Shown: in pieces, positions 1-64,000 of the stretch
How positions within the stretch are numbered: the stretch's first letter is position 1
Layout: each line of letters opens with the position of its first letter
Source: an uncultured Opitutia bacterium
Lineage (GTDB): Bacteria; Verrucomicrobiota; Verrucomicrobiia; Opitutales; UBA953
Direction: 5' to 3'
Assembly: GCA_945957395.1 (NCBI GenBank)
Contig: CAMFKE010000002.1
Location: 124,001-188,000 of the forward strand
Length of the DNA stretch: 64,000 nucleotides
The notes under the pieces: generated by a model
What the model saw: only the letters and a program-made list of their open reading frames with translations
The model's database searches: none
Told to the model about the DNA's origin: nothing
Translations under genes and position numbers: made by a program

Positions 1-147
1 ATAGAACCGCGACGGATCGGGTCGGGTCTCGACAAGCGTGCAACCCGCAAGCGCCGCCGCCGTCAGCGCGAGAGCGACGACGGAAAAAGGACGGATGCCG
101 GAAAAGGAGGTCATGGGAGAACGGGAAGATGGCGTGACGGGCGTCAT
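1..147 (-). CDS. Partial ABC-transport auxiliary lipoprotein (PqiC/LptE-like), N-terminus only
   Basis: Only the first 38-49 codons are present; the gene runs off the left edge. From the inner ATG at 114 the peptide starts with a hydrophobic stretch ending in the lipobox LAGC (Cys at about residue 25), so it is a predicted lipoprotein. The ATG at 147 is an in-frame alternative 11 codons upstream. It lies 31 bp downstream of the MCE protein gene in the same direction, and Mla/Pqi/MCE systems commonly end with such a lipoprotein. The family call rests on lipobox plus context; the mature part is unseen. Confidence 0.6.
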   Translation of the reverse strand, partial: MTPVTPSSRSPMTSFSGIRPFSVVALALTAAALAGCTLVETRPDPSRFY

Positions 148-178
148 GGGGAAACCCTTGTTAGCGAATTCACTAGGT

Positions 179-1189
179 TCACTTGGCGGCGTCCTGACGC
201 TCTACCTTGCCCGTGATCAACGCGGCCGGGTTGCGCTCCAGAAACTCGGACAGCGAACGGATGGCGCGAGCGGCGTCCCCGATCTGCAGGACGGCCGCGT
301 CGAGTTCGCGGCGAAGCCCGGTGCCGGGCTGCATCACGAGACGCAGGTTCTCCGCCGCCGCCTCGATGCGGGCGAGCGTGACGCGGGCCTGCTCGGTGGT
401 CTTGCGCAACTCGCCGGAAATCGGGTCCACCTGACCGGACAGCCGAGCGGAGAGCGCCTTGAACTCGGCGAGGGCGGCGGAAAGGTTGGCGGCGGATTCG
501 CGCACATTCGGATCGCGCAAAAGCTCCTGCGCGGAATCCGTCACGCCGGTCACGCCGTGCCCGATGCGCTCGAAGTCCACCTTCGCCACGCCGGAATCCA
601 CGCGGTCGAGGATGCTCTGAACACGGGCGCCGATGGCGCCGTAGTCGATGCGGGAAAGCTTGTCCAAAGTGCCCTGGACGGCGCGCATGAGCGTGCCGAT
701 CTGCGAGGGGGCCGTGGGGATTTCGATGGCCCCGGAATCCTTGGCGCCGTGGAATTTCGCAGGCGCCTCGGGGTAGTAGTCGAGTTCCACATACAGCAGG
801 CCGGTGATGAACGAGAGCTGCTGCAGCTTGCCGCGCAGCCCCTTCTTCACATCCGCCTCCACCTCACGCGCCGTCGACAGGCGGTCGATGATGCCGCGCC
901 GCTCCAGCAGCTTGTTGTCGAGCTCGACGATGACCGGCACCGAGTTGTCGCCCTCCGCCTGCCCCTTCGCGCGAACCAGCACCTGCGAGACCTTGCCGAT
1001 GGTCACACCCTTGAACTTCACCGGCGAACCGATGTCCAAACCGTTGATGGAGTCCTCGAAATACAGCTCCAGCTGCGTCTTCTTGGCGTCGAAGCGGCCG
1101 GCGCCGAAGAGCATGATGGCCGTGATGGAGAGAACGAGACCGCCGATGACAAAGGCGCCGATCAGCGTGGTGTTGGCTTTCTGGCTCAT
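179..1189 (-). CDS. mlaD: MCE/MlaD-family lipid-binding protein
   Basis: A 336-residue protein with one N-terminal membrane segment (about residues 9-30) followed by an MCE domain (about 36-115, with GLDIGSPVKFKGVTIGKV). A long helical C-terminal half follows. MCE proteins form hexameric periplasmic rings that carry phospholipids between the inner and outer membranes. It is longer than E. coli MlaD (about 183 aa) because of the helical tail, as in many non-proteobacterial MCE proteins. It overlaps the ATPase gene by 4 bp (ATGA), so translational coupling is likely. The symbol is by family and gene order. Confidence 0.85.
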   Translation of the reverse strand: MSQKANTTLIGAFVIGGLVLSITAIMLFGAGRFDAKKTQLELYFEDSINGLDIGSPVKFKGVTIGKVSQVLVRAKGQAEGDNSVPVIVELDNKLLERRGIIDRLSTAREVEADVKKGLRGKLQQLSFITGLLYVELDYYPEAPAKFHGAKDSGAIEIPTAPSQIGTLMRAVQGTLDKLSRIDYGAIGARVQSILDRVDSGVAKVDFERIGHGVTGVTDSAQELLRDPNVRESAANLSAALAEFKALSARLSGQVDPISGELRKTTEQARVTLARIEAAAENLRLVMQPGTGLRRELDAAVLQIGDAARAIRSLSEFLERNPAALITGKVERQDAAK

Positions 1190-1950
1190 GCGAGTGTCGT
1201 GTGTGCGGAGCGGTTGAGGAATCGCCGCACCTGGGGGTTGGTGGAGGTGTCTCGCAGCAGCGTGGGCTTGCCCAGGGCGCCCTGCGTGCGCGTGACGGTG
1301 TCCAGGAACACGGCGTTGTCGGCCACCGCGAAGATGCTGGCGAGCTCGTGGGTCACCATGACGACCGTGGTGCCGAGGCTGTCGCGCAGCTCCAGGATGA
1401 GGTCGTCCAGAAGACGCGACGACACGGGGTCGAGCCCGGCGCCGGGCTCGTCGAGGAAAAGGATCTCGGGGTCGAGCGCCATGGCCCGCGCGAGCGAAGC
1501 GCGCTTGACCATGCCCCCCGATATTTCTGTGGGATAGTAGTCCTCGAAGCCGGAAAGGCCGACGAGGGACAGCTTGTAGCGCGCCATGTCGGCGACCTCA
1601 CGCTCGTCCAGCGAGGTGTACTCGAGCAGCGGGAGCGCCACATTTTCGGCGAGCGTCATGGATGTCCACAGGGCGCCGCCCTGGTACATGACGCCGAATC
1701 GCCGAAGCATCGCCTCCCGGGCGTCCTCGTCGGCGCCGGTGAAATCCTCGCCGAGATAGCGGATGGACCCCGACGCGGGCCGCTGCAACCCGATGAGGTG
1801 GCGCAGCAGCGTGCTCTTGCCGCAGCCGGAGCCGCCCATGATGACGAAGACCTCGCCGCGCGAGACGCGGAAGGAAAGGTCGCGCATCACGACCTCACCT
1901 CCGTAGGCCATGGTGAGCCCGTCCACCTGGATGTGCGCGGGAGTATCCAT
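1186..1950 (-). CDS. mlaF: Phospholipid ABC transporter ATP-binding protein MlaF
   Basis: A 254-residue ATPase. Walker A GGSGCGKST lies at residues 39-47, the signature EISGGMVKRASLARA around 145, and Walker B ILFLDEPGAGLDP around 167. The GAGLDP form is typical of the MlaF/Ttg2A branch. It powers lipid movement through the MlaE permease, whose gene ends 1 bp upstream, and the MCE gene overlaps its 3' end. Confidence 0.92.
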   Translation of the reverse strand: MDTPAHIQVDGLTMAYGGEVVMRDLSFRVSRGEVFVIMGGSGCGKSTLLRHLIGLQRPASGSIRYLGEDFTGADEDAREAMLRRFGVMYQGGALWTSMTLAENVALPLLEYTSLDEREVADMARYKLSLVGLSGFEDYYPTEISGGMVKRASLARAMALDPEILFLDEPGAGLDPVSSRLLDDLILELRDSLGTTVVMVTHELASIFAVADNAVFLDTVTRTQGALGKPTLLRDTSTNPQVRRFLNRSAHTTLA

Positions 1951-1951
1951 T

Positions 1952-3109
1952 TTAGAAATACCCGATGACGTTGAAAATCACGGCGAACAGCGCGTCGGCC
2001 ACGATGATCAGGGTTATGCCCAGCACGGCGGCCCCCGTGGCGGCGTTGCCCACATCCAGCGAACTGCGACCGGAGGTCATGCCGCGGAAGCAACCGGCCC
2101 AGGCGATGAGCGCGCCGAAGAACACGCTCTTGATGAGGCCCGAACAGAAGTTCGCCATGTTGATGGCCTTCACGAGCTGCAGGAAATACTGCTGCACCGT
2201 CACATCCATCGCCGACACGACGACCAGGCCGCCGATCATGCCGATGAAATTGGCGTAGAGGGTGAGCAGGGGCATCATCAGCGTGAGCGCTATGAGGCGC
2301 GGCAGCATCAGGTACTCCACGGGGTTGATGCCCAGCACGCGCAGCGCCGCGATCTCCTCCGAGGCGTTCATGCTGCCCAGCTGGGCGGCGAAGGCGGTGC
2401 CGGTGCGTCCGCACAGGATGATGCCCGTCATGAGCACGCCCATCTCGCGCACCATCGCCAGGCCCACCAGGTTGGCCACATACATGGTGGCGCCGAACTG
2501 GCTGAGCTGCACGGCCCCCACATACGCCATGATGAGACCGGTGAGGAAGGCGATGAGCGTGACGATGGGCAGGGCGTCCGCGCCGCAGTTCTGAATGAAA
2601 TAGGTGAGTTCGCTGCGCCGGAAGCGCGCCCGGCCGGTCGCCAGCGCCACCAGGGCGAGCACCGATTCGCCGATGAAATCGAGCGCCTTGCGCCAGGAGC
2701 GTGCGGACTGAATCCCCCACTCCCCGGCATGGTGCAGGAAAGTGATCACCTCTTCCTCATGCACGGCGCGCTCCCGGACCGGCCGGGCCAGCGAGAGCGC
2801 GAGCAGACGCTTCACGCCTTCCGGCAGGGTGGCGGTCTCCATTTCGGCGCCGCGCTCCCTGGCGAACTCGCTGCAGCGCAGCAGGTAGGCCGGCAGAGCG
2901 GAGTCGAAACGCGTCACCGCAGTGGCGTCAAAAACCACCCTGCGCACTTCCGGAGACGCCTCCAGGGCGGCGCCGAGCGCGGCGGCGTCGGGCAGGCCCG
3001 AACGCACCGACCACTCGCCGGACAAACGCACGACAAGCCGACCCGAGGCCGCCGGCTGGATTTCGGCGAAGCCTCCGGACACCTTGGGCTGACGCAGAAA
3101 CGGCAACAT
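1952..3109 (-). CDS. mlaE: MlaE-family permease with an N-terminal STAS domain
   Basis: The first about 110 residues look like a STAS domain (strand-rich, with VVFDATAVTRFDSALPAYLL). The rest is the MlaE permease fold, with the conserved motif GRTGTAFAAQLGSMNASEEI and about five membrane segments. In E. coli STAS (MlaB) and MlaE are separate proteins; here they are fused, as known in several phyla. I chose the ATG at 3109; an in-frame start 13 codons upstream (3148) adds only a basic, Pro-rich stretch. It is the first gene of the leftward operon and is divergent from the LpxR-like gene. Confidence 0.88.
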   Translation of the reverse strand: MLPFLRQPKVSGGFAEIQPAASGRLVVRLSGEWSVRSGLPDAAALGAALEASPEVRRVVFDATAVTRFDSALPAYLLRCSEFARERGAEMETATLPEGVKRLLALSLARPVRERAVHEEEVITFLHHAGEWGIQSARSWRKALDFIGESVLALVALATGRARFRRSELTYFIQNCGADALPIVTLIAFLTGLIMAYVGAVQLSQFGATMYVANLVGLAMVREMGVLMTGIILCGRTGTAFAAQLGSMNASEEIAALRVLGINPVEYLMLPRLIALTLMMPLLTLYANFIGMIGGLVVVSAMDVTVQQYFLQLVKAINMANFCSGLIKSVFFGALIAWAGCFRGMTSGRSSLDVGNAATGAAVLGITLIIVADALFAVIFNVIGYF

Positions 3110-3235
3110 GACGGGACGAGGGGGAGCGCGCCAAGGGAACGGTGCCAACCCGCTGCGACAAGCCTAATAAGGGCGCGCGAGCCGCCCCGGCTCGACGCTT
3201 GCATGGCCGTGAAGGGCCGCTAGCCCGTTCGGACC

Positions 3236-4216
3236 ATGCGCCCCCCCTTGCCCGCCCTGCTAGCCGCATCGCTGCTCCCGCTGCGCGGGCTCGCCGTCGA
3301 CGCCCCGGTTCGGTCGCTGCAATCCCCCGAGCGCGAACAAAGCGTATTCGTGATCCAGGATGAGAACGACTGGTGGGGAAAATGGTCCGACAAGTATTAC
3401 ACCAACGGCTCCCGCCTCGCCTGGACATCCCCGGAAATCTTCGGCGACTCGGATGATTCGGATGTCTTTCGCGCCACCCTCTCGCTCACCTCGGAGATGT
3501 ACTCGCCCAAGAATGGCGCGGCGATGGATCCTTCGCCCGAGGACCACCCCTACGCCGGCCTCACCTACGCCGGCATCGGCCTGTCCCGCGAGACCGCCAC
3601 GACGCTCGACTCCGTGCAGCTCGACCTGGGCGTGATCGGCGAATCCGCCCTGGCCGAACGCCTGCAGCAAAACTGGCACCACCTCATCAACACGCCCACC
3701 CTGAACGGGTGGGACACACAGCTGCGCGACGAACCGCTCGTGAACATCACCCTCGAGCGGCGCTGGCGCATCCGTCTCGCCGGCGACGGCCGCGACGGTG
3801 TGGGCGCCGACCTCCTGCCGCGCGTCGCGGCCATCGTCGGCACGGCGCGCACCGAGGCCGCCGTCGGGTGCCAGTTTCGCTTCGGACTGAACCCGCCCGC
3901 CGACTTCGGCCACGGCTTCATCCGGCAAAACACCGCCTACTCCAAGCCGCGCGCCGCGCAAGCGCCCGCCTCCGTGTACGCCTTCCTGGACCTGCAGGCC
4001 GAGGCCGTGGCCCGCTCCGTGGCGCTGGACGGCAACCTCTGGAAAGACTCCCGCTCCGTCGGCTCCCGGCCCGTGGTCGGCCAGCTCTCCCTCGGGGTGG
4101 CTTTGGCGACCGGCCGCTGGCGGCTGCTGCTCACCCAAAACATCCGCACCGAGGAGTTCGACGGGCAGGACCGCGCCTTCGTCTTCGGCGGACTGACCGC
4201 CTCCGCCGACTTCTGA
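3236..4216 (+). CDS. LpxR-like lipid A 3'-O-deacylase (DUF2219)
   Basis: A 326-residue outer-membrane beta-barrel candidate with a short signal peptide (about 1-20). Conserved LpxR features are visible: END at 43-45, YTNG at 55-58, HPYAG around 104-108, and a QQNWHHL segment (144-150) that matches the Gln/His active-site region. GWD and RRWR follow. LpxR removes the 3'-acyloxyacyl chain of lipid A. It lies next to, and diverges from, the Mla-type operon, so both loci act on outer-membrane lipid. The enzyme family is fairly clear; activity is inferred. Confidence 0.8.
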   Translation: MRPPLPALLAASLLPLRGLAVDAPVRSLQSPEREQSVFVIQDENDWWGKWSDKYYTNGSRLAWTSPEIFGDSDDSDVFRATLSLTSEMYSPKNGAAMDPSPEDHPYAGLTYAGIGLSRETATTLDSVQLDLGVIGESALAERLQQNWHHLINTPTLNGWDTQLRDEPLVNITLERRWRIRLAGDGRDGVGADLLPRVAAIVGTARTEAAVGCQFRFGLNPPADFGHGFIRQNTAYSKPRAAQAPASVYAFLDLQAEAVARSVALDGNLWKDSRSVGSRPVVGQLSLGVALATGRWRLLLTQNIRTEEFDGQDRAFVFGGLTASADF

Positions 4217-4233
4217 CCGCGGCGCCGCGCTTC

Positions 4234-4920
4234 ATGGGATACTTCACCCTGAGAATACTCCTCCTCGCGGCGCTCGCCGCCGGCGCCGCAATCGCCATCC
4301 CGTGGGGCGCGCTGCTCGCGGCGCGGCGATCAAGAGCGCGCCACTCGGCCATCCCCGGCGACTCGGGGCACACCGGCGCGCAGACGGCCGGACTCCTTTT
4401 GCATCGGGAGCGGCTCGGGGCGATAACCATCGGCACGGAGAGCGCGCCGTTGAAGGAAGTCTACGACCCTCACGCAGGACATCTTCGCATGTCCGAGGAG
4501 ACCGCGCGCTCCCGCAGCGCCTACGCCGTGGCCACGGCGGCCTTCCTCGTCGCGCAGGCGACCTTGCACGCCGACCGCGACAGGGATTTCGAAAGCGCCC
4601 ACCGTCGGGCGCCCGCCCTGTATCTCGCGGTGAACCTGCTGCCACCCGCGCTTCTGCTGGCGATACTCGTCCCCGGCGAAGCGCGCGCCCTCGGGCTCGT
4701 CGCGGCACCCGTGCTGCTGGCCCTCGCCGGCTCCTGCGCGCTGCTCGACCTGAGTGCGGCGCGCCTGACCTCCCGCCGCGCGCTGGCCCTGCTCGACCGG
4801 CACGGGTTGTCCGGCAGCGGTTCCGCGCGTGAGGCGATCCAAAAGGCGCTCACCGCCCGGGCCGCGCTCGCCCTGGCGACGCCTCTGACACGATGTTTCT
4901 GGTTTCAACCGGCACTGTGA
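4234..4920 (+). CDS. YugP-like membrane protein lacking the HExxH zinc motif
   Basis: A 228-residue protein. An N-terminal membrane helix (about 5-29) is followed by a stretch resembling YugP-type neutral zinc metallopeptidases: GHTGAQTAGLLL, then VYDPHAGHLRMSEET (76-90), then AYAVATAAFLVAQAT (96-110). In catalytic members the last stretch carries HEAGH; here it is AAFLVAQ. The C-terminal half has two hydrophobic segments, as in the family. It starts 17 bp after the LpxR-like gene and is probably cotranscribed. It may be a scaffold or pseudoprotease. The family call is moderate and comes from motif order. Confidence 0.55.
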   Translation: MGYFTLRILLLAALAAGAAIAIPWGALLAARRSRARHSAIPGDSGHTGAQTAGLLLHRERLGAITIGTESAPLKEVYDPHAGHLRMSEETARSRSAYAVATAAFLVAQATLHADRDRDFESAHRRAPALYLAVNLLPPALLLAILVPGEARALGLVAAPVLLALAGSCALLDLSAARLTSRRALALLDRHGLSGSGSAREAIQKALTARAALALATPLTRCFWFQPAL

Positions 4921-4981
4921 AATTTTCTCAAAATTGTCCTTGAAATCCGGAAGCGGACACGCCTTATTCCGACTCATCAAA

Positions 4982-5059
4982 CGGGCTGTAGCGCAGTCTG
5001 GCTAGCGCACTTGCATGGGGTGCAAGGGGTCGGAAGTTCGAATCTTCTCAGCCCGACCA
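4982..5059 (+). tRNA. tRNA-Pro (anticodon GGG), CCA encoded
   Basis: A full cloverleaf: acceptor CGGGCTG/CAGCCCG with the C1-G72 pair typical of bacterial tRNA-Pro, anticodon stem CTTGC/GCAAG, loop ATGGGGT giving anticodon GGG, T-arm GGAAG-TTCGAAT-CTTCT, discriminator A and encoded CCA. A strong hairpin terminator follows immediately. Confidence 0.95.
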
Positions 5060-5065
5060 GTTTGT

Positions 5066-5093
5066 AACCCGCCGGGAAACCGGCGGGTTTTTT
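5066..5093 (+). terminator. Rho-independent terminator of tRNA-Pro
   Basis: A perfect 10-bp stem AACCCGCCGG / CCGGCGGGTT with a GAAA loop, followed by a T run (5088-5093). It starts 7 bp after the CCA. Confidence 0.93.
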
Positions 5094-5181
5094 ATTTCCC
5101 AAAATCCCGGCAATCTGGGCAGACGCGAAAGGGCCGACGGCAAGTGCCGCGTGAGCCACTGAAAAAGGCGGACGACGCCGT

Positions 5182-7083
5182 TCAGATCTCCCCGTAGAAG
5201 GTCGGCTTGTCCGCATACCGGTTCGGCAGCAGGGCCGCGGACGCCCTGGCCTCGGCCTTCGCCGCGGCGGGCGGGGTCTGCTTGGCGTAAACGGAGACAC
5301 GGGCGTGGGCGCCACCGAGGAACTTCTGCGCCGCGCGCAACGCCCGCGCGGCCGAAAGCGGCGGATTGACCGGAGTGTCCGCGAAAAGATGGTCGCGGCC
5401 GAGCACCGACACCATGCCCGCCGAACGCAGCACGCGCAGCACCTCGCCACGCAGTTCGCAGATGATGAGATGGTTGCCGCGCTCCTTCATGGAGCGGTGC
5501 AACTCCTCCAGCAGCATCACGCCCGTGGCGTCCAGGTTGTGCGCGTTGCGGAACTTCAGGACGAGCACGCGCAGGTCGGGGTCTTCGGCGACCCGTCGGG
5601 TCTGCTCGGTGAAGATGTCGGCGGCGCCGAAGAACAGGTTGCCCTCCACATGCACGATGGACACCTCCGGGTCGCGTCGCGCGGCCTCCCCCTTCACCGC
5701 CGCGAGATGCCCGCGCTCGTTGTAGGCGTATTCGACGATTTCCGGCGCGGCGGCCTTGCGAAGGAAAAGCACGATGGAGAGCCCCACCCCGAGATAAATC
5801 GCCGTATCCAGCGGCGCGATGAGGCCGACGGCGAAGGTCAGCAGGAAGACCGCCTTGTCGGCGCTTGTCGCATTCAGGCAGGTGCGCACGGCAGCCGGCG
5901 AAAACAGGGCGAGAGCGGCATGGCACACGACCGCGCCCAGCGCGGCCTTCGGCACATGTTCGAGCAATCCGCCGAAGGAGAGACCGGCCACCAGGATCAT
6001 CAGGCCGGAGAGGATGCCGCACAGCACCGTCTTCGCCCCGGCCGAGATCGCCGCCGCCGAACGCGTGATGGAACCGGAGACCGGCGCGCCGCCGAAGAGG
6101 CCCGAGAAGGTCTTGGCCATGCCCATGCCGAAGAGCACCTCGTTGGCGTTGATGCGTTCGCCGGACTTGGCGGCGAGGGAGCGGCCGATGGAAGTGGCCT
6201 CCACCATGCACAGGAAACTCAGCGCCATGGCCGGCGATATGAGTCGGCCGAACTCGTCCACGCCGAAACCGACGGGCGCCGCGAAGGTCCCACCCGTGAG
6301 CGCCACACTGTCAAGAAACTCGACGCTCCCGGTCAGCTCAGGCACCCAGCTCGCGCCGTAGCGGCAAAGCACCGAGGTGACGACCGACACGAGCACCAGG
6401 GCGATGAACTGATTCGGCCAGCCGGGCTTGCGGCGGCCCAACCAGATGATGGCCAGCCAGGTGGCGAAACACACCAATATCGGCGCGGGAGAAATCTCGC
6501 CGGCGTGCCGCCACAGCGCGGTGACCACCTGCTTGAAAGTCTGGTTTTCCGGAGGGATGTTCGCCCCGAGGATGAGCGGCAGCTGGTTGGTGATGATGCG
6601 CTCGGCCGCGCAGGTCACATAGGCGGTGACCACGGTGCGCGAGATGAAGCCCGCCAAAGTCGCCACCCCGAGCATCGAGGCCACGATCAGGATGATTCCG
6701 GAAAGCACCAGTAACGCCGGCACCAGCGCCACCTTTTGAGACATCGCCAGCGGCCCCATCGTCGCGAAGGCGCTGAGCACGATGGCCGCCGTGCCGTTGG
6801 TCGGGCCCGGCGCGACGAAGCGGGAGGTGCCGAACACCGGACCGATGATCGCCCCGGCGGCTGCGCCGATGAGGCCGGCGGACACGGGCAGCCCGAGCAT
6901 CAGGGCGATCGCCATGCTCATGGGCAGCGTGATGAGCGTGAGCGACAGGGCCGCCTTCAAATCCGCCACGAACTTCACACGGTCATACCCCGCCAGATCC
7001 CGCCTGATGGGAAGCGGGTCAAACTTGGCGGCGACGGCGCGTTCGCGCATCGCCCGCCAGGCGGCGTGGAATCGGAAAGTCAT
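5182..7083 (-). CDS. SulP-family anion transporter with C-terminal STAS domain
   Basis: About 633 residues from the ATG at 7083; in-frame sequence further upstream is low-complexity. The N-terminal 420 residues hold 10-12 membrane segments, including the family signature region APGPTNGTAAIVLSAF. A STAS domain occupies about residues 460-570 (DPEVSIVHVEGNLFFG, DATGVMLLEELH). SulP proteins move sulfate, bicarbonate or other anions; the substrate cannot be read from sequence. It is a single gene convergent with tRNA-Pro and divergent from purC. Confidence 0.88.
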   Translation of the reverse strand: MTFRFHAAWRAMRERAVAAKFDPLPIRRDLAGYDRVKFVADLKAALSLTLITLPMSMAIALMLGLPVSAGLIGAAAGAIIGPVFGTSRFVAPGPTNGTAAIVLSAFATMGPLAMSQKVALVPALLVLSGIILIVASMLGVATLAGFISRTVVTAYVTCAAERIITNQLPLILGANIPPENQTFKQVVTALWRHAGEISPAPILVCFATWLAIIWLGRRKPGWPNQFIALVLVSVVTSVLCRYGASWVPELTGSVEFLDSVALTGGTFAAPVGFGVDEFGRLISPAMALSFLCMVEATSIGRSLAAKSGERINANEVLFGMGMAKTFSGLFGGAPVSGSITRSAAAISAGAKTVLCGILSGLMILVAGLSFGGLLEHVPKAALGAVVCHAALALFSPAAVRTCLNATSADKAVFLLTFAVGLIAPLDTAIYLGVGLSIVLFLRKAAAPEIVEYAYNERGHLAAVKGEAARRDPEVSIVHVEGNLFFGAADIFTEQTRRVAEDPDLRVLVLKFRNAHNLDATGVMLLEELHRSMKERGNHLIICELRGEVLRVLRSAGMVSVLGRDHLFADTPVNPPLSAARALRAAQKFLGGAHARVSVYAKQTPPAAAKAEARASAALLPNRYADKPTFYGEI

Positions 7084-7190
7084 GTTGTCCGGGGAGACCT
7101 TGTTCAATAGTCCCGGGGCCCGGGGTTCAACCCCGGATTGCCCCCCGCCCCGCTCACCCGACGGGAAATACGCTTGTCGCACCGGCGCAG

Positions 7191-7218
7191 CCACCTACCA
7201 CCTCGCACCTCCCACCCT
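7191..7218 (+). repeat. Heptad array upstream of purC
   Basis: Four 7-nt units, CCACCTA, CCACCTC, GCACCTC and CCACCCT, ending 10 nt before the purC ATG. One arm only; no inverted partner seen. Confidence 0.75.
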
Positions 7219-7228
7219 TTTCCCGACC

Positions 7229-8143
7229 ATGAACATCGCCGACATCCGGGCCGGACTGCCCAAGGAAGCCCTCATGACCGTCACCGGTCTGCCCTACAGG
7301 AAGATCGCCACCGGCAAGGTGCGCGAAATCTTCGACCTGGGAGACTCCTTGCTCATCGTGGCCACCGACCGCCTCTCGGCCTTCGATGTGGTCATGCCCA
7401 ACGGCGTGCCCGGCAAGGGCGAGCTGCTCACGCGCATCTCGCTTCGCTGGTTCGAACTGTCCTCCTCGGTGTTCCCGAACCACCTCGTCCCCGACCATGC
7501 CCGCGCCGTGCGCGAGGCGCTCAAGGACCGGCCGGACCTCGTGAACCGCGCGATGCTTTGCCGCAAGATGTCGGTGCTGCCCGTGGAGGCCATCGTGCGC
7601 GGCTACCTCGCCGGCTCGGGCCTCAAGGAATACCGCGCGACGGGCGAAATCCTCGGACACAAGCTGCCCGCCGGCCTGCGCGAATCCTCGAAACTGCCCG
7701 AGCCGATCTTCACCCCGTCCACCAAGGCCGCCGCCGGCCACGACGAGAACATCTCGGAGGCTCGCTGCGCCGAAATCCTCGGCAAGGACTTCGAGACCGT
7801 GAGGAACGCCGCCATCTCCCTGTACAACTTCGGCAACGCCACCGCCGCCAAGGCCGGCCTCATCCTCGCCGACACCAAGTTCGAGTTCGGCAAGGACGCC
7901 TCCGGCAAGATCCATGTGATCGACGAGGTGCTCACTCCGGACTCCTCCCGCTACTGGCCCGCCGCCGGCTACGAGCCGGGCAAGCCCCAGCCCTCCTACG
8001 ACAAGCAGTTCGTGCGCGACTGGCTCGAGGCTCAGCCCTGGGCCAAGAACAAGGTCGCACCCGGCCCCGTGCTCCCGGACGAAGTCATCCTTCGCACCCG
8101 CGAACTCTACCTGGAGTGCCTCGCCAAACTCGCCGCCGTCTGA
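7229..8143 (+). CDS. purC: Phosphoribosylaminoimidazole-succinocarboxamide synthase
   Basis: 304 residues. SAICAR synthetase motifs are clear: GKVREIFDLGDSLLIVATDRLSAFDVV near residue 30, VEAIVRGYLAGSGLKEY, and IDEVLTPDSSRYWP. It makes SAICAR from CAIR, aspartate and ATP in purine synthesis. The length fits the longer (about 300 aa) SAICAR synthetase group rather than the 237-aa E. coli type. I chose the ATG at 7229 because the protein begins normally there and the heptad array lies just upstream. It is a monocistronic unit ending at a strong hairpin. Confidence 0.97.
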   Translation: MNIADIRAGLPKEALMTVTGLPYRKIATGKVREIFDLGDSLLIVATDRLSAFDVVMPNGVPGKGELLTRISLRWFELSSSVFPNHLVPDHARAVREALKDRPDLVNRAMLCRKMSVLPVEAIVRGYLAGSGLKEYRATGEILGHKLPAGLRESSKLPEPIFTPSTKAAAGHDENISEARCAEILGKDFETVRNAAISLYNFGNATAAKAGLILADTKFEFGKDASGKIHVIDEVLTPDSSRYWPAAGYEPGKPQPSYDKQFVRDWLEAQPWAKNKVAPGPVLPDEVILRTRELYLECLAKLAAV

Positions 8144-8169
8144 GCGTCGGCCGGTTCATGCACCCATGA

Positions 8170-8198
8170 AAAAGGGCGGCGCATCGCGCCGCCCTTTT
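8170..8198. terminator. Bidirectional terminator between purC and the ABC exporter gene
   Basis: A 13-bp perfect stem AAAAGGGCGGCGC / GCGCCGCCCTTTT around an ATC loop. A/T tracts on both sides allow use by both convergent genes. Confidence 0.9.
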
Positions 8199-8232
8199 CG
8201 TTTTGGGAAACACCGCGCGAGCGGCGCTTCGC

Positions 8233-9993
8233 TCAGCCCACGGGAATCGCGTCGGACTGAATCTTCCAAAGGCGCGCGTAGGCGCCGTCGCGGGCGAGAA
8301 GCGCGTCGTGCGTGCCCTGCTCCAGGATGCGGCCGCGCTCGAGCACCACGATGTTGTCGGCGCGGCGCACGGTGGAGAGGCGATGCGCGATGACGATGGT
8401 CGTGCGATCCTTGGTGAGGTTGTCCACGGCCTCCTGTATTTGTTTCTCAGTGACGGTGTCCACGCTGGCGGTGGCCTCGTCGAGGATGAGCAGGCGCGGG
8501 TTCTTGAGCATCACGCGCGCGATGGTGATGCGCTGCTTCTCGCCCTGAGAGAGCCGCACGCCGCGCTCGCCGATGGGGGTCTTCATGCCCTGCGGCATGC
8601 GCTGCACGAACTCCCAGGCGCGCGCGCCTTCCAGCGCCGCATGGATCTCGTCCTCGGACGCGTCGGGCTTGGCCACGCGCAGGTTGTCCTCGACGGTGCC
8701 GTCGAACAGGAACGGGTCCTGCGGCACATACCCGATGTGCGCGCGCAGGTCGTTGAGCGTGAAGTCGCGCACATCCGTGCCGCCCACGGTGACGGAGCCC
8801 CCGGTGGCGTCGTAGTAGCGCAGAAGCAGGCTGGTGACGGTGCTCTTGCCGGCGCCGGTGGCGCCCACGAGGGCGGTGACGGTGCCCTTGGGCAGAACGA
8901 GGTTGAAGTCGTCCATGATGGGAGCGCGGTCGGAATAGCCGAAACGAACATTCTCGTAACGGACCTCCTGGGCGCCGGCGGGGAAGCTCTTGGGGTGACT
9001 GGGGTCGGCGATCTCCACGGGATGGTCGATCACCTCCATAACGCGGTCCCCGGAGCTCTTGGCGCCCGCGATCATGTCGGAGAGGTTTTTGAGGCGCGTG
9101 AGCGGATCGAGCATCATCTGCGCGTACATGAAGAAGGTGAAGAAGGCGCCGAAGCCGATCTTGTCGTTTACGAACATCCAGCCGCCCACCCCCATCATGA
9201 CATACAGACCGGCGTGGTTGAGGAAGGTGCCCGTGGGCGAATAGAACGCGTACAGAAACATGCCGCGCAGAATGCGCCGGCTGAGCTCGGACGACTTAGC
9301 CGAGAAAATCTCGGCGCGTTGCCGGCGCAGTCCGAAACCGTGGATGAGACGGATTCCCTGGATGTCCTCGATGAGCTGCGCGTTCATGTCGGCGTTCGCC
9401 TCGCGCACGGCCTTCCACAGCCCGGCCTTGCGCAGGAAGTACCAGCGGTCGAAGGCGGCCATGACCAACGGCGGCGCCAGCACCACCAGAGCGAGCACCG
9501 GCTGCAGGTAGAACATCATCGAGCACATCGCGACGAACGAGATGACGGCCAGCAGCCCCTGCTCCGTGCCGTCGATCACCACGCGCTCCACATTGTTCAC
9601 CTCCTCCGTCACACGCCCGGCGATGTCGCCGGCGCGGCGCGTGTCGTAATAGGAGACCTGGAGGGCGAGCAGGCGCTCGTGCAGGTCGCGGCGCAGCGCC
9701 ACGAGCACCTTCTGCTCCAGCGTGTTGTTCACGCACACGCGGGCCCAGTTGAGGAACTCGCGCAGGAAGATGCACCCGATGATGAGCGCGACACCGGGCA
9801 CGATGGCGTCGGTGCGCTTGTGCTGAAACACCTTCTCCACCACATCGCCCACGACCTTCGGCAACATCACGCCGAAGAGCGTGCCGCCCACGGCGAGCAG
9901 CAGCATGAAGCCGAAGTGGGCCTTGTGTTTGAGAAAGTAGGCGAGGACGAACTTGACGGCGCGCATGGCGAAAAAGGATACGGCGCGCAGCAA
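8233..9993 (-). CDS. MsbA-like ABC exporter (fused membrane and ATPase domains)
   Basis: 586 residues. The N-terminal transmembrane domain (about 1-320, six helices) is followed by an ATPase domain: Walker A GATGAGKST, Q-loop YVPQDPFLFDG, signature LSQGEKQRITIARVML, Walker B LLILDEATASVD and the H-loop in VIAHRLSTV. It functions as a dimer and could flip lipid A-core or export another lipid or drug; the substrate is not determinable. Start 9993 is used; an internal ATG 9 codons on is possible. Confidence 0.9.
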   Translation of the reverse strand: MLRAVSFFAMRAVKFVLAYFLKHKAHFGFMLLLAVGGTLFGVMLPKVVGDVVEKVFQHKRTDAIVPGVALIIGCIFLREFLNWARVCVNNTLEQKVLVALRRDLHERLLALQVSYYDTRRAGDIAGRVTEEVNNVERVVIDGTEQGLLAVISFVAMCSMMFYLQPVLALVVLAPPLVMAAFDRWYFLRKAGLWKAVREANADMNAQLIEDIQGIRLIHGFGLRRQRAEIFSAKSSELSRRILRGMFLYAFYSPTGTFLNHAGLYVMMGVGGWMFVNDKIGFGAFFTFFMYAQMMLDPLTRLKNLSDMIAGAKSSGDRVMEVIDHPVEIADPSHPKSFPAGAQEVRYENVRFGYSDRAPIMDDFNLVLPKGTVTALVGATGAGKSTVTSLLLRYYDATGGSVTVGGTDVRDFTLNDLRAHIGYVPQDPFLFDGTVEDNLRVAKPDASEDEIHAALEGARAWEFVQRMPQGMKTPIGERGVRLSQGEKQRITIARVMLKNPRLLILDEATASVDTVTEKQIQEAVDNLTKDRTTIVIAHRLSTVRRADNIVVLERGRILEQGTHDALLARDGAYARLWKIQSDAIPVG

Positions 9994-10038
9994 ACGCTTT
10001 GCGGCGCGACAGGGAAGCAGGAAGGCGCGACGGCAGCC

Positions 10039-10851
10039 CTAACCGGCAACCCCGGCCGCCCGACGCGCGAGCAGCTCGACGAGGGCCGGGTCGCCCGCCA
10101 AAGGCTCCGTCATATGACAGCGCAGGGAAGCGCTGACTGCGATTGCCTCCGCGCAGATCTGCGCGATGTCGCCGCCCGGACCGGCGTGCCTTCCCGAAAA
10201 AAGAAACTGCAACGCCACGATCACCTCACCCGCATCATACCCCGGGGTCGCCAGAGCGCGCTTGAGCAACGGCTCGTTGAAGTCGTATTCGGGCCCTTCC
10301 CTACGCTCCATCGAGGCCGCCATCACGCCCGACACCGAATCTCCCAGGCGAACGCGGAGCCTTTCGGCGAGCGCGTCCCGCACGGCCGTCACCGCGGGCG
10401 CTGGCGAACCGTGATCCACGGCCACGACGCGCGGCCGAGGCCCCGTGTCGGCAAGGCGGAATCGCACCGAGCGCTCCAGCATGCCAGCCACCGTGTCCAA
10501 CCCGTCCTCGTCCGCACACAGGCAAGGGGCGACGCGCACACTCAACGACGGGAATCGCTGCCGCAAGGCGGCGATGCGCTTGGGAAGATAATCGGCGAGA
10601 GCCAGGGAGGGGCCGAAGAAAAGGGGGAGCACGAGGAAGTCCGATTCGCCCGCGCGGGCCCGCCCGGCGATGAAGGCCTCAAGGGTGTCCGCAGGCACGC
10701 CGCCGAGTTCGTCCGCCGAGATCTTCGAGCTGTGCAGCAGGGACACGGGCGCCACCGGCGCGGCGAGCCGCCCGGCCAGACGCGCCGCCAGAGCGCGCAG
10801 GGCGAGCGTCGGCGCGGGCTCCAGCGAACCGTTGTCCATCAGGATGATCAT
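10039..10851 (-). CDS. CbiX/sirohydrochlorin chelatase-like protein
   Basis: About 270 residues, built as two similar halves. The second has the CbiX hallmarks VVAVDHGSP and FLFSGRHAGPGGDIAQ, and the first has LPLFFGPSLALADYLP in the matching place. Family members insert cobalt, nickel or iron into sirohydrochlorin, but stand-alone two-half proteins of this kind are not functionally defined. No corrin or siroheme genes are nearby. The start at 10851 (MIILMDNGS) is chosen over an ATG four codons upstream. Confidence 0.65.
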   Translation of the reverse strand: MIILMDNGSLEPAPTLALRALAARLAGRLAAPVAPVSLLHSSKISADELGGVPADTLEAFIAGRARAGESDFLVLPLFFGPSLALADYLPKRIAALRQRFPSLSVRVAPCLCADEDGLDTVAGMLERSVRFRLADTGPRPRVVAVDHGSPAPAVTAVRDALAERLRVRLGDSVSGVMAASMERREGPEYDFNEPLLKRALATPGYDAGEVIVALQFLFSGRHAGPGGDIAQICAEAIAVSASLRCHMTEPLAGDPALVELLARRAAGVAG

Positions 10852-10961
10852 CGCCCACCACACTCCCCGGTTTCATACGCGCGCCGAATCTTTTTTGCGC
10901 CGGCCGGGCCCGCCGCTTTAGCGCCTTGCCCAGCCGACGCGGGCGTGTTCGCTGCCGCCTC

Positions 10962-11348
10962 ATGAACGAACCCGCCCCCGACAAGCTTCATGAAATCTTC
11001 CGCATGCAGGAGGCGCTCAACCGGCGCATCGGCGTGGAAACCGCCGGCCTCAGCGACGAGGAGAAGGCGAAGTGGGTTCTCAACTACACGCGCGCCATGC
11101 AGCAGGAGATGGCCGAGCTCATCGACTCCGTGCCGTGGAAATGGTGGGCCAAGTACCAGAAGTTCGACGAGCAGAACGCGCGCGTCGAAGTCGTCGACCT
11201 GTTCCACTTCCTCGTCTCGCTCGCCCAGGTTCTCGGCATGAGCGCCGACGATGTCTACCAGGCCTACCTCAAGAAGAACGCCGTCAACCACGCGCGTCAG
11301 GAGACCGGCTACGCCGTGAAGGACGCCGACGACTCCCGGCACATCTGA
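10962..11348 (+). CDS. All-alpha (dimeric-type) dUTPase family protein
   Basis: 128 residues. Metal-binding helices of the all-alpha NTP pyrophosphohydrolase fold are visible: MQQEMAELIDSVPWKWW and VEVVDLFHFLVSLA, with the Glu/Asp pairs that bind magnesium. The KWW and FHF spacing matches the dimeric dUTPase group rather than MazG. It hydrolyses dUTP (and dUDP) to dUMP, protecting DNA from uracil. The ATG at 10962 is preferred over an upstream in-frame start. Confidence 0.8.
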   Translation: MNEPAPDKLHEIFRMQEALNRRIGVETAGLSDEEKAKWVLNYTRAMQQEMAELIDSVPWKWWAKYQKFDEQNARVEVVDLFHFLVSLAQVLGMSADDVYQAYLKKNAVNHARQETGYAVKDADDSRHI

Positions 11349-11443
11349 GGCGCGCCCGCAACCGGGATGCGAGCGACGGCGCACGGTAGGGGTTGAAAAG
11401 CGCCCGAAGACGGCCCACAAACCCCTCAAACCCCGTCATCCCC

Positions 11444-12130
11444 ATGCCCCGAACCCCCTCCCGCACGCGCCTCTCACGCGCCTTCACCCTCATCGAACTG
11501 CTGGCGGTCATCGCCATCATTTCCATCCTCGCGGCCATGACGCTCTCGCTCACCGGCTTCGTCCAAAACTCGCGCAAGGAGGCCCGCGCGCGCGGCGAAA
11601 TCAAGCTGCTGGAAGTGAAGCTGGAGGAGTTCAAGAGCCGTTTCGGCGACTACCCGATGGCCGAAAGCACCTCCGAGGCGGAATGGGAGCGCACCCTTTA
11701 CAACGCCCTGAGCGGCCGCTGGACCTATGCGAGAAAGGACGGCAAGCTCGTGTGGAACAAGACCCGCGAAGGCGAATCCCAGGACAAGCTCAACCCGCTC
11801 ATCGAAACCGGGAAAATCGGCACCGATGTGGAGGAGGGTTCCACCAATGCCGCCACCAAGTTCGTGGACCCGTGGGGCAACGCCTACCGCTTCCGCTACG
11901 GCAAATTCAACGCCTCCACCGGGAAACCCGACAACAACTGGGACCGCGCCGGCTTCCTGCTCATCAGCGCGGGATCCAAGTTTTCCGCCGCCGCGGAGTC
12001 TGAGTCGAAGTCGGTCCTGCCCGATAAGGACTTTTTCTCCGACGGCATGGAAAGCTCCGGCATCGTGCGCGACACCTACTTCGACGACGAATACCGCGCG
12101 GACAACCTGACCAACTTCGGCACCAAGTAA
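11444..12130 (+). CDS. Type IV pilin-like / GspG-like pseudopilin
   Basis: 228 residues. The basic leader RTRLSRA is followed by FTLIELLAVIAIISILAAM, a class III signal with prepilin peptidase cleavage after the Ala and N-methylation of Phe. A helix and a globular domain with a DPWGNAYRFRYG segment, typical of GspG-type pseudopilins, follow. There are no secretion or pilus assembly genes nearby; lone pseudopilin genes are frequent in Verrucomicrobiota and Planctomycetota. It may join a type II secretion pseudopilus encoded elsewhere. Confidence 0.85.
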   Translation: MPRTPSRTRLSRAFTLIELLAVIAIISILAAMTLSLTGFVQNSRKEARARGEIKLLEVKLEEFKSRFGDYPMAESTSEAEWERTLYNALSGRWTYARKDGKLVWNKTREGESQDKLNPLIETGKIGTDVEEGSTNAATKFVDPWGNAYRFRYGKFNASTGKPDNNWDRAGFLLISAGSKFSAAAESESKSVLPDKDFFSDGMESSGIVRDTYFDDEYRADNLTNFGTK

Positions 12131-12257
12131 GCCTCCGCTTCACGCGAGAACACGAGCCCGCCCGCACGCCCAGGCCGCAAGCCGAAGCCGGGCGGGCTCG
12201 GCGCGTACGCCGGTCGCCGAGCGGCTCGGGAAACGCCATCGGCGCGGCCAGAACGAA

Positions 12258-12292
12258 AAAGCCGGACGGCCCATCGGGGCGCGTCCGGCTTT
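12258..12292. terminator. Hairpin terminator between the pseudopilin gene and rpoD
   Basis: An 11-bp stem AAAGCCGGACG / CGTCCGGCTTT with a 13-nt loop between convergent genes; A/T-rich flanks on both sides. Confidence 0.8.
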
Positions 12293-12318
12293 CGCAAAAA
12301 CGAACCTGTCGGTTCGGC

Positions 12319-14625
<2,307 letters not shown>

Positions 14626-14844
14626 GCTTAAAATGAAAGGGGGAGAGCGGTATGGCCGTTGACACACTTGTCAAGTGGGGGGCTTGACAAGGATTTGTGA
14701 GGTTTGCGCGGCAAGGTGGCGCACCTCGCCGAAGCCGCCCACCCGCTCCGCCCCGAAAATGCCGCCGACCGCCCCTTTGAAAAACCCGGGATGCCGCCGC
14801 TTTTGACTTCCTCGCGGGGGGCCGGCGACGATGCTCGGACGCCC

Positions 14845-15606
14845 ATGACCAACTCCGAAAGCATCCTGCGCGACCTGGGCTCCGACACCCTCGAACCTTC
14901 CCCGGAGCTCTTTGAAGCCGCCTCCCGCGACGAGGTCGTGATCGCCAAGCTCACGGAACTGCTCGACCGCTCGGTCGCACGCCCCGGCTCGCTCAGCCGG
15001 CGCGAGGTGAATGTCGCGAGCTGGGCGCCGTATGTTTTCGCGCAAAACGGCTCCCCCGCCCTGCTTCGCCCGATTCTCGCCGTGGGCTCCCTGCGCGAGG
15101 AGGCGGCGCGCCCCCTGCTCGGCGCCTACGCCGACCGCGACCTGCCCGTCATCCTGCTTCGCCTCGCCGGCAACACCGTCGCCGAGGTCGCCGCGCCGCT
15201 GGTGCAGACCTACCGGGGCGCCCCCGAGGTGCGCGTCGCCCCCATCCTGGCCGCCGGCGCCGCCTGGGCGCACGGGCTCATTTCCCGCGAAGCCGCGCTC
15301 GCCCCGCTGCGCGACGAGCTCGAGCGCATGGCGAACGACTCCTACGCCGACGCCCAAGACGACGAGTGGCTCGACACGGTCCTGGACGCCGCGCTCCTTT
15401 TGAACCCGGCCGGGCTCGAGGATTCGCTGGAAGCCCTCCGCGAGTACTGGGGCATGGAGGACGACTGGGACGAGGAACTCGAAGCCTGCCTCGAGCAAAC
15501 CGAGGAGGAGGTGACCTCCCGTCTACGCGAACTCTTCCCCACCCTCACGCGCGCCATCGAATTCGTGGAACGCTGGGACGCCATCGACGCCGAAGAAGGC
15601 GAATGA
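14845..15606 (+). CDS. DUF1186-like helical-repeat protein
   Basis: 253 residues, strongly acidic, composed of helical repeats. The order resembles DUF1186 proteins: YVFAQNGSPALLRPIL, then LPVILLRLAGNTVAEV, then AALAPLRDELERMAND and WLDTVLDAALLLNPAGL, with an acidic GMEDDWDEELE stretch. The function of the family is unknown. It is divergent from rpoD and ends just before a terminator shared with rsmA. The ATG at 14845 is used; the upstream in-frame stretch is not conserved-looking. Confidence 0.6.
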   Translation: MTNSESILRDLGSDTLEPSPELFEAASRDEVVIAKLTELLDRSVARPGSLSRREVNVASWAPYVFAQNGSPALLRPILAVGSLREEAARPLLGAYADRDLPVILLRLAGNTVAEVAAPLVQTYRGAPEVRVAPILAAGAAWAHGLISREAALAPLRDELERMANDSYADAQDDEWLDTVLDAALLLNPAGLEDSLEALREYWGMEDDWDEELEACLEQTEEEVTSRLRELFPTLTRAIEFVERWDAIDAEEGE

Positions 15607-15646
15607 CCCGCCGGGCCGCCCCGTACCCGCAGGCCGGCCCCGAATG

Positions 15647-15679
15647 AAAAGCCCCTCGCTTCACGGCGAGGGGCTTTTT
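15647..15679. terminator. Terminator between the DUF1186-like gene and rsmA
   Basis: Stem AAAAGCCCCTCGC / GCGAGGGGCTTTT with a 6-nt loop, then T5 on the plus side and T4 on the minus side. It serves both convergent genes. Confidence 0.9.
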
Positions 15680-15684
15680 CGTTC

Positions 15685-16539
15685 TCAAAGGCGCGAGTCG
15701 AGGTCGAGCCAGAGGTCGGGCGGGATGACCTCGGGGCGGTCGGTCGTGGCGTGCCCGCGCTTGGGCAGGTCGGCCAGCCAGGCGTCGAGCGCGGCGGGGC
15801 GCTCGTCGAGGAACTTCAGGGCGGCGCCGAGCTGCTTGCGCCGGTGCATGAACACGGTGCGCAGGATGAGGCGCGTGAGGGGCTTTAGCCGGCGGCCGTC
15901 GGGACGGCGGCGCAGGTGCAGCAGGTACGACTCGACATCCGGCGGCGGGAAGAAGCACTTGGCCGGCACGGCGTGGCCGGGCTTGCGCTCGAAGGCGGCG
16001 CCCAGGGCGATGGTGATGCCGGCGTAGTGCTTGGTGCCCACGGGAGCGGTGAGGCGGTCGGCAGCCTCGCGCTGAAGCATGAGCACGAGGATTTCCGGAT
16101 GGTGCTCGCCCATGATGACCTCGGCCATCCACGGCGTGGAAATGGCGTACGGCAGGTTCGCCACGATCTTGAACGGCTTGCCCGCGTCGACGGATTGCGG
16201 ATACCCGGCGAGCGGGTGATCCATGGCGTCACCTTCCAGCAGGTGGAAACGCCCGGGATGGTCGGGCGCCACGCGGTCACGCAGGTGCTGCGCCAGACGC
16301 GGATCGGCCTCCACGGCGTACACGGTGGCGCCGGCGCCCAGCAGGGTGGTCGTGAGCGTGCCCAGGCCAGGGCCCACCTCCACGACGATGTCCCCGGGCT
16401 TCACATCGGCCAGTTCGAGCGACTTGCGCACGATGTTGCCGTCCACGAGGAAGTTCTGCCCGAGCTTGTGCACCGGGCGGTGATCCAGCGTGGCGAGCAG
16501 CTCGCGCGTCTGGGAGAGGCCGAAGGGTCCGGTCAGCAT
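15685..16539 (-). CDS. rsmA: 16S rRNA dimethyladenosine transferase RsmA/KsgA
   Basis: 284 residues. The SAM-binding motif EVGPGLGTLTTTLL lies near residue 55, the KLGQNFLVD start motif near 25, and the catalytic NLPYAIS motif (N-L-P-Y) near 127. The C-terminal domain carries FMHRRKQL. It dimethylates A1518 and A1519 of 16S rRNA (E. coli numbering). trpC ends 94 bp upstream on the same strand, but an inverted heptad element fills the gap. Confidence 0.95.
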   Translation of the reverse strand: MLTGPFGLSQTRELLATLDHRPVHKLGQNFLVDGNIVRKSLELADVKPGDIVVEVGPGLGTLTTTLLGAGATVYAVEADPRLAQHLRDRVAPDHPGRFHLLEGDAMDHPLAGYPQSVDAGKPFKIVANLPYAISTPWMAEVIMGEHHPEILVLMLQREAADRLTAPVGTKHYAGITIALGAAFERKPGHAVPAKCFFPPPDVESYLLHLRRRPDGRRLKPLTRLILRTVFMHRRKQLGAALKFLDERPAALDAWLADLPKRGHATTDRPEVIPPDLWLDLDSRL

Positions 16540-16548
16540 CGGGAAAAG

Positions 16549-16630
16549 AGGTGCGAGGGTGTGAGATACGAGGAGCGAGGGCTAAAGACAGTGCGATTCC
16601 CTCGAACCTCACGCCTCGGGCCTCGCACCT
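16549..16630. repeat. Inverted heptad element between trpC and rsmA
   Basis: The left arm (16549-16583) reads AGGTGCG, AGGGTGT(G), AGATACG, AGGAGCG. The right arm (16600-16630) reads CTCGAAC, CTCACGC, CTCGGGC, CTCGCAC. The outer ends AGGTGCGAGG and CCTCGCACCT are perfect complements, so the gap can fold into one long imperfect hairpin. The left arm ends 9 nt before the rsmA ATG. Confidence 0.8.
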
Positions 16631-16632
16631 TA

Positions 16633-17427
16633 TCAGGCATGCTGCAGCGCGTGCATGAGCTTCTCGACGTCGTCGGACTCCATGAGCGACTGGCCCACGA
16701 GGAGGGCGTCGGCTCCGGCGGCGCGCATGCGGGCGGCGTCGGCGGGGGTCTTGATACCGGATTCGGCGACCTTGATGATGTCGGCGGGCACCTGCGGCAG
16801 GTACTGCTCGGAGAAGGCCAGGTCGATTTTGAAGGTGGAAAGGTTGCGGTTGTTCACGCCCAGAATCTTGGGCGAGAACTTCAGCGCGCGCTCGAGCTCG
16901 GCGGCGTCGTGCACCTCGAAGAGCGAGTCGAGGCCGGCGAGCGTGGCGGCCTCGTAGAGCTCGCGGATCTTGGCGTCGTCGAGGGCGCGCACGATGATGA
17001 GGATGCAGCGCGCGCCGGCCTCGGCGGCCTCGACGACCTGGAGGCGGTCGAGCATGAAGTCCTTGCGCAGGCACGGGATGAAGCGGCGGTGGCTCGTCTG
17101 GAAGTCCACGACGTTCCAGAGGTCCTCGATGGTGCCGCCAAAATACTTCTCGTCGGTGAGCACGCTGATGGCGTCGCAACCGGCGTTGGTGTACAGGCGG
17201 GCCTGCTCCACGGCGTCCGCGCCGGCCTTGATGGCGCCGGCGGAGGGCGAGGCTCGCTTGATCTCGGAAATCACGGCGAGGCGGCCCGGCTTGCGCAGGG
17301 CCTCGGCGAAGGAGGTGCCTTCGCGGCGCATCGCGCCGAAGCGCGCCAGCTCGGCGTCCTTCACGGGGCGAAGGCGAGGGGCGATTTCGCGGGCCTTGTT
17401 GGCCATGATTTCGGCGAGTCTGTCCAT
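16633..17427 (-). CDS. trpC: Indole-3-glycerol phosphate synthase
   Basis: About 264 residues, a TIM barrel. Characteristic motifs are SEIKRASPSAGAI (catalytic Lys), ISVLTDEKYFGG, PCLRKDFMLD, LGVNNRNL and VAESGIKTPADA. It closes CdRP to indole-3-glycerol phosphate in tryptophan synthesis. No other trp genes are nearby. An alternative ATG at 17442 adds MHAAH, encoded by a palindrome; 17427 (MDRLAEIMANKA) is the more usual start. It diverges from rluB. Confidence 0.93.
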   Translation of the reverse strand: MDRLAEIMANKAREIAPRLRPVKDAELARFGAMRREGTSFAEALRKPGRLAVISEIKRASPSAGAIKAGADAVEQARLYTNAGCDAISVLTDEKYFGGTIEDLWNVVDFQTSHRRFIPCLRKDFMLDRLQVVEAAEAGARCILIIVRALDDAKIRELYEAATLAGLDSLFEVHDAAELERALKFSPKILGVNNRNLSTFKIDLAFSEQYLPQVPADIIKVAESGIKTPADAARMRAAGADALLVGQSLMESDDVEKLMHALQHA

Positions 17428-17428
17428 G

Positions 17429-17450
17429 TGCGCCGCATGCATGCGGCGCA
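17429..17450. promoter_or_regulatory. 22-bp perfect palindrome at the trpC start
   Basis: TGCGCCGCATG followed by its exact complement CATGCGGCGCA. It touches the trpC start at 17427 and overlaps the alternative start at 17442. It could be an operator or a translation-controlling hairpin; no factor can be named. Confidence 0.5.
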
Positions 17451-17556
17451 GGTTTCATGTTTCAAGTATTCTGTTGCAGGCGGCGGGCGGCGCATCGCGC
17501 CGGGAATAATCCGCGCGGGAACCTTCCTGAAACTGCACACTTGAAACTTCAAACGA
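17450..17556. repeat. Inverted heptad element between trpC and rluB
   Basis: Left arm AGGTTTC, ATGTTTC, AAGTATT (17450-17470). Right arm CCTTCCT, GAAACTG, CACACTT, GAAACTT, CAAACGA (to 17556). The arms are in opposite orientation around about 50 bp of GC-rich spacer. The right arm ends 20 nt before the rluB ATG, and the left arm is 22 nt before the trpC ATG. Confidence 0.8.
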
Positions 17557-17576
17557 CGGCGGGCTTCCTGCGGCGC

Positions 17577-18335
17577 ATGGAAGACCTCAACCGGCCGATG
17601 CGCCTTCAAAAATACCTCGCCATGGCGGGGCTGTGCTCCCGCCGCGAAGCCGAGGAATGGATTTCCGACGGCAAGGTGAAGGTGAACGGCAAGATCGCCG
17701 AGATCGGCCAGTCCGTCACGCCCGGCAGCGACCAGGTGATGGTCGGGCGCACCATCGTGCAGCCCCCCTCCGAGGACCGTGTGGTGCTCGTGATGAACAA
17801 GCCCAAGGGCTTCCTTTGCACCAATCAGGACACGCATGGCGGCCGCACCGTGTTCGAACTCGTCCCCCCGGAGTTCTCCAAAAAGCGCCTGTTCTGCGTG
17901 GGCCGGCTCGACAAGGACAGCGAAGGACTGCTGCTGCTCACCGACGACGGCGCGCTGGCCAACAAGATCATGCACCCGACCTCGGGCGTCGTGAAACGCT
18001 ACCAGGTGACGCTCAACCGCGCGCTCGACCCGCTGCTCATCCCTAAGCTGCTCAAGGGCGCCAAGGTCAAGGTGGAGCCGGCCGTGGAGGGCGGCGAATA
18101 CACCGAGGAATTCCTCCAGTTCACCAAGGTGATGATGAATCCGGAAAACCCGGCGGAGGTCGAAGTGCACCTCAGCCAGGGTCGCAAGCGCGAGATTCGC
18201 CGACTCTTCCAGACCTTCGGCTTCTTCGTGAAGGAGCTCTTCCGCTTCCAGATCGGCGGCTTCGTGATGAAGAAGATGCCCGCCGGCGACTGCCGCAAGC
18301 TGTCGAAGAAGGAACTCGAGCTGCTCTTCAAATAA
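17577..18335 (+). CDS. rluB: RsuA/RluB-type pseudouridine synthase
   Basis: 252 residues. An N-terminal S4 RNA-binding domain (RLQKYLAMAGLCSRREAEEWI, GKVKVNGK) is followed by the catalytic domain, with VMNKPKGFLCT and GRLDKDSEGLLLLTDDG (catalytic Asp in RLD). The C-terminal GRKREIRRLFQTFG motif is typical. Family members modify 23S U2605 (RluB) or 16S U516 (RsuA); RluB-like by overall similarity. The start at 17577 follows the repeat arm. Confidence 0.88.
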   Translation: MEDLNRPMRLQKYLAMAGLCSRREAEEWISDGKVKVNGKIAEIGQSVTPGSDQVMVGRTIVQPPSEDRVVLVMNKPKGFLCTNQDTHGGRTVFELVPPEFSKKRLFCVGRLDKDSEGLLLLTDDGALANKIMHPTSGVVKRYQVTLNRALDPLLIPKLLKGAKVKVEPAVEGGEYTEEFLQFTKVMMNPENPAEVEVHLSQGRKREIRRLFQTFGFFVKELFRFQIGGFVMKKMPAGDCRKLSKKELELLFK

Positions 18336-18440
18336 GCCCTGCGCAATCGCCGGGCAAAAAGTGCCGACGGTTCGCCGGCCGGCGAAAACGCGGCATCGAG
18401 CGCCCACCCAAATCACCCTCTAAAAACCTCCCTTCCCGCC

Positions 18441-19307
18441 ATGCAACTCATCGACGGCAACGCCATCGCCCAACAGATCCTCGCCGAAGTCAAAGCCAAG
18501 GTCGCCACGCTCGCGCCCGTCGTGCCGCATGTCGTGTTCGTGCGCGTGGGTGAAGACCCGGCCTCCGTCTCCTATGTCAGCAAGAAGGAGAAGACCGCCG
18601 CCGAAGTGGGCATGAAGGCCTCCCTCAAGCTCTTCCCTGAAAGCGTCTCCAAGGAGGAGCTTTTCGCCTGCCTCGACGCCCTCAACGCCGACGCGTCCGT
18701 GCACGGCATCCTCGTGCAGGCTCCGCTGCCCAAGCACCTGCCGGAGACCGAGGTGTTCAACCGCGTCTCGCCCGACAAGGATGTGGACGGCTTCAACACC
18801 ATCAACATCGGCCGCCTCGTTCAGGAGCTGCCCAACGCCATCGCCGCCTGCACGCCCGCCGGCGTGATCGAGCTGCTCAAGCGCTCCGGCGTGAAGACCG
18901 CCGGCAAGCGCGCCGTGGTCATCGGTCGCTCCCTCATCGTCGGCAAGCCCGCCGCCGTCCTCCTCCTTTCCAAGGGCACCGACGCCACCGTCACCATCGC
19001 CCACTCGCGCACCGAGAACCTCGCCGAGGTCGTGCGCGAGGCCGACATCATCGTGGCCGCCATCGGCAAGCCCAAGTTCGTCACCGCCGACATGGTGAAG
19101 CCCGGCGCCGTCGTCATCGACGTGGGCATCAACCGCGTGCCGGACGCCACCAAGAAGGCCGGCTTCCGCCTCGTGGGCGATGTGGACTTCGAGGCCGTGG
19201 CCCCCAAGTGCTCCTTCATCACGCCCGTCCCCGGCGGCGTGGGCCCCATGACCGTGGCCATGCTCATGAAGAACACGCTCGACGCCGCGCTGCGCGCCGG
19301 CCGCTAA
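18441..19307 (+). CDS. folD: Bifunctional methylenetetrahydrofolate dehydrogenase/cyclohydrolase
   Basis: 288 residues. FolD landmarks: [15 protein letters not shown] (catalytic Tyr and Lys), [40 protein letters not shown] (NADP-binding side) and [14 protein letters not shown] at the end. It interconverts methylene-, methenyl- and formyl-THF, supplying formyl-THF for purine synthesis. It is preceded by a C-rich leader ending CCCGCC before the ATG, with no SD sequence. Confidence 0.97.
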
Positions 19308-19321
19308 GACACCGGCGCCGA

Positions 19322-19403
19322 AGGTTTCAGACTTCAGGGTTAAGGAAAATCAGCCGTAGCGAGCCTGTCCTTCCCTGAAACCTCAAACCTGAAACCTGAC
19401 ACC
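19322..19403. repeat. Inverted heptad element between folD and the RDD gene
   Basis: Left arm AGGTTTC, AGACTTC, AGGGTTA, AGGAAAA (19322-19349). Right arm CCTTCCC, TGAAACC, TCAAACC, TGAAACC, TGACACC (19369-19403). All units are in 7-nt phase, with a spacer of about 19 bp. It starts 14 nt after the folD stop and ends 10 nt before the next ATG, so it fills almost the whole gap. Confidence 0.88.
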
Positions 19404-19413
19404 TTTCCGCCCC

Positions 19414-20112
19414 ATGTCCGACAAACCGCCGCCGCTGCCGGTAGCCGAAGAGATCGCAGTGAGCACGAAGGAGGAGGCGCGCCCCGCCCCGCCTCACGCG
19501 CCGCTGCTTTGGCGCACGCTGGCGTTCCTGGTGGACGCCTCGGTGCTCGCGCTGCTCGGGTATCTCGTGGCCACGCGCGTGCTGATCCCTCAGTACATGC
19601 CCGAGGAGCTGGCGGTGTTTAACACCTGGATGGACGACAACCAGCGGCACCAGCAGGAGCTGTTGCGCGCCGTGGAGGCGGGCCGCATCACGGACCCGCT
19701 CGCCCTCATCCGCGCCTCGCTGGACCGAGCCAAGGAAGTGCCGGAGGGCGTGCATTCGCTGCTCCTGTATTTCTCCAACTGCATGACGATCACCTTCTGG
19801 ATCGGGTTTTCCGCCATGGAGATCGGCACGCGCGGCGCCTCGCTCGGCAAGAAAATGTTCCGCCTGCGCACCGCCACCTTCCCCGCCTGCGAGCGCCCCG
19901 GCATCCTCGACTCGCTCATCCGCTCCGGATGGAAAGCCATGGCCATCGGCTCCGTCAGCCCGCTGGTCACCCTCTTCGCCCTGGTGGACGCCCACTGGCC
20001 GCTCTTCAACCCGCTTCGCCGCTCGCTGCACGATGTGATGTGCCGCACCCTCGTGCTGGACGCCCGGTTCGATCCCCCCGAACAGCCCCGCGACGACGAG
20101 GAGGACGAATAA
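19414..20112 (+). CDS. RDD-family membrane protein
   Basis: 232 residues. The RDD domain begins LLWRTLAFLVDASVLALL (Arg and Asp of the family name) and contains RGASLGKKMFRLRT. Three or four membrane segments are predicted. The acidic C-terminal tail ends EQPRDDEEDE. RDD proteins are poorly defined; some have been linked to ion exchange. It stands alone between two repeat elements. Confidence 0.75.
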   Translation: MSDKPPPLPVAEEIAVSTKEEARPAPPHAPLLWRTLAFLVDASVLALLGYLVATRVLIPQYMPEELAVFNTWMDDNQRHQQELLRAVEAGRITDPLALIRASLDRAKEVPEGVHSLLLYFSNCMTITFWIGFSAMEIGTRGASLGKKMFRLRTATFPACERPGILDSLIRSGWKAMAIGSVSPLVTLFALVDAHWPLFNPLRRSLHDVMCRTLVLDARFDPPEQPRDDEEDE

Positions 20113-20129
20113 CCGGCGGATTGCCGCCG

Positions 20130-20277
20130 AGTGAGGAGAGAGAAAGCGAAAAGTGAGTGGTTCCGAATCGAAGTGAGAAAGGCTCCCGCTGCGTCGAAAA
20201 CACGTCACATCGCACCCTTTTTCACCGCCGCCCGCACGCCTGCTTTCTCTCTTTTAACCCCTCACTGCATCACTTGG
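20130..20277. repeat. Degenerate inverted heptad element upstream of miaA (outer)
   Basis: Left arm AGTGAGG, AGAGAGA, AAGCGAA, AAGTGAG from 20130, with another AAGTGAG at 20171. Right arm CTTTCTC, TCTTTTA, ACCCCTC, ACTGCAT, CACTTGG (20243-20277). The arms are related as inverted, degenerate copies. Confidence 0.6.
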
Positions 20278-20284
20278 AGCTCAC

Positions 20285-20386
20285 CTGTTTTCGGTTCTCC
20301 GGAAGCGAAGCCGAACTCATGAGGCCCCGCGCCCGACGGACACCATGATCCACCCTGAAAACGGAAAACGGATAACGGAAAACCGG
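20285..20386. repeat. Inverted heptad element overlapping the first miaA codons
   Basis: Left arm CTGTTTTCGGTTCTCCGG (20285-20302). Right arm GAAAACG, GAAAACG, GATAACG, GAAAACC (20357-20384). The right arm lies inside the first 14 codons of the miaA frame as drawn from the ATG at 20345. Confidence 0.75.
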
Positions 20387-21307
20387 GTGCTGCATGTCCT
20401 CACCGGTCCCACCGCCGTGGGCAAGACGGCCCTGGCGCTGGAATGGGCCGAACGCCGCGGAGCGCTCATCGTGTCGTGCGACTCCCTCCTGCTCTACCGC
20501 GGGATGGACATCGGCACGGCCAAACCCACCCGCGCCGAACTCGAGCGCGTGCCGCACGCCTGCGTCGACCTCGCCGACCCCGCCGGCAAACCGTATTCGA
20601 TTGGCGACTACATCGCCGCGGCGCGCCGCGCCGTCGACGACGCCGTGGCTCAGGGCCGGCCGGTCCTCGTGGCCGGCGGCAGCGGCTTTTACCTGAAATG
20701 CTTCTACGCGCCGGTCACCGACGCGGTGGAGATACCGCAGGCCGTGCGCGACGAGGTCGGCGCCCTGCAGAAGGCCGGACCCGCCGCCGCGCTGCGCCGA
20801 CTGCGCGAGCTGGAGCCCTACCCTCCGGCGAAACTCGACCTGAACAACCCGATCCGCGTGCTCAAGGCGCTCGAACGCCGGCTCGCTTCCGGTCGCCCGC
20901 TCGCCGAACTGCTCGCCGAGTTCGAGGCGCGCCCCGGCGCCTTCGACGATTTCGAGAAACGCACCGTCGTGCTCACGCGCCCGCCGGAATCGCTGGAGCG
21001 GCGCATCCGTCTGCGCGTGGACCTCATGCTGCGCGACGGCCTGGTGGAAGAGGTGAAGCGACTTCTCGCCGCCGGCATCAACCCCGACTCGCCCGCCGCC
21101 CTCGCCACCGGCTACCGCGAAACCCTCGACTGGCTGCGCGACGGCGAACCCGGCGGCCCGGCCGCACTCGCCGAAAGCATCGCGCTCGCCACGCGCCGTC
21201 TCGCCGCCAAGCAGCGCAAGTGGTTCCGCACCCAGCTGCCCGACCCCAAGCGCACCGTCGACCTCGACGCCGGCACCCCGGATTGCGACACGCTGTTCGC
21301 CGACTGA
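20345..21307 (+). CDS. miaA: tRNA dimethylallyltransferase
   Basis: 320 residues from the ATG at 20345. The P-loop TGPTAVGKT is followed by CDSLLLYRGMDIGTAKP, GDYIAAARRAV and VAGGSGFYLKCF, all typical of MiaA. It adds a dimethylallyl group to A37 of tRNAs that read UNN codons. The first 14 codons are repeat sequence; an in-frame GTG at 20387 would start VLHVLTGPTAVGK, closer to the usual MiaA N-terminus, so the true protein may be 306 aa. Confidence 0.93.
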   Translation: MIHPENGKRITENRVLHVLTGPTAVGKTALALEWAERRGALIVSCDSLLLYRGMDIGTAKPTRAELERVPHACVDLADPAGKPYSIGDYIAAARRAVDDAVAQGRPVLVAGGSGFYLKCFYAPVTDAVEIPQAVRDEVGALQKAGPAAALRRLRELEPYPPAKLDLNNPIRVLKALERRLASGRPLAELLAEFEARPGAFDDFEKRTVVLTRPPESLERRIRLRVDLMLRDGLVEEVKRLLAAGINPDSPAALATGYRETLDWLRDGEPGGPAALAESIALATRRLAAKQRKWFRTQLPDPKRTVDLDAGTPDCDTLFAD

Positions 21308-21320
21308 CCGCGCGCAGGCG

Positions 21321-23408
21321 TCACTCCGCCGCCGGGGTGTCCTCGGGCGCCGGAACACCTTCCGTAGGGAGGATGGTCGCGGCGGACTTGGTCTGCGAAT
21401 CCAGCCACTTGGCGAACATGGCGCGCGCCACGGGACCGGCGCTGGCGCCGCCATGCAGGCTGATGCCCTTTTCGCCTTCCAGCATCACGGCGATGGCCAC
21501 GCGCGGGTTCTCCACGGGAGCGTAGCCCACGAACCACGCCAGGTTCACCGGATGCCCGTCCTTCTTAAACTCCGCCGTGCCGGTCTTGCCGGCGATGGAC
21601 AGCGGGAGGGCGCCGGTCTTGGTCTTGGAATTGGCGTACTTGGCGGACTTTCCGGTGCCGTCCTCGATGCAGGAGACGAGGCCGTCGATAAGCCGTTTGC
21701 GCTGGTAGGGGGTGAGTCCGATGGACTCGGGCTTCAGGTCGGACTTGGGCGCGTAACGCACCAGAGTGACGCTCGTGCGCGTGCGGTCCGCCGCCACGGA
21801 GGCGATCATCTCCGCCATGTGCAGGGGCGTCGTGAGAATGTACCCTTGGCCGATGGAGGAGTTGGCCGTGTCACCCGACGACCACCCGGAGTAGCCGTGA
21901 GCTTTTTTCCAGGCGGCGTCAGGAACGATTAGGTTGCGCTTGGGCGCCGTGGCGATCTCGACCTGCGTCTTCTGATCGAGCCCGAAGCGGCGCGCCTCGC
22001 GCGCGATGGGGTCGATGCCGATGCGCAGGCCGAGCTGGTAGCAATACACATTGCAGGAGACGCGCAGCATCTTCTCCAAGTCCACCTGCCCGAAGGACAT
22101 GCCGTCGTGCTCCGGCCACAATCGTCCACCGATGTCATAGTTGTAGCCGCACTCGAAAATCTCGTCCGGATCGAGCTGCCCCGAACGCATGCCGGCGATG
22201 GCGGTGAGAATCTTGAAGGTGGAACCCGGCGGGTAGGTGCCCTTGGTGGCGCGGTTAAACTCGCCCCCGGTCTCTTGCAGCTTCCGGTAATAGTCGGCCG
22301 ACACGCGGTCGGCGAACCTGTTGGGGTCGAAGCGCGGGTAACTCGCCAGCGCGAGAATCTCACCGGTGGGGATGTCGATGGCGATGGCCGCGCCCTTCAG
22401 GGATTCGCCGGAATCGTTTTTCAACACGCCCAGCGCCTTCTCGGCGCCGCGCTGGATTTCGATGTCGAGGGAACTGGTGATGTGAGCGCCCTGCTCCGGC
22501 TTGGTCTCGCTCATGCGCCGGTAGAGCTGCCCCTTCGGATTCACCATCCACTCCTGCGACCCCGGCTTGCCCTGAAGCGAGTCGTTGCACGCGCGCTCCA
22601 AACCGGAGACGCCCGTCTTGCCTAGATACTTGAGTCGGCGAATGCCAAGCTCGGTGATGTCGGGATCCTCGTCGGGATCCTCGCCCAGGTCGTCGGAGTT
22701 GGAAAGGTAGCCGAGCACATGCGCGGCGGAGTCGCCATAGGGATAGTCGCGCACGCTGTCCACATACAGCCGAAGCGGGTATTCCTCGGGAAAATTCTCC
22801 ACGAAGCGCGCGACCTCGCCGGATTCGATGTCGGAGATGAGCGGAAGGTCCAGGCCGCGCTTGGACTCGATGTGCCGCTTCACCGCATCGGCGTCCACGC
22901 CCTCGGTGCGCCCGTCGAGCACGCGCTTCACCTGGTCGAGGTAGCGACGAAGCACCGCCACATGCGCCTGCGTGCGCAGGCCGGCGATATCGAGCTTGTA
23001 GGGCTTCGGGCTGGCGTTGCGCTTGGCGCGCGCCTCGCGGAACCGACGCAGGTACTCGTCGCGAAACTCGTCCTGCAGCGCGCTCAGGTCGGCGACGATG
23101 TTGAACCGGGGACGGTTGCCCACGAGGAGCTTGCCGTTGCGGTCGAAGATGAAGCCGCGCGGCGCGGGCACCTGGATGATGCGCGAACTCTGCACGCGGA
23201 ACCGGTCGTCGTACGCCGAGCCGTCCTTGATCTGACGCACCACGAGCCCGACAAGGATGTAGGCGAGGGCGAGCGCGAACACCAAGCCGGGCAACAGCAG
23301 CCGGCGCGCCGACACGCGATCGTCGTGCCCGTGCTCCACCAGATGATCGGAGACGCCCACGGCGCCCTCGCTCGGCAGCTCCACGCCGGTGCGGACGGGG
23401 GCGCTCAT
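21321..23408 (-). CDS. mrdA: Penicillin-binding protein 2 (elongasome transpeptidase)
   Basis: 695 residues. One membrane helix (about 35-55), the PBP dimerisation domain, then the transpeptidase domain with active-site STFK (in YPPGSTFKIL), SCN (in RVSCNVYCYQ) and KTG (in IAGKTGTAEF). It cross-links peptidoglycan during cell elongation, with MreBCD and RodA. It is the last gene of the mreBCD-mrdA operon, overlapping mreD by 4 bp. The C-terminal tail after the fold is short and rich in Ala/Pro/Glu. Confidence 0.95.
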   Translation of the reverse strand: MSAPVRTGVELPSEGAVGVSDHLVEHGHDDRVSARRLLLPGLVFALALAYILVGLVVRQIKDGSAYDDRFRVQSSRIIQVPAPRGFIFDRNGKLLVGNRPRFNIVADLSALQDEFRDEYLRRFREARAKRNASPKPYKLDIAGLRTQAHVAVLRRYLDQVKRVLDGRTEGVDADAVKRHIESKRGLDLPLISDIESGEVARFVENFPEEYPLRLYVDSVRDYPYGDSAAHVLGYLSNSDDLGEDPDEDPDITELGIRRLKYLGKTGVSGLERACNDSLQGKPGSQEWMVNPKGQLYRRMSETKPEQGAHITSSLDIEIQRGAEKALGVLKNDSGESLKGAAIAIDIPTGEILALASYPRFDPNRFADRVSADYYRKLQETGGEFNRATKGTYPPGSTFKILTAIAGMRSGQLDPDEIFECGYNYDIGGRLWPEHDGMSFGQVDLEKMLRVSCNVYCYQLGLRIGIDPIAREARRFGLDQKTQVEIATAPKRNLIVPDAAWKKAHGYSGWSSGDTANSSIGQGYILTTPLHMAEMIASVAADRTRTSVTLVRYAPKSDLKPESIGLTPYQRKRLIDGLVSCIEDGTGKSAKYANSKTKTGALPLSIAGKTGTAEFKKDGHPVNLAWFVGYAPVENPRVAIAVMLEGEKGISLHGGASAGPVARAMFAKWLDSQTKSAATILPTEGVPAPEDTPAAE

Positions 23409-23932
23409 TCGGCGAGCCCTCCGCGTTCAAGGCGCAGCCCGAAAAGCCGAAGAACCGCGACGGTGAGCGACCCCAGCCACGGGGTGAACAGAGAGGCCAG
23501 CGCCACGCCCGCGAGAATCTCGGTCAAAAAGCCCAGCGTGTCGGCCGGAAGCGGACGCCCGGCCAGATGCAGGGCGGCCGCGAAGGCGGCGTGCAAAGCG
23601 GGGGTGAGCGCCAGGGCCAGCGACGCCTGCACGAGAGCGGACGACTGCATCAGGTGATGCCGGATGCGGAAAAGCAGCGCGTACACGGGAAGCGCCAGCG
23701 TGGCGGACAAACCGAAGGGCACGCCCAAGCCGGCATCGTACAGCAGGAGCGTCAGCGTGAGCACCACGGCCCCGGGGCGAAACGGCAGCAGCAGCGCGCA
23801 CACCACCAGCGGCGGAGCCGTCAGCGGCAGATGCAGCGCGTAGGCGGCGGCGCTGTCCTGGGCGAGACGGGAAAGGAACACCCAGGCGAGGCCCGCCAGC
23901 ACGGCGCCGGACCAGCGGAGGTGACGCATCAT
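23405..23932 (-). CDS. mreD: MreD-like membrane protein
   Basis: 175 residues, five or six hydrophobic segments, no distinctive motif beyond a CALLLPFRPGAVVLTLTLLLYDAGLG-like core. The mreD call comes from position: it lies between mreC and mrdA with 4-bp ATGA overlaps at both ends (start codon at 23932 overlapping the mreC stop). MreD is an inner-membrane part of the elongasome. Confidence 0.72.
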   Translation of the reverse strand: MMRHLRWSGAVLAGLAWVFLSRLAQDSAAAYALHLPLTAPPLVVCALLLPFRPGAVVLTLTLLLYDAGLGVPFGLSATLALPVYALLFRIRHHLMQSSALVQASLALALTPALHAAFAAALHLAGRPLPADTLGFLTEILAGVALASLFTPWLGSLTVAVLRLFGLRLERGGLAE

Positions 23933-24786
23933 GGCAGGGAACGCCCCGGATCCCACTGGGGAACCAGGATGGTGGCCTCCTGAAGGTCGAGCAGGTCGGG
24001 GCGCACGCGCACCGACGCCTCGCGGAAGAGGCCGTCGGAAGTCTCCACCGGGTCGGTCTCCAGCGTGCCGATGTAAAGCCCGCCGAGGAAGACGCCGCCG
24101 AGCCCGGAGGAGACGATCTGCAGCGGGTGCCCGGCCGTGTTTTTGAAAGCGGAAGGGATGTGGGAGACCTGACCGCGAGGGATCTCGAACGGGATGGTCG
24201 TGGCGCCCTTGTACACGACGACGGGCCGCTCGCGCTCATCCCCTTCCAGGGTGGCCGAGATGCGGAAGGACGGATCGGTGACCAGCTCGACCTCGCAGGT
24301 CGCGGCGTGCACAAGCACCACGCGCCCCACCACGCCGCCGCCGTTGATCACGGAACAGCCTTCCTTCACGCCGTGCACGCGCCCTTTGGCGAGGGTGACC
24401 CGGCTCCACCATCGGCCGATGTCGCGCTGCGCCACGCGCGCGACGACCTGCCGGATGTGCGGGCGCGACGGCAACGCGAGCGCCTCCTCCAGCCGGCGGT
24501 TCTCCGCGCGCAGGGCGTCGGTCTGCGCCAGGCGCACGGCCAGGTCGGCGTTGCTTCGGGCCAGGTCGCGCGCGGCGGCGAGCAGTTCGTCCTTGGAGCG
24601 GGAGGAGGCCTCCCAGTACAGGCGAAGGTCGCGCAGGCGCGACTCGGCGAGCAGAAGCGGGGCCTGAAGCTCGTAGAAGGATTCGCGAGCCAGACGGCGC
24701 AACGCACCCGGGGCGACCCACCACAGCGCGATGGCGGCGACCATGATGGCGAGCGAACGGGAAAGGCTCGGCGTGGCTTCGCGCAT
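23929..24786 (-). CDS. mreC: Rod shape-determining protein MreC
   Basis: 285 residues. One N-terminal membrane segment, a coiled coil (about 45-105, with SNADLAVRLAQTDALRAENR), then the beta-rich MreC core with VTLAKGRVHGVKEG, GGGVVGRVVLVHAATCEVEL and SGLGGVFLGGLYIG. It links MreB filaments to the periplasmic wall synthases. An inverted heptad element separates it from mreB, the upstream gene. Confidence 0.9.
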   Translation of the reverse strand: MREATPSLSRSLAIMVAAIALWWVAPGALRRLARESFYELQAPLLLAESRLRDLRLYWEASSRSKDELLAAARDLARSNADLAVRLAQTDALRAENRRLEEALALPSRPHIRQVVARVAQRDIGRWWSRVTLAKGRVHGVKEGCSVINGGGVVGRVVLVHAATCEVELVTDPSFRISATLEGDERERPVVVYKGATTIPFEIPRGQVSHIPSAFKNTAGHPLQIVSSGLGGVFLGGLYIGTLETDPVETSDGLFREASVRVRPDLLDLQEATILVPQWDPGRSLP

Positions 24787-24802
24787 GGTGCGTCCTCCGG
24801 AC

Positions 24803-24911
24803 GGGTTTCAGGGTTTCTGAGTTTCAGGTTTCAAGCGATGTTGCGGACAATCGGTCGGCGCGCACGGCGCCGGGCAAAACCCGGCACTTGGAACCGAAAG
24901 CTTGAAACGAC
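24803..24911. repeat. Inverted heptad element between mreB and mreC
   Basis: Left arm GGGTTTC, AGGGTTTC, TGAGTTTC, AGGTTTC (24803-24832; two units have 8 nt). Right arm GCACTTG, GAACCGA, AAGCTTG, AAACGAC (24884-24911). The left arm ends 16 nt before the mreC ATG. It splits the otherwise tight mre operon. Confidence 0.75.
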
Positions 24912-24928
24912 TCGATCACCGACCGGTT

Positions 24929-25936
24929 TTAGCGGCCGCTCCAGCGGGGGTCTTCCAGGATGACGCCGGTGCCGTTGACCACGGCGCAAAGCGGGTCCTC
25001 GCCGACGAACACCGGCAGGCCCGTGGCCTCCGAGATGAGCCGGTCGATGCCGCGCACCTGGGAGCCGCCGCCGGCAAGCGCGATGCCGCGCTCCACCAGG
25101 TCGGACGACAGCTCGGGAGGGCAGCGCTCCAGCGCCGAACGGCAGGCGTCGATGATGGCGTTGAAATTCTCCATCAGGCACTCGCGCACCTCCTGCGAGG
25201 TGATGTGCAGCGTGCGCGGCAGGCCCGACATGGCGTCGCGCCCGCGGATTTCCAGGGTGAGCTCCTGGTCAAGCGGGTAGGCGGAGCCGATCTTGATCTT
25301 GATTTCCTCGGCCGTGCGCTCGCCGATGACGAGGTTGTAGGCGCGTTTCACATACGCGATGATGGTGCTGTCGAGCTCGTCGCCGCCCACGCGGATGGAC
25401 TTCGCGTACACGATGTCACCCAGCGACAGGATGGCCACCTCGGCGGTGCCGCCGCCGATGTCGACAATCATGCTCGCGGCGGGGTCGCCCACCGGCAGGC
25501 CCACGCCCAGCGCTGAGGCCAGGGGTTCGGAAATGGTTTTCACCTCGTCGGCGCCGGCGCGGTACGCGCTGTCCATGACGGCGCGCTTTTCCACGGCTGT
25601 GATGCCGTAGGGCACGGCCACGACGACGGAGAGCTTCGTGAAGACGTTCTTCTTGGCGACCTTGCCGATGAAGTAGCGCAGCATGTGCTCGCTGATCTCG
25701 AAGTCGGCGATCACGCCGTCCTTCATCGGGCGCAGCGCGGTGATGGACTCGGGCGTGCGGCCCAGCATCAGCTTGGCCTCCGAGCCTACGGCGATCGGCT
25801 TGCGGTTCTTGTCGATGGCCACGACGCTGGGCTCGCGCAGCACGACGCCTTTGTCCTTCACATAGACCAGGGTGTTGGCGGTGCCGAGGTCGATGCCGAT
25901 GGCGTTGGAGAAGAATCCGGGCAGACGGTTGAGCAT
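24929..25936 (-). CDS. mreB: Rod shape-determining protein MreB
   Basis: 335 residues, an actin-like ATPase. Phosphate loop IGIDLGTANTLVY, KPMKDGVIADF-like motif, VVAVPYGITAVEKRAV, MIVDIGGGTAEVAILSLG and IALAGGGSQVRGID. It forms membrane-bound filaments that guide wall synthesis, so the host is probably rod-shaped. It is the first gene of the operon with mreC, mreD and mrdA. Confidence 0.97.
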   Translation of the reverse strand: MLNRLPGFFSNAIGIDLGTANTLVYVKDKGVVLREPSVVAIDKNRKPIAVGSEAKLMLGRTPESITALRPMKDGVIADFEISEHMLRYFIGKVAKKNVFTKLSVVVAVPYGITAVEKRAVMDSAYRAGADEVKTISEPLASALGVGLPVGDPAASMIVDIGGGTAEVAILSLGDIVYAKSIRVGGDELDSTIIAYVKRAYNLVIGERTAEEIKIKIGSAYPLDQELTLEIRGRDAMSGLPRTLHITSQEVRECLMENFNAIIDACRSALERCPPELSSDLVERGIALAGGGSQVRGIDRLISEATGLPVFVGEDPLCAVVNGTGVILEDPRWSGR

Positions 25937-26058
25937 GGCGCAGGAAAAGGGGCCAGCTTTGAACCGCCCCCGGTCGCCCCTGTCAAAGGTTTACCCAACC
26001 AAAGTCCGAAACCGCCGGGCGAACCACCCCGGTTCACGCCGACCGGGGGGCGCCACGC

Positions 26059-27123
26059 TCAATCCAGCAGGAACCACCCCAGCACGACGAAGGCCAGGGC
26101 GAAACGGTACCAGGCGAACACGGCGATGCCGCGCTTGGAAACCCAGCCGACCATCCACTTCACGCTCGCGAACGCCACGACGGCGGCGACGGCCATGCCC
26201 AGGAGCATGCTCTCGGGCGGGAACGCCGCGACGAGCTGCGGGCCGTGCTTGAGCCCCTTGTAGGCCGAGGCGGCGGTGAGCGTGATGAGGCCGAGCAGGA
26301 ACGAGAATTCGGTCGCGCGCACCGGGGAGAGCCCGGCGAGGTAGCCGCCCACGATGGTCATCATGGACCGGCTCGTGCCGGGGCACAGCGCGGCGCACTG
26401 GCAAAGGCCGATGGTGAGCGACTCGCGCACGCTGAGCTCGTGCAGGTCCGGCCCGGACGACATGCCTTTAGCCTCCACACGACGCCGATACCGGCGCTCG
26501 ACCCAAAGCATGAGCAGGCCGCCCGCGATAAGCGCGCCGGCCACGGTGAACGGATTGAACAGGTATTCGTCGATGAGCTTGCCCAGCGCCAGCCCCAGCG
26601 CGGCGGCCGGAATGAACGCCACGAGCAGGTTGCGCGCGAGCAGCAGGCTCTCGCGCCGCGCGCGCAGCACGCCGAGCACGGTGGAGGAGACGCGGCCCCA
26701 ATAGACGAACAACACGGCGACGATGGCGCCGAACTGGATGACGATGGAATAGTCGTCCGTGGCTTGCTTGAGCGTGTACGCTTCCGGCGCCTTCGCCGCC
26801 GGCTCCGGCTCGCCGCGCAACTTGGCCAGGACGCGGTCCTTCAGCCCGGCCTTCTGCGGCACCAGGACCGGGGCGCCGTCGCGCCCGGCAACCGGCGTCG
26901 GCTTGTCCAACTCCATCCAGGCGTTCACGAGGATGAGGTGCCCCGTGGACGAGACCGGCAGATACTCGGTGAGCCCCTCCACCACGCCTTGCACGCACGC
27001 CACCTCGGGCGTGAACACCGACTCGGCGCGCACCGGAGACGGCGCCTTCGCTGGCGTTTCGGAGGCGCACACCGCGCAGGCGGCGAGAAGTGCGGGAATC
27101 GTGAGGGCGAGGCGGCGTCGCAT
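26059..27123 (-). CDS. uppP: Undecaprenyl-diphosphatase with a long first-loop insertion
   Basis: 354 residues, longer than the usual 260-280. The BacA/UppP active-site motifs are intact: VEGLTEYLPVSSTGHLIL and CPGTSRSMMTIVGGYLAGLSP. It recycles undecaprenyl pyrophosphate for wall and O-antigen synthesis. The extra length is a signal-peptide-like N-terminus (MRRRLALTIPALLAACAV) and a charged insertion of about 45 residues after NAWMELDKP. The start at 27123 is preferred over an upstream in-frame start. Confidence 0.9.
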   Translation of the reverse strand: MRRRLALTIPALLAACAVCASETPAKAPSPVRAESVFTPEVACVQGVVEGLTEYLPVSSTGHLILVNAWMELDKPTPVAGRDGAPVLVPQKAGLKDRVLAKLRGEPEPAAKAPEAYTLKQATDDYSIVIQFGAIVAVLFVYWGRVSSTVLGVLRARRESLLLARNLLVAFIPAAALGLALGKLIDEYLFNPFTVAGALIAGGLLMLWVERRYRRRVEAKGMSSGPDLHELSVRESLTIGLCQCAALCPGTSRSMMTIVGGYLAGLSPVRATEFSFLLGLITLTAASAYKGLKHGPQLVAAFPPESMLLGMAVAAVVAFASVKWMVGWVSKRGIAVFAWYRFALAFVVLGWFLLD

Positions 27124-27245
27124 GGGGCTGGGCGAATCGGCATGGCGCCCCTCGCCGGTTTGGCAAAGGCAAAGGAGCGCACCAGCCGCCCCCGAAGCGA
27201 ATAAGCACTCGTCACCGATGATTCCGAACACCTAGCGTGCCCTGC

Positions 27246-27968
27246 ATGTCCTCGCGGTTATTCCGGATTCTTCGCCCCACCCTACCCTTCGCCGTTGCCG
27301 CCGCCGGAGTCGTTCTGCTCTCGCAGCAGGTCGTCGCCACCACGCTGACGAGAACCGGAACCCTAGCCTGCATCGCGCTCGCGATAGCCGCCGTGGCATT
27401 CGCCCTGCGCAACAGCCGTCGCGCGCTCGCCGCATTCGCCGCCGCGATTGCGGCGCCTGTCGTGCTCGTGACGGTCTGGCCGGCCAAAAGCGAAATTTCC
27501 GCCGAGGAGGAGGGGAGCCGCGCCGCGCAAGCCGCCCTGCGCTACGAAGGGGTCGGATATGTCTGGGGCGGCGAATCCTCGCGCGGCATCGACTGCTCCG
27601 GCCTCGTCCGCCGAGCCTATATCGACGCGGCCCTGAGCACGGCTTGGCACGACGCCTCGCCCGCCCACCTGCGCCGCGCCCTGATCTGGTGGTGGCGAGA
27701 CACCACCGCGCGACAATTTGAGAACCACGCCCCGGTGCGCGGCAAGAGGCTGGGCCTAAGCCAATCCCTGCGCGACGACATCCCGACCGGCCTGCGCCCG
27801 GGCGACCTCGCCATCGTCGGTTCGGGCGTCCATGTGCTGATGTACCTGGGCGAAAACCGATGGATACAGGCGGACCCGATGACACACCGCGTGTTGGTCA
27901 GCGACTCGCGCACCAATCGAGACGCCTGGATGGAGGGCAAGGCGGTGCTGCTGAGACCGACTTTGTGA
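27246..27968 (+). CDS. NlpC/P60-family cell-wall peptidase, membrane-anchored
   Basis: 240 residues. Two hydrophobic segments (about 10-60) precede an NlpC/P60 domain with YVWGGESSRGIDCSGLVRRAY (catalytic Cys) and RPGDLAIVGSGVHVLMYLG (catalytic His), then a polar residue in WIQAD. Such enzymes cut D-Glu-(m)Dpm bonds in peptidoglycan stems. I chose the ATG at 27246 over a GTG three codons upstream. It is divergent from uppP. Confidence 0.78.
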   Translation: MSSRLFRILRPTLPFAVAAAGVVLLSQQVVATTLTRTGTLACIALAIAAVAFALRNSRRALAAFAAAIAAPVVLVTVWPAKSEISAEEEGSRAAQAALRYEGVGYVWGGESSRGIDCSGLVRRAYIDAALSTAWHDASPAHLRRALIWWWRDTTARQFENHAPVRGKRLGLSQSLRDDIPTGLRPGDLAIVGSGVHVLMYLGENRWIQADPMTHRVLVSDSRTNRDAWMEGKAVLLRPTL

Positions 27969-28362
27969 TAACATAGACGGGCTCACCGTAGGCGCCGCGC
28001 GGGCGTTCATGCGGCGAAGGGCCCTTAGCCTGCAAGGCGGCCGGCAAGTGAAGGTTGAACCGACATTCGGCGATTGGTGGTCATTTTATCCACAGATTTT
28101 CGGGATGAATACCGATGGATGCTCGGCTTTCAGTCGATCGAATCCGGGCGCCTCGGTTTCACCCTGCTGGTGAAGCGGTCCGGTTTCGAAACCAGTCCCC
28201 CAACTCACATTCTCTGTGTCCGCCGGGGCAAAATCATCTGCGGTTGTTCAGGTTATAGCGACCGACGGGCGCACCCGGGCGCCGTCGCTGTTCCGAGTTC
28301 CGAATTACGCCTTCGGCGTTTCCCTCTTCCCTCCCTCGCCCCTTTCGACTTTCTCGCACGCC
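27969..28362. other. Intergenic region of 394 bp without a recognisable gene
   Basis: No open frame here resembles a gene. Its main content is a degenerate inverted repeat (28084-28243) and a short C/T-rich stretch before panE. The bases TTATCCACA (28086-28094) match a DnaA box, but only once. Confidence 0.6.
28084..28243. repeat. Degenerate inverted repeat of a CCACAGATT-type word
   Basis: The left arm (28084-28119) contains CCACAGATTTTCGGGATG and ACCGATGGATG. The right arm (28208-28243) contains CTCTGTGTCCGCC and AAAATCATCTGCGG, whose complement starts CCGCAGATGATTTT. The arms flank about 90 bp. It resembles a worn copy of a dispersed intergenic repeat; period 7 is not clear here. Confidence 0.4.
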
Positions 28363-29268
28363 ATGAAAATCGCCATCATCGGAGCCGGCGCCGTGGGCGC
28401 CTGGTACGGAGCCCGCCTCGCCCTCTCCGGCCACGACACCCACTTCGTCCTGCGATCGGACTACGAGACCGTCACGCGCGACGGATACCGCCTGCGCACC
28501 GCCGCCGGAGAGGAGCGACTGTTCCCCGTCAACACCCACCGCGCCTCCGCCACCGTGGGCGTGTGCGACCTCGTGGTCATCGCGCTGAAGGCCACCGCCA
28601 ACGACAAGTTCGCCGAACTGGTCACACCGCTGGTCGGACCGAACACCACCGTGCTCACCCTGCAGAACGGCATGGGCAACACCGAGAAGCTCGCCGCGCT
28701 CTTCGGCATGGAAAAAGTCATGGCCGGCCTGTGCTTTGTCTGCCTCAACCGCACCGCCTCCGGAGTGATCGAAAACTTCCACGCCGGACGCATCGCCTTC
28801 GCCGAGGGCGCCGGCCCCGCGACCGACCGCACCCGCACCGTCGCCAAAGCCTTCGAGGACGCCGGCGTCACCGTCTCCATCGCCGATTCTCACGAGGAGA
28901 TTTTGTGGAAAAAGCTCTGCTGGAATGTCCCCTTCAACGGCCTGTCCATCGCCGCGGGCGGCATCACGACCGACAAGATCATGGCCTCGCCCGAGCTCGT
29001 CGCGCTCTCCCGCTCGCTCATGGAGGAGCTTCGCGCCGCCGCCAAGGCCCGCGGCTTCGCCATCTCCGACAAGTTCATCGAGGCCCAGTTCACCGTCACG
29101 CGCGACATGGGCGCCTATAAGCCCTCCAGCCTCATCGACTGGCTGGAGCACCGCCCGGTCGAGGTCGACGCCATCTGGGGCGAACCGCTCCGCCGCGGCC
29201 TCGCCGCCGGCATCCCCATGCCGCACCTGACCACCCTGCACGCGCTGCTCACCGCGCTGTGCAAGTGA
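28363..29268 (+). CDS. panE: 2-dehydropantoate 2-reductase
   Basis: 301 residues. N-terminal Rossmann motif MKIAIIGAGAVGAWYGARLA, then ALKATANDKFAELV and TLQNGMGN, and the C-terminal ketopantoate reductase domain with LWKKLCWNVPFNGLSI (catalytic Lys) and KPSSLIDWLEHRPVEVDAI. It reduces ketopantoate to pantoate for CoA synthesis. The ATG at 28363 fits the family start exactly. Confidence 0.92.
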   Translation: MKIAIIGAGAVGAWYGARLALSGHDTHFVLRSDYETVTRDGYRLRTAAGEERLFPVNTHRASATVGVCDLVVIALKATANDKFAELVTPLVGPNTTVLTLQNGMGNTEKLAALFGMEKVMAGLCFVCLNRTASGVIENFHAGRIAFAEGAGPATDRTRTVAKAFEDAGVTVSIADSHEEILWKKLCWNVPFNGLSIAAGGITTDKIMASPELVALSRSLMEELRAAAKARGFAISDKFIEAQFTVTRDMGAYKPSSLIDWLEHRPVEVDAIWGEPLRRGLAAGIPMPHLTTLHALLTALCK

Positions 29269-29343
29269 GAGGCCAAGGACACGGCACAAAAGTCGAAGGT
29301 CCGCAAAGCCGGCCATTGCCCACCGGCGCTTTTTCGCCCCTGC

Positions 29344-29371
29344 CTTCGTCATCCGTCATCAGTCCTTCGTC
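29344..29371 (+). repeat. Heptad array upstream of the GT4 gene
   Basis: Four in-phase units CTTCGTC, ATCCGTC, ATCAGTC, CTTCGTC, ending 17 nt before the ATG. A weak inverted relative (AAGTCGAAGGTCC) lies just after panE at about 29290, suggesting an eroded partner arm. Confidence 0.72.
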
Positions 29372-29388
29372 AAACCCGCGCCCCTCCC

Positions 29389-30627
29389 ATGCCTCGCGCA
29401 CTCGTGATCTCGAACCTGCACGCCCCCGATGTCATCGGCGGCTACGAGATGGTGGCGTCAGAGTGCATGGATGCCCTGGAGCGGAATCACGGCTGGCAAA
29501 TCGCCTGCCACGGCGCGACCAGCGGTAGACGCCACGACTACGCCTGGCCGGAGAGGTTCACGCCCGACATGACGGGCTATTTCCCGCGCGGTTGGGCCCA
29601 CCACCATGAGCTTCTCCGCGCCAACCGACACCTGCGCGAGCACACGCCCAATGTCATCGCCCGGATTGGAGCCGAGGCACGCGCGGCGGATGTGACGCTC
29701 CTGTTCAACCCACGCCGACTCAGCACGCTGCAATGGCTACCCGCACTGGCCGCCTCGAAAAATGTGGTCGCGTGGGTCTCTGACCATTGGCCGAGCGAGT
29801 ACCCGGACTGCGATAAACTCTGGCTGGCATCGCAGAAGGAGAAACTCTCCTATTCGCCCGCCGTCATGTGGGGCGCCAAACGCGTGCGCGACTACTACGG
29901 CGACCGCCGCCCCACCCCGGCGGACCTGCGCCACATTCGCAAGGCCGCCTTCGTCAGCGAGTTCATCCTTAAAAAGAACGCTCCATATTTCCCCAACCTC
30001 GAAGAGGCGGTGGTCATCCGCAACGGCATCGACCACGCGCTGTTCCCGTTCGCGGAAATGAACCCCGAGCGCTGGCGCACCTGGGGCTTTTGCGGCCGCA
30101 TATCCGCCGACAAGGGCGTGGCGCTCGCGCTCGACCTCTTCGCGCATGCCGCGGCATACCGCCCCGACCTGAGATTCCTGCTCGCCGGCGATATGTCCAC
30201 CGGCCATGCGGCTGAAATCAGAAAAAAAATCGCCGGGCACCCGGTGCTAACCCGTCAGGTCACCATCCTTGGCCGCGTACCACGCGAACGCCTCGCCACC
30301 GATTTCTATCACAAGGTGGGTGTCCTCCTCTTCACCAGCCTCTGGGACGAACCGTTCGCCCTCACCGTCGTAGAAGCCATGGCCTGCGGTAGCCTGGTGG
30401 TCGCCACCGCCACCGGCGGCACCCCGGAAATCGTGAACGAAGAGACGGGGGTGCTGCTAAAGGATATCTTTCAAGCACAAAGTCTTAAATCCACAGTGGA
30501 GTATATTGCAAAAAAGCAATACGACTCCTATGATGAAATGAGGAGGCATGCGAACAAAGCCTCACTCACAGTCAGCATAGAAGCCATGGCTGAGAAAATC
30601 ACATCACTCGCCAAACCTCACTCATAA
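29389..30627 (+). CDS. GT4-family glycosyltransferase
   Basis: 412 residues. GT-B fold: N-terminal NLHAPDVIGGYEMVA (glycine loop) and C-terminal GFCGRISADKGVALALDLF and LFTSLWDEPFALTVVEAMACGSLVVA (E-x7-E motif), typical of GT4. The donor is unknown. The last about 55 codons are much more AT-rich than the rest and the stop overlaps the convergent sulfotransferase stop by 10 bp. In Klebsiella galactan I loci the GT4 WbbO makes the primer; a similar role is possible but inferred. Confidence 0.8.
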   Translation: MPRALVISNLHAPDVIGGYEMVASECMDALERNHGWQIACHGATSGRRHDYAWPERFTPDMTGYFPRGWAHHHELLRANRHLREHTPNVIARIGAEARAADVTLLFNPRRLSTLQWLPALAASKNVVAWVSDHWPSEYPDCDKLWLASQKEKLSYSPAVMWGAKRVRDYYGDRRPTPADLRHIRKAAFVSEFILKKNAPYFPNLEEAVVIRNGIDHALFPFAEMNPERWRTWGFCGRISADKGVALALDLFAHAAAYRPDLRFLLAGDMSTGHAAEIRKKIAGHPVLTRQVTILGRVPRERLATDFYHKVGVLLFTSLWDEPFALTVVEAMACGSLVVATATGGTPEIVNEETGVLLKDIFQAQSLKSTVEYIAKKQYDSYDEMRRHANKASLTVSIEAMAEKITSLAKPHS

Positions 30628-31655
30628 CCGAGCGCCTGATTAACTTCAAGAAGCCCTGATTCGCGAAAACAATGCTCTGTAAACGGCGTCCAATACTTTC
30701 GCCAGTCGCTGCGCTCGCCGCTGTAGGTAGGGTTACTCTTGCCGACTTGTGACAAAAGCTTTTCAGTGATATTTTCAGCATATTCTGACAACCTACCCAA
30801 ACTGCCAAAATTTGCCGGAAGAACACCTTGAACAATCTCTTCATATCGCAGCATCACAGCAGACTCATCCGCCATCATCATTTTTGCAATATTACCACAA
30901 AAGCCAATATCCCTTTCAATATAAGTGAGAATAAATAAATCAAGGGATTGATTGCCGCTCGCATTGCGCCAGAGCGCATCCTGAAGATCGACAGGCGCGA
31001 CTTTTTTCAGCTTAAAGCGCCAGGTTGAAACAATCACATCTCTGAGATTGCGAACACAACTGATTACGGGAACATCAAGAGCTCTGATTTTTGAAACCAT
31101 ATCCGCCTCTCCAATATGGCCGACCGCAAAGACCCCGCAGGGAAGCGTTGAGGCAAATACGTCAGCCGGGCAATCAATCCTTGAATCGGCAGGAACACGG
31201 TGTACAGCATCGTCGGCTAGCCCACGATAATCATCCTGGGCATAAGAAGCCATATGAACGCGACTGGGAAACCATCCCGCATCTCTAAAAGCAGCCTCAA
31301 GAAGATATGTGCCGGACTTAGGCATAGTGTTGATAACCACCGGTGGCAGAACTTCTCCTAAACTTTTTTCCGGCGCCGAGTTCACAATTACCGGCATCAA
31401 ACAAAACGGCCACTTCTTGCCTTCGGCTGCGCCCAAGAAGCAATTGGCATCCGAGTAGTACCGAAGCGACCTGGAAACAGCGCCGGACTGGTCGTGAAAG
31501 CAAAGGATTCCTTCACTATAACTCCAACGATGCTCATTGGGATGGCTATAACCATATATTTCACCACCAGGCTTTAAAACCATGTGGCCATAAAACCTGT
31601 CAGCCGGGGAGCCCCAACGCCAGACTGTTCTAAAGATTTGTTCTGGAATAGTCAT
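30618..31655 (-). CDS. PAPS-dependent sulfotransferase
   Basis: 345 residues, AT-rich. The 5'-phosphosulfate loop is PKSGTYLLEAAF (about 110-121), and the 3'-phosphate-binding segment appears as VISCVRNLRDVIVSTWRF (about 190). An N-terminal about 100-residue extension precedes the domain. It would transfer sulfate from PAPS to a sugar, most likely the glycan made by this island. It is the last gene of the leftward O-antigen operon, 5 bp after glf. Confidence 0.78.
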   Translation of the reverse strand: MTIPEQIFRTVWRWGSPADRFYGHMVLKPGGEIYGYSHPNEHRWSYSEGILCFHDQSGAVSRSLRYYSDANCFLGAAEGKKWPFCLMPVIVNSAPEKSLGEVLPPVVINTMPKSGTYLLEAAFRDAGWFPSRVHMASYAQDDYRGLADDAVHRVPADSRIDCPADVFASTLPCGVFAVGHIGEADMVSKIRALDVPVISCVRNLRDVIVSTWRFKLKKVAPVDLQDALWRNASGNQSLDLFILTYIERDIGFCGNIAKMMMADESAVMLRYEEIVQGVLPANFGSLGRLSEYAENITEKLLSQVGKSNPTYSGERSDWRKYWTPFTEHCFRESGLLEVNQALGYE

Positions 31656-31660
31656 GGGAG

Positions 31661-32806
31661 TCAGATGCTGGCAGGGAACACTGGTGTTTTTTGACCGGAA
31701 CTTTTAGCACTCAACCAAGCTTCTGAAAAGTCAAGCGCTTCGGCGATAACGGCGTGCATATCAAGATAGCGATAAGTCGCAAGCCTTCCGATAAAGGACA
31801 CCTTGGATTCTTGGCGTGCCAAAGTCAAATATTGCTCAAGCATGGCCTTGTCCGGCTCACGCCGCATCGGGTAATAGGGAATATCTCCAGCTTCCGTGAA
31901 CTTGCTACGTTCAAAAAAGACAAGGGTCTTATCATGATTCTCCCAGGGCGTGAAGTGCTTGTGTTCTGCAACGCGAGTATAAGGCACTTCTTGCGCCGTA
32001 TAGTTAATCACAGGGTTGCCCAAGTAATCCCCAATATCCTCATGTCGTTCAAAATAAACTGTTCGATACCCAAGACGCCCATAAACATGACCATAAAACT
32101 CATCAATGGGCCCGGTAAAGAAGACATGATCAAAGTCACTGACCCCTGCGCGTTCAAACTTGGTGTTAAGCTTAAGTTCGACCCTGGGATGCTTCAGCAG
32201 TCGCTCAACAATCGCCGTATAGCCCTCTTCAGGAATCCCCTGATAAATTGAATTATAATAATTATCGTCGTAATTAAAACGAATGGGCAACCGCTGCAGA
32301 ATGGAGGCCGGCAAATCGCGCGGATGCACCCCCCACTGCTTAATTGTATAACCTAGGAAAAAGTTTTCATACATCTCGCGTCCGACAAAGCGCAAGGCTT
32401 GATCTTCGAAGCTTTGCGGATTGGTGATGGATTTGTCGCCTATAGTTTCAATAAATACCTTGGCTTCAGCGGGACGCAATGATTTTCCAAAAAACTGATT
32501 GATTGTCAGCAAGTTAATCGGAAGCGTGAAGAGACCGCGTGGCGTCACAGCCTTCACACGGTTCACGCAGGGGTGGAATTTCGTGAACTCATTGACGAAA
32601 TCCCACACCTTCCTGTTGCTCGTATGGAAAATGTGCGGCCCATACTTATGCTCCATGATTCCAGTGGCGACATCACGCTCGGTATGACAGTTCCCGGCAA
32701 CATGATGGCGCTCATCAAAAACCGTGATGCTGCAATCCATTCCACGGGAAAGCTTATGGGCTAGCACCGCGCCGGAAAAGCCCGAACCAACAATGGCAAT
32801 TTTCAT
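31661..32806 (-). CDS. glf: UDP-galactopyranose mutase
   Basis: 381 residues, a flavoprotein. FAD-binding motif MKIAIVGSGFSGAVLAHKLS, then HVAGNCHTERD, HKYGPHIFHTSNRKVWDF (conserved His), IKQWGVHPRDLPASILQRLP and the FTGPIDEFYGHVYGRLGYR segment. It converts UDP-galactopyranose to UDP-galactofuranose. Its presence is the strongest evidence that the polysaccharide contains galactofuranose. Confidence 0.96.
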   Translation of the reverse strand: MKIAIVGSGFSGAVLAHKLSRGMDCSITVFDERHHVAGNCHTERDVATGIMEHKYGPHIFHTSNRKVWDFVNEFTKFHPCVNRVKAVTPRGLFTLPINLLTINQFFGKSLRPAEAKVFIETIGDKSITNPQSFEDQALRFVGREMYENFFLGYTIKQWGVHPRDLPASILQRLPIRFNYDDNYYNSIYQGIPEEGYTAIVERLLKHPRVELKLNTKFERAGVSDFDHVFFTGPIDEFYGHVYGRLGYRTVYFERHEDIGDYLGNPVINYTAQEVPYTRVAEHKHFTPWENHDKTLVFFERSKFTEAGDIPYYPMRREPDKAMLEQYLTLARQESKVSFIGRLATYRYLDMHAVIAEALDFSEAWLSAKSSGQKTPVFPASI

Positions 32807-32808
32807 TC

Positions 32809-33876
32809 CTAAGTTTTTTTGAGAGTTAAAAGTTTCTTTCCAACACTGATTCCAAACTTCTCAAAATGTGAAGCAGGAATTGCTAAAAGTAAGGTAAATG
32901 TCAGGGCCAAAAAAGGCAGACTCTCCTGTGCGACACGAGAGTCCCCCTTCAAGGGAAGAAGGAGAAAAACAACAGGCGAGTGAAGAAGGTATACCGAAAA
33001 AGAAAGATCGCCGAGGCCAACCATGAATGGACAATTAAGAGCGGATGAAATCGGCGAAGATGACGACGGAAGGAAAACGAGCCCTAAAATCGAAGCAAAA
33101 AGCATCGGCACCGACACAAAAGGAGAAACCCCCAGCGTGGGGAGGAAAATAGAAAAAGCCATACACAAAAAACCGATTGAAACAATGAATTCTCTCATCG
33201 GAGCACCAACCATATATTTTGACTCCGAAAAAATCCGCCAGAGACCTACCCCCAAAAACATAGCACCGACACAACGCAACATGGCAGGGTTTATAAACCC
33301 GACAACAAGAGGTTGCGTGCTCGCATTAAGCGGAATGCCCAGAGCACAAATTACAAAATAAGTCACAGCGCCAGCAATGACGCACAACCTTCCTGACATG
33401 CCAAACGAAAGAAAAGCGACAAAAGTACCAACCCACAACTCTACAGCGATGGACCAGGCAGGATCATTCCAAAGCCCATCGCCCAGGGGACCCACATATT
33501 TGCACAAGAAGAAGTTCCCCAAATAATCGGCAATTGACTGCCCCCCTAACCACGGAGGATAAGGAATTCCCGTTCTGACAAGAAAAACTGAGCCGAGAAA
33601 AACAAGACTTAGCAAATACAAAGGGTACAGCCTGAAAAACCTTTTAGCAAAAAAGCCCCAGATATTGGAACTTGAAAAAGAATCACGATATGCAACATAA
33701 AGAACAACGCCGGACATTGCAAAAAAAACATCCACCGCAAATGCCGCATTTAGCACAAACCACCTGGGCTCACCCCAACCAATAAAATGCCCATAGGCAT
33801 GATTGTACGCAACCATGAGCGCCAGAGCTCCACGCAAACCATCAAGGCCCGGCAAGCGTTCACTATTTTTTGCCAT
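32809..33876 (-). CDS. Acyltransferase-3 family membrane protein
   Basis: 355 residues with about ten hydrophobic segments. It starts with the family hallmark RLPGLDGLRGALALMVAYNH and has FFAKRFFRLYPLYLLSL (Arg-rich motif after the second helix). Such proteins (OafA/WecH type) O-acetylate or succinylate polysaccharides. It lies within the operon, 2 bp upstream of glf, so the target is probably the O-antigen. Confidence 0.88.
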   Translation of the reverse strand: MAKNSERLPGLDGLRGALALMVAYNHAYGHFIGWGEPRWFVLNAAFAVDVFFAMSGVVLYVAYRDSFSSSNIWGFFAKRFFRLYPLYLLSLVFLGSVFLVRTGIPYPPWLGGQSIADYLGNFFLCKYVGPLGDGLWNDPAWSIAVELWVGTFVAFLSFGMSGRLCVIAGAVTYFVICALGIPLNASTQPLVVGFINPAMLRCVGAMFLGVGLWRIFSESKYMVGAPMREFIVSIGFLCMAFSIFLPTLGVSPFVSVPMLFASILGLVFLPSSSSPISSALNCPFMVGLGDLSFSVYLLHSPVVFLLLPLKGDSRVAQESLPFLALTFTLLLAIPASHFEKFGISVGKKLLTLKKT

Positions 33877-33880
33877 AAAA

Positions 33881-35887
33881 TCAATAACTCCAAAGGCCGA
33901 AGAATCGCATCATCTTCCGATATGATGTGATGAAACCATCCTTGGTCATTCTGTGATAATTTGATATTTTGGAAAACTCATCCCCCGACTTCACATCATA
34001 AGGCCACCGACCAAAGGCCTTGCAAATCTTCCTATATAAACTGATCACAGGATCTTTCGACATGCGATGATAATTTTCAAGACGGACCCTCTGAAGTGTC
34101 ATGAAATCTGCCTCAACATCGCCCACAGAAGAATCGCCGGGACCGGCGCAAACAGAGACCTTTGACTTAGCCACAAGCGCTTTGCGAACCTCCTCGTACC
34201 ACGGAGTCAATCTTAGATACTGCCAATAGAAGCCCGACATAGGTGCGAACTCATTAACCCACGGCTTGGCCTCGTAGCCCGCATAGTGAACGAGCATCGG
34301 AGCCAACTTCGAGTTTCTAATTTCTCGAACTTGTTCATCAGTAAGCCCTGCAAGAATTTGATCGCCAACATTCACGACATTCCAAGCTGGATTCAAAAAC
34401 TCTACGCGCCCCTCAACAAACTTGTTTAAAACATCCTGATCGAGGAACCAGTATCTTTTCTTTTTAAGCTCGGAAATCATGCGAGGCTCCAATTCCAGCT
34501 CCCGAATCTTATTTAAGTCAAAGACAATGACCCCTGCTTGAAAATAACGCGACCAAGACTCTCCCATCCCAACATAAGAAACCAAGTAGTCGCGAGAAGG
34601 CATTCCGCCAACTTCGGCCATCGAAGCCACACCGGTCTGGCAAAAATGGTGCATTATATAATCAAAAACAGCCCCCAAGGGATTACCTTTCAGGTCTACA
34701 CCAAACAGGGAAACAACATCCCCCAACACGATGGTATCGCAATCTATATACAAAACCCTTTCTCTATTCGGAAGGAGCTCAGAAAGAAGTAAACGATAAA
34801 ACGTAGACTGATGAAAATGCATGTGAACTGCGCAATCATCAAACTCTCCCTTCATGTCAATAAAGCGAACGGCATTCCGACCTGAACAACTGGCAATCCG
34901 CATCAAGGAGTAGCGATTTTCCGGCGTTATACCTCCGTCCAAAACAACAAACTCCAAGCGCGAGTCAGCTTTCGCATTAGCAACAACAGACGCAATCATA
35001 GCACCTAGATGCGGCGCATATCCATTGTCCGAAGCCACGGCAATTGTTGCAGAGGGAGCGGCCAACTCAATGTTGTTTGACTCAATTCGAACAGGATCCG
35101 TGTTGTGAACAAAGACCCGATTCAAGCAGCGCACTCGTAAAGTAGGACTTTCTGAAAGGACTTTTTTCAGCCATACATTCAACAGTCGTTCGGAAAGGTA
35201 TCCAAAAATGCGCCTTGCAACTGGATCATACTTGCTGATATCAATGCGTAGCTCGGCTTCGGACAAAACATCAAAAAGCCAGGCAGAGTAAGCATCAAAC
35301 AAGTCTCTCCGCATAACAAACATATTTGTAAAATAACCCTCATCTGAAGAAAGGTAATCATCGTAAAATGACAGATAATCGGGATGTCGATCCTTAATTA
35401 CATCACGTACAACAAGAAGGTCCTTAGCGTAATGACCTAGGGCCGAAGAATAGTGACTCCTAATACTATCAAAGCCTGCATCACGCACGCTCCATTTATG
35501 CGGCAAAACTATGTCGCAAGTAGAAAGAAAATTCTCAACTGATTCTGAGTCCAAGCCAAACGATTCGGAGAAAAAGTAGCCAAACCTGGGGCGATTAACA
35601 ACACCCCAAGTGTCGCATACATGCTCATTGGAGTTAGAGAAATCAAAATAACGCCTATAGTGCATCATGCCGACATAGTCGGAATCAGCATCATTTTTCC
35701 ACGCCCAATACTGGGCTGTAAGCTCGCAATATGATGCGTTCTTGTGAGCAATGGAATCACCTATTGAATCACTGAGCTCAACCCCCTTCACTGACTCCTT
35801 ATCAAAGCCAACACGAATCGGCCTTATAGCCCGATTTGATACAACTCGCGAAGGTTTATGACAGGCAATGTAGATTGCGGCTTTCAT
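33881..35887 (-). CDS. WbbM-like two-domain galactosyltransferase (DUF4422/GT111 + GT8)
   Basis: 668 residues. The N-terminal DUF4422 domain (about 1-260) has YIACHKP, LTAQYWAWKN and YVGMMHYRRYFDF. The GT8 domain (about 280-560) has the metal-binding DxD in RVLYIDCDTIVLGD and LGAVFDY. The Klebsiella O-antigen polymerase WbbM combines these two domain types and builds the Galf-Galp repeat of D-galactan I. The C-terminal about 95 residues carry two similar amphipathic segments (NYHRMSKDPVISLYRK and NYHRMTKDGFITSYRK), perhaps for membrane or partner contact. Role inferred from domains and the adjacent glf. Confidence 0.82.
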   Translation of the reverse strand: MKAAIYIACHKPSRVVSNRAIRPIRVGFDKESVKGVELSDSIGDSIAHKNASYCELTAQYWAWKNDADSDYVGMMHYRRYFDFSNSNEHVCDTWGVVNRPRFGYFFSESFGLDSESVENFLSTCDIVLPHKWSVRDAGFDSIRSHYSSALGHYAKDLLVVRDVIKDRHPDYLSFYDDYLSSDEGYFTNMFVMRRDLFDAYSAWLFDVLSEAELRIDISKYDPVARRIFGYLSERLLNVWLKKVLSESPTLRVRCLNRVFVHNTDPVRIESNNIELAAPSATIAVASDNGYAPHLGAMIASVVANAKADSRLEFVVLDGGITPENRYSLMRIASCSGRNAVRFIDMKGEFDDCAVHMHFHQSTFYRLLLSELLPNRERVLYIDCDTIVLGDVVSLFGVDLKGNPLGAVFDYIMHHFCQTGVASMAEVGGMPSRDYLVSYVGMGESWSRYFQAGVIVFDLNKIRELELEPRMISELKKKRYWFLDQDVLNKFVEGRVEFLNPAWNVVNVGDQILAGLTDEQVREIRNSKLAPMLVHYAGYEAKPWVNEFAPMSGFYWQYLRLTPWYEEVRKALVAKSKVSVCAGPGDSSVGDVEADFMTLQRVRLENYHRMSKDPVISLYRKICKAFGRWPYDVKSGDEFSKISNYHRMTKDGFITSYRKMMRFFGLWSY

Positions 35888-35892
35888 GCGGA

Positions 35893-36789
35893 TTAAGGTT
35901 TTCGAATGTCTGGTTTAAAAGAGAGAGATTGCAACGCTGAGGCAAAGAAAACAGGGAGTGCAAAAAACTTCCTCTTGCGAAGCAAGGAAAGAAAGATGGA
36001 GAAGAAGTGAAAAATACAATCAAAAAACGATGATCGCCCCCTGCGAAGCTTAAGAAAAAGTGTATTTCTAAAAAAGTAGCTGTATTTTTTTAAATTTTCT
36101 CGGCTTAAATTGGAAAGATTAGTGGATGAATTGGCTAGCGTCCTATGAAGACAGGGCGATAAAAATGACACCAAGCCGGCAAAACCAGCATCGCATATCC
36201 TGGTCGTATGCTCAACATCATCGCCCCATATATACATTTCAAGCAACGGATACCCCGCCACGGTCAACGCTTCTCGAGAAATCAAAATTGACACATAGCT
36301 ATTAGCTGTCGCGGGAACAGCCTGAAGCTCACGGCAATCAGGTAGCCAATCGCACCCCGACTCCAAGCAAGGCCTATTCATCACATGCATCCTGCCATCC
36401 GTCCACAAATCAACAGAACCTACCCAGCCAAGCGGTTTTGTTCTTGGCTTTAAATAGTAGGAATTGAAGGAAAAAACCAGCCCCTGAAGCGTCTCGGGAA
36501 ATGCAACTGTATCATCGTCCATGCACCAGACAGCATCAGCCCCCCACTCGTAGGCCGCCTTCATGCCTGAAAAAAAGCCACCAGCCCCGCCGCCATTCTC
36601 CTGATTAATAACCTGCACCCAAGAAATATTCGAAAGAAATTCAAAAGTGCCATCCGCAGAGCCATTATTTACCACAAAAACAACATCAGGGACATGTTTT
36701 TGATTACGTATAGAATCAAGACACTCACGCAAAAGCGCAAGCCTGTTACAGGTCACAACAACCGCCGCTATTTTCCCTGCACGATGCAT
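35893..36789 (-). CDS. GT2-family glycosyltransferase (rhamnosyl/galactofuranosyl type)
   Basis: 298 residues. VVTCNRLALLRECLDSI at the start, then VVNNGSADGT, ENGGGAGGFFSGM and WCMDDDTVAF with the catalytic DDD. The NGGGAGGF plus MDDD pattern is shared by GlfT- and WbbL-like transferases. A basic, aromatic C-terminal end could touch the membrane. Position between wzt and the WbbM-like gene suggests a WbbN-like part in galactan assembly. Confidence 0.82.
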   Translation of the reverse strand: MHRAGKIAAVVVTCNRLALLRECLDSIRNQKHVPDVVFVVNNGSADGTFEFLSNISWVQVINQENGGGAGGFFSGMKAAYEWGADAVWCMDDDTVAFPETLQGLVFSFNSYYLKPRTKPLGWVGSVDLWTDGRMHVMNRPCLESGCDWLPDCRELQAVPATANSYVSILISREALTVAGYPLLEMYIWGDDVEHTTRICDAGFAGLVSFLSPCLHRTLANSSTNLSNLSRENLKKYSYFFRNTLFLKLRRGRSSFFDCIFHFFSIFLSLLRKRKFFALPVFFASALQSLSFKPDIRKP

Positions 36790-36793
36790 TTAT

Positions 36794-37513
36794 TCAATTC
36801 GTATAGGCGCCAACGCCTTGATGGTATTTCGCGGCAACCTCGGCGGGGTTACCCTCGGCTAAGATTTTGCCCTTCTCCAACCACACGGCGCGAGTGCACA
36901 TACGCTCGATGGTGGCGGCGTCGTGCGAGATGAGGACGACGGTGCGGTCGCCCGCAAACTTTTGCTTTAGCGCCTCCTCGGACTTTTTGACAAAGACCTC
37001 GTCGCCCACGCCGAGGACTTCGTCGATGAGGAGAACATCGGGGTCGGTTTCCATGGCCACGGAGAAACCGAGGCGCAGGCCCATGCCGGACGAGTAAGTA
37101 TAGACCGGCATATCGAAAAACTCGTTGAGGCCGGAGAATTCGCGGATGGCGTCAAGGCGCTCGAGCATGTGCTTGCGCGACTTCCCCATGAGCATGCCGT
37201 TGAGCACGGCGTTTTCCGCGCCGGAAAGGTTGCCCTCAAAGCCGACGCCCAGTGAGAGCAACTCGACATGGCAGTCCTTGCGGGAGTAGCTGACCTTGCC
37301 CTCGTCGGCCGAATAGATGCCGGCAAGCAGGCGCATGAGCGTGCTTTTGCCACATCCGTTGCGGCCCATGATGCCGAGTTTTTCGCCCTCGAAAATATCC
37401 AGATTCAGTCCGCGTACCGCCCATATCTCCTTTTTGGTCTTGGAGAGCATGGTCCGGTGAGGCCGATAACAGATACCGGCATTACGGAGGGAGATGAGAG
37501 GGGTTGAGGACAT
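36794..37513 (-). CDS. wzt: O-antigen ABC exporter ATPase, short type
   Basis: 239 residues. Walker A MGRNGCGKST, signature TYSSGMGLRLGFSVA, Walker B VLLIDEVLGVGDE, H-loop VLISHD. It ends soon after the ATPase domain, so the C-terminal carbohydrate-binding domain of Wzt proteins that recognise terminator sugars is absent, as in the D-galactan I exporter. It powers export of the lipid-linked polymer with Wzm. Confidence 0.9.
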   Translation of the reverse strand: MSSTPLISLRNAGICYRPHRTMLSKTKKEIWAVRGLNLDIFEGEKLGIMGRNGCGKSTLMRLLAGIYSADEGKVSYSRKDCHVELLSLGVGFEGNLSGAENAVLNGMLMGKSRKHMLERLDAIREFSGLNEFFDMPVYTYSSGMGLRLGFSVAMETDPDVLLIDEVLGVGDEVFVKKSEEALKQKFAGDRTVVLISHDAATIERMCTRAVWLEKGKILAEGNPAEVAAKYHQGVGAYTN

Positions 37514-37518
37514 GAACT

Positions 37519-37606
37519 CAAAGATTGGAGATCAAAGATTGGAGATTGGAGCGATTACGCCCGAAGGCTTCTCGCATCTGAAATCTCGCATCTCGTATCT
37601 CACAGC
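37519..37606. repeat. Inverted heptad element between wzm and wzt
   Basis: Left arm CAAAGAT, TGGAGAT, CAAAGAT, TGGAGAT, TGGAGCG (37519-37553). Right arm TCGCATC, TGAAATC, TCGCATC, TCGTATC, TCACAGC (37572-37606). Perfect 7-nt phase and an 18-bp spacer. It begins 5 nt before the wzt ATG and ends at the wzm stop codon. Confidence 0.88.
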
Positions 37607-38407
37607 TCAGACATTGGTGAGTTTGAGGATTTTCTTGTCGAAGTAGGCGTGGGCGGCGAGACCGAGTACGAGGAATACGAGGGCGAGTCCGGCTGCCCTG
37701 CCGAGGAGCGAGAAATCAGGCGACTCCCCGCGCTGAATGACGGCACGGTAGGCGTCGATGAGTACGGCCATGGGATTCCACAGAAACGCCTCGTAGAGCC
37801 CGGGCGTATTACCCTCGACGCACTTCTGCTTTACCTGCGAGGCGGTGAAAAAGAGTCCGGAAACAAAAAAGAGGAGGCGAAAAACCGAGGAAATGACCGT
37901 GGTGAGGTCATGCATAAGGGTCACTGCGATTGAAATCGGGAGCGTGAGCCCGACAATCAGCATAAGCTGCACGAGCAGAATCACGGGAAGCCACAGGGTG
38001 TGAACGCCGATCAATCCTTTGGCCGCCGCCATCGCCAGCACGACGCCGAAGACGAAAAGGGATTTCCAAGAGTTCACCAAGATGGTGACAACCGGGAAGA
38101 TCCACTTGGGCAGGGAAAACTGATTGAGCACATGGAACTTGGCCTTGATGGAACCGGCGCCGCCCATGACGGAGCTCTCAAACCAGCCCCAAGCGACCAT
38201 GCCGATAAGGATGGTCAGGATTGCCTCAAAACCCTTGGCACCATTGATATAAGACCACGCGAAATAGAGCACGGCCGTGCTCATCATGGGCTCGAGCAGG
38301 AACCACACATAGCCCAGATAGCTCTGACGCGCCTCGGACTTGATCGAGGCGTGCGTACGGTAAAGGACGATGTCCTTGTACCGGGTCAGTTGCTGAAGGA
38401 AGGTCAT
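37607..38407 (-). CDS. wzm: O-antigen ABC exporter permease
   Basis: 266 residues, six membrane segments, ABC-2 permease type. The N-terminus LTRYKDIVLYRTHASIKSEARQSYLGYVWFLLEPM matches Wzm/KpsM/TagG proteins. It forms the channel through which the lipid-linked O-polysaccharide crosses the inner membrane. First gene of the leftward O-antigen operon. Confidence 0.9.
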   Translation of the reverse strand: MTFLQQLTRYKDIVLYRTHASIKSEARQSYLGYVWFLLEPMMSTAVLYFAWSYINGAKGFEAILTILIGMVAWGWFESSVMGGAGSIKAKFHVLNQFSLPKWIFPVVTILVNSWKSLFVFGVVLAMAAAKGLIGVHTLWLPVILLVQLMLIVGLTLPISIAVTLMHDLTTVISSVFRLLFFVSGLFFTASQVKQKCVEGNTPGLYEAFLWNPMAVLIDAYRAVIQRGESPDFSLLGRAAGLALVFLVLGLAAHAYFDKKILKLTNV

Positions 38408-38799
38408 GGGGGGTACTCCGAAAGATTCCGCGTCCTGCTGGTAAAAACTCCCCGGTCACGGAAACGGGCGCGCAATACGCCGAATACGCAGGGACGACGC
38501 AACCCCAAAGACGCCCCGACAGCGGCCCACCGCCCCAACCCCGACGGCCCCTCGCACTTCTGAATCCTTCCACGCCTTATACGCAGATGGACATGGAGTT
38601 ACGACAATTGCGCCAATGAAGCCGGATGAAGGTGCGCCGGTTAACATCAGGCCCCCCGAAGACGAGGAGCTTCGACTTGGCCCTGAATACTCCGTCCACG
38701 CCGCGCCATTGAATGCCCCCGCCCTCCCAAGCCACCCGCCAACAGGACCCGAACTTTTTTCGTTTTGCGTCGGAAAATTTGCCCTTGGATTGGGCGCTC
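38408..38799. other. 392-bp gap between wzm and truA
   Basis: No convincing gene, RNA, repeat or JUMPstart-like element is visible. It should hold the divergent promoters for the O-antigen operon and truA. The stretch just before truA (38757-38790) is relatively AT-rich. Confidence 0.5.
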
Positions 38800-39717
38800 A
38801 TGAGCACGCACCTGCACCCGCGACCCGCGCCGCAATCCTCACCCGACCGGCCCCTCTACGGCGCCGAGCGCAAGGACAGGAAGCTCACGCAAAATGTGGT
38901 GCGCCGCGACGACCTGGCGCCCGGCCACACGCGATTCGCCTGCACCGTCGCCTACGACGGCACAGACTATGTCGGCTGGCAAAGTCAGCCCGACGGCAAG
39001 TCCGTTCAGGATGTCATCGAAGCCCGGCTGGCTCGCATACTCCGAAAACCCGTCCGCATCCACGGCAGCGGGCGGACCGACTCCGGTGTGCACGCCGACG
39101 GACAAGTGTTTCACTTCGATGCCGAATGGCGGCACCCCAAGGAGATTCTGCTCAAAGCGCTGCACGCCGACATGCCCACGGACATCCTCATCAGGGACAT
39201 CCGCATCGCTAAGCCGAATTTCCACGCCCGGTTCTCGGCGCGCGGAAAGCGCTACATCTACCGCATTCGGCTCGGATTCTCACCGCCCGACAGGGCCCGA
39301 TATGAGTGGGCGCTGGGTTCGCGACCGGTCAATGTGGACGCCATGAAGGAGGCCGCGCGCCGGCTCGTCGGCGTGCACGACTTCACCGCCTTCGGCGGCA
39401 TGCACAAGCAGGGCATGGAACGCGAAAACCCGATCAAGGACCTGCGCCGCCTCGATGTCGTGAAAAAGGGCGACCTTGTGGTCGTCACAACCGAAGCCGG
39501 CGGATACCTCTACAAAATGGTGCGACGGCTCGTCGGCGGCCTTGTGCAAGTGGGGCTCGGCCGCATGACCCCCGATCGCCTCATCGCCTATCGCGACGAA
39601 CTGCGAATATCCGCCGAAGTCCCCACCGCCCCGGCCCGCGGCCTTACCAAGTCGAAGGTGTTCTTCTCCCTCCCCAAGAACGCCGCCAACGGTGACTTTG
39701 ACGACGACGGCGACTGA
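38800..39717 (+). CDS. truA: tRNA pseudouridine(38-40) synthase TruA
   Basis: 305 residues. CTVAYDGTDYVGWQ, GSGRTDSGVHADGQVFHF (catalytic Asp in RTDSGVHA), RYIYRIRLG, HDFTAFGG and YLYKMVRRLVGGLVQVG. It modifies positions 38-40 in the anticodon stem. The ATG at 38800 leaves an N-terminal extension of about 45 residues before the domain; the true start could be further in. The C-terminus ends DFDDDGD. Confidence 0.95.
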   Translation: MSTHLHPRPAPQSSPDRPLYGAERKDRKLTQNVVRRDDLAPGHTRFACTVAYDGTDYVGWQSQPDGKSVQDVIEARLARILRKPVRIHGSGRTDSGVHADGQVFHFDAEWRHPKEILLKALHADMPTDILIRDIRIAKPNFHARFSARGKRYIYRIRLGFSPPDRARYEWALGSRPVNVDAMKEAARRLVGVHDFTAFGGMHKQGMERENPIKDLRRLDVVKKGDLVVVTTEAGGYLYKMVRRLVGGLVQVGLGRMTPDRLIAYRDELRISAEVPTAPARGLTKSKVFFSLPKNAANGDFDDDGD

Positions 39718-39886
39718 GCTCCGCAAAGGTCTTCCCGAAAGCCGCCCGTGGCGCAGTAGAAAACCTACTGAACTAACTTAATCAAAGCGCCGGACACGCC
39801 TTGCCCGGGGAAGGAAAGCGGGCACGAAGGACGCCTGGCCCGAGAACCGGGCCTGCCCGAGCCACTCTCCGCAAAAACCACCCGCC

Positions 39887-40978
39887 ATGTCCTACCGTCT
39901 CTACATTCCCGGCCCCATCACCGTGTCCGACGACACCTTCGCCGCCATGAACCGCGGCATGATCGGCCACCGCTCCAAGGACTTCGTATCCCTGTACGAA
40001 AGCCTGCAGCCCGGCCTGAAGCGCCTCATGGGCACCCAGGACCCCGTGTACCTGAGCACCTCCTCCTCCTGGGGCATGATGGAGGCCGCCGTGCGCAACA
40101 CCGTCGCCAAGGGCGTGCTGTGCTGCATGAACGGCGCCTTCTCCGACAAGTGGCTCGATGTCGCCAAGAAGTGCGGCAAGGAAGCCGCCGGCCTGCAGTT
40201 CGACTGGGGCAAGCCCGTCGACCCCGCCGCCGTCGAGCGCGAGCTGGCCACCGGCAAGTACGACGCCATCACCTTCATCCACTCCGAGACCTCCACCGGC
40301 ACGCTCTCGCCCATCGCCGACATCATGGCCGTGGTGCGCAAGTTCCCCGAGGTCATCAGCATCGTGGACACCGTGTCGTCGCTCTCCACCGTCGAGCTCA
40401 ACAAGGACGCCCTCGGCATCGATGTGCTCATCTCCGGCTCGCAGAAGGCCCTCTGCCTGCCCCCCGGCCTCTCCGTCTGCTCCGTGTCCGAGCGCGCCCG
40501 CGCCCGCGCCGCCACCATCCCCAACCGCGGCTACTACTTCGACTTCCTCGAGTTCCAGGCCAACCACGAGAAGGGCATGACGCCCTCCACGCCCTGCATC
40601 AGCCTCATCTACGGCCTCGAGCACATCCTCAAGAAGATCGACGCCGAAGGCCTGCCCGCCCGCTTCGAGCGCCACCGACGCCTCAACGCCAAGGTGCGCG
40701 ACTGGGCCTTCGCCAAGGGCTTCAAACTCTTCCCCGAAGAGAAGTTCGGCACACTCGGCCTCAACTGCTTCGCCAACAACCTCAACCTCGACCTCGAGGC
40801 CTTCAACAAGGTGCTCAAGTCCAAGCACAAGCTCGTCATCGACGGCGGCTACGGCAAGCTGAAGGGCAAGACCTTCCGCATCTCCAACATGGGCGACGAG
40901 ACCGACGCCTCCATCGACGCGCTCATCGCCGCCCTCGACGCCACCTACGCCGAAGTCGCCGCCAAGCCCGCCGCGTAA
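39887..40978 (+). CDS. Class V aminotransferase (serine/alanine-glyoxylate type)
   Basis: 363 residues. IPGPITVSD at the start, the PLP Lys in ISGSQKALCLPPGL, the Asp in SIVDTVSSLSTVE, the HSETSTGTLSPI segment, and the C-terminal FRISNMGD. It is related to serine-glyoxylate, serine-pyruvate and archaeal-type phosphoserine aminotransferases; the exact substrate is not clear. Codon use is very GC3-biased with few synonymous variants, suggesting high expression. No SD sequence; the leader ends CACCCGCC. Confidence 0.85.
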   Translation: MSYRLYIPGPITVSDDTFAAMNRGMIGHRSKDFVSLYESLQPGLKRLMGTQDPVYLSTSSSWGMMEAAVRNTVAKGVLCCMNGAFSDKWLDVAKKCGKEAAGLQFDWGKPVDPAAVERELATGKYDAITFIHSETSTGTLSPIADIMAVVRKFPEVISIVDTVSSLSTVELNKDALGIDVLISGSQKALCLPPGLSVCSVSERARARAATIPNRGYYFDFLEFQANHEKGMTPSTPCISLIYGLEHILKKIDAEGLPARFERHRRLNAKVRDWAFAKGFKLFPEEKFGTLGLNCFANNLNLDLEAFNKVLKSKHKLVIDGGYGKLKGKTFRISNMGDETDASIDALIAALDATYAEVAAKPAA

Positions 40979-41000
40979 GGCGCCCCGCCCTACCTCGATC

Positions 41001-41033
41001 AAGGCGTCTCCGGTCTCCGGGGACGCCTTTTTT
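41001..41033 (+). terminator. Terminator after the class V aminotransferase gene
   Basis: Stem AAGGCGTC / GACGCCTT with an inner CCGG pair, followed by a run of T to 41033. Confidence 0.88.
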
Positions 41034-41137
41034 CGCGCCGGTAGCCGCCGGACGGCGCTTCCGGAGAATCCGTCAAAGCGCGGTTCGATTTTATCAATTA
41101 ACGCCGGTGAAGCGCGGCGTGCTACAGTGCGCGCCGC

Positions 41138-43912
41138 ATGAAAAAAACCATCGCCGCCCCAATCGCCCTGATTCTCGCCTGCGCCTCGCCGCTGCTGCGC
41201 GCCGAGGATGTCTTCCGCAGCATCGCCCTCTCCCGGCTCATGCCCGACGCCGTAGCCGCCGAACAGGGCCGGTGGGACTGGGCCATGATGCGCGCCACGC
41301 CCAACCTTGCGGAAGCCGATGGAGCGGGCGACGCCGCGCTGGCGCCGGTCAACGAAACGCGAGGCAACTTCAACTGGACGCACGCCCGCGAACTGCGGCT
41401 CATCGTGCGACTGCCCGACGGCGCGCCGGTGAAAGGCCGAGTCCTCGTGCGAGGCAAAGCTCCCGCTCAGTCCGCCAAGGCGTTTGATATGTCCGCAGAA
41501 GACGGAGAGCCCGCGACGTCCGAGGAGTTCCACCGCGCAAAGGTGGCCGCATACTCGCGCCTGCTCGACGCCGATTTGCCCGGCGAGGGCTGGTTCCGCC
41601 ACCAACGCGAGCTGCACCGCGCAGCGCTCAAGGACCCGATGCCCGCCGACGACAACCCGTGGACGCCCCGCCGGATCGGCCGTTCGGAATGGATGGACCT
41701 GTTCACCGGACGCGAAGCCGTGCGCGCGAACCTGCAGGCCGACCGGCCGCTGCGCCTCAACGGCGCCGAGACCGCCGCGCGCACCGTGGCCTTCGACTCA
41801 CTCCCCGGCATCCGAGTGAAGGAGTTCGACTGGGACAAGGTGATCAAGCCCGGCCCGGTCGAGCTCGACACACTGGCGAAAGTCATCCCGGCCGACCAAC
41901 ACGCCGTGTTCTTCCGCACCTTCTCGGGCATGATGAATCTCTTCGACGCCGCCGAGGCGAGCGGCACGCCGCTGCTCACCGGATCCATCCCGCGCGCCGA
42001 CGACGCGCGAACCCGCGAGCGCTACCCGCGCCAGATCTGCCTGGAGTCCTCGGAGTTCGCCAAGCTCGCCGGGCCGCACCTGGTGAGCGAGGTCGCCTTC
42101 ACCGGCTCCGACTTCCTCCTTCCGTCGGGCTCCGACATCGGCGTGGCATTCCGCACCACGCAGCCGGACATGCTGAAATCCTTCATCCTCGCCAAGCAGG
42201 CCCTGGCGAAAAACGCCTCGCGCGGCGCGATGAGCACGCAGGGTGACCACGCCGGCGTCGCCTGGGCCGGCGTCGCCACGCCCGACCGACGCATCAGCTC
42301 CTATGTGGCCGCGCGAGGCGACACCGTGTTCGTATCCAATTCCCGGGTGCAACTGCAGCGCATGATCGACGCCGCCACCGGAGCGACATCCTCGATCGCT
42401 TCGCTCAAGGAGTACACGTTCTTCCGCCAGCGCTACCCGCGTGCCAACGCCGACGAGGCCGCTTTCGCGTTCATGTCCGACGCCACGCTGCGCCGCTGGT
42501 GCAGCCCGCGCTGGCGCATACTCGCCGACCGCCGCGCGCGCACCGAGGCCGCGCTCGCCGAAGAGGCGGCCGCCACGGTGGGCAAGCCAGGCGCGCCCGT
42601 ACCGGCCTCGCCGGAGTACGGCGCACTCGGATTCCTCACCCCCATCGCCGAGCTCTCGGCCGACAAAGCCACGCCCGAAGAGGCGGAGGCTTACTGCGCA
42701 TGGCGCGACAGTTACGAGAGCGGCTGGAGCGCGTTCTTCGACCCCATCGCAGTGAGCCTCTCGTCAAACGCGAAGCGCTACGCCGCCGACATCACGGTCA
42801 TGCCGGTCTTCGCCGGCAGCGAATACCGCGAGATGATCAACTTCACCAAGGGCGGCGCCATCCGACCCGGCACCGGAGCGCAGCACGCCGGCTCGCTCCT
42901 CCAATACGCCTTGGCCATCGACCCGAAGTCACCGCACATCCGCCGGCTCTCCGGCGAGCTGCGCGACGACCGCGTCACGCCCGACACCATGCAGGCGCTC
43001 AACGCGCTCAAGCCCGACCCGCTCGCCTGGCTGGGCACCTCCCTGGCCATAAGCGTGGACGACGACCCGGTGCTCAAGGAGATCGCCGAGCTCCTCAAAA
43101 CCAAGGACGAGGACAACGAAAGGGCCATCGAAAGATTCATGACCGCCAATGTCGGCCGGCTGCCGATCTCCCTTTGGGTGGACAGCCAGGACCCGACCTC
43201 GCTCGCCTTCTTCATGACCGCGCTGAGGACGAAGGCCGACACGAGCGCGCCGGGCATGTTCACCTGGACGCCCACCCAATACAAGGGCGGCGCCTATGTC
43301 ACGGTCGCCGGCGCTCAAGGGCGCCGCTCATTGGCGGACCGCGTCCGCCTTCACTACCACTTGGGCAAAGACGCCCTCTTCCTCACGCTTTCCGAATCCG
43401 TGATGAAAGCGTACCTCGACCGACTCGACGCGCCCGCCAAGCCCAGCGGGCCGGTCGCCAAGGAAGCTTCGCCAACCACCGAGAAAGCATCGCCCGTGTG
43501 GCTGGGGCAACACGCCGGATTCCGCTGCGACCGAAGGACGCTCGAACTTGTGGAAAGCCTCGCGCTCAACGACCGCCGCGACAGCGTGCGGCGCGCCTCG
43601 TGGAGCGTGATTCCGGTGCTCAACGAGCTGCGTCGCGCCGCCCCCGCCGAAAACCCGGTCGCGCTGTACGAGCGACTCTGGGGTGCTCGCCCCGCCTGCC
43701 CGGCCGGCGGCAAGTATGTATGGAACGCCACGCTCGCCAGCATGGAGTCCACCGCGACCGGCTGCCCGCTGGCTCCCAAGGATTTCACACCCGAGCGGCT
43801 CGTCGTTCCCGGCATCGCTTCCGGCAACTTCGGGCTCACCTTCGAACACGACGGCGTGCGCGCCAGAGTTGAACTCACCCGTGAGTTCAAAGCGGAATCG
43901 AAGCAGAATTGA
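41138..43912 (+). CDS. Large exported protein of unknown function
   Basis: 924 residues with a Sec signal (about 1-21, MKKTIAAPIALILACASPLLRA). I recognise no domain. The mature part is a soluble, mixed alpha/beta protein with repeated patterns such as YALAIDPKSPHIRRLSGEL and a Pro/Ser/Thr linker around 770-790 (PSGPVAKEASPTTEKASP). No C-terminal anchor or transmembrane helix is visible. It stands alone between a terminator and a tRNA. The repeated notion of fitted regions could suggest a multidomain periplasmic or surface protein; function unknown. Confidence 0.8.
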   Translation: MKKTIAAPIALILACASPLLRAEDVFRSIALSRLMPDAVAAEQGRWDWAMMRATPNLAEADGAGDAALAPVNETRGNFNWTHARELRLIVRLPDGAPVKGRVLVRGKAPAQSAKAFDMSAEDGEPATSEEFHRAKVAAYSRLLDADLPGEGWFRHQRELHRAALKDPMPADDNPWTPRRIGRSEWMDLFTGREAVRANLQADRPLRLNGAETAARTVAFDSLPGIRVKEFDWDKVIKPGPVELDTLAKVIPADQHAVFFRTFSGMMNLFDAAEASGTPLLTGSIPRADDARTRERYPRQICLESSEFAKLAGPHLVSEVAFTGSDFLLPSGSDIGVAFRTTQPDMLKSFILAKQALAKNASRGAMSTQGDHAGVAWAGVATPDRRISSYVAARGDTVFVSNSRVQLQRMIDAATGATSSIASLKEYTFFRQRYPRANADEAAFAFMSDATLRRWCSPRWRILADRRARTEAALAEEAAATVGKPGAPVPASPEYGALGFLTPIAELSADKATPEEAEAYCAWRDSYESGWSAFFDPIAVSLSSNAKRYAADITVMPVFAGSEYREMINFTKGGAIRPGTGAQHAGSLLQYALAIDPKSPHIRRLSGELRDDRVTPDTMQALNALKPDPLAWLGTSLAISVDDDPVLKEIAELLKTKDEDNERAIERFMTANVGRLPISLWVDSQDPTSLAFFMTALRTKADTSAPGMFTWTPTQYKGGAYVTVAGAQGRRSLADRVRLHYHLGKDALFLTLSESVMKAYLDRLDAPAKPSGPVAKEASPTTEKASPVWLGQHAGFRCDRRTLELVESLALNDRRDSVRRASWSVIPVLNELRRAAPAENPVALYERLWGARPACPAGGKYVWNATLASMESTATGCPLAPKDFTPERLVVPGIASGNFGLTFEHDGVRARVELTREFKAESKQN

Positions 43913-43937
43913 GACGACGACGGCCTGAGAAAAGAAA

Positions 43938-43966
43938 GCCCCTGTCTCCGCGAAGGAGACAGGGGC
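43938..43966. terminator. Terminator between the exported-protein gene and the CAT tRNA
   Basis: A perfect 12-bp stem GCCCCTGTCTCC / GGAGACAGGGGC. A T-rich tract follows on the minus side, so it best fits the leftward tRNA gene; it may also serve the rightward gene. Confidence 0.85.
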
Positions 43967-43974
43967 GCGTCAAT

Positions 43975-44050
43975 TGGTGGGCCCTGCCGGATTTGAACCG
44001 GCACTCAAGGGTTTATGAGACCCCTGCTTTGACCATTAAGCTAAGGGCCC
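43975..44050 (-). tRNA. tRNA with CAT anticodon, probably tRNA-Ile2 (lysidine type), alternatively Met
   Basis: Acceptor GGGCCCT/AGGGCCC, D-stem GCTT/AAGC, anticodon stem GGGGT/ACCCT with loop CTCATAA, T-arm GCCGG-TTCAAAT-CCGGC, CCA encoded. The 5' part GGGCCCTTAGCT and the overall pattern are nearer to bacterial tRNA-Ile2 than to elongator Met, but the identity needs the TilS determinants. The integrase gene starts 137 bp beyond its 5' end. Confidence 0.85.
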
Positions 44051-44186
44051 GAAAGCATGATAAAACCTGAAAGAGACCGCATGAACACTGGCTTGGACGG
44101 GGATTCATGGACCGTCTCGGAGCGTCTCCGTCATGCGCTTGACTGCCGGTGAATGTCGGCGCATGTGTAGCAGAGAGTCGTAACAC

Positions 44187-45386
44187 ATGGACGAAACACC
44201 GAAAGCCGAGAAGCGCCGTAAGCGCGGAAGTGAAAAGAACCTGCAAAAGCGCAATGGCATCTATTACTTCCGGCAAGACCTAAACGGGAAGGATGTATGG
44301 CGCTCGCTGCGCACGACGAACCCCGCCGTGGCCAAGGCGGCGCGCGACAAGATCTTGCGCGAGGCGAAGGGGGACCGCGAGGCGCGGCTTGAGGCGATGA
44401 GTCCGCGCAAGGTGGCCACGCTGGGCGACATCGAGCGCGCGTATGTGGAGCGCTGGTCGATACCGGACAACCGCGACACGCGCCGGGGCAACATGAACGC
44501 GCTGCTCAACCTGGCGCGCCGCGGGCTGGGCCTGCCGAGCACGCAGGACGAGCGGGAGGTGTCGCTGGACCGGGTGACGCCCGGGGTGATCATGGCGGGC
44601 CGGCAAAACCTCATCGAGCGCGCGGACGAGGAAGACTACGAGGCGAGAGCGCAGGCCATGGCGTCGGCGAACTCGCTGTGGCGCAAGGCGCGCGCCGTGT
44701 TCACCTACGAGGATGCGTTCGCCGGCATGCACCTGGGCGACACCGTGCCGGCGCTGCGGCGCGTGAAGCACCTGAAGGTGCAACTCAAGACCTACTTCGC
44801 CCCGCTGACCACCGAGGAGGGCGACAAACTGCTGGGCGCCCTGGACAAGCTGCGCGGCGAGAGGCCGGGGCTGTACCTGGCGGCGTCCCTGATGCTGTAC
44901 TGCGGCTGCCGCAACATGGAGGCGGCCTACGCGCAGCGCGAATGGATCGAGACGGAGGCGGACGGCTCGCGCTGGCTCAACATCACGCGCCGCGCATACT
45001 TCAAGCCGAAGGCGACGCTGCGCCTCGTACAGATACCTCCGGCGCTGGCCGACGAACTGCTCGCGCTGGGCGGCTCGCCGTGGCTGTGCACGCCGGACAT
45101 GACGACCACCGACCGCGAAAACCTCGTGCTGCGCGACCTCAACGAGTGGATGCGCGGTGTGCTGCCCGAGCGCACGGCGTACGATCTGCGCAAGCAGTTC
45201 GGCAGTTGCATCGCCGTGGCGGAAGGCCTGTGGGCGGCGCAGACGGCGCTGGGACACGCGAGCATCACGACGACCCAGCGCTGGTACGCGCGCAAGATCC
45301 GCAGCGTGGCGCCCGTGCGCCTGACTTTCGCCGACAAGGGCGCAAAAAGGGGCGGCGCCGATGCCGACACCGCCCCTGCCACATGA
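44187..45386 (+). CDS. int: Tyrosine recombinase / phage integrase
   Basis: 399 residues. The N-terminal half has a YYFRQDLNGKDVWRSLRT strand region (arm-binding type) and a SAM-like core-binding part. The catalytic domain has Arg I in YCGCRNMEAA, box II in RTAYDLRKQFGS, where the usual His of HxLR is Tyr, then LGHASITTTQRWYAR with the His and the nucleophile Tyr. It would integrate the element. It faces the structural genes head-on; their stop codons are 18 bp apart. Confidence 0.92.
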   Translation: MDETPKAEKRRKRGSEKNLQKRNGIYYFRQDLNGKDVWRSLRTTNPAVAKAARDKILREAKGDREARLEAMSPRKVATLGDIERAYVERWSIPDNRDTRRGNMNALLNLARRGLGLPSTQDEREVSLDRVTPGVIMAGRQNLIERADEEDYEARAQAMASANSLWRKARAVFTYEDAFAGMHLGDTVPALRRVKHLKVQLKTYFAPLTTEEGDKLLGALDKLRGERPGLYLAASLMLYCGCRNMEAAYAQREWIETEADGSRWLNITRRAYFKPKATLRLVQIPPALADELLALGGSPWLCTPDMTTTDRENLVLRDLNEWMRGVLPERTAYDLRKQFGSCIAVAEGLWAAQTALGHASITTTQRWYARKIRSVAPVRLTFADKGAKRGGADADTAPAT

Positions 45387-45404
45387 CTCACCGAAAAGGG
45401 GGGC

Positions 45405-46211
45405 TCAAAGCTCAAGCGAGCGCGACTGGCCAAGCGCCCTGTCGTAGGCGGTGACAAGCGCCTCCTTGGAGCGCGAGTCGAGGCGCCCGGCCTGATCGTA
45501 CTGACCGGCGGCGCCGAAGAGGTCGGAGGCGATGCCGAGCGCGACGGCGTCCTCGAGGAGCTTGGGCAACACCTGGCGCGCCCACAGCGTGGGATTGGTG
45601 AGCGGGGGCAGGTTGGTGCCGGCGACCAGGCACACCCAGCAGTCGCCCGAGGCGTCGTCGTAGACGACATCCCCCGGTGCGTAGGCGGTGGCGGAGGACC
45701 ATTCGGAGCCCGACAGCTTGGGAGGCGAAAGGCGGTAATGCACCCAGACGAAGCCGCCCGGAGACACTTCGGGGAGCGTGAGTCCGGCTGCGCCCACAAG
45801 CCAAGGCGTGCGCAGGGCGCGCGGGTTGTCGCGCGGGTCGCTGCGGTAGACCTCGAACACGGTGTCGAGGTCGCGCGTGATGGGCGCCGGGGCCTGCACC
45901 CACGGCGCCGCGGGAGGCTCGGTGCCCGAGACCGGAAGGGCCGTGGTGTAGTAGAGGTTGTCGGCGGCGTTCCAGACCAGAGCGCCCGGAGCGTAGGCGG
46001 TGGAGGCGGACCATTCGGCGACCACGGGTATGCGCTCCACCGGGCACCAGCCCGGCCAGGCGCCCCAGCGCCAGGCATCCTCGAGGCGCGAGGCGGCGAA
46101 GTCGGCGAGGGCGGCCTTGTCGGATTCGGCGAGGGAGGACGGGGGGAGGCCGCGCCGGCGAGCGGCGCTGTCGCGCAGCGCCTTGTACGAGACGACGGGA
46201 TAGGAGGTCAT
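45405..46211 (-). CDS. Phage head-tail adaptor-like protein with two chitin-binding-like inserts
   Basis: 268 residues. The N-terminal ADFAASRLEDAWRWGAWP helix resembles phage adaptor/connector proteins. Two similar segments, WSASTAYAPGALVWNAADNLYY and WSSATAYAPGDVVYDDASGDC, look like type 5/12 carbohydrate-binding modules. It is the last structural gene before the integrase, and its start overlaps the preceding gene by 4 bp. Adaptor function is inferred. Confidence 0.5.
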   Translation of the reverse strand: MTSYPVVSYKALRDSAARRRGLPPSSLAESDKAALADFAASRLEDAWRWGAWPGWCPVERIPVVAEWSASTAYAPGALVWNAADNLYYTTALPVSGTEPPAAPWVQAPAPITRDLDTVFEVYRSDPRDNPRALRTPWLVGAAGLTLPEVSPGGFVWVHYRLSPPKLSGSEWSSATAYAPGDVVYDDASGDCWVCLVAGTNLPPLTNPTLWARQVLPKLLEDAVALGIASDLFGAAGQYDQAGRLDSRSKEALVTAYDRALGQSRSLEL

Positions 46212-46588
46212 GCTGCGGCGACATTGCCTGAGGCGTCGAAGACGACCCCGGCGGTGATGGTGTGGATGTCCTTGTCGGTCTTCACGCGGCACTCGGGGTT
46301 GTCGCGCAGGAACTCGGCCACGAACCCTTTGTCCTTCCAGCATTCGTAGCCGAGGCGGGTGCCCCAGTAATGGAAGAACTCGGGCTGGATCTGGAAGGCG
46401 ATGTGGCCGTGCACACCCTGCCCTTTCAGCTCGCGGCGCACGCCGCCGGCCTTGGCGGCCTTGACCTGATTGGCCATGGCACGGCGGTACTTGGCCTCCA
46501 GTCGCGCATTGTATTCGGCCATGACATCCTCGGGGCGCACACCGGCGGCCTCCAGCAGGGCGATGGCCGCGTCGACATCGAAAGACAT
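46208..46588 (-). CDS. Small phage protein of unknown function
   Basis: 126 residues. A helical N-terminus (AIALLEAAGVRPEDVMAEYNARLEAKYRRAMANQ) and a C-terminal part with FHYWGTRLGYECW and DIHTITAGVVFDASG. I do not recognise the family. It sits directly downstream of the capsid gene, so it is likely a head-completion or decoration protein. Confidence 0.7.
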   Translation of the reverse strand: MSFDVDAAIALLEAAGVRPEDVMAEYNARLEAKYRRAMANQVKAAKAGGVRRELKGQGVHGHIAFQIQPEFFHYWGTRLGYECWKDKGFVAEFLRDNPECRVKTDKDIHTITAGVVFDASGNVAAA

Positions 46589-46597
46589 GGTGAGGGG

Positions 46598-46625
46598 GAG
46601 ACGAAAGGGGAAAGGAAAGAGAGCG
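46598..46625 (-). repeat. Heptad array upstream of the 126-aa gene
   Basis: Units GAGACGA, AAGGGGA, AAGGAAA, GAGAGCG on the plus strand; on the coding strand they are C/T-rich and end 9 nt before the ATG. Degenerate. Confidence 0.5.
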
Positions 46626-46661
46626 GCCCGACGCCCGGGTGAGCCGGAGGCCGGGCCGCTC
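46621..46661 (-). terminator. Large hairpin after the capsid gene
   Basis: A 10-bp stem GAGCGGCCCG / CGGGCCGCTC with a GC-rich, partly paired loop, 17 bp after the capsid stop. No T run, so it is more likely a partial terminator or an mRNA-stabilising hairpin that lets capsid mRNA outnumber distal transcripts. Confidence 0.45.
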
Positions 46662-46678
46662 AGAGGGAACGCCGCCGC

Positions 46679-47686
46679 TTAGGCGACGATGTTCATGGCC
46701 ATGAGGCCGAGCGGGTTCTTGCAGCGCAGCTGGAAGATGGCGTCGACGATGGCCTTCTTGCCGCCGCCGAGCTCGGGCAGCATCTTGTGGTTGGGCGAGC
46801 GCACATAGCCCAGCGAGAGCATGTTGAAGTCGACCACGAGGCCCGACTTGTGCGTGCCGGCGGTGTCGGCGCCGGTGTTGGCGTCGAGCAGCAGGTTGGG
46901 CGTGGCGTGCAGGTCGATGGTGGCGCCGTCGAGCACGACGCGCTCCACCACATTGCAGATCACCTTTTCATCGCCGGCCTGGTAGCGGCGGGTGCCCTCG
47001 TAGCCGGTGGCCACGGGCTGGGTGCGGGTGAACTCGGAGAACTTGCCCTTCAGTTCGATACCCAGGAAGGCGTCGAGCTCCTGAGCCTGGCCGCGCGTGC
47101 TCTTGAAGAGAGCCTGCACCATGAGACCCAGCTGGGCCTCGGTGAAGTTGGCGAGGGTGCCGGAGTAGATCTGGGCGGCGGCGGGGCGGTAGGCGGCGGG
47201 CACGGGTTCGTGCGTCTGCGCGGTGGCGCTGGCCCACTTCATGAAGCCGCGGGTGCGGTAGGGCGTGGTGGTCTTGTCCTCCACGGCGGATTCGCCGTCG
47301 GAGAGGGCGCGCGCCTCGATGGCCTGCTTGAGGATGACATAGGCCTCGTCGATCTGCACGCCGAGCTCCTCCATCACCTTGGCGGTGGCGGATTCGGTGG
47401 CGTCGGTGAGGTCGGACACGCCGACATTGTACCACTCCTTCTGGGCGTAGGTGGCGAGGGTGTCGCCGAGGTTGGTGTTGAAGCTGGAGGCGTCCTCCAG
47501 GTCGTGCACGCCGGAGTGCCCCTTGCGCGTATATGCCTTCACCGTCACCTCGCTCTTCATGGAGACGAGTTTCTTTTCGGCGGGGAGCATGGACGCGAAG
47601 GGCGTCTTGTCCGAGTTGAGGCGCTGGAGCACTTTCTCCATGTCGCGCGGCTTGTTCTTGATATCGACTTCGTAGGCGATGGCCAT
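46679..47686 (-). CDS. Major capsid protein, SU10/DUF5309-like
   Basis: 335 residues. The N-terminal arm contains DKTPFASMLPAEKKLVSMKSEV, then GVHDLEDASSFNTNLGDTLATYAQKEWYNVGVSDLTD and YVILKQAIEARAL, a pattern seen in SU10-type (HK97-fold) capsid proteins. The C-terminal part is beta-rich. It forms the icosahedral shell. It follows the scaffold-like gene, as usual. An AAGGAA sequence 9 nt before its ATG is one of the few SD-like sites on the element. Confidence 0.72.
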   Translation of the reverse strand: MAIAYEVDIKNKPRDMEKVLQRLNSDKTPFASMLPAEKKLVSMKSEVTVKAYTRKGHSGVHDLEDASSFNTNLGDTLATYAQKEWYNVGVSDLTDATESATAKVMEELGVQIDEAYVILKQAIEARALSDGESAVEDKTTTPYRTRGFMKWASATAQTHEPVPAAYRPAAAQIYSGTLANFTEAQLGLMVQALFKSTRGQAQELDAFLGIELKGKFSEFTRTQPVATGYEGTRRYQAGDEKVICNVVERVVLDGATIDLHATPNLLLDANTGADTAGTHKSGLVVDFNMLSLGYVRSPNHKMLPELGGGKKAIVDAIFQLRCKNPLGLMAMNIVA

Positions 47687-47748
47687 GACGATGATTCCTT
47701 GCTTGGGTTGTTGGTGTTCAGACCCCGCGCGAGCACGGGGAAAAAGGG

Positions 47749-48585
47749 TCAGGCGCCGGGCAGGGTGCTCATGATGAGGTTGAGCATGGAGCCGGGCGCA
47801 CCGCGGCGCAGGCCGTCGCCGTCGAGCTTGACGGCGGCGCCCTTGGCGGCGGAGGGGGGAGGCGTGGCTCCGCCCGTGGGGAGCACGGGGGGCTTGGCCG
47901 CCGGCTTGGAAGAGGGTGCCGGGCGCACGCCGCGCGCGCCGCGACCGGCGAGGATGTCGGCGGCGATGCGGTGGGCGTTGGGAAGGCGGTCCAGACCGGG
48001 CACCTCGGCGAACACGGCGCGCACGCGGGCGCTGTCGGGGTGCTTGGAGTCGAAGTGCGAGGGGAACTCGCGCCGGGCGGCGGCGACGGCCGATTCGCGA
48101 GCGGCGAGAGCGGCGCGCTCGCGGGGGATGTCAGCGGAGAGCTCGCGGTGGGCGGCGCCGAGCTTCTTGCGCACATCGGCGGAGGTGATGACGACGGGCT
48201 TGCCGTCGTCGCCGGCGCCCTCGTAGCCGTCGAGGTTGGAGTAGAGCCACTCGATGAGCTCGCCCAGCTGGGTCTCGCGCGCGGCGATGGAGGCGGAGTC
48301 CTTGTACTTGGGGGCGTCGGCGGAAACGGGGGCGGCGGAGCGCGCGGAGTCGGCCTCGGCGCGAAGGCGGTCGCGCTCGGCGCGCAGCTCGGCCAGTTCG
48401 GCGTCGCGCGGGTCGGCCGCAGCGGCGTCGGCCTCGGACGCCGAAGGCTCGGTGTCGGCGGCGGAGTCGGCGGCCGTGGAGGTGTCCACGGAGGCGGCGG
48501 CCGTGGAGGTGTCGCCGGAGCCTTCGGGGGCGAGGTCGTCGGCCTCGGCGCGAAGGCGGGCGAGGTGGATGCGGTGGTGTCTCAT
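47749..48585 (-). CDS. Capsid scaffold-like protein
   Basis: 278 residues, Ala/Glu/Asp-rich. Long coiled coil (DAELAELRAERDRLRAEADS and RESAVAAARREF) with Ala/Thr/Ser-rich linkers; the C-terminus is Pro/Ala-rich and ends in a short hydrophobic helix (GSMLNLIMSTLPGA), a common capsid-contact motif. The position directly upstream of the capsid gene supports a scaffolding role. It begins a new unit at a TTGAC-type block. Confidence 0.6.
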   Translation of the reverse strand: MRHHRIHLARLRAEADDLAPEGSGDTSTAAASVDTSTAADSAADTEPSASEADAAAADPRDAELAELRAERDRLRAEADSARSAAPVSADAPKYKDSASIAARETQLGELIEWLYSNLDGYEGAGDDGKPVVITSADVRKKLGAAHRELSADIPRERAALAARESAVAAARREFPSHFDSKHPDSARVRAVFAEVPGLDRLPNAHRIAADILAGRGARGVRPAPSSKPAAKPPVLPTGGATPPPSAAKGAAVKLDGDGLRRGAPGSMLNLIMSTLPGA

Positions 48586-48622
48586 GCGCCGACCGTCCGC
48601 GAAGCGCCCACAGGCGCGTCAA
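48586..48622 (-). promoter_or_regulatory. TTGAC-type conserved block before the scaffold gene
   Basis: On the coding strand: TTGACGCGCCTGTGGGCG, then CTTCGCGGACGGTC, ending 5 nt before the ATG. It shares the pattern TTGACnC..CC.GTGGGCG.TTCG..GAC.GTC with the blocks at 52323 and 54270. It follows a strong terminator (48644-48675), so it plausibly starts transcription. Confidence 0.6.
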
Positions 48623-48643
48623 CCGTGGAGGGCGAAAAGCAGC

Positions 48644-48675
48644 GCGGGCGCATCCGGCATGCCGGATACGCCCGC
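48644..48675 (-). terminator. Terminator upstream of the scaffold unit
   Basis: A long near-perfect hairpin: GCGGGCG / CGCCCGC outside and ATCCGGCATGCCGGAT inside. It lies 26 bp after the stop of the coiled-coil gene, with TTTT a few bases downstream on the minus strand. Confidence 0.8.
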
Positions 48676-48701
48676 TCAGGCACCCCGCCCCGCCCCGTCG
48701 A

Positions 48702-49283
48702 TCAGGGCGCCGGAGAGGGTTCGGATTCGTCGTCGTCGGGAGCGGCGACGATGTCGCCCAGGAGGAGCTTGAAGGACTGGGCGGCGGAGGCGGCGCCCAG
48801 GTGCCACTTGGTCTGCGCGTCGGACAAGGAGGGCTCGCCGGCGGCGTGGAAGGAGCCCCACGCCTCGCGGTCGAGGAGCAAGGCCACGGCGTCCCACACA
48901 TCGACCCGGTGGCGCGCCTCGCGCAGGGTGCGCCTGGCGGCCTCGATCTCGGCGGGTGCGGCGGCGCACGGGGCGGCCGTGGCGCGCGAGGCGCGCTCCT
49001 GCTCGGCGGCGGCGAGCTCGCCGCGCAGCTCGGTGAGGGCGTCCTCGGCGGAGGTGAGGGCGTCGATCTGGTCGTGCACCGTGGCGTTGGCCCGGTTGAG
49101 CCTGCCCTGCAGCTCGGCGAGGCGCTCGCGCTGAGCATCCACGGCGGACTCGGCGGCGTCGAGGCGGGCTTTGAGCGACTCGGATACGGCGAGGCGGTCG
49201 GTGTAGCGGGCGCGGCGAACGAAGCCTAGCCGGCACAGTAGGCGCTCGGGCAGCGAGGCGGAAGCGAGGGGACCCGGGAGCAT
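48702..49283 (-). CDS. Coiled-coil phage structural-region protein
   Basis: 193 residues. After a short basic start, residues 30-130 form a long coiled coil (LKARLDAAESAVDAQRERLA). The C-terminal part is compact (SFKLLLGDIVAA) and acidic at the end. Unknown; it lies between the portal-side genes and the scaffold. Confidence 0.65.
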   Translation of the reverse strand: MLPGPLASASLPERLLCRLGFVRRARYTDRLAVSESLKARLDAAESAVDAQRERLAELQGRLNRANATVHDQIDALTSAEDALTELRGELAAAEQERASRATAAPCAAAPAEIEAARRTLREARHRVDVWDAVALLLDREAWGSFHAAGEPSLSDAQTKWHLGAASAAQSFKLLLGDIVAAPDDDESEPSPAP

Positions 49284-49292
49284 GGGCGGGGG

Positions 49293-49844
49293 TCAGTTGC
49301 GGCGGATGTGGGCGCGCAGGTGAAGCAGGCCGGAGTGCACCGCATAGGCGGCGCGGCCGACCTTCCAACCGAACTCCGGGTAGTCGCAGCCGTAGGCGAT
49401 GTCCTCAAGAGAGGCGCCGACGCCGTCGAGTCCGTCGATAAGCGAGGAGGCGAAGGACTCGCCGCCGCCCACGACGAAGGGAGCGCGGGCGGATTGCGCG
49501 GCGAGGTGCGCGGCGCAACCGGCGTCGCGAAGCCATTCCTCGGCGTCGGCGAGGTGGGCCTCGGCGCGGCGCATGGAGGCGGACGGGGCGATGCGCGCGG
49601 CGTGCTCGAGCGAGCGGCCGGCGAGCATGACGCGAGCGAAGGCGTCGATGAGGCGGGGTTGGAAGGAGGCGACCTCGCCGGCGGTATCGACGGGTGCGGA
49701 CGGCTCGGCGGCAGGCGCCTGCTCGGCCTCGGGTTCCGAGGAAACCTCGGGAGCGGAGGGTACGGCTTCGGCGGCGGTGGCAGCGGGAGCGGAGGCGGTG
49801 GCCTCGGGGGCGGAGGTTTCGGCGAGGGGGAGTTCTTCGGGCAT
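49293..49844 (-). CDS. Phage protein with an acidic Ala/Pro tail and a helical C-terminal domain
   Basis: 183 residues. The first 60 are almost only Ala, Pro, Glu, Ser and Thr. The rest is helical, with DAFARVMLAGRSLEHAARI and CDYPEFGWKVGRAAYAVHSGLLHLRAHI. No family recognised. A downstream companion of the portal gene. Confidence 0.65.
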   Translation of the reverse strand: MPEELPLAETSAPEATASAPAATAAEAVPSAPEVSSEPEAEQAPAAEPSAPVDTAGEVASFQPRLIDAFARVMLAGRSLEHAARIAPSASMRRAEAHLADAEEWLRDAGCAAHLAAQSARAPFVVGGGESFASSLIDGLDGVGASLEDIAYGCDYPEFGWKVGRAAYAVHSGLLHLRAHIRRN

Positions 49845-49876
49845 ATCGGTGGTGGGTTGGGTTTGGGAAAAGAGGT

Positions 49877-52012
49877 TCAGCCGAGCACGGGCTCGGCCAT
49901 GCGCTTGCCGGTGAGGGCGTTCTCGCGCTGCTTCACCTGGCCGGACAGGTGCTTGATGCGCTCCTCGAGGATGGCGCGGGAGGTGTCGTCCATCTTGGCG
50001 GCGATGGCGGGGTTCTTGCGCAGGTTGTCCATGAGGCGCTCCAGGCGGGCGGCGAAGTTCTGGCCATCGAGCAGCATCTCGGGCTCGATGCCGTTGGAGA
50101 TCTTGGTGAGGTTGGAGTCCTCGTCGGCGAGCTCGCTGCGCAGGGCGTCCTGCACGGAGCGCACGCCGCCGAGGAGGGCCGGGTCGATCATGCCGGAGAG
50201 GTACTCGATCAGCCAGGGGCGGTCGAACACGCCCACGGTGTCCAGCGGCAGCAGGTACTTGCCGACCAGCTCTCCCACGGTCCTGACCCACTCGAGGTTC
50301 GAGGTGCGCGAGTCGAACGAGACGCGCAGGTCGTATCGGCCGCGGATGTCGGCGCGCGAGAAGGTGACCGGGGTGCGGCCGCGGCCCGTCACGCGGGCGA
50401 GGTCCTCGTCGGTGAAGTACTGCTGGCAAAGCGCGAGCATCTGAAGGAGCACCTCGCGCGCCACGGTGGTGACGACGGCGGCGCGGGCCCTGGAGCGGGA
50501 CTGGACGATGAAGGGGTCGGCGGAGCCTGGGCGCCCGAAGTACTCGCCGACGCGGCGGTGGATGTCGTCGCGGTGTTTGTCGTTGCCTACCGGATACGCG
50601 CCCGGGGACATGAAGGAGATCTCGCCGGCGCGCCACTCGCGGATCTTGGAGTACGGCCCCCACGAGAGGCGCACATCGGGACGGCCCGCCGGCACCTTGA
50701 CGGGCGGTGCCGTGGCGATGCTGGTGTGGTCGTTGAAGCTGTCGTTGAGCAGCTTCAGGGCGTACTGGTCGGTGATGACGAGCTCGGGGATGCCGCGCGG
50801 CGCGAGCAGGCCGCGCGAGGTCTGCTCGCAGGCGGCCCAGGCGAACGGGTACTTGCCGTGGTCGAAGGGCAGGATCTCGCGGTCGTGCGCCGCCTCGTCG
50901 ACGGAGCCGTGGAAGGCGACATGGTAGACGGCCGGGTAGCCGTCGTCGTTGGCGGTGCGGAAGTAGGCGGTGACGACCTCGAAGAGGCCCTTGCGGGCGA
51001 GCGGGTCGGCGGTGCCGGCCCAACCCGTGGAATCGGAGGCCGGGGCCACGCCGGGCGCGAGGATGCCGAGGTGGCTTACGCCCTCGTGCTCGAGGGCCTT
51101 GTCGATGAAGGAGCGGCGGTAGCCCATGGTGTGCTCGCGCTCCTCCAGCTGCACGCGGGTGAGCCACTCGCGCAGGAAGATGACGCGCGCGTCCTGAAGG
51201 TGCGTGGTGTTGAGAGGCAGGAAGATCTCCTCGTAAAGGCGGTGCGCCCGCACGACCGGGCGGTTCTCGACCACCTCGGGCACGGCGACCTCGGGCGATT
51301 CGCCGAGGCGCAGGGCGCGCAGGGCGCGGCGCAGGGCCTTGGGGCGCACGCCTTCGAGGTGGCCGGAGAGCCATTCGACGGCGGCGGATTCGGCGGCCTC
51401 GTCGAACAGCATGGCGCGCACGGTCTGCGCGGCGGCGTCGGCGTGGCCGCCGTTGGCTTCGTACTCGGCGGCGAGGAGGTGCTCGGAGGTGATGACGCGC
51501 GGCACGAGGGCGGTGCGGCGCTCCCAGTAGACGCCGAAGACGGCGCGGCCCGGGGCGTCGGCGTAGAGCCAGCGCAGGAAGAGGCGCCACTCGTCGGACC
51601 AGGTGTCGCCGAGCTTGTTCTCCACCACCCAGGCGGCGAGGCGCTCCATGCGCGCGGCGAGTCCGTCGTCGGAGCCCTCGACGCCGCGGATGCTCATGCC
51701 GGAGACAGCCTCCATGCCTAGGTCGACGGCCTCGTTGACGAGCATGTCGGCCATGCGGATGCGCATGTCGGAGGCGCCGTCGAACGGGAAAGGCTCGGCG
51801 CCCAGGGCGCCGCGGCGCTTGCGACCGTCGGGCGACTGACCCTCCCAATGGCACGCGAGGGTGTTGTCGGCGAAGCGGCGGCGATCCCAGAGGAGACCGG
51901 AGCCGAGGGAGACGATGGAGAGCATCTCGGCCTTGAGGTTTTCGAGCTGCTCGTCGCGCACCGGGGCGGTGCCGCCGGCATCGCCGGTGCCATGGAGAAG
52001 GTTGTCGGACAT
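49877..52012 (-). CDS. Phage portal protein
   Basis: 711 residues. The N-terminal region has FPFDGASDMRIRMADMLVNEAV, a pattern of long portal proteins of podovirus and related phages. The middle has YRRSFIDKALEHEGVSHLG and YALKLLNDSFNDHTSIATAPPVKV; the C-terminal part is helical with ARLERLMDNLRKNPAI. It forms the dodecameric DNA entry ring. It lies directly after the terminase region, as expected. Confidence 0.82.
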   Translation of the reverse strand: MSDNLLHGTGDAGGTAPVRDEQLENLKAEMLSIVSLGSGLLWDRRRFADNTLACHWEGQSPDGRKRRGALGAEPFPFDGASDMRIRMADMLVNEAVDLGMEAVSGMSIRGVEGSDDGLAARMERLAAWVVENKLGDTWSDEWRLFLRWLYADAPGRAVFGVYWERRTALVPRVITSEHLLAAEYEANGGHADAAAQTVRAMLFDEAAESAAVEWLSGHLEGVRPKALRRALRALRLGESPEVAVPEVVENRPVVRAHRLYEEIFLPLNTTHLQDARVIFLREWLTRVQLEEREHTMGYRRSFIDKALEHEGVSHLGILAPGVAPASDSTGWAGTADPLARKGLFEVVTAYFRTANDDGYPAVYHVAFHGSVDEAAHDREILPFDHGKYPFAWAACEQTSRGLLAPRGIPELVITDQYALKLLNDSFNDHTSIATAPPVKVPAGRPDVRLSWGPYSKIREWRAGEISFMSPGAYPVGNDKHRDDIHRRVGEYFGRPGSADPFIVQSRSRARAAVVTTVAREVLLQMLALCQQYFTDEDLARVTGRGRTPVTFSRADIRGRYDLRVSFDSRTSNLEWVRTVGELVGKYLLPLDTVGVFDRPWLIEYLSGMIDPALLGGVRSVQDALRSELADEDSNLTKISNGIEPEMLLDGQNFAARLERLMDNLRKNPAIAAKMDDTSRAILEERIKHLSGQVKQRENALTGKRMAEPVLG

Positions 52013-52035
52013 GGGGAGGCGGCGCAGGGCGCCGC

Positions 52036-52070
52036 AGGTGGGAGTTGAGAGGCGGGAGGTGGGAGTTTAA
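52036..52070 (-). repeat. Heptad array upstream of the portal gene
   Basis: Units AGGTGGG, AGTTGAG, AGGCGGG, AGGTGGG, AGTTTAA in phase on the plus strand, so CCCACCT-like on the coding strand, starting 24 nt before the ATG. Confidence 0.8.
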
Positions 52071-52076
52071 ACCGGA

Positions 52077-52322
52077 TCAGCAGGCGCAGCGGGAGGCGCG
52101 GCCGGAGCCGAGCAGGAGGCGGCGGCGGCCGTAGCGCACACCGCGCACCCGGGAGGCGAGCGCCTCGACGGAGGAGCGCAGGTAGAGGCGGGGTCCGCCG
52201 TCCGGGGCGCTCACCGGGGAGAGCACGCCGGAGCGTACGAGCTCGGCGAACAGGCGGTCGTTCACGCCGAGGGCGTGGCGGGACTCCTTGTAGCCGAGGA
52301 GCGGCGGAGGGCTCAGCGTCAT
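52077..52322 (-). CDS. Small helix-turn-helix protein next to the terminase gene
   Basis: 81 residues. GYKESRHALGVNDRLFAELVRSGVLSP is a helix-turn-helix of the excisionase/MerR-like type, followed by a wing (GGPRLYLRSSVEALASRV) and a basic tail. It could be a small terminase subunit or a transcription factor for late genes. The start at 52322 is used; a start nine codons upstream lies within the conserved TTGAC block. Confidence 0.65.
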   Translation of the reverse strand: MTLSPPPLLGYKESRHALGVNDRLFAELVRSGVLSPVSAPDGGPRLYLRSSVEALASRVRGVRYGRRRLLLGSGRASRCAC

Positions 52323-52360
52323 GCCGGGGACGGTCCCCGAAGCGCCCACGGCGGCGTCAA
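52323..52360 (-). promoter_or_regulatory. TTGAC-type conserved block before the HTH-portal unit
   Basis: Coding strand: TTGACGCCGCCGTGGGCG, then CTTCGGGGACCGTCCCC, ending 3 nt before the ATG. The second half is nearly palindromic. It lies directly after the terminase stop. Confidence 0.6.
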
Positions 52361-52379
52361 GCGAGAAAAGCCCGGGCGC

Positions 52380-54269
52380 TCAGTAGTAATTGGAGGACTC
52401 GCCGTCGGGCTCGGAGGCGAGGCGGGAGGCGATGGCGGCGGAATCGGCGAGGTCGGCGGTGAAGAGGTAGCGCAACACATCGATCGGGTCCTTGGTGGCG
52501 CCCTCGTTGCCGTCCTTGCCGGTCCAGGTCTTGAGGGCGTAGAGGAGGTTGCGACACTCGGAGGAGATGCGCAGGCGCGGGCGGTTCATGAAACCGAGCG
52601 GCAGGGCGCGGTCGTAGTTGAGGGCGTCGACGATGAGCTCGCAACCGGTCTCGACGGTGGCGCCGGAGGCGGTGTCGAAGAAGACGCCGAGGTCGTCCAT
52701 GCCGGAGATGAGGGTCTTGGGGGTGTCGCGCTCAAGCTTGGGGGCGGAGGCGAAGCGGCTGTCGATGATGCGGGAGGCGATGCGTTCGCGCGCGCCGTTG
52801 GATTCGCGCCACGCGGCGACATCCTCGCCGCCGGAGGGGAGCCCGTCGGGGGCGCGCTCGGCGTCCTTCCAGCCTTCGAGCTTGGCGATGAGGCGCTTGT
52901 AGGCGGAGAGGCCGAAGCCGAGGGACTCCTGCCCGGGGCCCTTGCGCCCGTCGGGCTTGACGCCGTCGTACTCGGCCCAGGGGCCGAGGAGGCCGTGGCC
53001 GCCGTCGACCGGGTAGAGCATGTCGGGCCACTCGCGGTAGATGTAGACCTCGTCCTCGTGGAATCTGGCCCAGAGCATGAACCAGTTGCGCGCGCTGGAG
53101 GGGTCGCACGCCATGTGGTTGGTGCCGCCGGAGGGGATGTCGGCGGGGTCCACCACATGCACGGCGTCGTCCACGGCGAAGCGAACTCGCATGGATTTGG
53201 TGGCCTGGCCGTAGCAACGCTCGCGCACGGCGACCTCACCGGCGGGCACATTGATGTCGAAGATCTCCCGCGGGTTGCCGTAGGGGTTGTCGCCGGTGTG
53301 GAAGTAGACGACGGCGCGGCGCGGGTCGGGGCAGCGCTCGATGCGCGGGACGCGCTTGAAGCCCGGCGAGGGCGCGGGCGGCTCGAGCACATCGGAGACC
53401 ATGTCGCGCACGGAGGAGGCGCGGTCGTAATCGGGGGAGCCGGAGGCGTCGCGCGGGACGAGCCAGGCGGTCTCCTCGAAGGCGACGGAGGCGCCCTCGC
53501 GGAACTGGCCGACGAGCGGAGTGTAGCCGCGCACGGGCGTGAACGAGACGAGCACGCGGCCGGTGCGGGTGGCGACACGGGCCTCCAAGGTCTTGAGCCA
53601 CGGGGCCGGAAGCAGCTCGTCGCACCAGATGATGTCGCACTCGCCGCCCTCGATGGTGTCGTCCTTCTGCTCGTAGTTGCGGAAGACGCAGGAGGAGCCG
53701 TTGGCGAGGGTGAACTTGTCGCCGGCGAAACCGTTCTGCTGTGAGTACGAGATGTACTCGGGGTTGCCATGGCGTGTGCGGCGCTGCTCGGCGGGAAGCA
53801 TGAGCCACAACAGCGCATGGTGGTACTCGACCGACATCTGGCGCGTGGAGTGGAAGACCCAGGCGCGGGCGCCGGGCTTGCTCTGAAGCAGGCGCATCAC
53901 GGTGCGCGCGCAGTACTGGGTCTTGCCGGCGCGATTGCCGCCCTGCATGAGGAGCACCTTGATGGAGGCCGGGTAGCCCAGCTTGCGCAACACGCGAAGG
54001 GAGAGCGACCTGTCGGCGTCGGTCATCCAGGGCCAGCCCATCATGAGGTCGGTCAGGCGCCACATGCTCGGCTCGTACCCGTAGCGGTACGGGTCCGTCT
54101 TCTCGAGCACGAGCAACTCCTCGCGGCGCACCAACATGTCGACCAGCGCGTCCGGGTCCATGGTCAACACCTGCTCGCGCGTGGGCACCGGCATGACCGG
54201 GTGATCGGGGTGCGTCGGCACGAACTCGCCGGCACTGACCAGGCGGCCGTCTTTGAAAACAATCTTCAT
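52380..54269 (-). CDS. terL: Terminase large subunit
   Basis: 629 residues from the ATG at 54269. ATPase Walker A QGGNRAGKTQ near residue 115 and Walker B ECDIIWCDELL near 210. The C-terminal nuclease half has HMACDPSSARNWFMLW and other acidic positions. It packages DNA into the head via the portal. A short C-terminal tail ends ESSNYY. It is preceded by a TTGAC block and a long heptad array. Confidence 0.88.
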   Translation of the reverse strand: MKIVFKDGRLVSAGEFVPTHPDHPVMPVPTREQVLTMDPDALVDMLVRREELLVLEKTDPYRYGYEPSMWRLTDLMMGWPWMTDADRSLSLRVLRKLGYPASIKVLLMQGGNRAGKTQYCARTVMRLLQSKPGARAWVFHSTRQMSVEYHHALLWLMLPAEQRRTRHGNPEYISYSQQNGFAGDKFTLANGSSCVFRNYEQKDDTIEGGECDIIWCDELLPAPWLKTLEARVATRTGRVLVSFTPVRGYTPLVGQFREGASVAFEETAWLVPRDASGSPDYDRASSVRDMVSDVLEPPAPSPGFKRVPRIERCPDPRRAVVYFHTGDNPYGNPREIFDINVPAGEVAVRERCYGQATKSMRVRFAVDDAVHVVDPADIPSGGTNHMACDPSSARNWFMLWARFHEDEVYIYREWPDMLYPVDGGHGLLGPWAEYDGVKPDGRKGPGQESLGFGLSAYKRLIAKLEGWKDAERAPDGLPSGGEDVAAWRESNGARERIASRIIDSRFASAPKLERDTPKTLISGMDDLGVFFDTASGATVETGCELIVDALNYDRALPLGFMNRPRLRISSECRNLLYALKTWTGKDGNEGATKDPIDVLRYLFTADLADSAAIASRLASEPDGESSNYY

Positions 54270-54310
54270 GAGGCCCGGGACCGTCGCCGAACCGCCCACG
54301 GCGGAGTCAA
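54270..54310 (-). promoter_or_regulatory. TTGAC-type conserved block before terL
   Basis: Coding strand: TTGACTCCGCCGTGGGCG, then GTTCGGCGACGGTCCCGGG, ending 3 nt before the ATG. Best alignment is with the block at 52323. A terminator and an 11-unit heptad array lie just upstream. Confidence 0.6.
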
Positions 54311-54315
54311 GGAGG

Positions 54316-54392
54316 AAGGTGGGAGGTGCGAGGTGGGAGATTGAAGGTTAAAGGTGGGAGATGGGAGGTGGGAGGTGCGAGGTACGAGGTGG
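54316..54392 (-). repeat. Eleven-unit heptad array upstream of terL
   Basis: Eleven units in unbroken 7-nt phase on the plus strand: AAGGTGG, GAGGTGC, GAGGTGG, GAGATTG, AAGGTTA, AAGGTGG, GAGATGG, GAGGTGG, GAGGTGC, GAGGTAC, GAGGTGG. The phase is kept although the units differ. Confidence 0.9.
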
Positions 54393-54397
54393 GCGCG

Positions 54398-54433
54398 AAA
54401 AAGCCCCGGCGAGGGTGTCTCGCGCGGGGCTTT
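54398..54433 (-). terminator. Terminator between the cargo block and terL
   Basis: Stem AAAGCCCCG / CGGGGCTTT with an inner GCGAG/CTCGC pair. It lies about 70 bp after the stop of the 162-aa gene and separates the cargo genes from the packaging genes. Confidence 0.85.
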
Positions 54434-54505
54434 GGCGGGTGTCGGTTTACGATGCCACCGGGCGGCTATCCTGCAAAACTGTCGTTTTGCGTGTGCGGGC
54501 TGGCG

Positions 54506-54994
54506 CTATCCGACAGGCGGGGTGTCGTTAAGCCCCTTGTTATCCTGCCACGAATCCGCCTTGAAGGTGGGGAGCTTCCAGTCGGCGATTCGGCCATCCT
54601 CGGCGATGTTGAGGATGATGTAGTCGCCGTATCCGTCATCCCCGTGGCAGAGCAGCGAGTCGGGGACATAGTAATCCTTCCATTTCAGCAGCTTTTTCCC
54701 GCTGTCGTCACCGAGCCAATACTCCCCGGCATCGCATACCTTGTAGTGGATTCTGGCCGTCGTTCCAAATGGCCACCCGATTACCGTCCCGGTGTTCAGG
54801 TCGATGACCGGAACCCAAAGGTCGCCGCTTCGCATCGGCACTTTGTCGCCATCGGTGTCCTCGATGCCGTTGATTTTCGCGTCTTCCCAATACCGAACTT
54901 CGGCGCTTACGATGAGCCGCGAAATACCGGCAGGATAACCAGCGGATGGAGCCGAACGCGCATAGGCGCCGGGTTGTTTCTGTTCCTGTTCCAT
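54506..54994 (-). CDS. Unknown cargo protein (162 aa)
   Basis: Contains WEDAKINGIEDTDGDKVPMR, DLWVPVIDLNTGTVIGW and YEWLGDD-like acidic, aromatic stretches; a beta-rich soluble fold. Family not recognised. It has a strong SD (AAAGGGAG, 9 nt before the ATG) and lower GC than the surrounding genes, so it was probably acquired recently. Confidence 0.7.
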   Translation of the reverse strand: MEQEQKQPGAYARSAPSAGYPAGISRLIVSAEVRYWEDAKINGIEDTDGDKVPMRSGDLWVPVIDLNTGTVIGWPFGTTARIHYKVCDAGEYWLGDDSGKKLLKWKDYYVPDSLLCHGDDGYGDYIILNIAEDGRIADWKLPTFKADSWQDNKGLNDTPPVG

Positions 54995-55049
54995 GTTATA
55001 AATCTCCCTTTGTTTTTAGTTTCCGGATGCGCGTCGCTCATCCTTGTTG

Positions 55050-55739
55050 TTAGCACGCATCGGGACGCCCTCCGCAGGAAAGCCATGCAGCAGCAGCCAC
55101 GATCGGAACCTGTCCGTTCCCGGTGAGTCGCAATCCGTCCACCTCGGAGGCCACCCCATCAACCATGTATGACTCGCGGTCGAAGGTTTCCCAAATGCCG
55201 CCACGAAGTTCCGGCAGCATTTCCATTTCTGCATCGAGGGCGTTCCGTAGTTCGCCGTTACGGTCGGAGTATGCACGAAGCCAGTATCTCGGCCGATTGT
55301 GGTCTGCACCCAAGTCCGCCGCCGAAACGCGAACCGCCCGGCAAGCGTATCCCATTTCAGTGAGGTCGCGCGCGGCTCGTTCGATTGCGCGCCGGGTGAC
55401 ATTTTCGGCGAATACGAATGGAGGAGCCACATCTGCGACGATTCGCCGCATTTCCGGCCAGAGGTCGGGCGCGTTATTGCGACCTCTCGCGGCTCCTGAA
55501 TATGCCTGGCAGGGAAATCCGCCAGAAACGACATCAACACGACCTCTCCACGGGCGTCCGTCAAATGTGCGAACATCATCCCAAATCGGGAACGGCGCGA
55601 GGCAGCAGTCGTTTTGCCGTGCTGCGAGGACGGCGCGGGCGTGTTCGTCGTACTCGACTGCGCAGACGCAGCGCCAGCCGAGGAGTTTTCCGCCGAGTAT
55701 GCCGCCACCAGCGCCTGCGAAAAGTGCCAGCTCATTCAT
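55050..55739 (-). CDS. DNA (cytosine-5-)-methyltransferase
   Basis: 229 residues, short for the family. Motif I LALFAGAGGGILGGKLLGW, motif IV SGGFPCQAYS (catalytic Cys), motif VI FVFAENV, motif VIII LGADHNRPRYW and motif X GNGQVPIVAAAA are all present. The target-recognition part is small. No partner endonuclease is nearby, so it looks like an orphan phage methyltransferase that could mask restriction sites. SD GGAGG 7 nt before the ATG at 55739; an upstream start would add eight residues. Confidence 0.9.
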   Translation of the reverse strand: MNELALFAGAGGGILGGKLLGWRCVCAVEYDEHARAVLAARQNDCCLAPFPIWDDVRTFDGRPWRGRVDVVSGGFPCQAYSGAARGRNNAPDLWPEMRRIVADVAPPFVFAENVTRRAIERAARDLTEMGYACRAVRVSAADLGADHNRPRYWLRAYSDRNGELRNALDAEMEMLPELRGGIWETFDRESYMVDGVASEVDGLRLTGNGQVPIVAAAAWLSCGGRPDAC

Positions 55740-55801
55740 CGCACCCTCCGGTATGCGTGCCAACCAGTCGCTGGAGCGAACGGCGGGCCGGGCTCGGTTT
55801 G

Positions 55802-56227
55802 CTAAGCACGAAGCTCACTTCGCACCTCCCGCCGTCCGCTCAGCTTGTCGTTATGCGACTTGAGACGCGCAACTTCAGCGCGTGATTCGGCAAGCTCGGC
55901 CTCAAGACGGTTCGCCCATTTCGCAATGTCGGCGCGCTGCTCCTGCATCAGGTGGGCGTATCCCTCATGCGTGGCAGCGTTGCTCTCGCTTGCCTCCAGA
56001 GCCTCACGCAGCCGGCGCACCTCGGCGGCGAGGATGGCGAGCGACAGGTGATTGTATCCGCCGAGTCGGTAGTCCGGCGACCTCTGCAACACCATCTTCG
56101 CGGCGTTGGATGCGTTCATGCCTTCGTCCGCATAGGTGAGCGCAGCTTCCACTGCACCAGTCACATAACCATCCGCTGCACGCGAACGATCCTTCGGCCC
56201 GTTCGCTTCGATGTTTTCCTGTCCCAT
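55802..56227 (-). CDS. Coiled-coil cargo protein (141 aa)
   Basis: A domain with YVTGAVEAALTYADEGMNASNAAKMVLQ, then a long coiled coil (LAAEVRRLREALEASE, LEAELAESRAEVARLKSHN). Function unknown. It has a strong SD (AAGGAGG, 10 nt before the ATG), unlike host genes. Reads leftward into the methyltransferase gene. Confidence 0.68.
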   Translation of the reverse strand: MGQENIEANGPKDRSRAADGYVTGAVEAALTYADEGMNASNAAKMVLQRSPDYRLGGYNHLSLAILAAEVRRLREALEASESNAATHEGYAHLMQEQRADIAKWANRLEAELAESRAEVARLKSHNDKLSGRREVRSELRA

Positions 56228-56228
56228 G

Positions 56229-56522
56229 TTACGCGCCTCCTTTCGGCGTCTGTTGGGTGTTTGCCGGCTCGTCGGTGAGCCGGTCGTTATGCCGCACCTT
56301 CGGCGCGGGCGGAATCGCGAGCCAGTGTGTCCGGTCTGCGTCGCAGGCCCCGAACTCGCCCGGCATGAGGTGGGCGGGGAACGGCGAGGACATCGACCAC
56401 TTGCCGTATTGAATGCCGCCACCAATCACGAGCCGCACAGACTTCGGCGGCTTGCGGTCGGCGTAGGCCACCCATTGCGGCATAGCGCGTGCGCTCACCT
56501 TCCCGTTACGGCCCCGCTTCAT
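56229..56522 (-). CDS. Small phage protein (97 aa)
   Basis: MPQWVAYADRKPPKSVRLVIGGG and YGKWSMSSPFPAHLMPGEFGACD are the readable landmarks; the MPQW..Y..R.PP pattern resembles small phage DUF551-like proteins (which typically have W-x-x-x-x-x-x-x-P). The family is uncertain. Its ATG overlaps the stop of the 183-aa gene. Confidence 0.6.
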   Translation of the reverse strand: MKRGRNGKVSARAMPQWVAYADRKPPKSVRLVIGGGIQYGKWSMSSPFPAHLMPGEFGACDADRTHWLAIPPAPKVRHNDRLTDEPANTQQTPKGGA

Positions 56523-57070
56523 GCGGCCTCCTTCTCGTCGTCCACGGGGGTGCCGTGGCGGGCGGCGTTCTTGGCGATCTTGGAGGCGAGGGTGCGCAGG
56601 TCGCCGCGCTCGTCGCCGTTGACGATGGATTCGCGGCACAGGGCGATGCACGCCTGGGCGGCGGCATACTGCTGGGCGGCGGACGGGGAGAGGGTGATGG
56701 CGCGGGCGTGCTGGGAGAGCTTGCCGGCGTTGACGCTCAGGCGGTCAAAGGCGTGGCGCAGGTCGCCCAGGGTGGCGTCGGGTCCGCGATGCTGCCAGAC
56801 CATGGGGGCGCACACGCCGGAGCAGTCCTTGGTGGTCACGGCGATGGCCATCATGACGGCGGCGACGGCGGCGCCGATGTCGGCGCGGTGGTCGCGGGAG
56901 TCGTCGAGGTGGTCGAGTTCGCGCAGGAGGGTGAGGCGGGCGAAGATCTCGTGCCAGAGGGCGCCCTTGGTGTTGCGCTCGGCGTCGGAGTATAGGACCG
57001 GGGTGAGGTGGAGCGCGGCCGAGGGGGTGGCGGCGAGCAGGGGTTTGCCGTTGCGGAGGGAGAAGTGCAT
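56519..57070 (-). CDS. Early phage protein (183 aa), unknown
   Basis: Helical, with FSLRNGKPLLAATPSAALHLTPV, ALWHEIFARLTLLRELDHLDD and AVTTKDCSGVCAPMVWQH, then VNAGKLSQHARAITLSPSAAQQYAAAQACIALCRESI. I do not recognise a family. A heptad array precedes the ATG at 57070. Confidence 0.65.
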   Translation of the reverse strand: MHFSLRNGKPLLAATPSAALHLTPVLYSDAERNTKGALWHEIFARLTLLRELDHLDDSRDHRADIGAAVAAVMMAIAVTTKDCSGVCAPMVWQHRGPDATLGDLRHAFDRLSVNAGKLSQHARAITLSPSAAQQYAAAQACIALCRESIVNGDERGDLRTLASKIAKNAARHGTPVDDEKEAA

Positions 57071-57079
57071 GGCGTGGGA

Positions 57080-57107
57080 AGTTGTCAGGTGAGCGTTGAC
57101 AGTTGAT
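57080..57107 (-). repeat. Heptad array upstream of the 183-aa gene
   Basis: Units AGTTGTC, AGGTGAG, CGTTGAC, AGTTGAT on the plus strand, starting 10 nt before the ATG. Degenerate, in phase. Confidence 0.65.
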
Positions 57108-57114
57108 AGAGCCG

Positions 57115-57384
57115 TCAGCGGTCGAAGTAGGGTGGTGGGAGGTCGGGGGAGAGGGAGAGCCAGGAATCGGAGACGGTGCGGGAGGCGCAGCGCGCCGTGG
57201 CGATGGTGTAGGTGATGTGCCCGAAACGGTCGGGCTCGGAGGCGTCGAGGATGGTGCAGGGCTCCATGGCCCGACGCCAACGGTGGCGCATGAGGTCGCC
57301 TCGCCGATCGGGGCCGCCGTGGGTGGCGCAGTGCCAGGCGGTGTCGCCCGGGGCGTAGGGCGGGCGCAGCAGGGCGAGAGTCAT
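57115..57384 (-). CDS. Small early phage protein (89 aa)
   Basis: MTLALLRPPYAPGDTAWH, then ATARCASRTVSDSWLSLSPDLPPPYFDR. The C-GGP-..-H pattern is not diagnostic. It overlaps the 59-aa gene by 4 bp (57381-57384), which supports a real operon. Confidence 0.55.
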   Translation of the reverse strand: MTLALLRPPYAPGDTAWHCATHGGPDRRGDLMRHRWRRAMEPCTILDASEPDRFGHITYTIATARCASRTVSDSWLSLSPDLPPPYFDR

Positions 57385-57560
57385 ACGATGGGGATGAGGT
57401 CGAGCCGGTGGATGGAGGTGTATTTCACGCCGGGCGCGGTGAGCGCGAGGTGCGCCTCGGCGTCGGCGATGGCCTCTTCGAGGGTTCGCCCGTGGGCGTT
57501 GTAGTAGGCCCACTCGCCTCCGGCGAAACACACGGGAACGATGAAACGCTGCGGGGTCAT
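57381..57560 (-). CDS. Very small early phage protein (59 aa)
   Basis: The peptide begins MTPQRFIVPVCFAGGEWAYY and continues with NAHGRTLEEAIADAEAHL, ending DLIPIV. It overlaps both neighbours by 4 bp (57381-57384 and 57557-57560), typical of a real operon gene. Function unknown. Confidence 0.55.
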   Translation of the reverse strand: MTPQRFIVPVCFAGGEWAYYNAHGRTLEEAIADAEAHLALTAPGVKYTSIHRLDLIPIV

Positions 57561-57874
57561 CGGGAGGAGGCGGCCTTGGCGCGGCGCGTGGAGATTTCGC
57601 GGTCGATGTACCAGCGGGCCTTTTCGAGGTCTTCGATGGCGTCGCGCTTGAGGTCGCAGCGCCAGATGTACTTCACGGCGTTGCCGAGATTAAACCCCAT
57701 GTGCTCGGTGACCTGGATGCACTCGATGCCGGAAGGGTGCGCGGTGTAGTGCGCCGGGCGGTTCACGGGGTCGCAGGCCGGCACGGCGGGCGCTTCGGGT
57801 ACGCCCATCTCCGAGGCCAGCTCGGCGATGGCGGGTTCGCGTTCACACCCCCACTTGCTCGGGATGGTCCTCAT
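57557..57874 (-). CDS. DUF3310 phage protein
   Basis: 105 residues. VNRPAHYTAHPSGIECIQV, EHMGFNLGNAVKYIWRCDLK and AIEDLEKARWYIDREI match the DUF3310 family, common in phages and called SaV-like or nucleotide-kinase-like without a firm function. Confidence 0.85.
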   Translation of the reverse strand: MRTIPSKWGCEREPAIAELASEMGVPEAPAVPACDPVNRPAHYTAHPSGIECIQVTEHMGFNLGNAVKYIWRCDLKRDAIEDLEKARWYIDREISTRRAKAASSR

Positions 57875-57904
57875 GCCGACGCGGCGGCGGGCTGGCGGCG
57901 GCTC

Positions 57905-57932
57905 GCTTCTTCAATCTTCAATCTTAACCCTG
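57905..57932. repeat. Heptad array CAATCTT type
   Basis: Units GCTTCTT, CAATCTT, CAATCTT, AACCCTG. It lies between the DUF3310 ATG and the upstream gene's stop codon, overlapping that stop (57924). Its orientation is the reverse of the other phage arrays. Confidence 0.55.
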
Positions 57933-58259
57933 CGTTTGTCCGAACGCGGTGCGGGCGAGGAAGCGCAGGTGCCCGGAGCGCGAGCGCAGGTCGGCGATGT
58001 TGTCGGCGATGACGCAGGTGCGAACGGCGGAGAACTCGCCGCGCGCGGCGGTGGCGATGCCCTCGTGCGCGGCGGCGCGCTCCAGGTCGTCGGCGAGCGT
58101 GGCGAGCACCTCGGCGGCGTCGCGCAGGCGGGCGGCGGATGTGGCCGGAGAAAGGGAGGTGTCGCCGCGGGCGTCGGCGATGAAGGACGCTGCGGCCTGG
58201 GCGGAGATGTCGGCGATGCGGCGCGCTGTGGCGGCTCGGTCGTAGGTGGGGTCGGACAT
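57924..58259 (-). CDS. Early phage protein (111 aa), unknown
   Basis: Helical: TYDRAATARRIADISAQAAASF, RLRDAAEVLATLADDLERAA and FSAVRTCVIADNIADLRSR. No family recognised. The start at 58259 follows an array. Confidence 0.6.
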   Translation of the reverse strand: MSDPTYDRAATARRIADISAQAAASFIADARGDTSLSPATSAARLRDAAEVLATLADDLERAAAHEGIATAARGEFSAVRTCVIADNIADLRSRSGHLRFLARTAFGQTQG

Positions 58260-58270
58260 GGCGGTATGGG

Positions 58271-58298
58271 GACGAAAGGTGAGGGACGAAAGGCGAAG
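58271..58298 (-). repeat. Heptad array of GACGAAA type
   Basis: GACGAAA, GGTGAGG, GACGAAA, GGCGAAG on the plus strand, 11 nt before the ATG at 58259. Confidence 0.65.
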
Positions 58299-58306
58299 CG
58301 GACGGA

Positions 58307-58567
58307 TCACTCGGGCTTCTTGGGCTCTTCGGGCTTGGACTGGGCGACCTGCTCTTCCTCGGAGGTTTCCTCTTCGCATTCCTCCTCCTCGTCGCAGAAC
58401 TCGATTTCATCGGTGAGGTCGTTGAGAATCTTGCCGAGCATCAGCAGCGTGGCGGGGACGACGAGGTAGCTGGCGACGGTCCACTCGCAGGAGACGCCTT
58501 TTCCAAAAAAGGCGCCCGCGATGAAAATGGCCCAGAGGGTAAGAAGGTGCTTGGTGCGATATGACAT
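58307..58567 (-). CDS. Small membrane protein with an acidic tail (86 aa)
   Basis: Two hydrophobic segments (about 6-23 and 30-47), then a strongly acidic C-terminal stretch (EFCDEEEECEEETSEEEQ) and a Pro/Lys end. No family recognised. Possible roles are membrane association in replication or exclusion; both are guesses. Confidence 0.6.
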   Translation of the reverse strand: MSYRTKHLLTLWAIFIAGAFFGKGVSCEWTVASYLVVPATLLMLGKILNDLTDEIEFCDEEEECEEETSEEEQVAQSKPEEPKKPE

Positions 58568-58618
58568 GTGGGTGAGGGAGAGAGGTGTTCGGTGAATCGG
58601 TTTTCGGCGGTCAGCGGA

Positions 58619-58897
58619 TCACCGGCTGTGACGGCGGTGCGCGGTGAACAGGGCGACACCTTCGGAGCGGCCGGAGACGACGGGGGGCAGGATCTCGACG
58701 GCCTCGTCGCGGTGGCCGTGGTGGTGGGCGCGGGCGTCGGCGCGGCGCTCCAGGCGAAGCAGGCGATTGTGCAGGGCATGGATCTCGTCGGCGCGGTCGC
58801 GCAGGGCGCGGGCGGCGGCGCGGCGGGAGTTGAGGGCGTAGGCGATGGCGACACCGGCGAGGGTGATGGCGGCGAAGAGGGCGAGGGGGTCGGGCAT
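58619..58897 (-). CDS. Small membrane-anchored early protein (92 aa)
   Basis: One N-terminal membrane helix (FAAITLAGVAIAYAL), then a coiled coil (DRADEIHALHNRLLRLERRA) with a His-rich HHHGHRDEA. This resembles the general shape of phage Rz-like spanin or small anchored proteins, but that is only shape. Its leader is the cleanest heptad array in the window. Confidence 0.55.
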   Translation of the reverse strand: MPDPLALFAAITLAGVAIAYALNSRRAAARALRDRADEIHALHNRLLRLERRADARAHHHGHRDEAVEILPPVVSGRSEGVALFTAHRRHSR

Positions 58898-58903
58898 GGG
58901 GAG

Positions 58904-58973
<70 letters not shown>

Positions 58974-58998
58974 CAGAGGGGCGGGAGGGGCCGGGCGG

Positions 58999-59280
58999 TC
59001 AGTTGGCGGAGCGGCGGCGGTCGGCCTTGGCCTTGAGGCGGCGGCGCAGGTAGTTGCGCGGTATGCCGTGGCGGCGCTCGGCGCCGAACACGGTGAGCCC
59101 GGGCTCGGCGCGCAGCTCGAGTTCGGCGCGCTCGAAGAGGCGCGTGCGCTCGTCGGCGCCGAGCGCCATCCAGCCGGCGCTGTCGCTCTCGGGCACGCCG
59201 CACACGGCGCGCACCGAGGCGGCGCTGCCGCACCGGGCGCGGTGCGACGGGGAAAATCCATACAGGCGGAGGAGGGACAT
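58999..59280 (-). CDS. Small early phage protein (93 aa)
   Basis: Basic protein with LRLYGFSPSHRARCGSAAS near the start and HGIPRNYLRRRLKAKADRR near the end; the second could bind nucleic acid. Family unknown. Its leader is a heptad array. Confidence 0.55.
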   Translation of the reverse strand: MSLLRLYGFSPSHRARCGSAASVRAVCGVPESDSAGWMALGADERTRLFERAELELRAEPGLTVFGAERRHGIPRNYLRRRLKAKADRRRSAN

Positions 59281-59290
59281 GGGGCGAAGC

Positions 59291-59339
59291 AGGTGGGAGG
59301 TGGGAGGTGAGAGGTGGAAGGTGTCAGGCCTGAGGGCGG
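59291..59339 (-). repeat. Heptad array of AGGTGGG type
   Basis: Units AGGTGGG, AGGTGGG, AGGTGAG, AGGTGGA, AGGTGTC, AGGCCTG, AGGGCGG in phase, 10 nt before the ATG at 59280. It also runs over the 3' end of the next gene (stop at 59324). Confidence 0.85.
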
Positions 59340-59641
59340 GAGGGGCGCGCCCGGGCTTTCGCCGCGGCGGCGAGGGCGGCGGACTTGGCGCGGCGCAGGG
59401 CGCCGGCGGCGCGGGCCACGGCGACGGATTCACCGGAGGCGAGGTACTCGCGCAGCGTGCCGGCGGCGTCGGCACGGGAGCATCCGGTGGCGAAGTAGCG
59501 CACGCCGCCGCAGGTGCACCCGATCGAGTAGAGCCCGTCCGGGGAGTTCACGCGGTGCAGGCGCAGACCGTACTCGGCCACCAGCGCGGCCAGCTCCGGG
59601 CAATCCGCGGGCACGGCCATGGGCTCCAATCGGTGGCGCAT
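59324..59641 (-). CDS. Early phage protein (105 aa) with a Cys pair
   Basis: Contains YSIGCTCGGVRYFATGCSR, possibly metal-binding, then an Ala-rich helical, basic C-terminus. The last residues are encoded by repeat sequence. Function unknown. Confidence 0.55.
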   Translation of the reverse strand: MRHRLEPMAVPADCPELAALVAEYGLRLHRVNSPDGLYSIGCTCGGVRYFATGCSRADAAGTLREYLASGESVAVARAAGALRRAKSAALAAAAKARARPSRPQA

Positions 59642-59647
59642 GGCGGG

Positions 59648-59863
59648 TCAGCGCGGTGAGGATTCGGAGGAGCCCTGGCTCATGTCGGCGCGCGAGCGAG
59701 TCCTGCGCGCCGGCGAGGAAGACACCCAGCGCCTGATGGCGACCTGCAGGCTGTCGGCGGCGGCGCGCTCCTGTTCGTTGCCGGAGCGCGCGAAGGACTT
59801 GAGCGTCCGGATGGCGGCCTCGGCGGCGGCGGCCTTCGTTTCTTCGATGTTCTTGTTTTCCAT
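59648..59863 (-). CDS. First gene of the leftward early operon (71 aa)
   Basis: MENKNIEETKAAAAEAAIRTLKSFARSGNEQERAAADSL, a single long helix with a basic Ser/Arg tail. The ATG at 59863 is the start; a TTG three codons upstream is less likely. Its start codon overlaps the operator next to the divergent repressor, so it may be the cro-like position, although no HTH is visible. Confidence 0.6.
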   Translation of the reverse strand: MENKNIEETKAAAAEAAIRTLKSFARSGNEQERAAADSLQVAIRRWVSSSPARRTRSRADMSQGSSESSPR

Positions 59864-59932
59864 GTCGCGCAACTTTGCACGACGAACAAACGGGCGTCAA
59901 TTGCTTATTGCGCTTTTTTTCGTGTCGCGCAA
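59863..59932. promoter_or_regulatory. Divergent operator region of the repressor
   Basis: TGTCGCGCAA at 59863-59872 is followed by TTGCACGACG at 59875-59884, a near-inverted pair. The same TGTCGCGCAA recurs at 59923-59932, 11 nt before the repressor ATG. This direct/inverted pattern fits repressor sites controlling both directions. The AT-rich stretch between (59898-59920) could hold promoters. Confidence 0.6.
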
Positions 59933-59942
59933 AAAGGACGGC

Positions 59943-60398
59943 ATGAACCACCTGACCCACTCGCTCCAATCGCTGATTTCACTCAGAGGCATGAACCCGC
60001 TGGAAGCCTCGAAGGAGATAGCGACAAGCCCGTCCACCCTGTCGCGAATCCTATCGGAGAGCGTGCTGCCATCGCACGAGACGCTGCGCGCCGTGATGAT
60101 GAATCTGGCGAAAAACGACAAGGAGAGGCGAGAGATAGCGTTGGCGTGGGCGATGGACGAGATGGAGCGAATAGGCGCGGCCGGGCTGGTGGGCTTCTCG
60201 GAGGTGCACTCCACTGAAGATCCCGAGATAAGCCGGCTGAAGATGGCGCTGCTCAATCAGTCGCAGTCCATCGACGCCATAGCGGACCTGGCGGCGGACA
60301 TCGTGGTGACCTGCACGCGCATCACGAACAAGGCGAGAGACTCGGTGGGCAATCCGCCGGCTGAAGAGCCGAAGCGAAAAGCGCGAAAGTCCTCATAA
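59943..60398 (+). CDS. Phage repressor-like HTH protein
   Basis: 151 residues. The N-terminal Xre-type HTH is SLRGMNPLEASKEIATSPSTLSRILSESVLPS. A helical middle (ERREIALAWAMDEMERIG) and a basic C-terminus follow. No peptidase domain, so it is not a LexA/CI-type self-cleaving repressor. Divergent to the early operon with operator-like repeats between, it is the probable maintenance repressor. Confidence 0.72.
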   Translation: MNHLTHSLQSLISLRGMNPLEASKEIATSPSTLSRILSESVLPSHETLRAVMMNLAKNDKERREIALAWAMDEMERIGAAGLVGFSEVHSTEDPEISRLKMALLNQSQSIDAIADLAADIVVTCTRITNKARDSVGNPPAEEPKRKARKSS

Positions 60399-60415
60399 CC
60401 GGATACCGGATACGA

Positions 60416-60446
60416 ACAAGGCCCGCTCGAAGAGAGCGGGCCTTGT
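60416..60446. terminator. Hairpin between the repressor and the secreted-protein gene
   Basis: Perfect 13-bp stem ACAAGGCCCGCTC / GAGCGGGCCTTGT with a 5-nt loop between convergent genes; no long T run. A nearly identical hairpin lies at 61099-61127. Confidence 0.75.
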
Positions 60447-60456
60447 GGCGTCAAAG

Positions 60457-61032
60457 CTAATACGCCCTGTAGTGGGACCTTTCGACGACGCCGTCGGTGC
60501 GGACATATCGGCTGACGAACACCCACTCCTCCACGCCGTCGCCGTCGTTGTCCTCGCCTCGGATGTCGCCGTTTTCGGCGACGGACGGGCCTATGGTCAA
60601 ATCGTCCACGGCGCTGCAGGCGGCCCAAAACTCACCCTCGGTCCGCAGGCGGATGCCCTGGGCAATCCGATCGGCGTTCTTGAGCAAGCCGCGCCGCTGC
60701 AAGAGGGCTGAAATCTCCTTGGACGACAGTACGCGCCACTCCTTTTCGTTGGTCGAAACCGGACGCAGCACGCCGGGCTTCACCCCGGTCAGGCGAATCC
60801 TGTCCGCCGGGACGGTCTGCTTCAATTCGACCCACGCCTTCTGACCAAGCGCCTTGACTTGCTCCGGCGTGTAGACGACCCGGCCTTCCACCATAACGCC
60901 TCGAGCATTGGCCTTCGCCCAGTCCACAATCTCCTGCGCCTTCCTTTCGCGGGCGATCAGGCGCTCATAGGGCCCGGCGCAGGCCACGGCCGGGGCGATG
61001 GAGGCGACAAGGAGCAGGATGAACCGACGCAT
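60457..61032 (-). CDS. Secreted protein of unknown function (moron candidate)
   Basis: 191 residues with a signal peptide (MRRFILLLVASIAPAVACAG). Mature part with ARERKAQEIVDWAKANARGVMVEGRVVYTPEQVKALGQKAWV, ISALLQRRGLLKNADRIAQ and EDNDGDGVEEWVFVSRYV. No family recognised. It is flanked on both sides by near-identical hairpins, a layout typical of independently acquired phage cargo. The start at 61032 is chosen by the signal peptide. Confidence 0.7.
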   Translation of the reverse strand: MRRFILLLVASIAPAVACAGPYERLIARERKAQEIVDWAKANARGVMVEGRVVYTPEQVKALGQKAWVELKQTVPADRIRLTGVKPGVLRPVSTNEKEWRVLSSKEISALLQRRGLLKNADRIAQGIRLRTEGEFWAACSAVDDLTIGPSVAENGDIRGEDNDGDGVEEWVFVSRYVRTDGVVERSHYRAY

Positions 61033-61098
61033 GACGAGCGAGAAGCCGAAAGCGGATGGGGAGTCAAGCGCGGCGGCCGCGACGGACCATTGAAAACG

Positions 61099-61127
61099 AC
61101 AAGGCCCGCTCGGAGAGAGCGGGCCTT
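61099..61127. terminator. Second copy of the ACAAGGCCCGCTC hairpin
   Basis: Stem AAGGCCCGCTC / GAGCGGGCCTT with a GGAGA loop, upstream of the secreted-protein gene. With the copy at 60416 it brackets that gene in direct orientation. Confidence 0.7.
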
Positions 61128-61179
61128 TGGTACGGCAATAACATTGCAAAAAAGCGCTTCACTCCAAGGACTGACAATC

Positions 61180-61464
61180 ATGCTGAACAAGATCGGAGGA
61201 ATCGCGAAGACTGCGCTTTTGGCACTCATGCTGGCCTTCGCTGCGACAGGAGGCGTGATTTTGTCATTCCTCATGTGGACGGAGACAACATGGCCTTGGT
61301 ACGGAAAAGCCATGGCCACCGTACCCTGCTTCATCGCCGGCGCGTTTGCCGCGGTTCAGCTTTTCATCGGAATCCTCTTCGTCGCATGCGTACCGCTGAT
61401 GGCGTGTGAGGTTTTCGAGTCGATGAAGAGGGTCTTCGGGCCGTGCTTCAAAAAGCGCCGGTAA
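61180..61464 (+). CDS. Small inner-membrane protein (94 aa)
   Basis: Two or three hydrophobic segments (TALLALMLAFAATGGVILSFLMW, FIAGAFAAVQLFIGILFVACVPL) and a basic C-terminus (CFKKRR). Transcribed in the same direction as the repressor, against the early genes; a lysogenic gene such as an exclusion protein is possible but not shown. Confidence 0.6.
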   Translation: MLNKIGGIAKTALLALMLAFAATGGVILSFLMWTETTWPWYGKAMATVPCFIAGAFAAVQLFIGILFVACVPLMACEVFESMKRVFGPCFKKRR

Positions 61465-61480
61465 CACCCGCGCGGCGGCC

Positions 61481-63226
61481 TCACATGGGAGCGCCGTCGC
61501 CGGAGCCGGCGTAGTCGCGGGAGCCTGAGAAGGCGGGCTGGCGGTGCTGGCGGCCTTCGCCGTTTTTGACGCCCTTGGGGCGGCCGCGGCGTTCTTCGCG
61601 TTCGCCGTAGCCGCCGGAGGAGGAGGAGGGAGAGGACTGGCCGGAGTCGGCGCGGGGCTGGGTGTTCAGGGGGATGTCGATGAACTGGGTGAGGTGGCGG
61701 TCGAAGACGGACCAGAGGGTGCCCTTGCCGCCGTCGCGGTCCTTGTCCTGGCGGATCTGAACGGCGAGGTTGCGGCGTTCGTCGGACTGTTTGGCGCCGT
61801 TGGCGTCGGTATCGGGGACATGGACGAAGACGATGCGGTCGGCGGCGAACTCGATGTCGCCGGAGCCGCGCAGGTTGGCGCGAGTGGGCATGCCGTCGAC
61901 CTCGCGGTTGAGGGAGCAGATGAGGAAGACGACGGCGCCGAGCTCCTTGCCGAGGGCCCTGAGGCGGCGGCAGATGTCGCCGATCTTCTCGTGGCCGTCG
62001 AGCTTGGGGTCGGGGTGGATGACCTCCTGGAGGTAGTCGACGACGATGAGGTCGGTGCGGCCGGAGCGGGAGTGGGCGAGGCGGGCCTCGGCCTCGATGT
62101 GGTCGATGCGGTTGAGGTTGGCGCGGACCTGGAGGCGGCGCTCGTCGGAGTAGGCGCGAAGCTCGCGCAGCCAGGAGCGGTGGGCCTCGACACGCTCGTC
62201 GAAGAGGCGGGACTCGACGCGGGCCTGGAAGTCCCAGAGGGATTCCTGACCGATCTTGCGGCCGAAGGCGTCGCCTTCGCGGATGAGGGCGCGCTCGGCG
62301 GAGCGCCACTTGGCGAGGAGGGCGGCGTCGTTCTGCTCGCGGAAGGGGATGCCTGACATGAGGCCGGCGCAGCGCCCGGTGAACTGTTCGTCGGAGGTCT
62401 CGAGGAGGAAGGCCTGCACAAAGCCGCCGGAGCGCAGGTGGGCGAAGGCGAGCTGGCGAACGAGGGAGGACTTGCCGGCGCCGGGCTTGGCGCCGACGAC
62501 CACGAGGCCGTCGCCGGTGGCGGCGCAAAGGGGCTGGAGGCGCTCGTCGAGGGAGCGAAGGCCCCAGGAGACGCGGCGCAGCTTGGATTCGTCGGGGGCG
62601 ATGCCGCCGACGGCGTCGTCGAACTTGCGCAACTGGCGCTCGATGACATCGGCGAGGGTCTCGCGGCGCTCGGTGGTGGCGCGCAGGGCGCCGAGCATGC
62701 CCTCCATGTGGGGGGAGACGGCGGCGGAGAACTCGCCCCAGGAGGAGCGTGGGGAGAAGACGGACTCGGTGACGCAGGAGGCGCCGGCGAGGAGGCGGCG
62801 CAGGAGGTACTGCTCGCGAACGGCGCCGAAGTGGGCGTGGACGAAGGCGGTGCCTGAGACGCCGCGGGTGAGCTCGGCGAGGTAGGCGAGGCCGCCGGCG
62901 GCGTCGGCCTCGCCGGAGTCCTTGAGGGCGATGCCGAGGGAGAGCGAGTCGCAGGGGCGGCGGTCGGAGTGGAGGCGCACCATGGTCTCGGCGATGATCT
63001 GGTGCGAGGTGAGGAAGAACCAATCGGGGGCGAGGCCTTCGACAAGGAGGGAGGCGAGGATGCCGCCTTTGCCCTCGTCGAGCTCGAAGTCGTTGATGAT
63101 GGCGGCGAGCACGCCGCGCTCGGCCTCGGGGTGATGGGGCGGAGTGCGCCCGGATACATCCCCTTGGGGAGGGTATGGGTTCTTGTAATTTTTTTTCCTC
63201 GGGGAGGATGAGGCAGTGTCAGTCAT
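61481..63226 (-). CDS. DnaB-type replicative helicase
   Basis: 581 residues. The N-terminal DnaB domain has PHHPEAERGVLAAIINDF. The RecA-like helicase domain has Walker A VGAKPGAGKSSLV, Walker B LIVVDYLQEV, and LRGSGDIEFAADRIVFVH near the end (arginine-finger region). The last about 50 residues are basic, Gly/Ser-rich and disordered. It would unwind DNA at the phage origin, loaded by the neighbouring protein. Confidence 0.9.
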   Translation of the reverse strand: MTDTASSSPRKKNYKNPYPPQGDVSGRTPPHHPEAERGVLAAIINDFELDEGKGGILASLLVEGLAPDWFFLTSHQIIAETMVRLHSDRRPCDSLSLGIALKDSGEADAAGGLAYLAELTRGVSGTAFVHAHFGAVREQYLLRRLLAGASCVTESVFSPRSSWGEFSAAVSPHMEGMLGALRATTERRETLADVIERQLRKFDDAVGGIAPDESKLRRVSWGLRSLDERLQPLCAATGDGLVVVGAKPGAGKSSLVRQLAFAHLRSGGFVQAFLLETSDEQFTGRCAGLMSGIPFREQNDAALLAKWRSAERALIREGDAFGRKIGQESLWDFQARVESRLFDERVEAHRSWLRELRAYSDERRLQVRANLNRIDHIEAEARLAHSRSGRTDLIVVDYLQEVIHPDPKLDGHEKIGDICRRLRALGKELGAVVFLICSLNREVDGMPTRANLRGSGDIEFAADRIVFVHVPDTDANGAKQSDERRNLAVQIRQDKDRDGGKGTLWSVFDRHLTQFIDIPLNTQPRADSGQSSPSSSSGGYGEREERRGRPKGVKNGEGRQHRQPAFSGSRDYAGSGDGAPM

Positions 63227-63269
63227 GGTCTTGGTTTTCGTGGTCGGTGGGGGAAATCGGGAGTGCGGC

Positions 63270-64000
63270 TCAGGCGGCGGCGGGCTCGGGGCGAGGGGCC
63301 GGGCGCTCCGGGGGGCGGACGGGGCGGCGAGGGCCGGATTCGGGCTCGGCGAGGATGACGCGCAGCGACTCGGTGTTGTCGGCGGAGGGGGCGGCGGAGG
63401 CGGGGGTGCGGCCGGGGCGCATCGAGGGGTCGGCGGGGAAAGGCAGGTTGCGGCGCATGGCCTCCTCCAGCGCCCAGATGGCGTCGTCGACGGCGTGGGA
63501 TTCGATTTGGCGCTTGTGGCGGTGGACGGTGGTGAAGGGCGGGTTGAAGCCCTTGTGGTGCTTGGCCTTCAGGTGGGCGATCCAGTCGCACCAGGCGTCG
63601 CGGAAGGGGGAGGATTCCAAAAAGGCGGAGGGAAGCCCCTTGGCCTCCTTGCGGCAGTACTCGCGGTGGTGGCGCGCTTCGACTTCCTCTTGCGTCAGCC
63701 GCCCCTCCCCACCCTCGCCTTGCGTGGTGCCGGGTGGAACGGAGTCATGGGGTAAGGGGGAGTCTCCTTCTCCTTCTCCTTCTCCTTCTCCTTCTGCAGC
63801 GGCATCTTTTGCGGAGGTTTTCCGGCAAACATGCGGCATGTCCTGCGGATGTTCTGCGGCATGCTCAGGGGTGGCGGAGCGGGTGGGCTTGGCCTGCTTG
63901 GAGGAGGTGCCGACCGAGGGGAGCTCGGCGACTGTGGACATCCATCCCACTTCCGGAGAGGAAAAGAAGGCGATGGCGTCGGCGAAGTCCTTGGCCTTCC
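63270..64000 (-). CDS. Phage replication initiation protein (partial, N-terminus outside the window)
   Basis: The frame stays open to the window edge (it includes AKDFADAIAFFSSPEVGW upstream of the GTG at 63950), so the gene is truncated. The central region has FRDAWCDWIAHLKAKHHKGF, QIESHAVDDAIWALEEAMRRNLPFP, a pattern common at the C-terminal end of DnaD/replication-initiator-type phage proteins. A Glu-Gly repeat (EGEGEGEGEG) is encoded by a hexanucleotide tract at about 63764-63795. Position next to the helicase supports a loader or initiator role. Confidence 0.6.
   Translation of the reverse strand, partial: KAKDFADAIAFFSSPEVGWMSTVAELPSVGTSSKQAKPTRSATPEHAAEHPQDMPHVCRKTSAKDAAAEGEGEGEGEGDSPLPHDSVPPGTTQGEGGEGRLTQEEVEARHHREYCRKEAKGLPSAFLESSPFRDAWCDWIAHLKAKHHKGFNPPFTTVHRHKRQIESHAVDDAIWALEEAMRRNLPFPADPSMRPGRTPASAAPSADNTESLRVILAEPESGPRRPVRPPERPAPRPEPAAA

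Follow-up and report, generated by a model that had tools for sequence, protein, structure and literature searches.

The window, a 64,000-nucleotide stretch of contig C2, reaches into a 37.7-kb prophage whose genes and control elements are listed in Table 1. The ends of the element are defined by a 42-bp direct repeat, which spans the anticodon half of tRNA-Met. The tRNA-Met repeat, the integrase and the capsid, terminase, helicase and tail genes together identify the element as a prophage. It also encodes a DnaB helicase, tail fibre proteins and a 2082-aa polyvalent protein, and its transcription runs almost entirely leftward. The nearest named relative by the terminase is a Pedosphaera MAG with 31% identity, and viral contigs reach 40%; the host is therefore probably one of the Verrucomicrobiota. 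In the 2082-aa protein (L033:2162-8410, minus strand), an LPD3 polyvalent-protein domain was found together with a weak match to M78 peptidase, and the protein is possibly injected with the phage DNA. Two genes of lower G+C content at 54506-55735 are likely to be recently acquired cargo. The first of them (54506-54994) differs from its neighbours in having a clear Shine-Dalgarno sequence, AGGGAG. Pyrimidine-rich near-repeats (CACCTCCCACCT...) were seen on the coding strand in the intergenic gaps 54318-54390, 52044-52070 and 59290-59320, and simple repeats resembling them occur in the relatives G023 and G117.

Table 1. Features of the prophage in the window (positions count from the first letter of the window)
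Feature	Position	Strand	Remarks
attL	44013-44054		42-bp direct repeat in tRNA-Met; partner at C2:205668-205709
Integrase	44187-45386	+	DUF6538; Phage_integrase weak
Major capsid protein, SU10 type	46679-47686	-	PF17236, 4e-22
Scaffold-like protein	47749-48585	-	assigned by position before capsid gene; no family match
Block copy 1	48591-48622	-	ATG of scaffold-like gene at 48585; TTGAC to ATG 37 nt
GCGCTGCTTTT	48635-48645	-	exactly 12 nt before TTGAC of copy 1; overlaps terminator end
Terminator hairpin	48644-48675	-	14 pairs, tail GCTGCTTTTC; just upstream of copy 1
81-aa winged-HTH-like protein	52077-52322	-	headed by copy 2; HTH_17 E 0.08, below cut-off
Block copy 2	52329-52360	-	ATG of 81-aa protein gene at 52322; TTGAC to ATG 38 nt
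Terminase large subunit	52380-54269	-	Terminase_6N 5e-07; T4-like
Block copy 3	54279-54310	-	ATG of terminase gene at 54269; TTGAC to ATG 41 nt
Terminator-like hairpin with T run	54398-54433	-	upstream of copy 3; from sequence and fold
TTGAC of likely early lytic promoter	59896-59900	-	37 nt before ATG 59863; A-rich -10 GCAAAG; no block
Likely lysogeny repressor, HTH-like	59943-60398	+	weak HTH match; own TTGCGC starts 35 nt before ATG
Seventh phage TTGAC	61063-61067	-	35 nt before ATG 61032; after terminator 61127-61101; no block

The genes for the scaffold-like protein, the 81-aa protein and the terminase large subunit are each preceded on the coding strand by the block TTGACNCNNCNGTGGGCGNTTCGNNGACNGTC. 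The three copies matched the pattern exactly, far beyond the chance expectation of 0.00 in the window, which bears out the first-pass annotation where it described a block shared by these genes. Its count of three was too low, since the total is five good copies plus a half-copy. When the whole genome was searched with the 32-nt pattern, a fourth copy with one mismatch was found past the window end on the same strand (C2:190021-190052), and scanning the adjacent 98 kb with a weight matrix added, also past the window end, a fifth copy at C2:205506 and the half-copy at C2:197984. These elements begin at 66052, 81537 and 74015, respectively, when the window coordinates are continued past 64000. 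The rest of the genome held no comparable match at up to three mismatches of the 32-nt pattern. All six elements are inside the one prophage and on its transcribed strand. Copy 4 heads a second small HTH gene (90 aa) and copy 5 a tail gene, so that the earlier description of the genes as structural units was too narrow. The block of about 32 bases thus adjoins the starts of five prophage genes.

In the alignment of the five copies, 19 of the 32 columns are invariant (TTGAC, GTG, GCG, T, CG, GAC and GT). The first T of TTGAC lies 36, 37, 37, 38 and 41 nt from the ATG, and the half-copy, which has lost its 3' part, still has an in-frame ATG 37 nt from TTGAC. For the copies in the window the measured 37, 38 and 41 nt agree with the distance of about 37-41 bp noted before; a fixed gap of 3-5 nt between block and ATG was not confirmed, the gaps being 5, 6 and 9 nt. 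That the block is duplicated junk or conserved coding sequence, i.e. a set of recent duplicates or a protein start at the GTG inside it, is extremely improbable. Copy 5 and the half-copy show a clear relationship across some 43 nt and an in-frame GTG is present in copies 2 and 3, but the other copies share the block and not the flanks, and the distance to the ATG is kept. The GTG-to-ATG distances of 25, 26, 26, 27 and 30 nt cover all three frames and therefore the block is not coding. A conserved N-terminal peptide was rejected, as the frames differ.

Terminators had been proposed before the scaffold and terminase copies, and strong hairpins were indeed found at both places. A strong terminator also precedes copy 4. 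With these three terminators and the one before the TTGAC at 61067, transcription must restart in a short gap. For copy 2, no clear terminator was found upstream by folding, and its gene could hence be read through from the terminase gene. The word GCGCTGCTTTT, placed as at copy 1, was also observed exactly 12 nt before the TTGAC of copy 5 and of the half-copy; it occurs four times in the 98 kb, three of them at block sites.

The TTGAC, invariant in the five copies and the half-copy, corresponds to the TTGACA-like -35 element of a sigma-70 promoter. No TATAAT-like -10 element followed at a spacing of 16-18 nt, and promoter-like sites numbered 0 in the stretch of the window scanned. Near the expected place, the hexamer closest to TATAAT agreed with it at 2 of 6 positions, in line with the first reading that no -10 hexamer follows. 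The sigma-54 spacing GG-N10-GC was absent on inspection. The geometry of the host's own promoters was analysed with 588 genes outside the prophage, taken from contigs C2, C3 and C4 of genome G000 (L160-L199). A CTTG[AC] placed so that its TTG lies 35-41 nt ahead of the ATG was seen 34 times, against 10.5 expected (p 7e-10). When the host genes were aligned on CTTG[AC], A was enriched at positions 24-28 and T at position 28, which is a weak -10 element at normal spacing. With a composition-free gene caller the host peak was weaker (18 vs 8.9, p 3e-3), and the same caller also gave a peak in two further genomes from the order, G001 and G079 (p 2e-3 and 2e-6). The peak suggests that leaderless or near-leaderless transcripts are widespread in this bacterial order. 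The TTGAC of the blocks, 36-41 nt before the ATG, has the spacing of a leaderless promoter and equals the host peak. Since the host -10 elements are weak as well, the missing -10 in the blocks is not decisive.

The first-pass annotation had offered a phage-specific promoter or an mRNA element that controls translation. The promoter half gained support from the host -35 position of TTGAC, from the terminators and from the geometry of the early promoter of the phage. For a leader element in the mRNA, either a hairpin or a protein-binding site, the tight placement of the block beside the ATG could be quoted, as could the 7-pair stem possible directly before the ATG in copies 2, 3 and 4, and no Shine-Dalgarno sequence was seen. 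Copy 4 folded better than its shuffles (z -2.1), whereas the other four of the five, copies 1, 2, 3 and 5, did not (z values 0.5, -0.6, 0.8 and 1.4). The stem registers differ among copies 1 to 4, and copy 5 is stemless. A helix conserved in one register and backed by compensatory changes was not found, and no Rfam match was obtained. The upstream terminators leave no other promoter, the TTGAC is at the host -35 position, and a start near the ATG, which the geometry implies, would place the block upstream of the transcript and outside the mRNA. A leader element is very unlikely on these grounds. A hairpin promoter of the N4 virion-polymerase type was also rejected, as the hairpin register varies, copy 5 has no hairpin and the 2082-aa protein gave no polymerase match.

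The phage has further promoters that lack the block and serve as internal controls. The region 59800-59960 contains the divergent repressor and early promoters, which both look leaderless, and two words GTCGCGCAA at 59864 and 59924. This word was found nowhere else in the prophage and is probably the operator of the repressor. The repressor and early promoters have the geometry of the blocks but their -10 regions are A-rich. Among the minus-strand TTGAC of the prophage, 8 of 21 are located 35-41 nt before the ATG of an open reading frame, compared with 0 of 19 on the plus strand; in eleven distantly related phage loci the corresponding figure was about 12 of 341. Since the blocks contain neither GTCGCGCAA nor an A-rich -10, they appear to mark a second promoter class with the same -35 element and geometry.

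The blocks could instead be operators at which a phage repressor or regulator silences ordinary host-type near-leaderless promoters, with the host sigma factor reading a poor -10. Their geometry is equal to that of the host promoters, two copies head small HTH genes, which would suit autoregulation, and the prophage carries a repressor gene. This is nevertheless rather unlikely, because the repressor region's own word is absent from the blocks, the block is not a clear dyad and the sequence at its -10 position is G+C-rich.

The block is probably a phage-specific promoter class for the non-early units, with transcripts whose 5' ends would coincide with the ATG or lie only a few bases from it. 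The TTGAC would serve as the -35 element, placed where the host has it in leaderless genes of its own, and the conserved G+C-rich remainder GTGKGCG-TKCG--GACNGT would replace the spacer and the -10. The remainder might be read by a phage-encoded or phage-modified factor, e.g. an activator or an alternative sigma factor, which after the early stage would allow the host RNA polymerase to open the promoter without a TATAAT-like -10. As the early genes have an ordinary host-type promoter, the block would provide the timing. We infer the transcription start, the factor and the timing of this promoter from the sequence. The phage proteins searched included none recognisable as a sigma factor, an RNA polymerase or a known activator. 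Candidates for the factor are the 81-aa protein headed by copy 2 and the 90-aa protein headed by copy 4, both winged-HTH-like with weak family matches and not detectably alike when compared. Modelling of the 81-aa protein from its single sequence gave low confidence (pLDDT 58), and the structures closest to the model, BldC and the Pukovnik Xis, were not significant matches; the protein is a candidate for a DNA-binding factor or a small terminase.

We then asked where else the block occurs. The exact motif was not found in public viral contigs, and a looser pattern gave four matches there, all of them lacking TTGAC at the upstream position it has in the block. Across 373 genomes from the order and 388 from the phylum, the motif was found five times exactly in this genome and nowhere else, and matches with one or two mismatches within the order were at the level of the reversed control. 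The searches with TerL, portal and capsid returned distant relatives only or none, and no close relative of the phage. In the relatives whose terL upstream regions were inspected, terL usually adjoins the preceding gene and the block is absent. The repeated TTGACCTGCGTAGC of genome G117 was examined as a block and rejected as a REP-like palindrome; this repeat, TTGACCTGCGTAGC...GAAGCRGGTTC, is found at L151:12461, 13232, 18186, 18223 and 18635 and at L152:1861. The block is so far known from this prophage alone.

Both phage-specific promoters and blocks associated with start codons have precedents, of which the SAS/ESAS of Cluster K mycobacteriophages come nearest in layout (PMC3203893). These are likewise short conserved asymmetric blocks, repeated mostly in one orientation directly before start codons, and their function is undetermined (PMC3203893). 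The SAS, however, is the 13-bp GGGATAGGAGCCC accompanied by the ESAS inverted repeats (PMC3203893), and has many copies, mainly outside the structural module (PMC12699233), whereas here about 32 bp occur in five copies with TTGAC at -37 and no inverted-repeat pair. GGGATAGGAGCCC is not contained in the block sequences. Leaderless bacterial promoters also start transcription at the start codon and need no ribosome-binding site (PMC3160421, PMC12340547). Their defining feature is a TANNNT -10 some 12 bp upstream of the start codon (PMC3160421), by which they are recognised (PMC3160421, PMC12340547), whereas the block has a conserved -35 and a G+C-rich block for the -10. Verrucomicrobia are not mentioned in the leaderless surveys PMC3160421 and PMC5397173. 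The late promoters of AR9 are likewise phage-specific sequences that mark one temporal class, but AR9 has its own multisubunit polymerase and leaders of 26-491 nt (PMC5312081), and no such polymerase was recognised here. A promoter that joins a host-type -35, spaced as in leaderless genes, to a conserved G+C-rich sequence in place of the -10 was not found described in the papers searched.

Very little work has been done on how Verrucomicrobiota and their phages control their genes, and the block offers a concrete promoter class for which the early promoter of the phage is an internal control. It is a tentative possibility that a phage factor retargets the host polymerase to the host -35 combined with a different G+C-rich -10 and spacer, giving leaderless late mRNAs. 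If true, such retargeting would be the opposite of the common phage strategy, in which the -10 is kept and the -35 replaced. As a by-product, the analysis yields a signature in the sequence which hints that near-leaderless transcripts may be common throughout the order.
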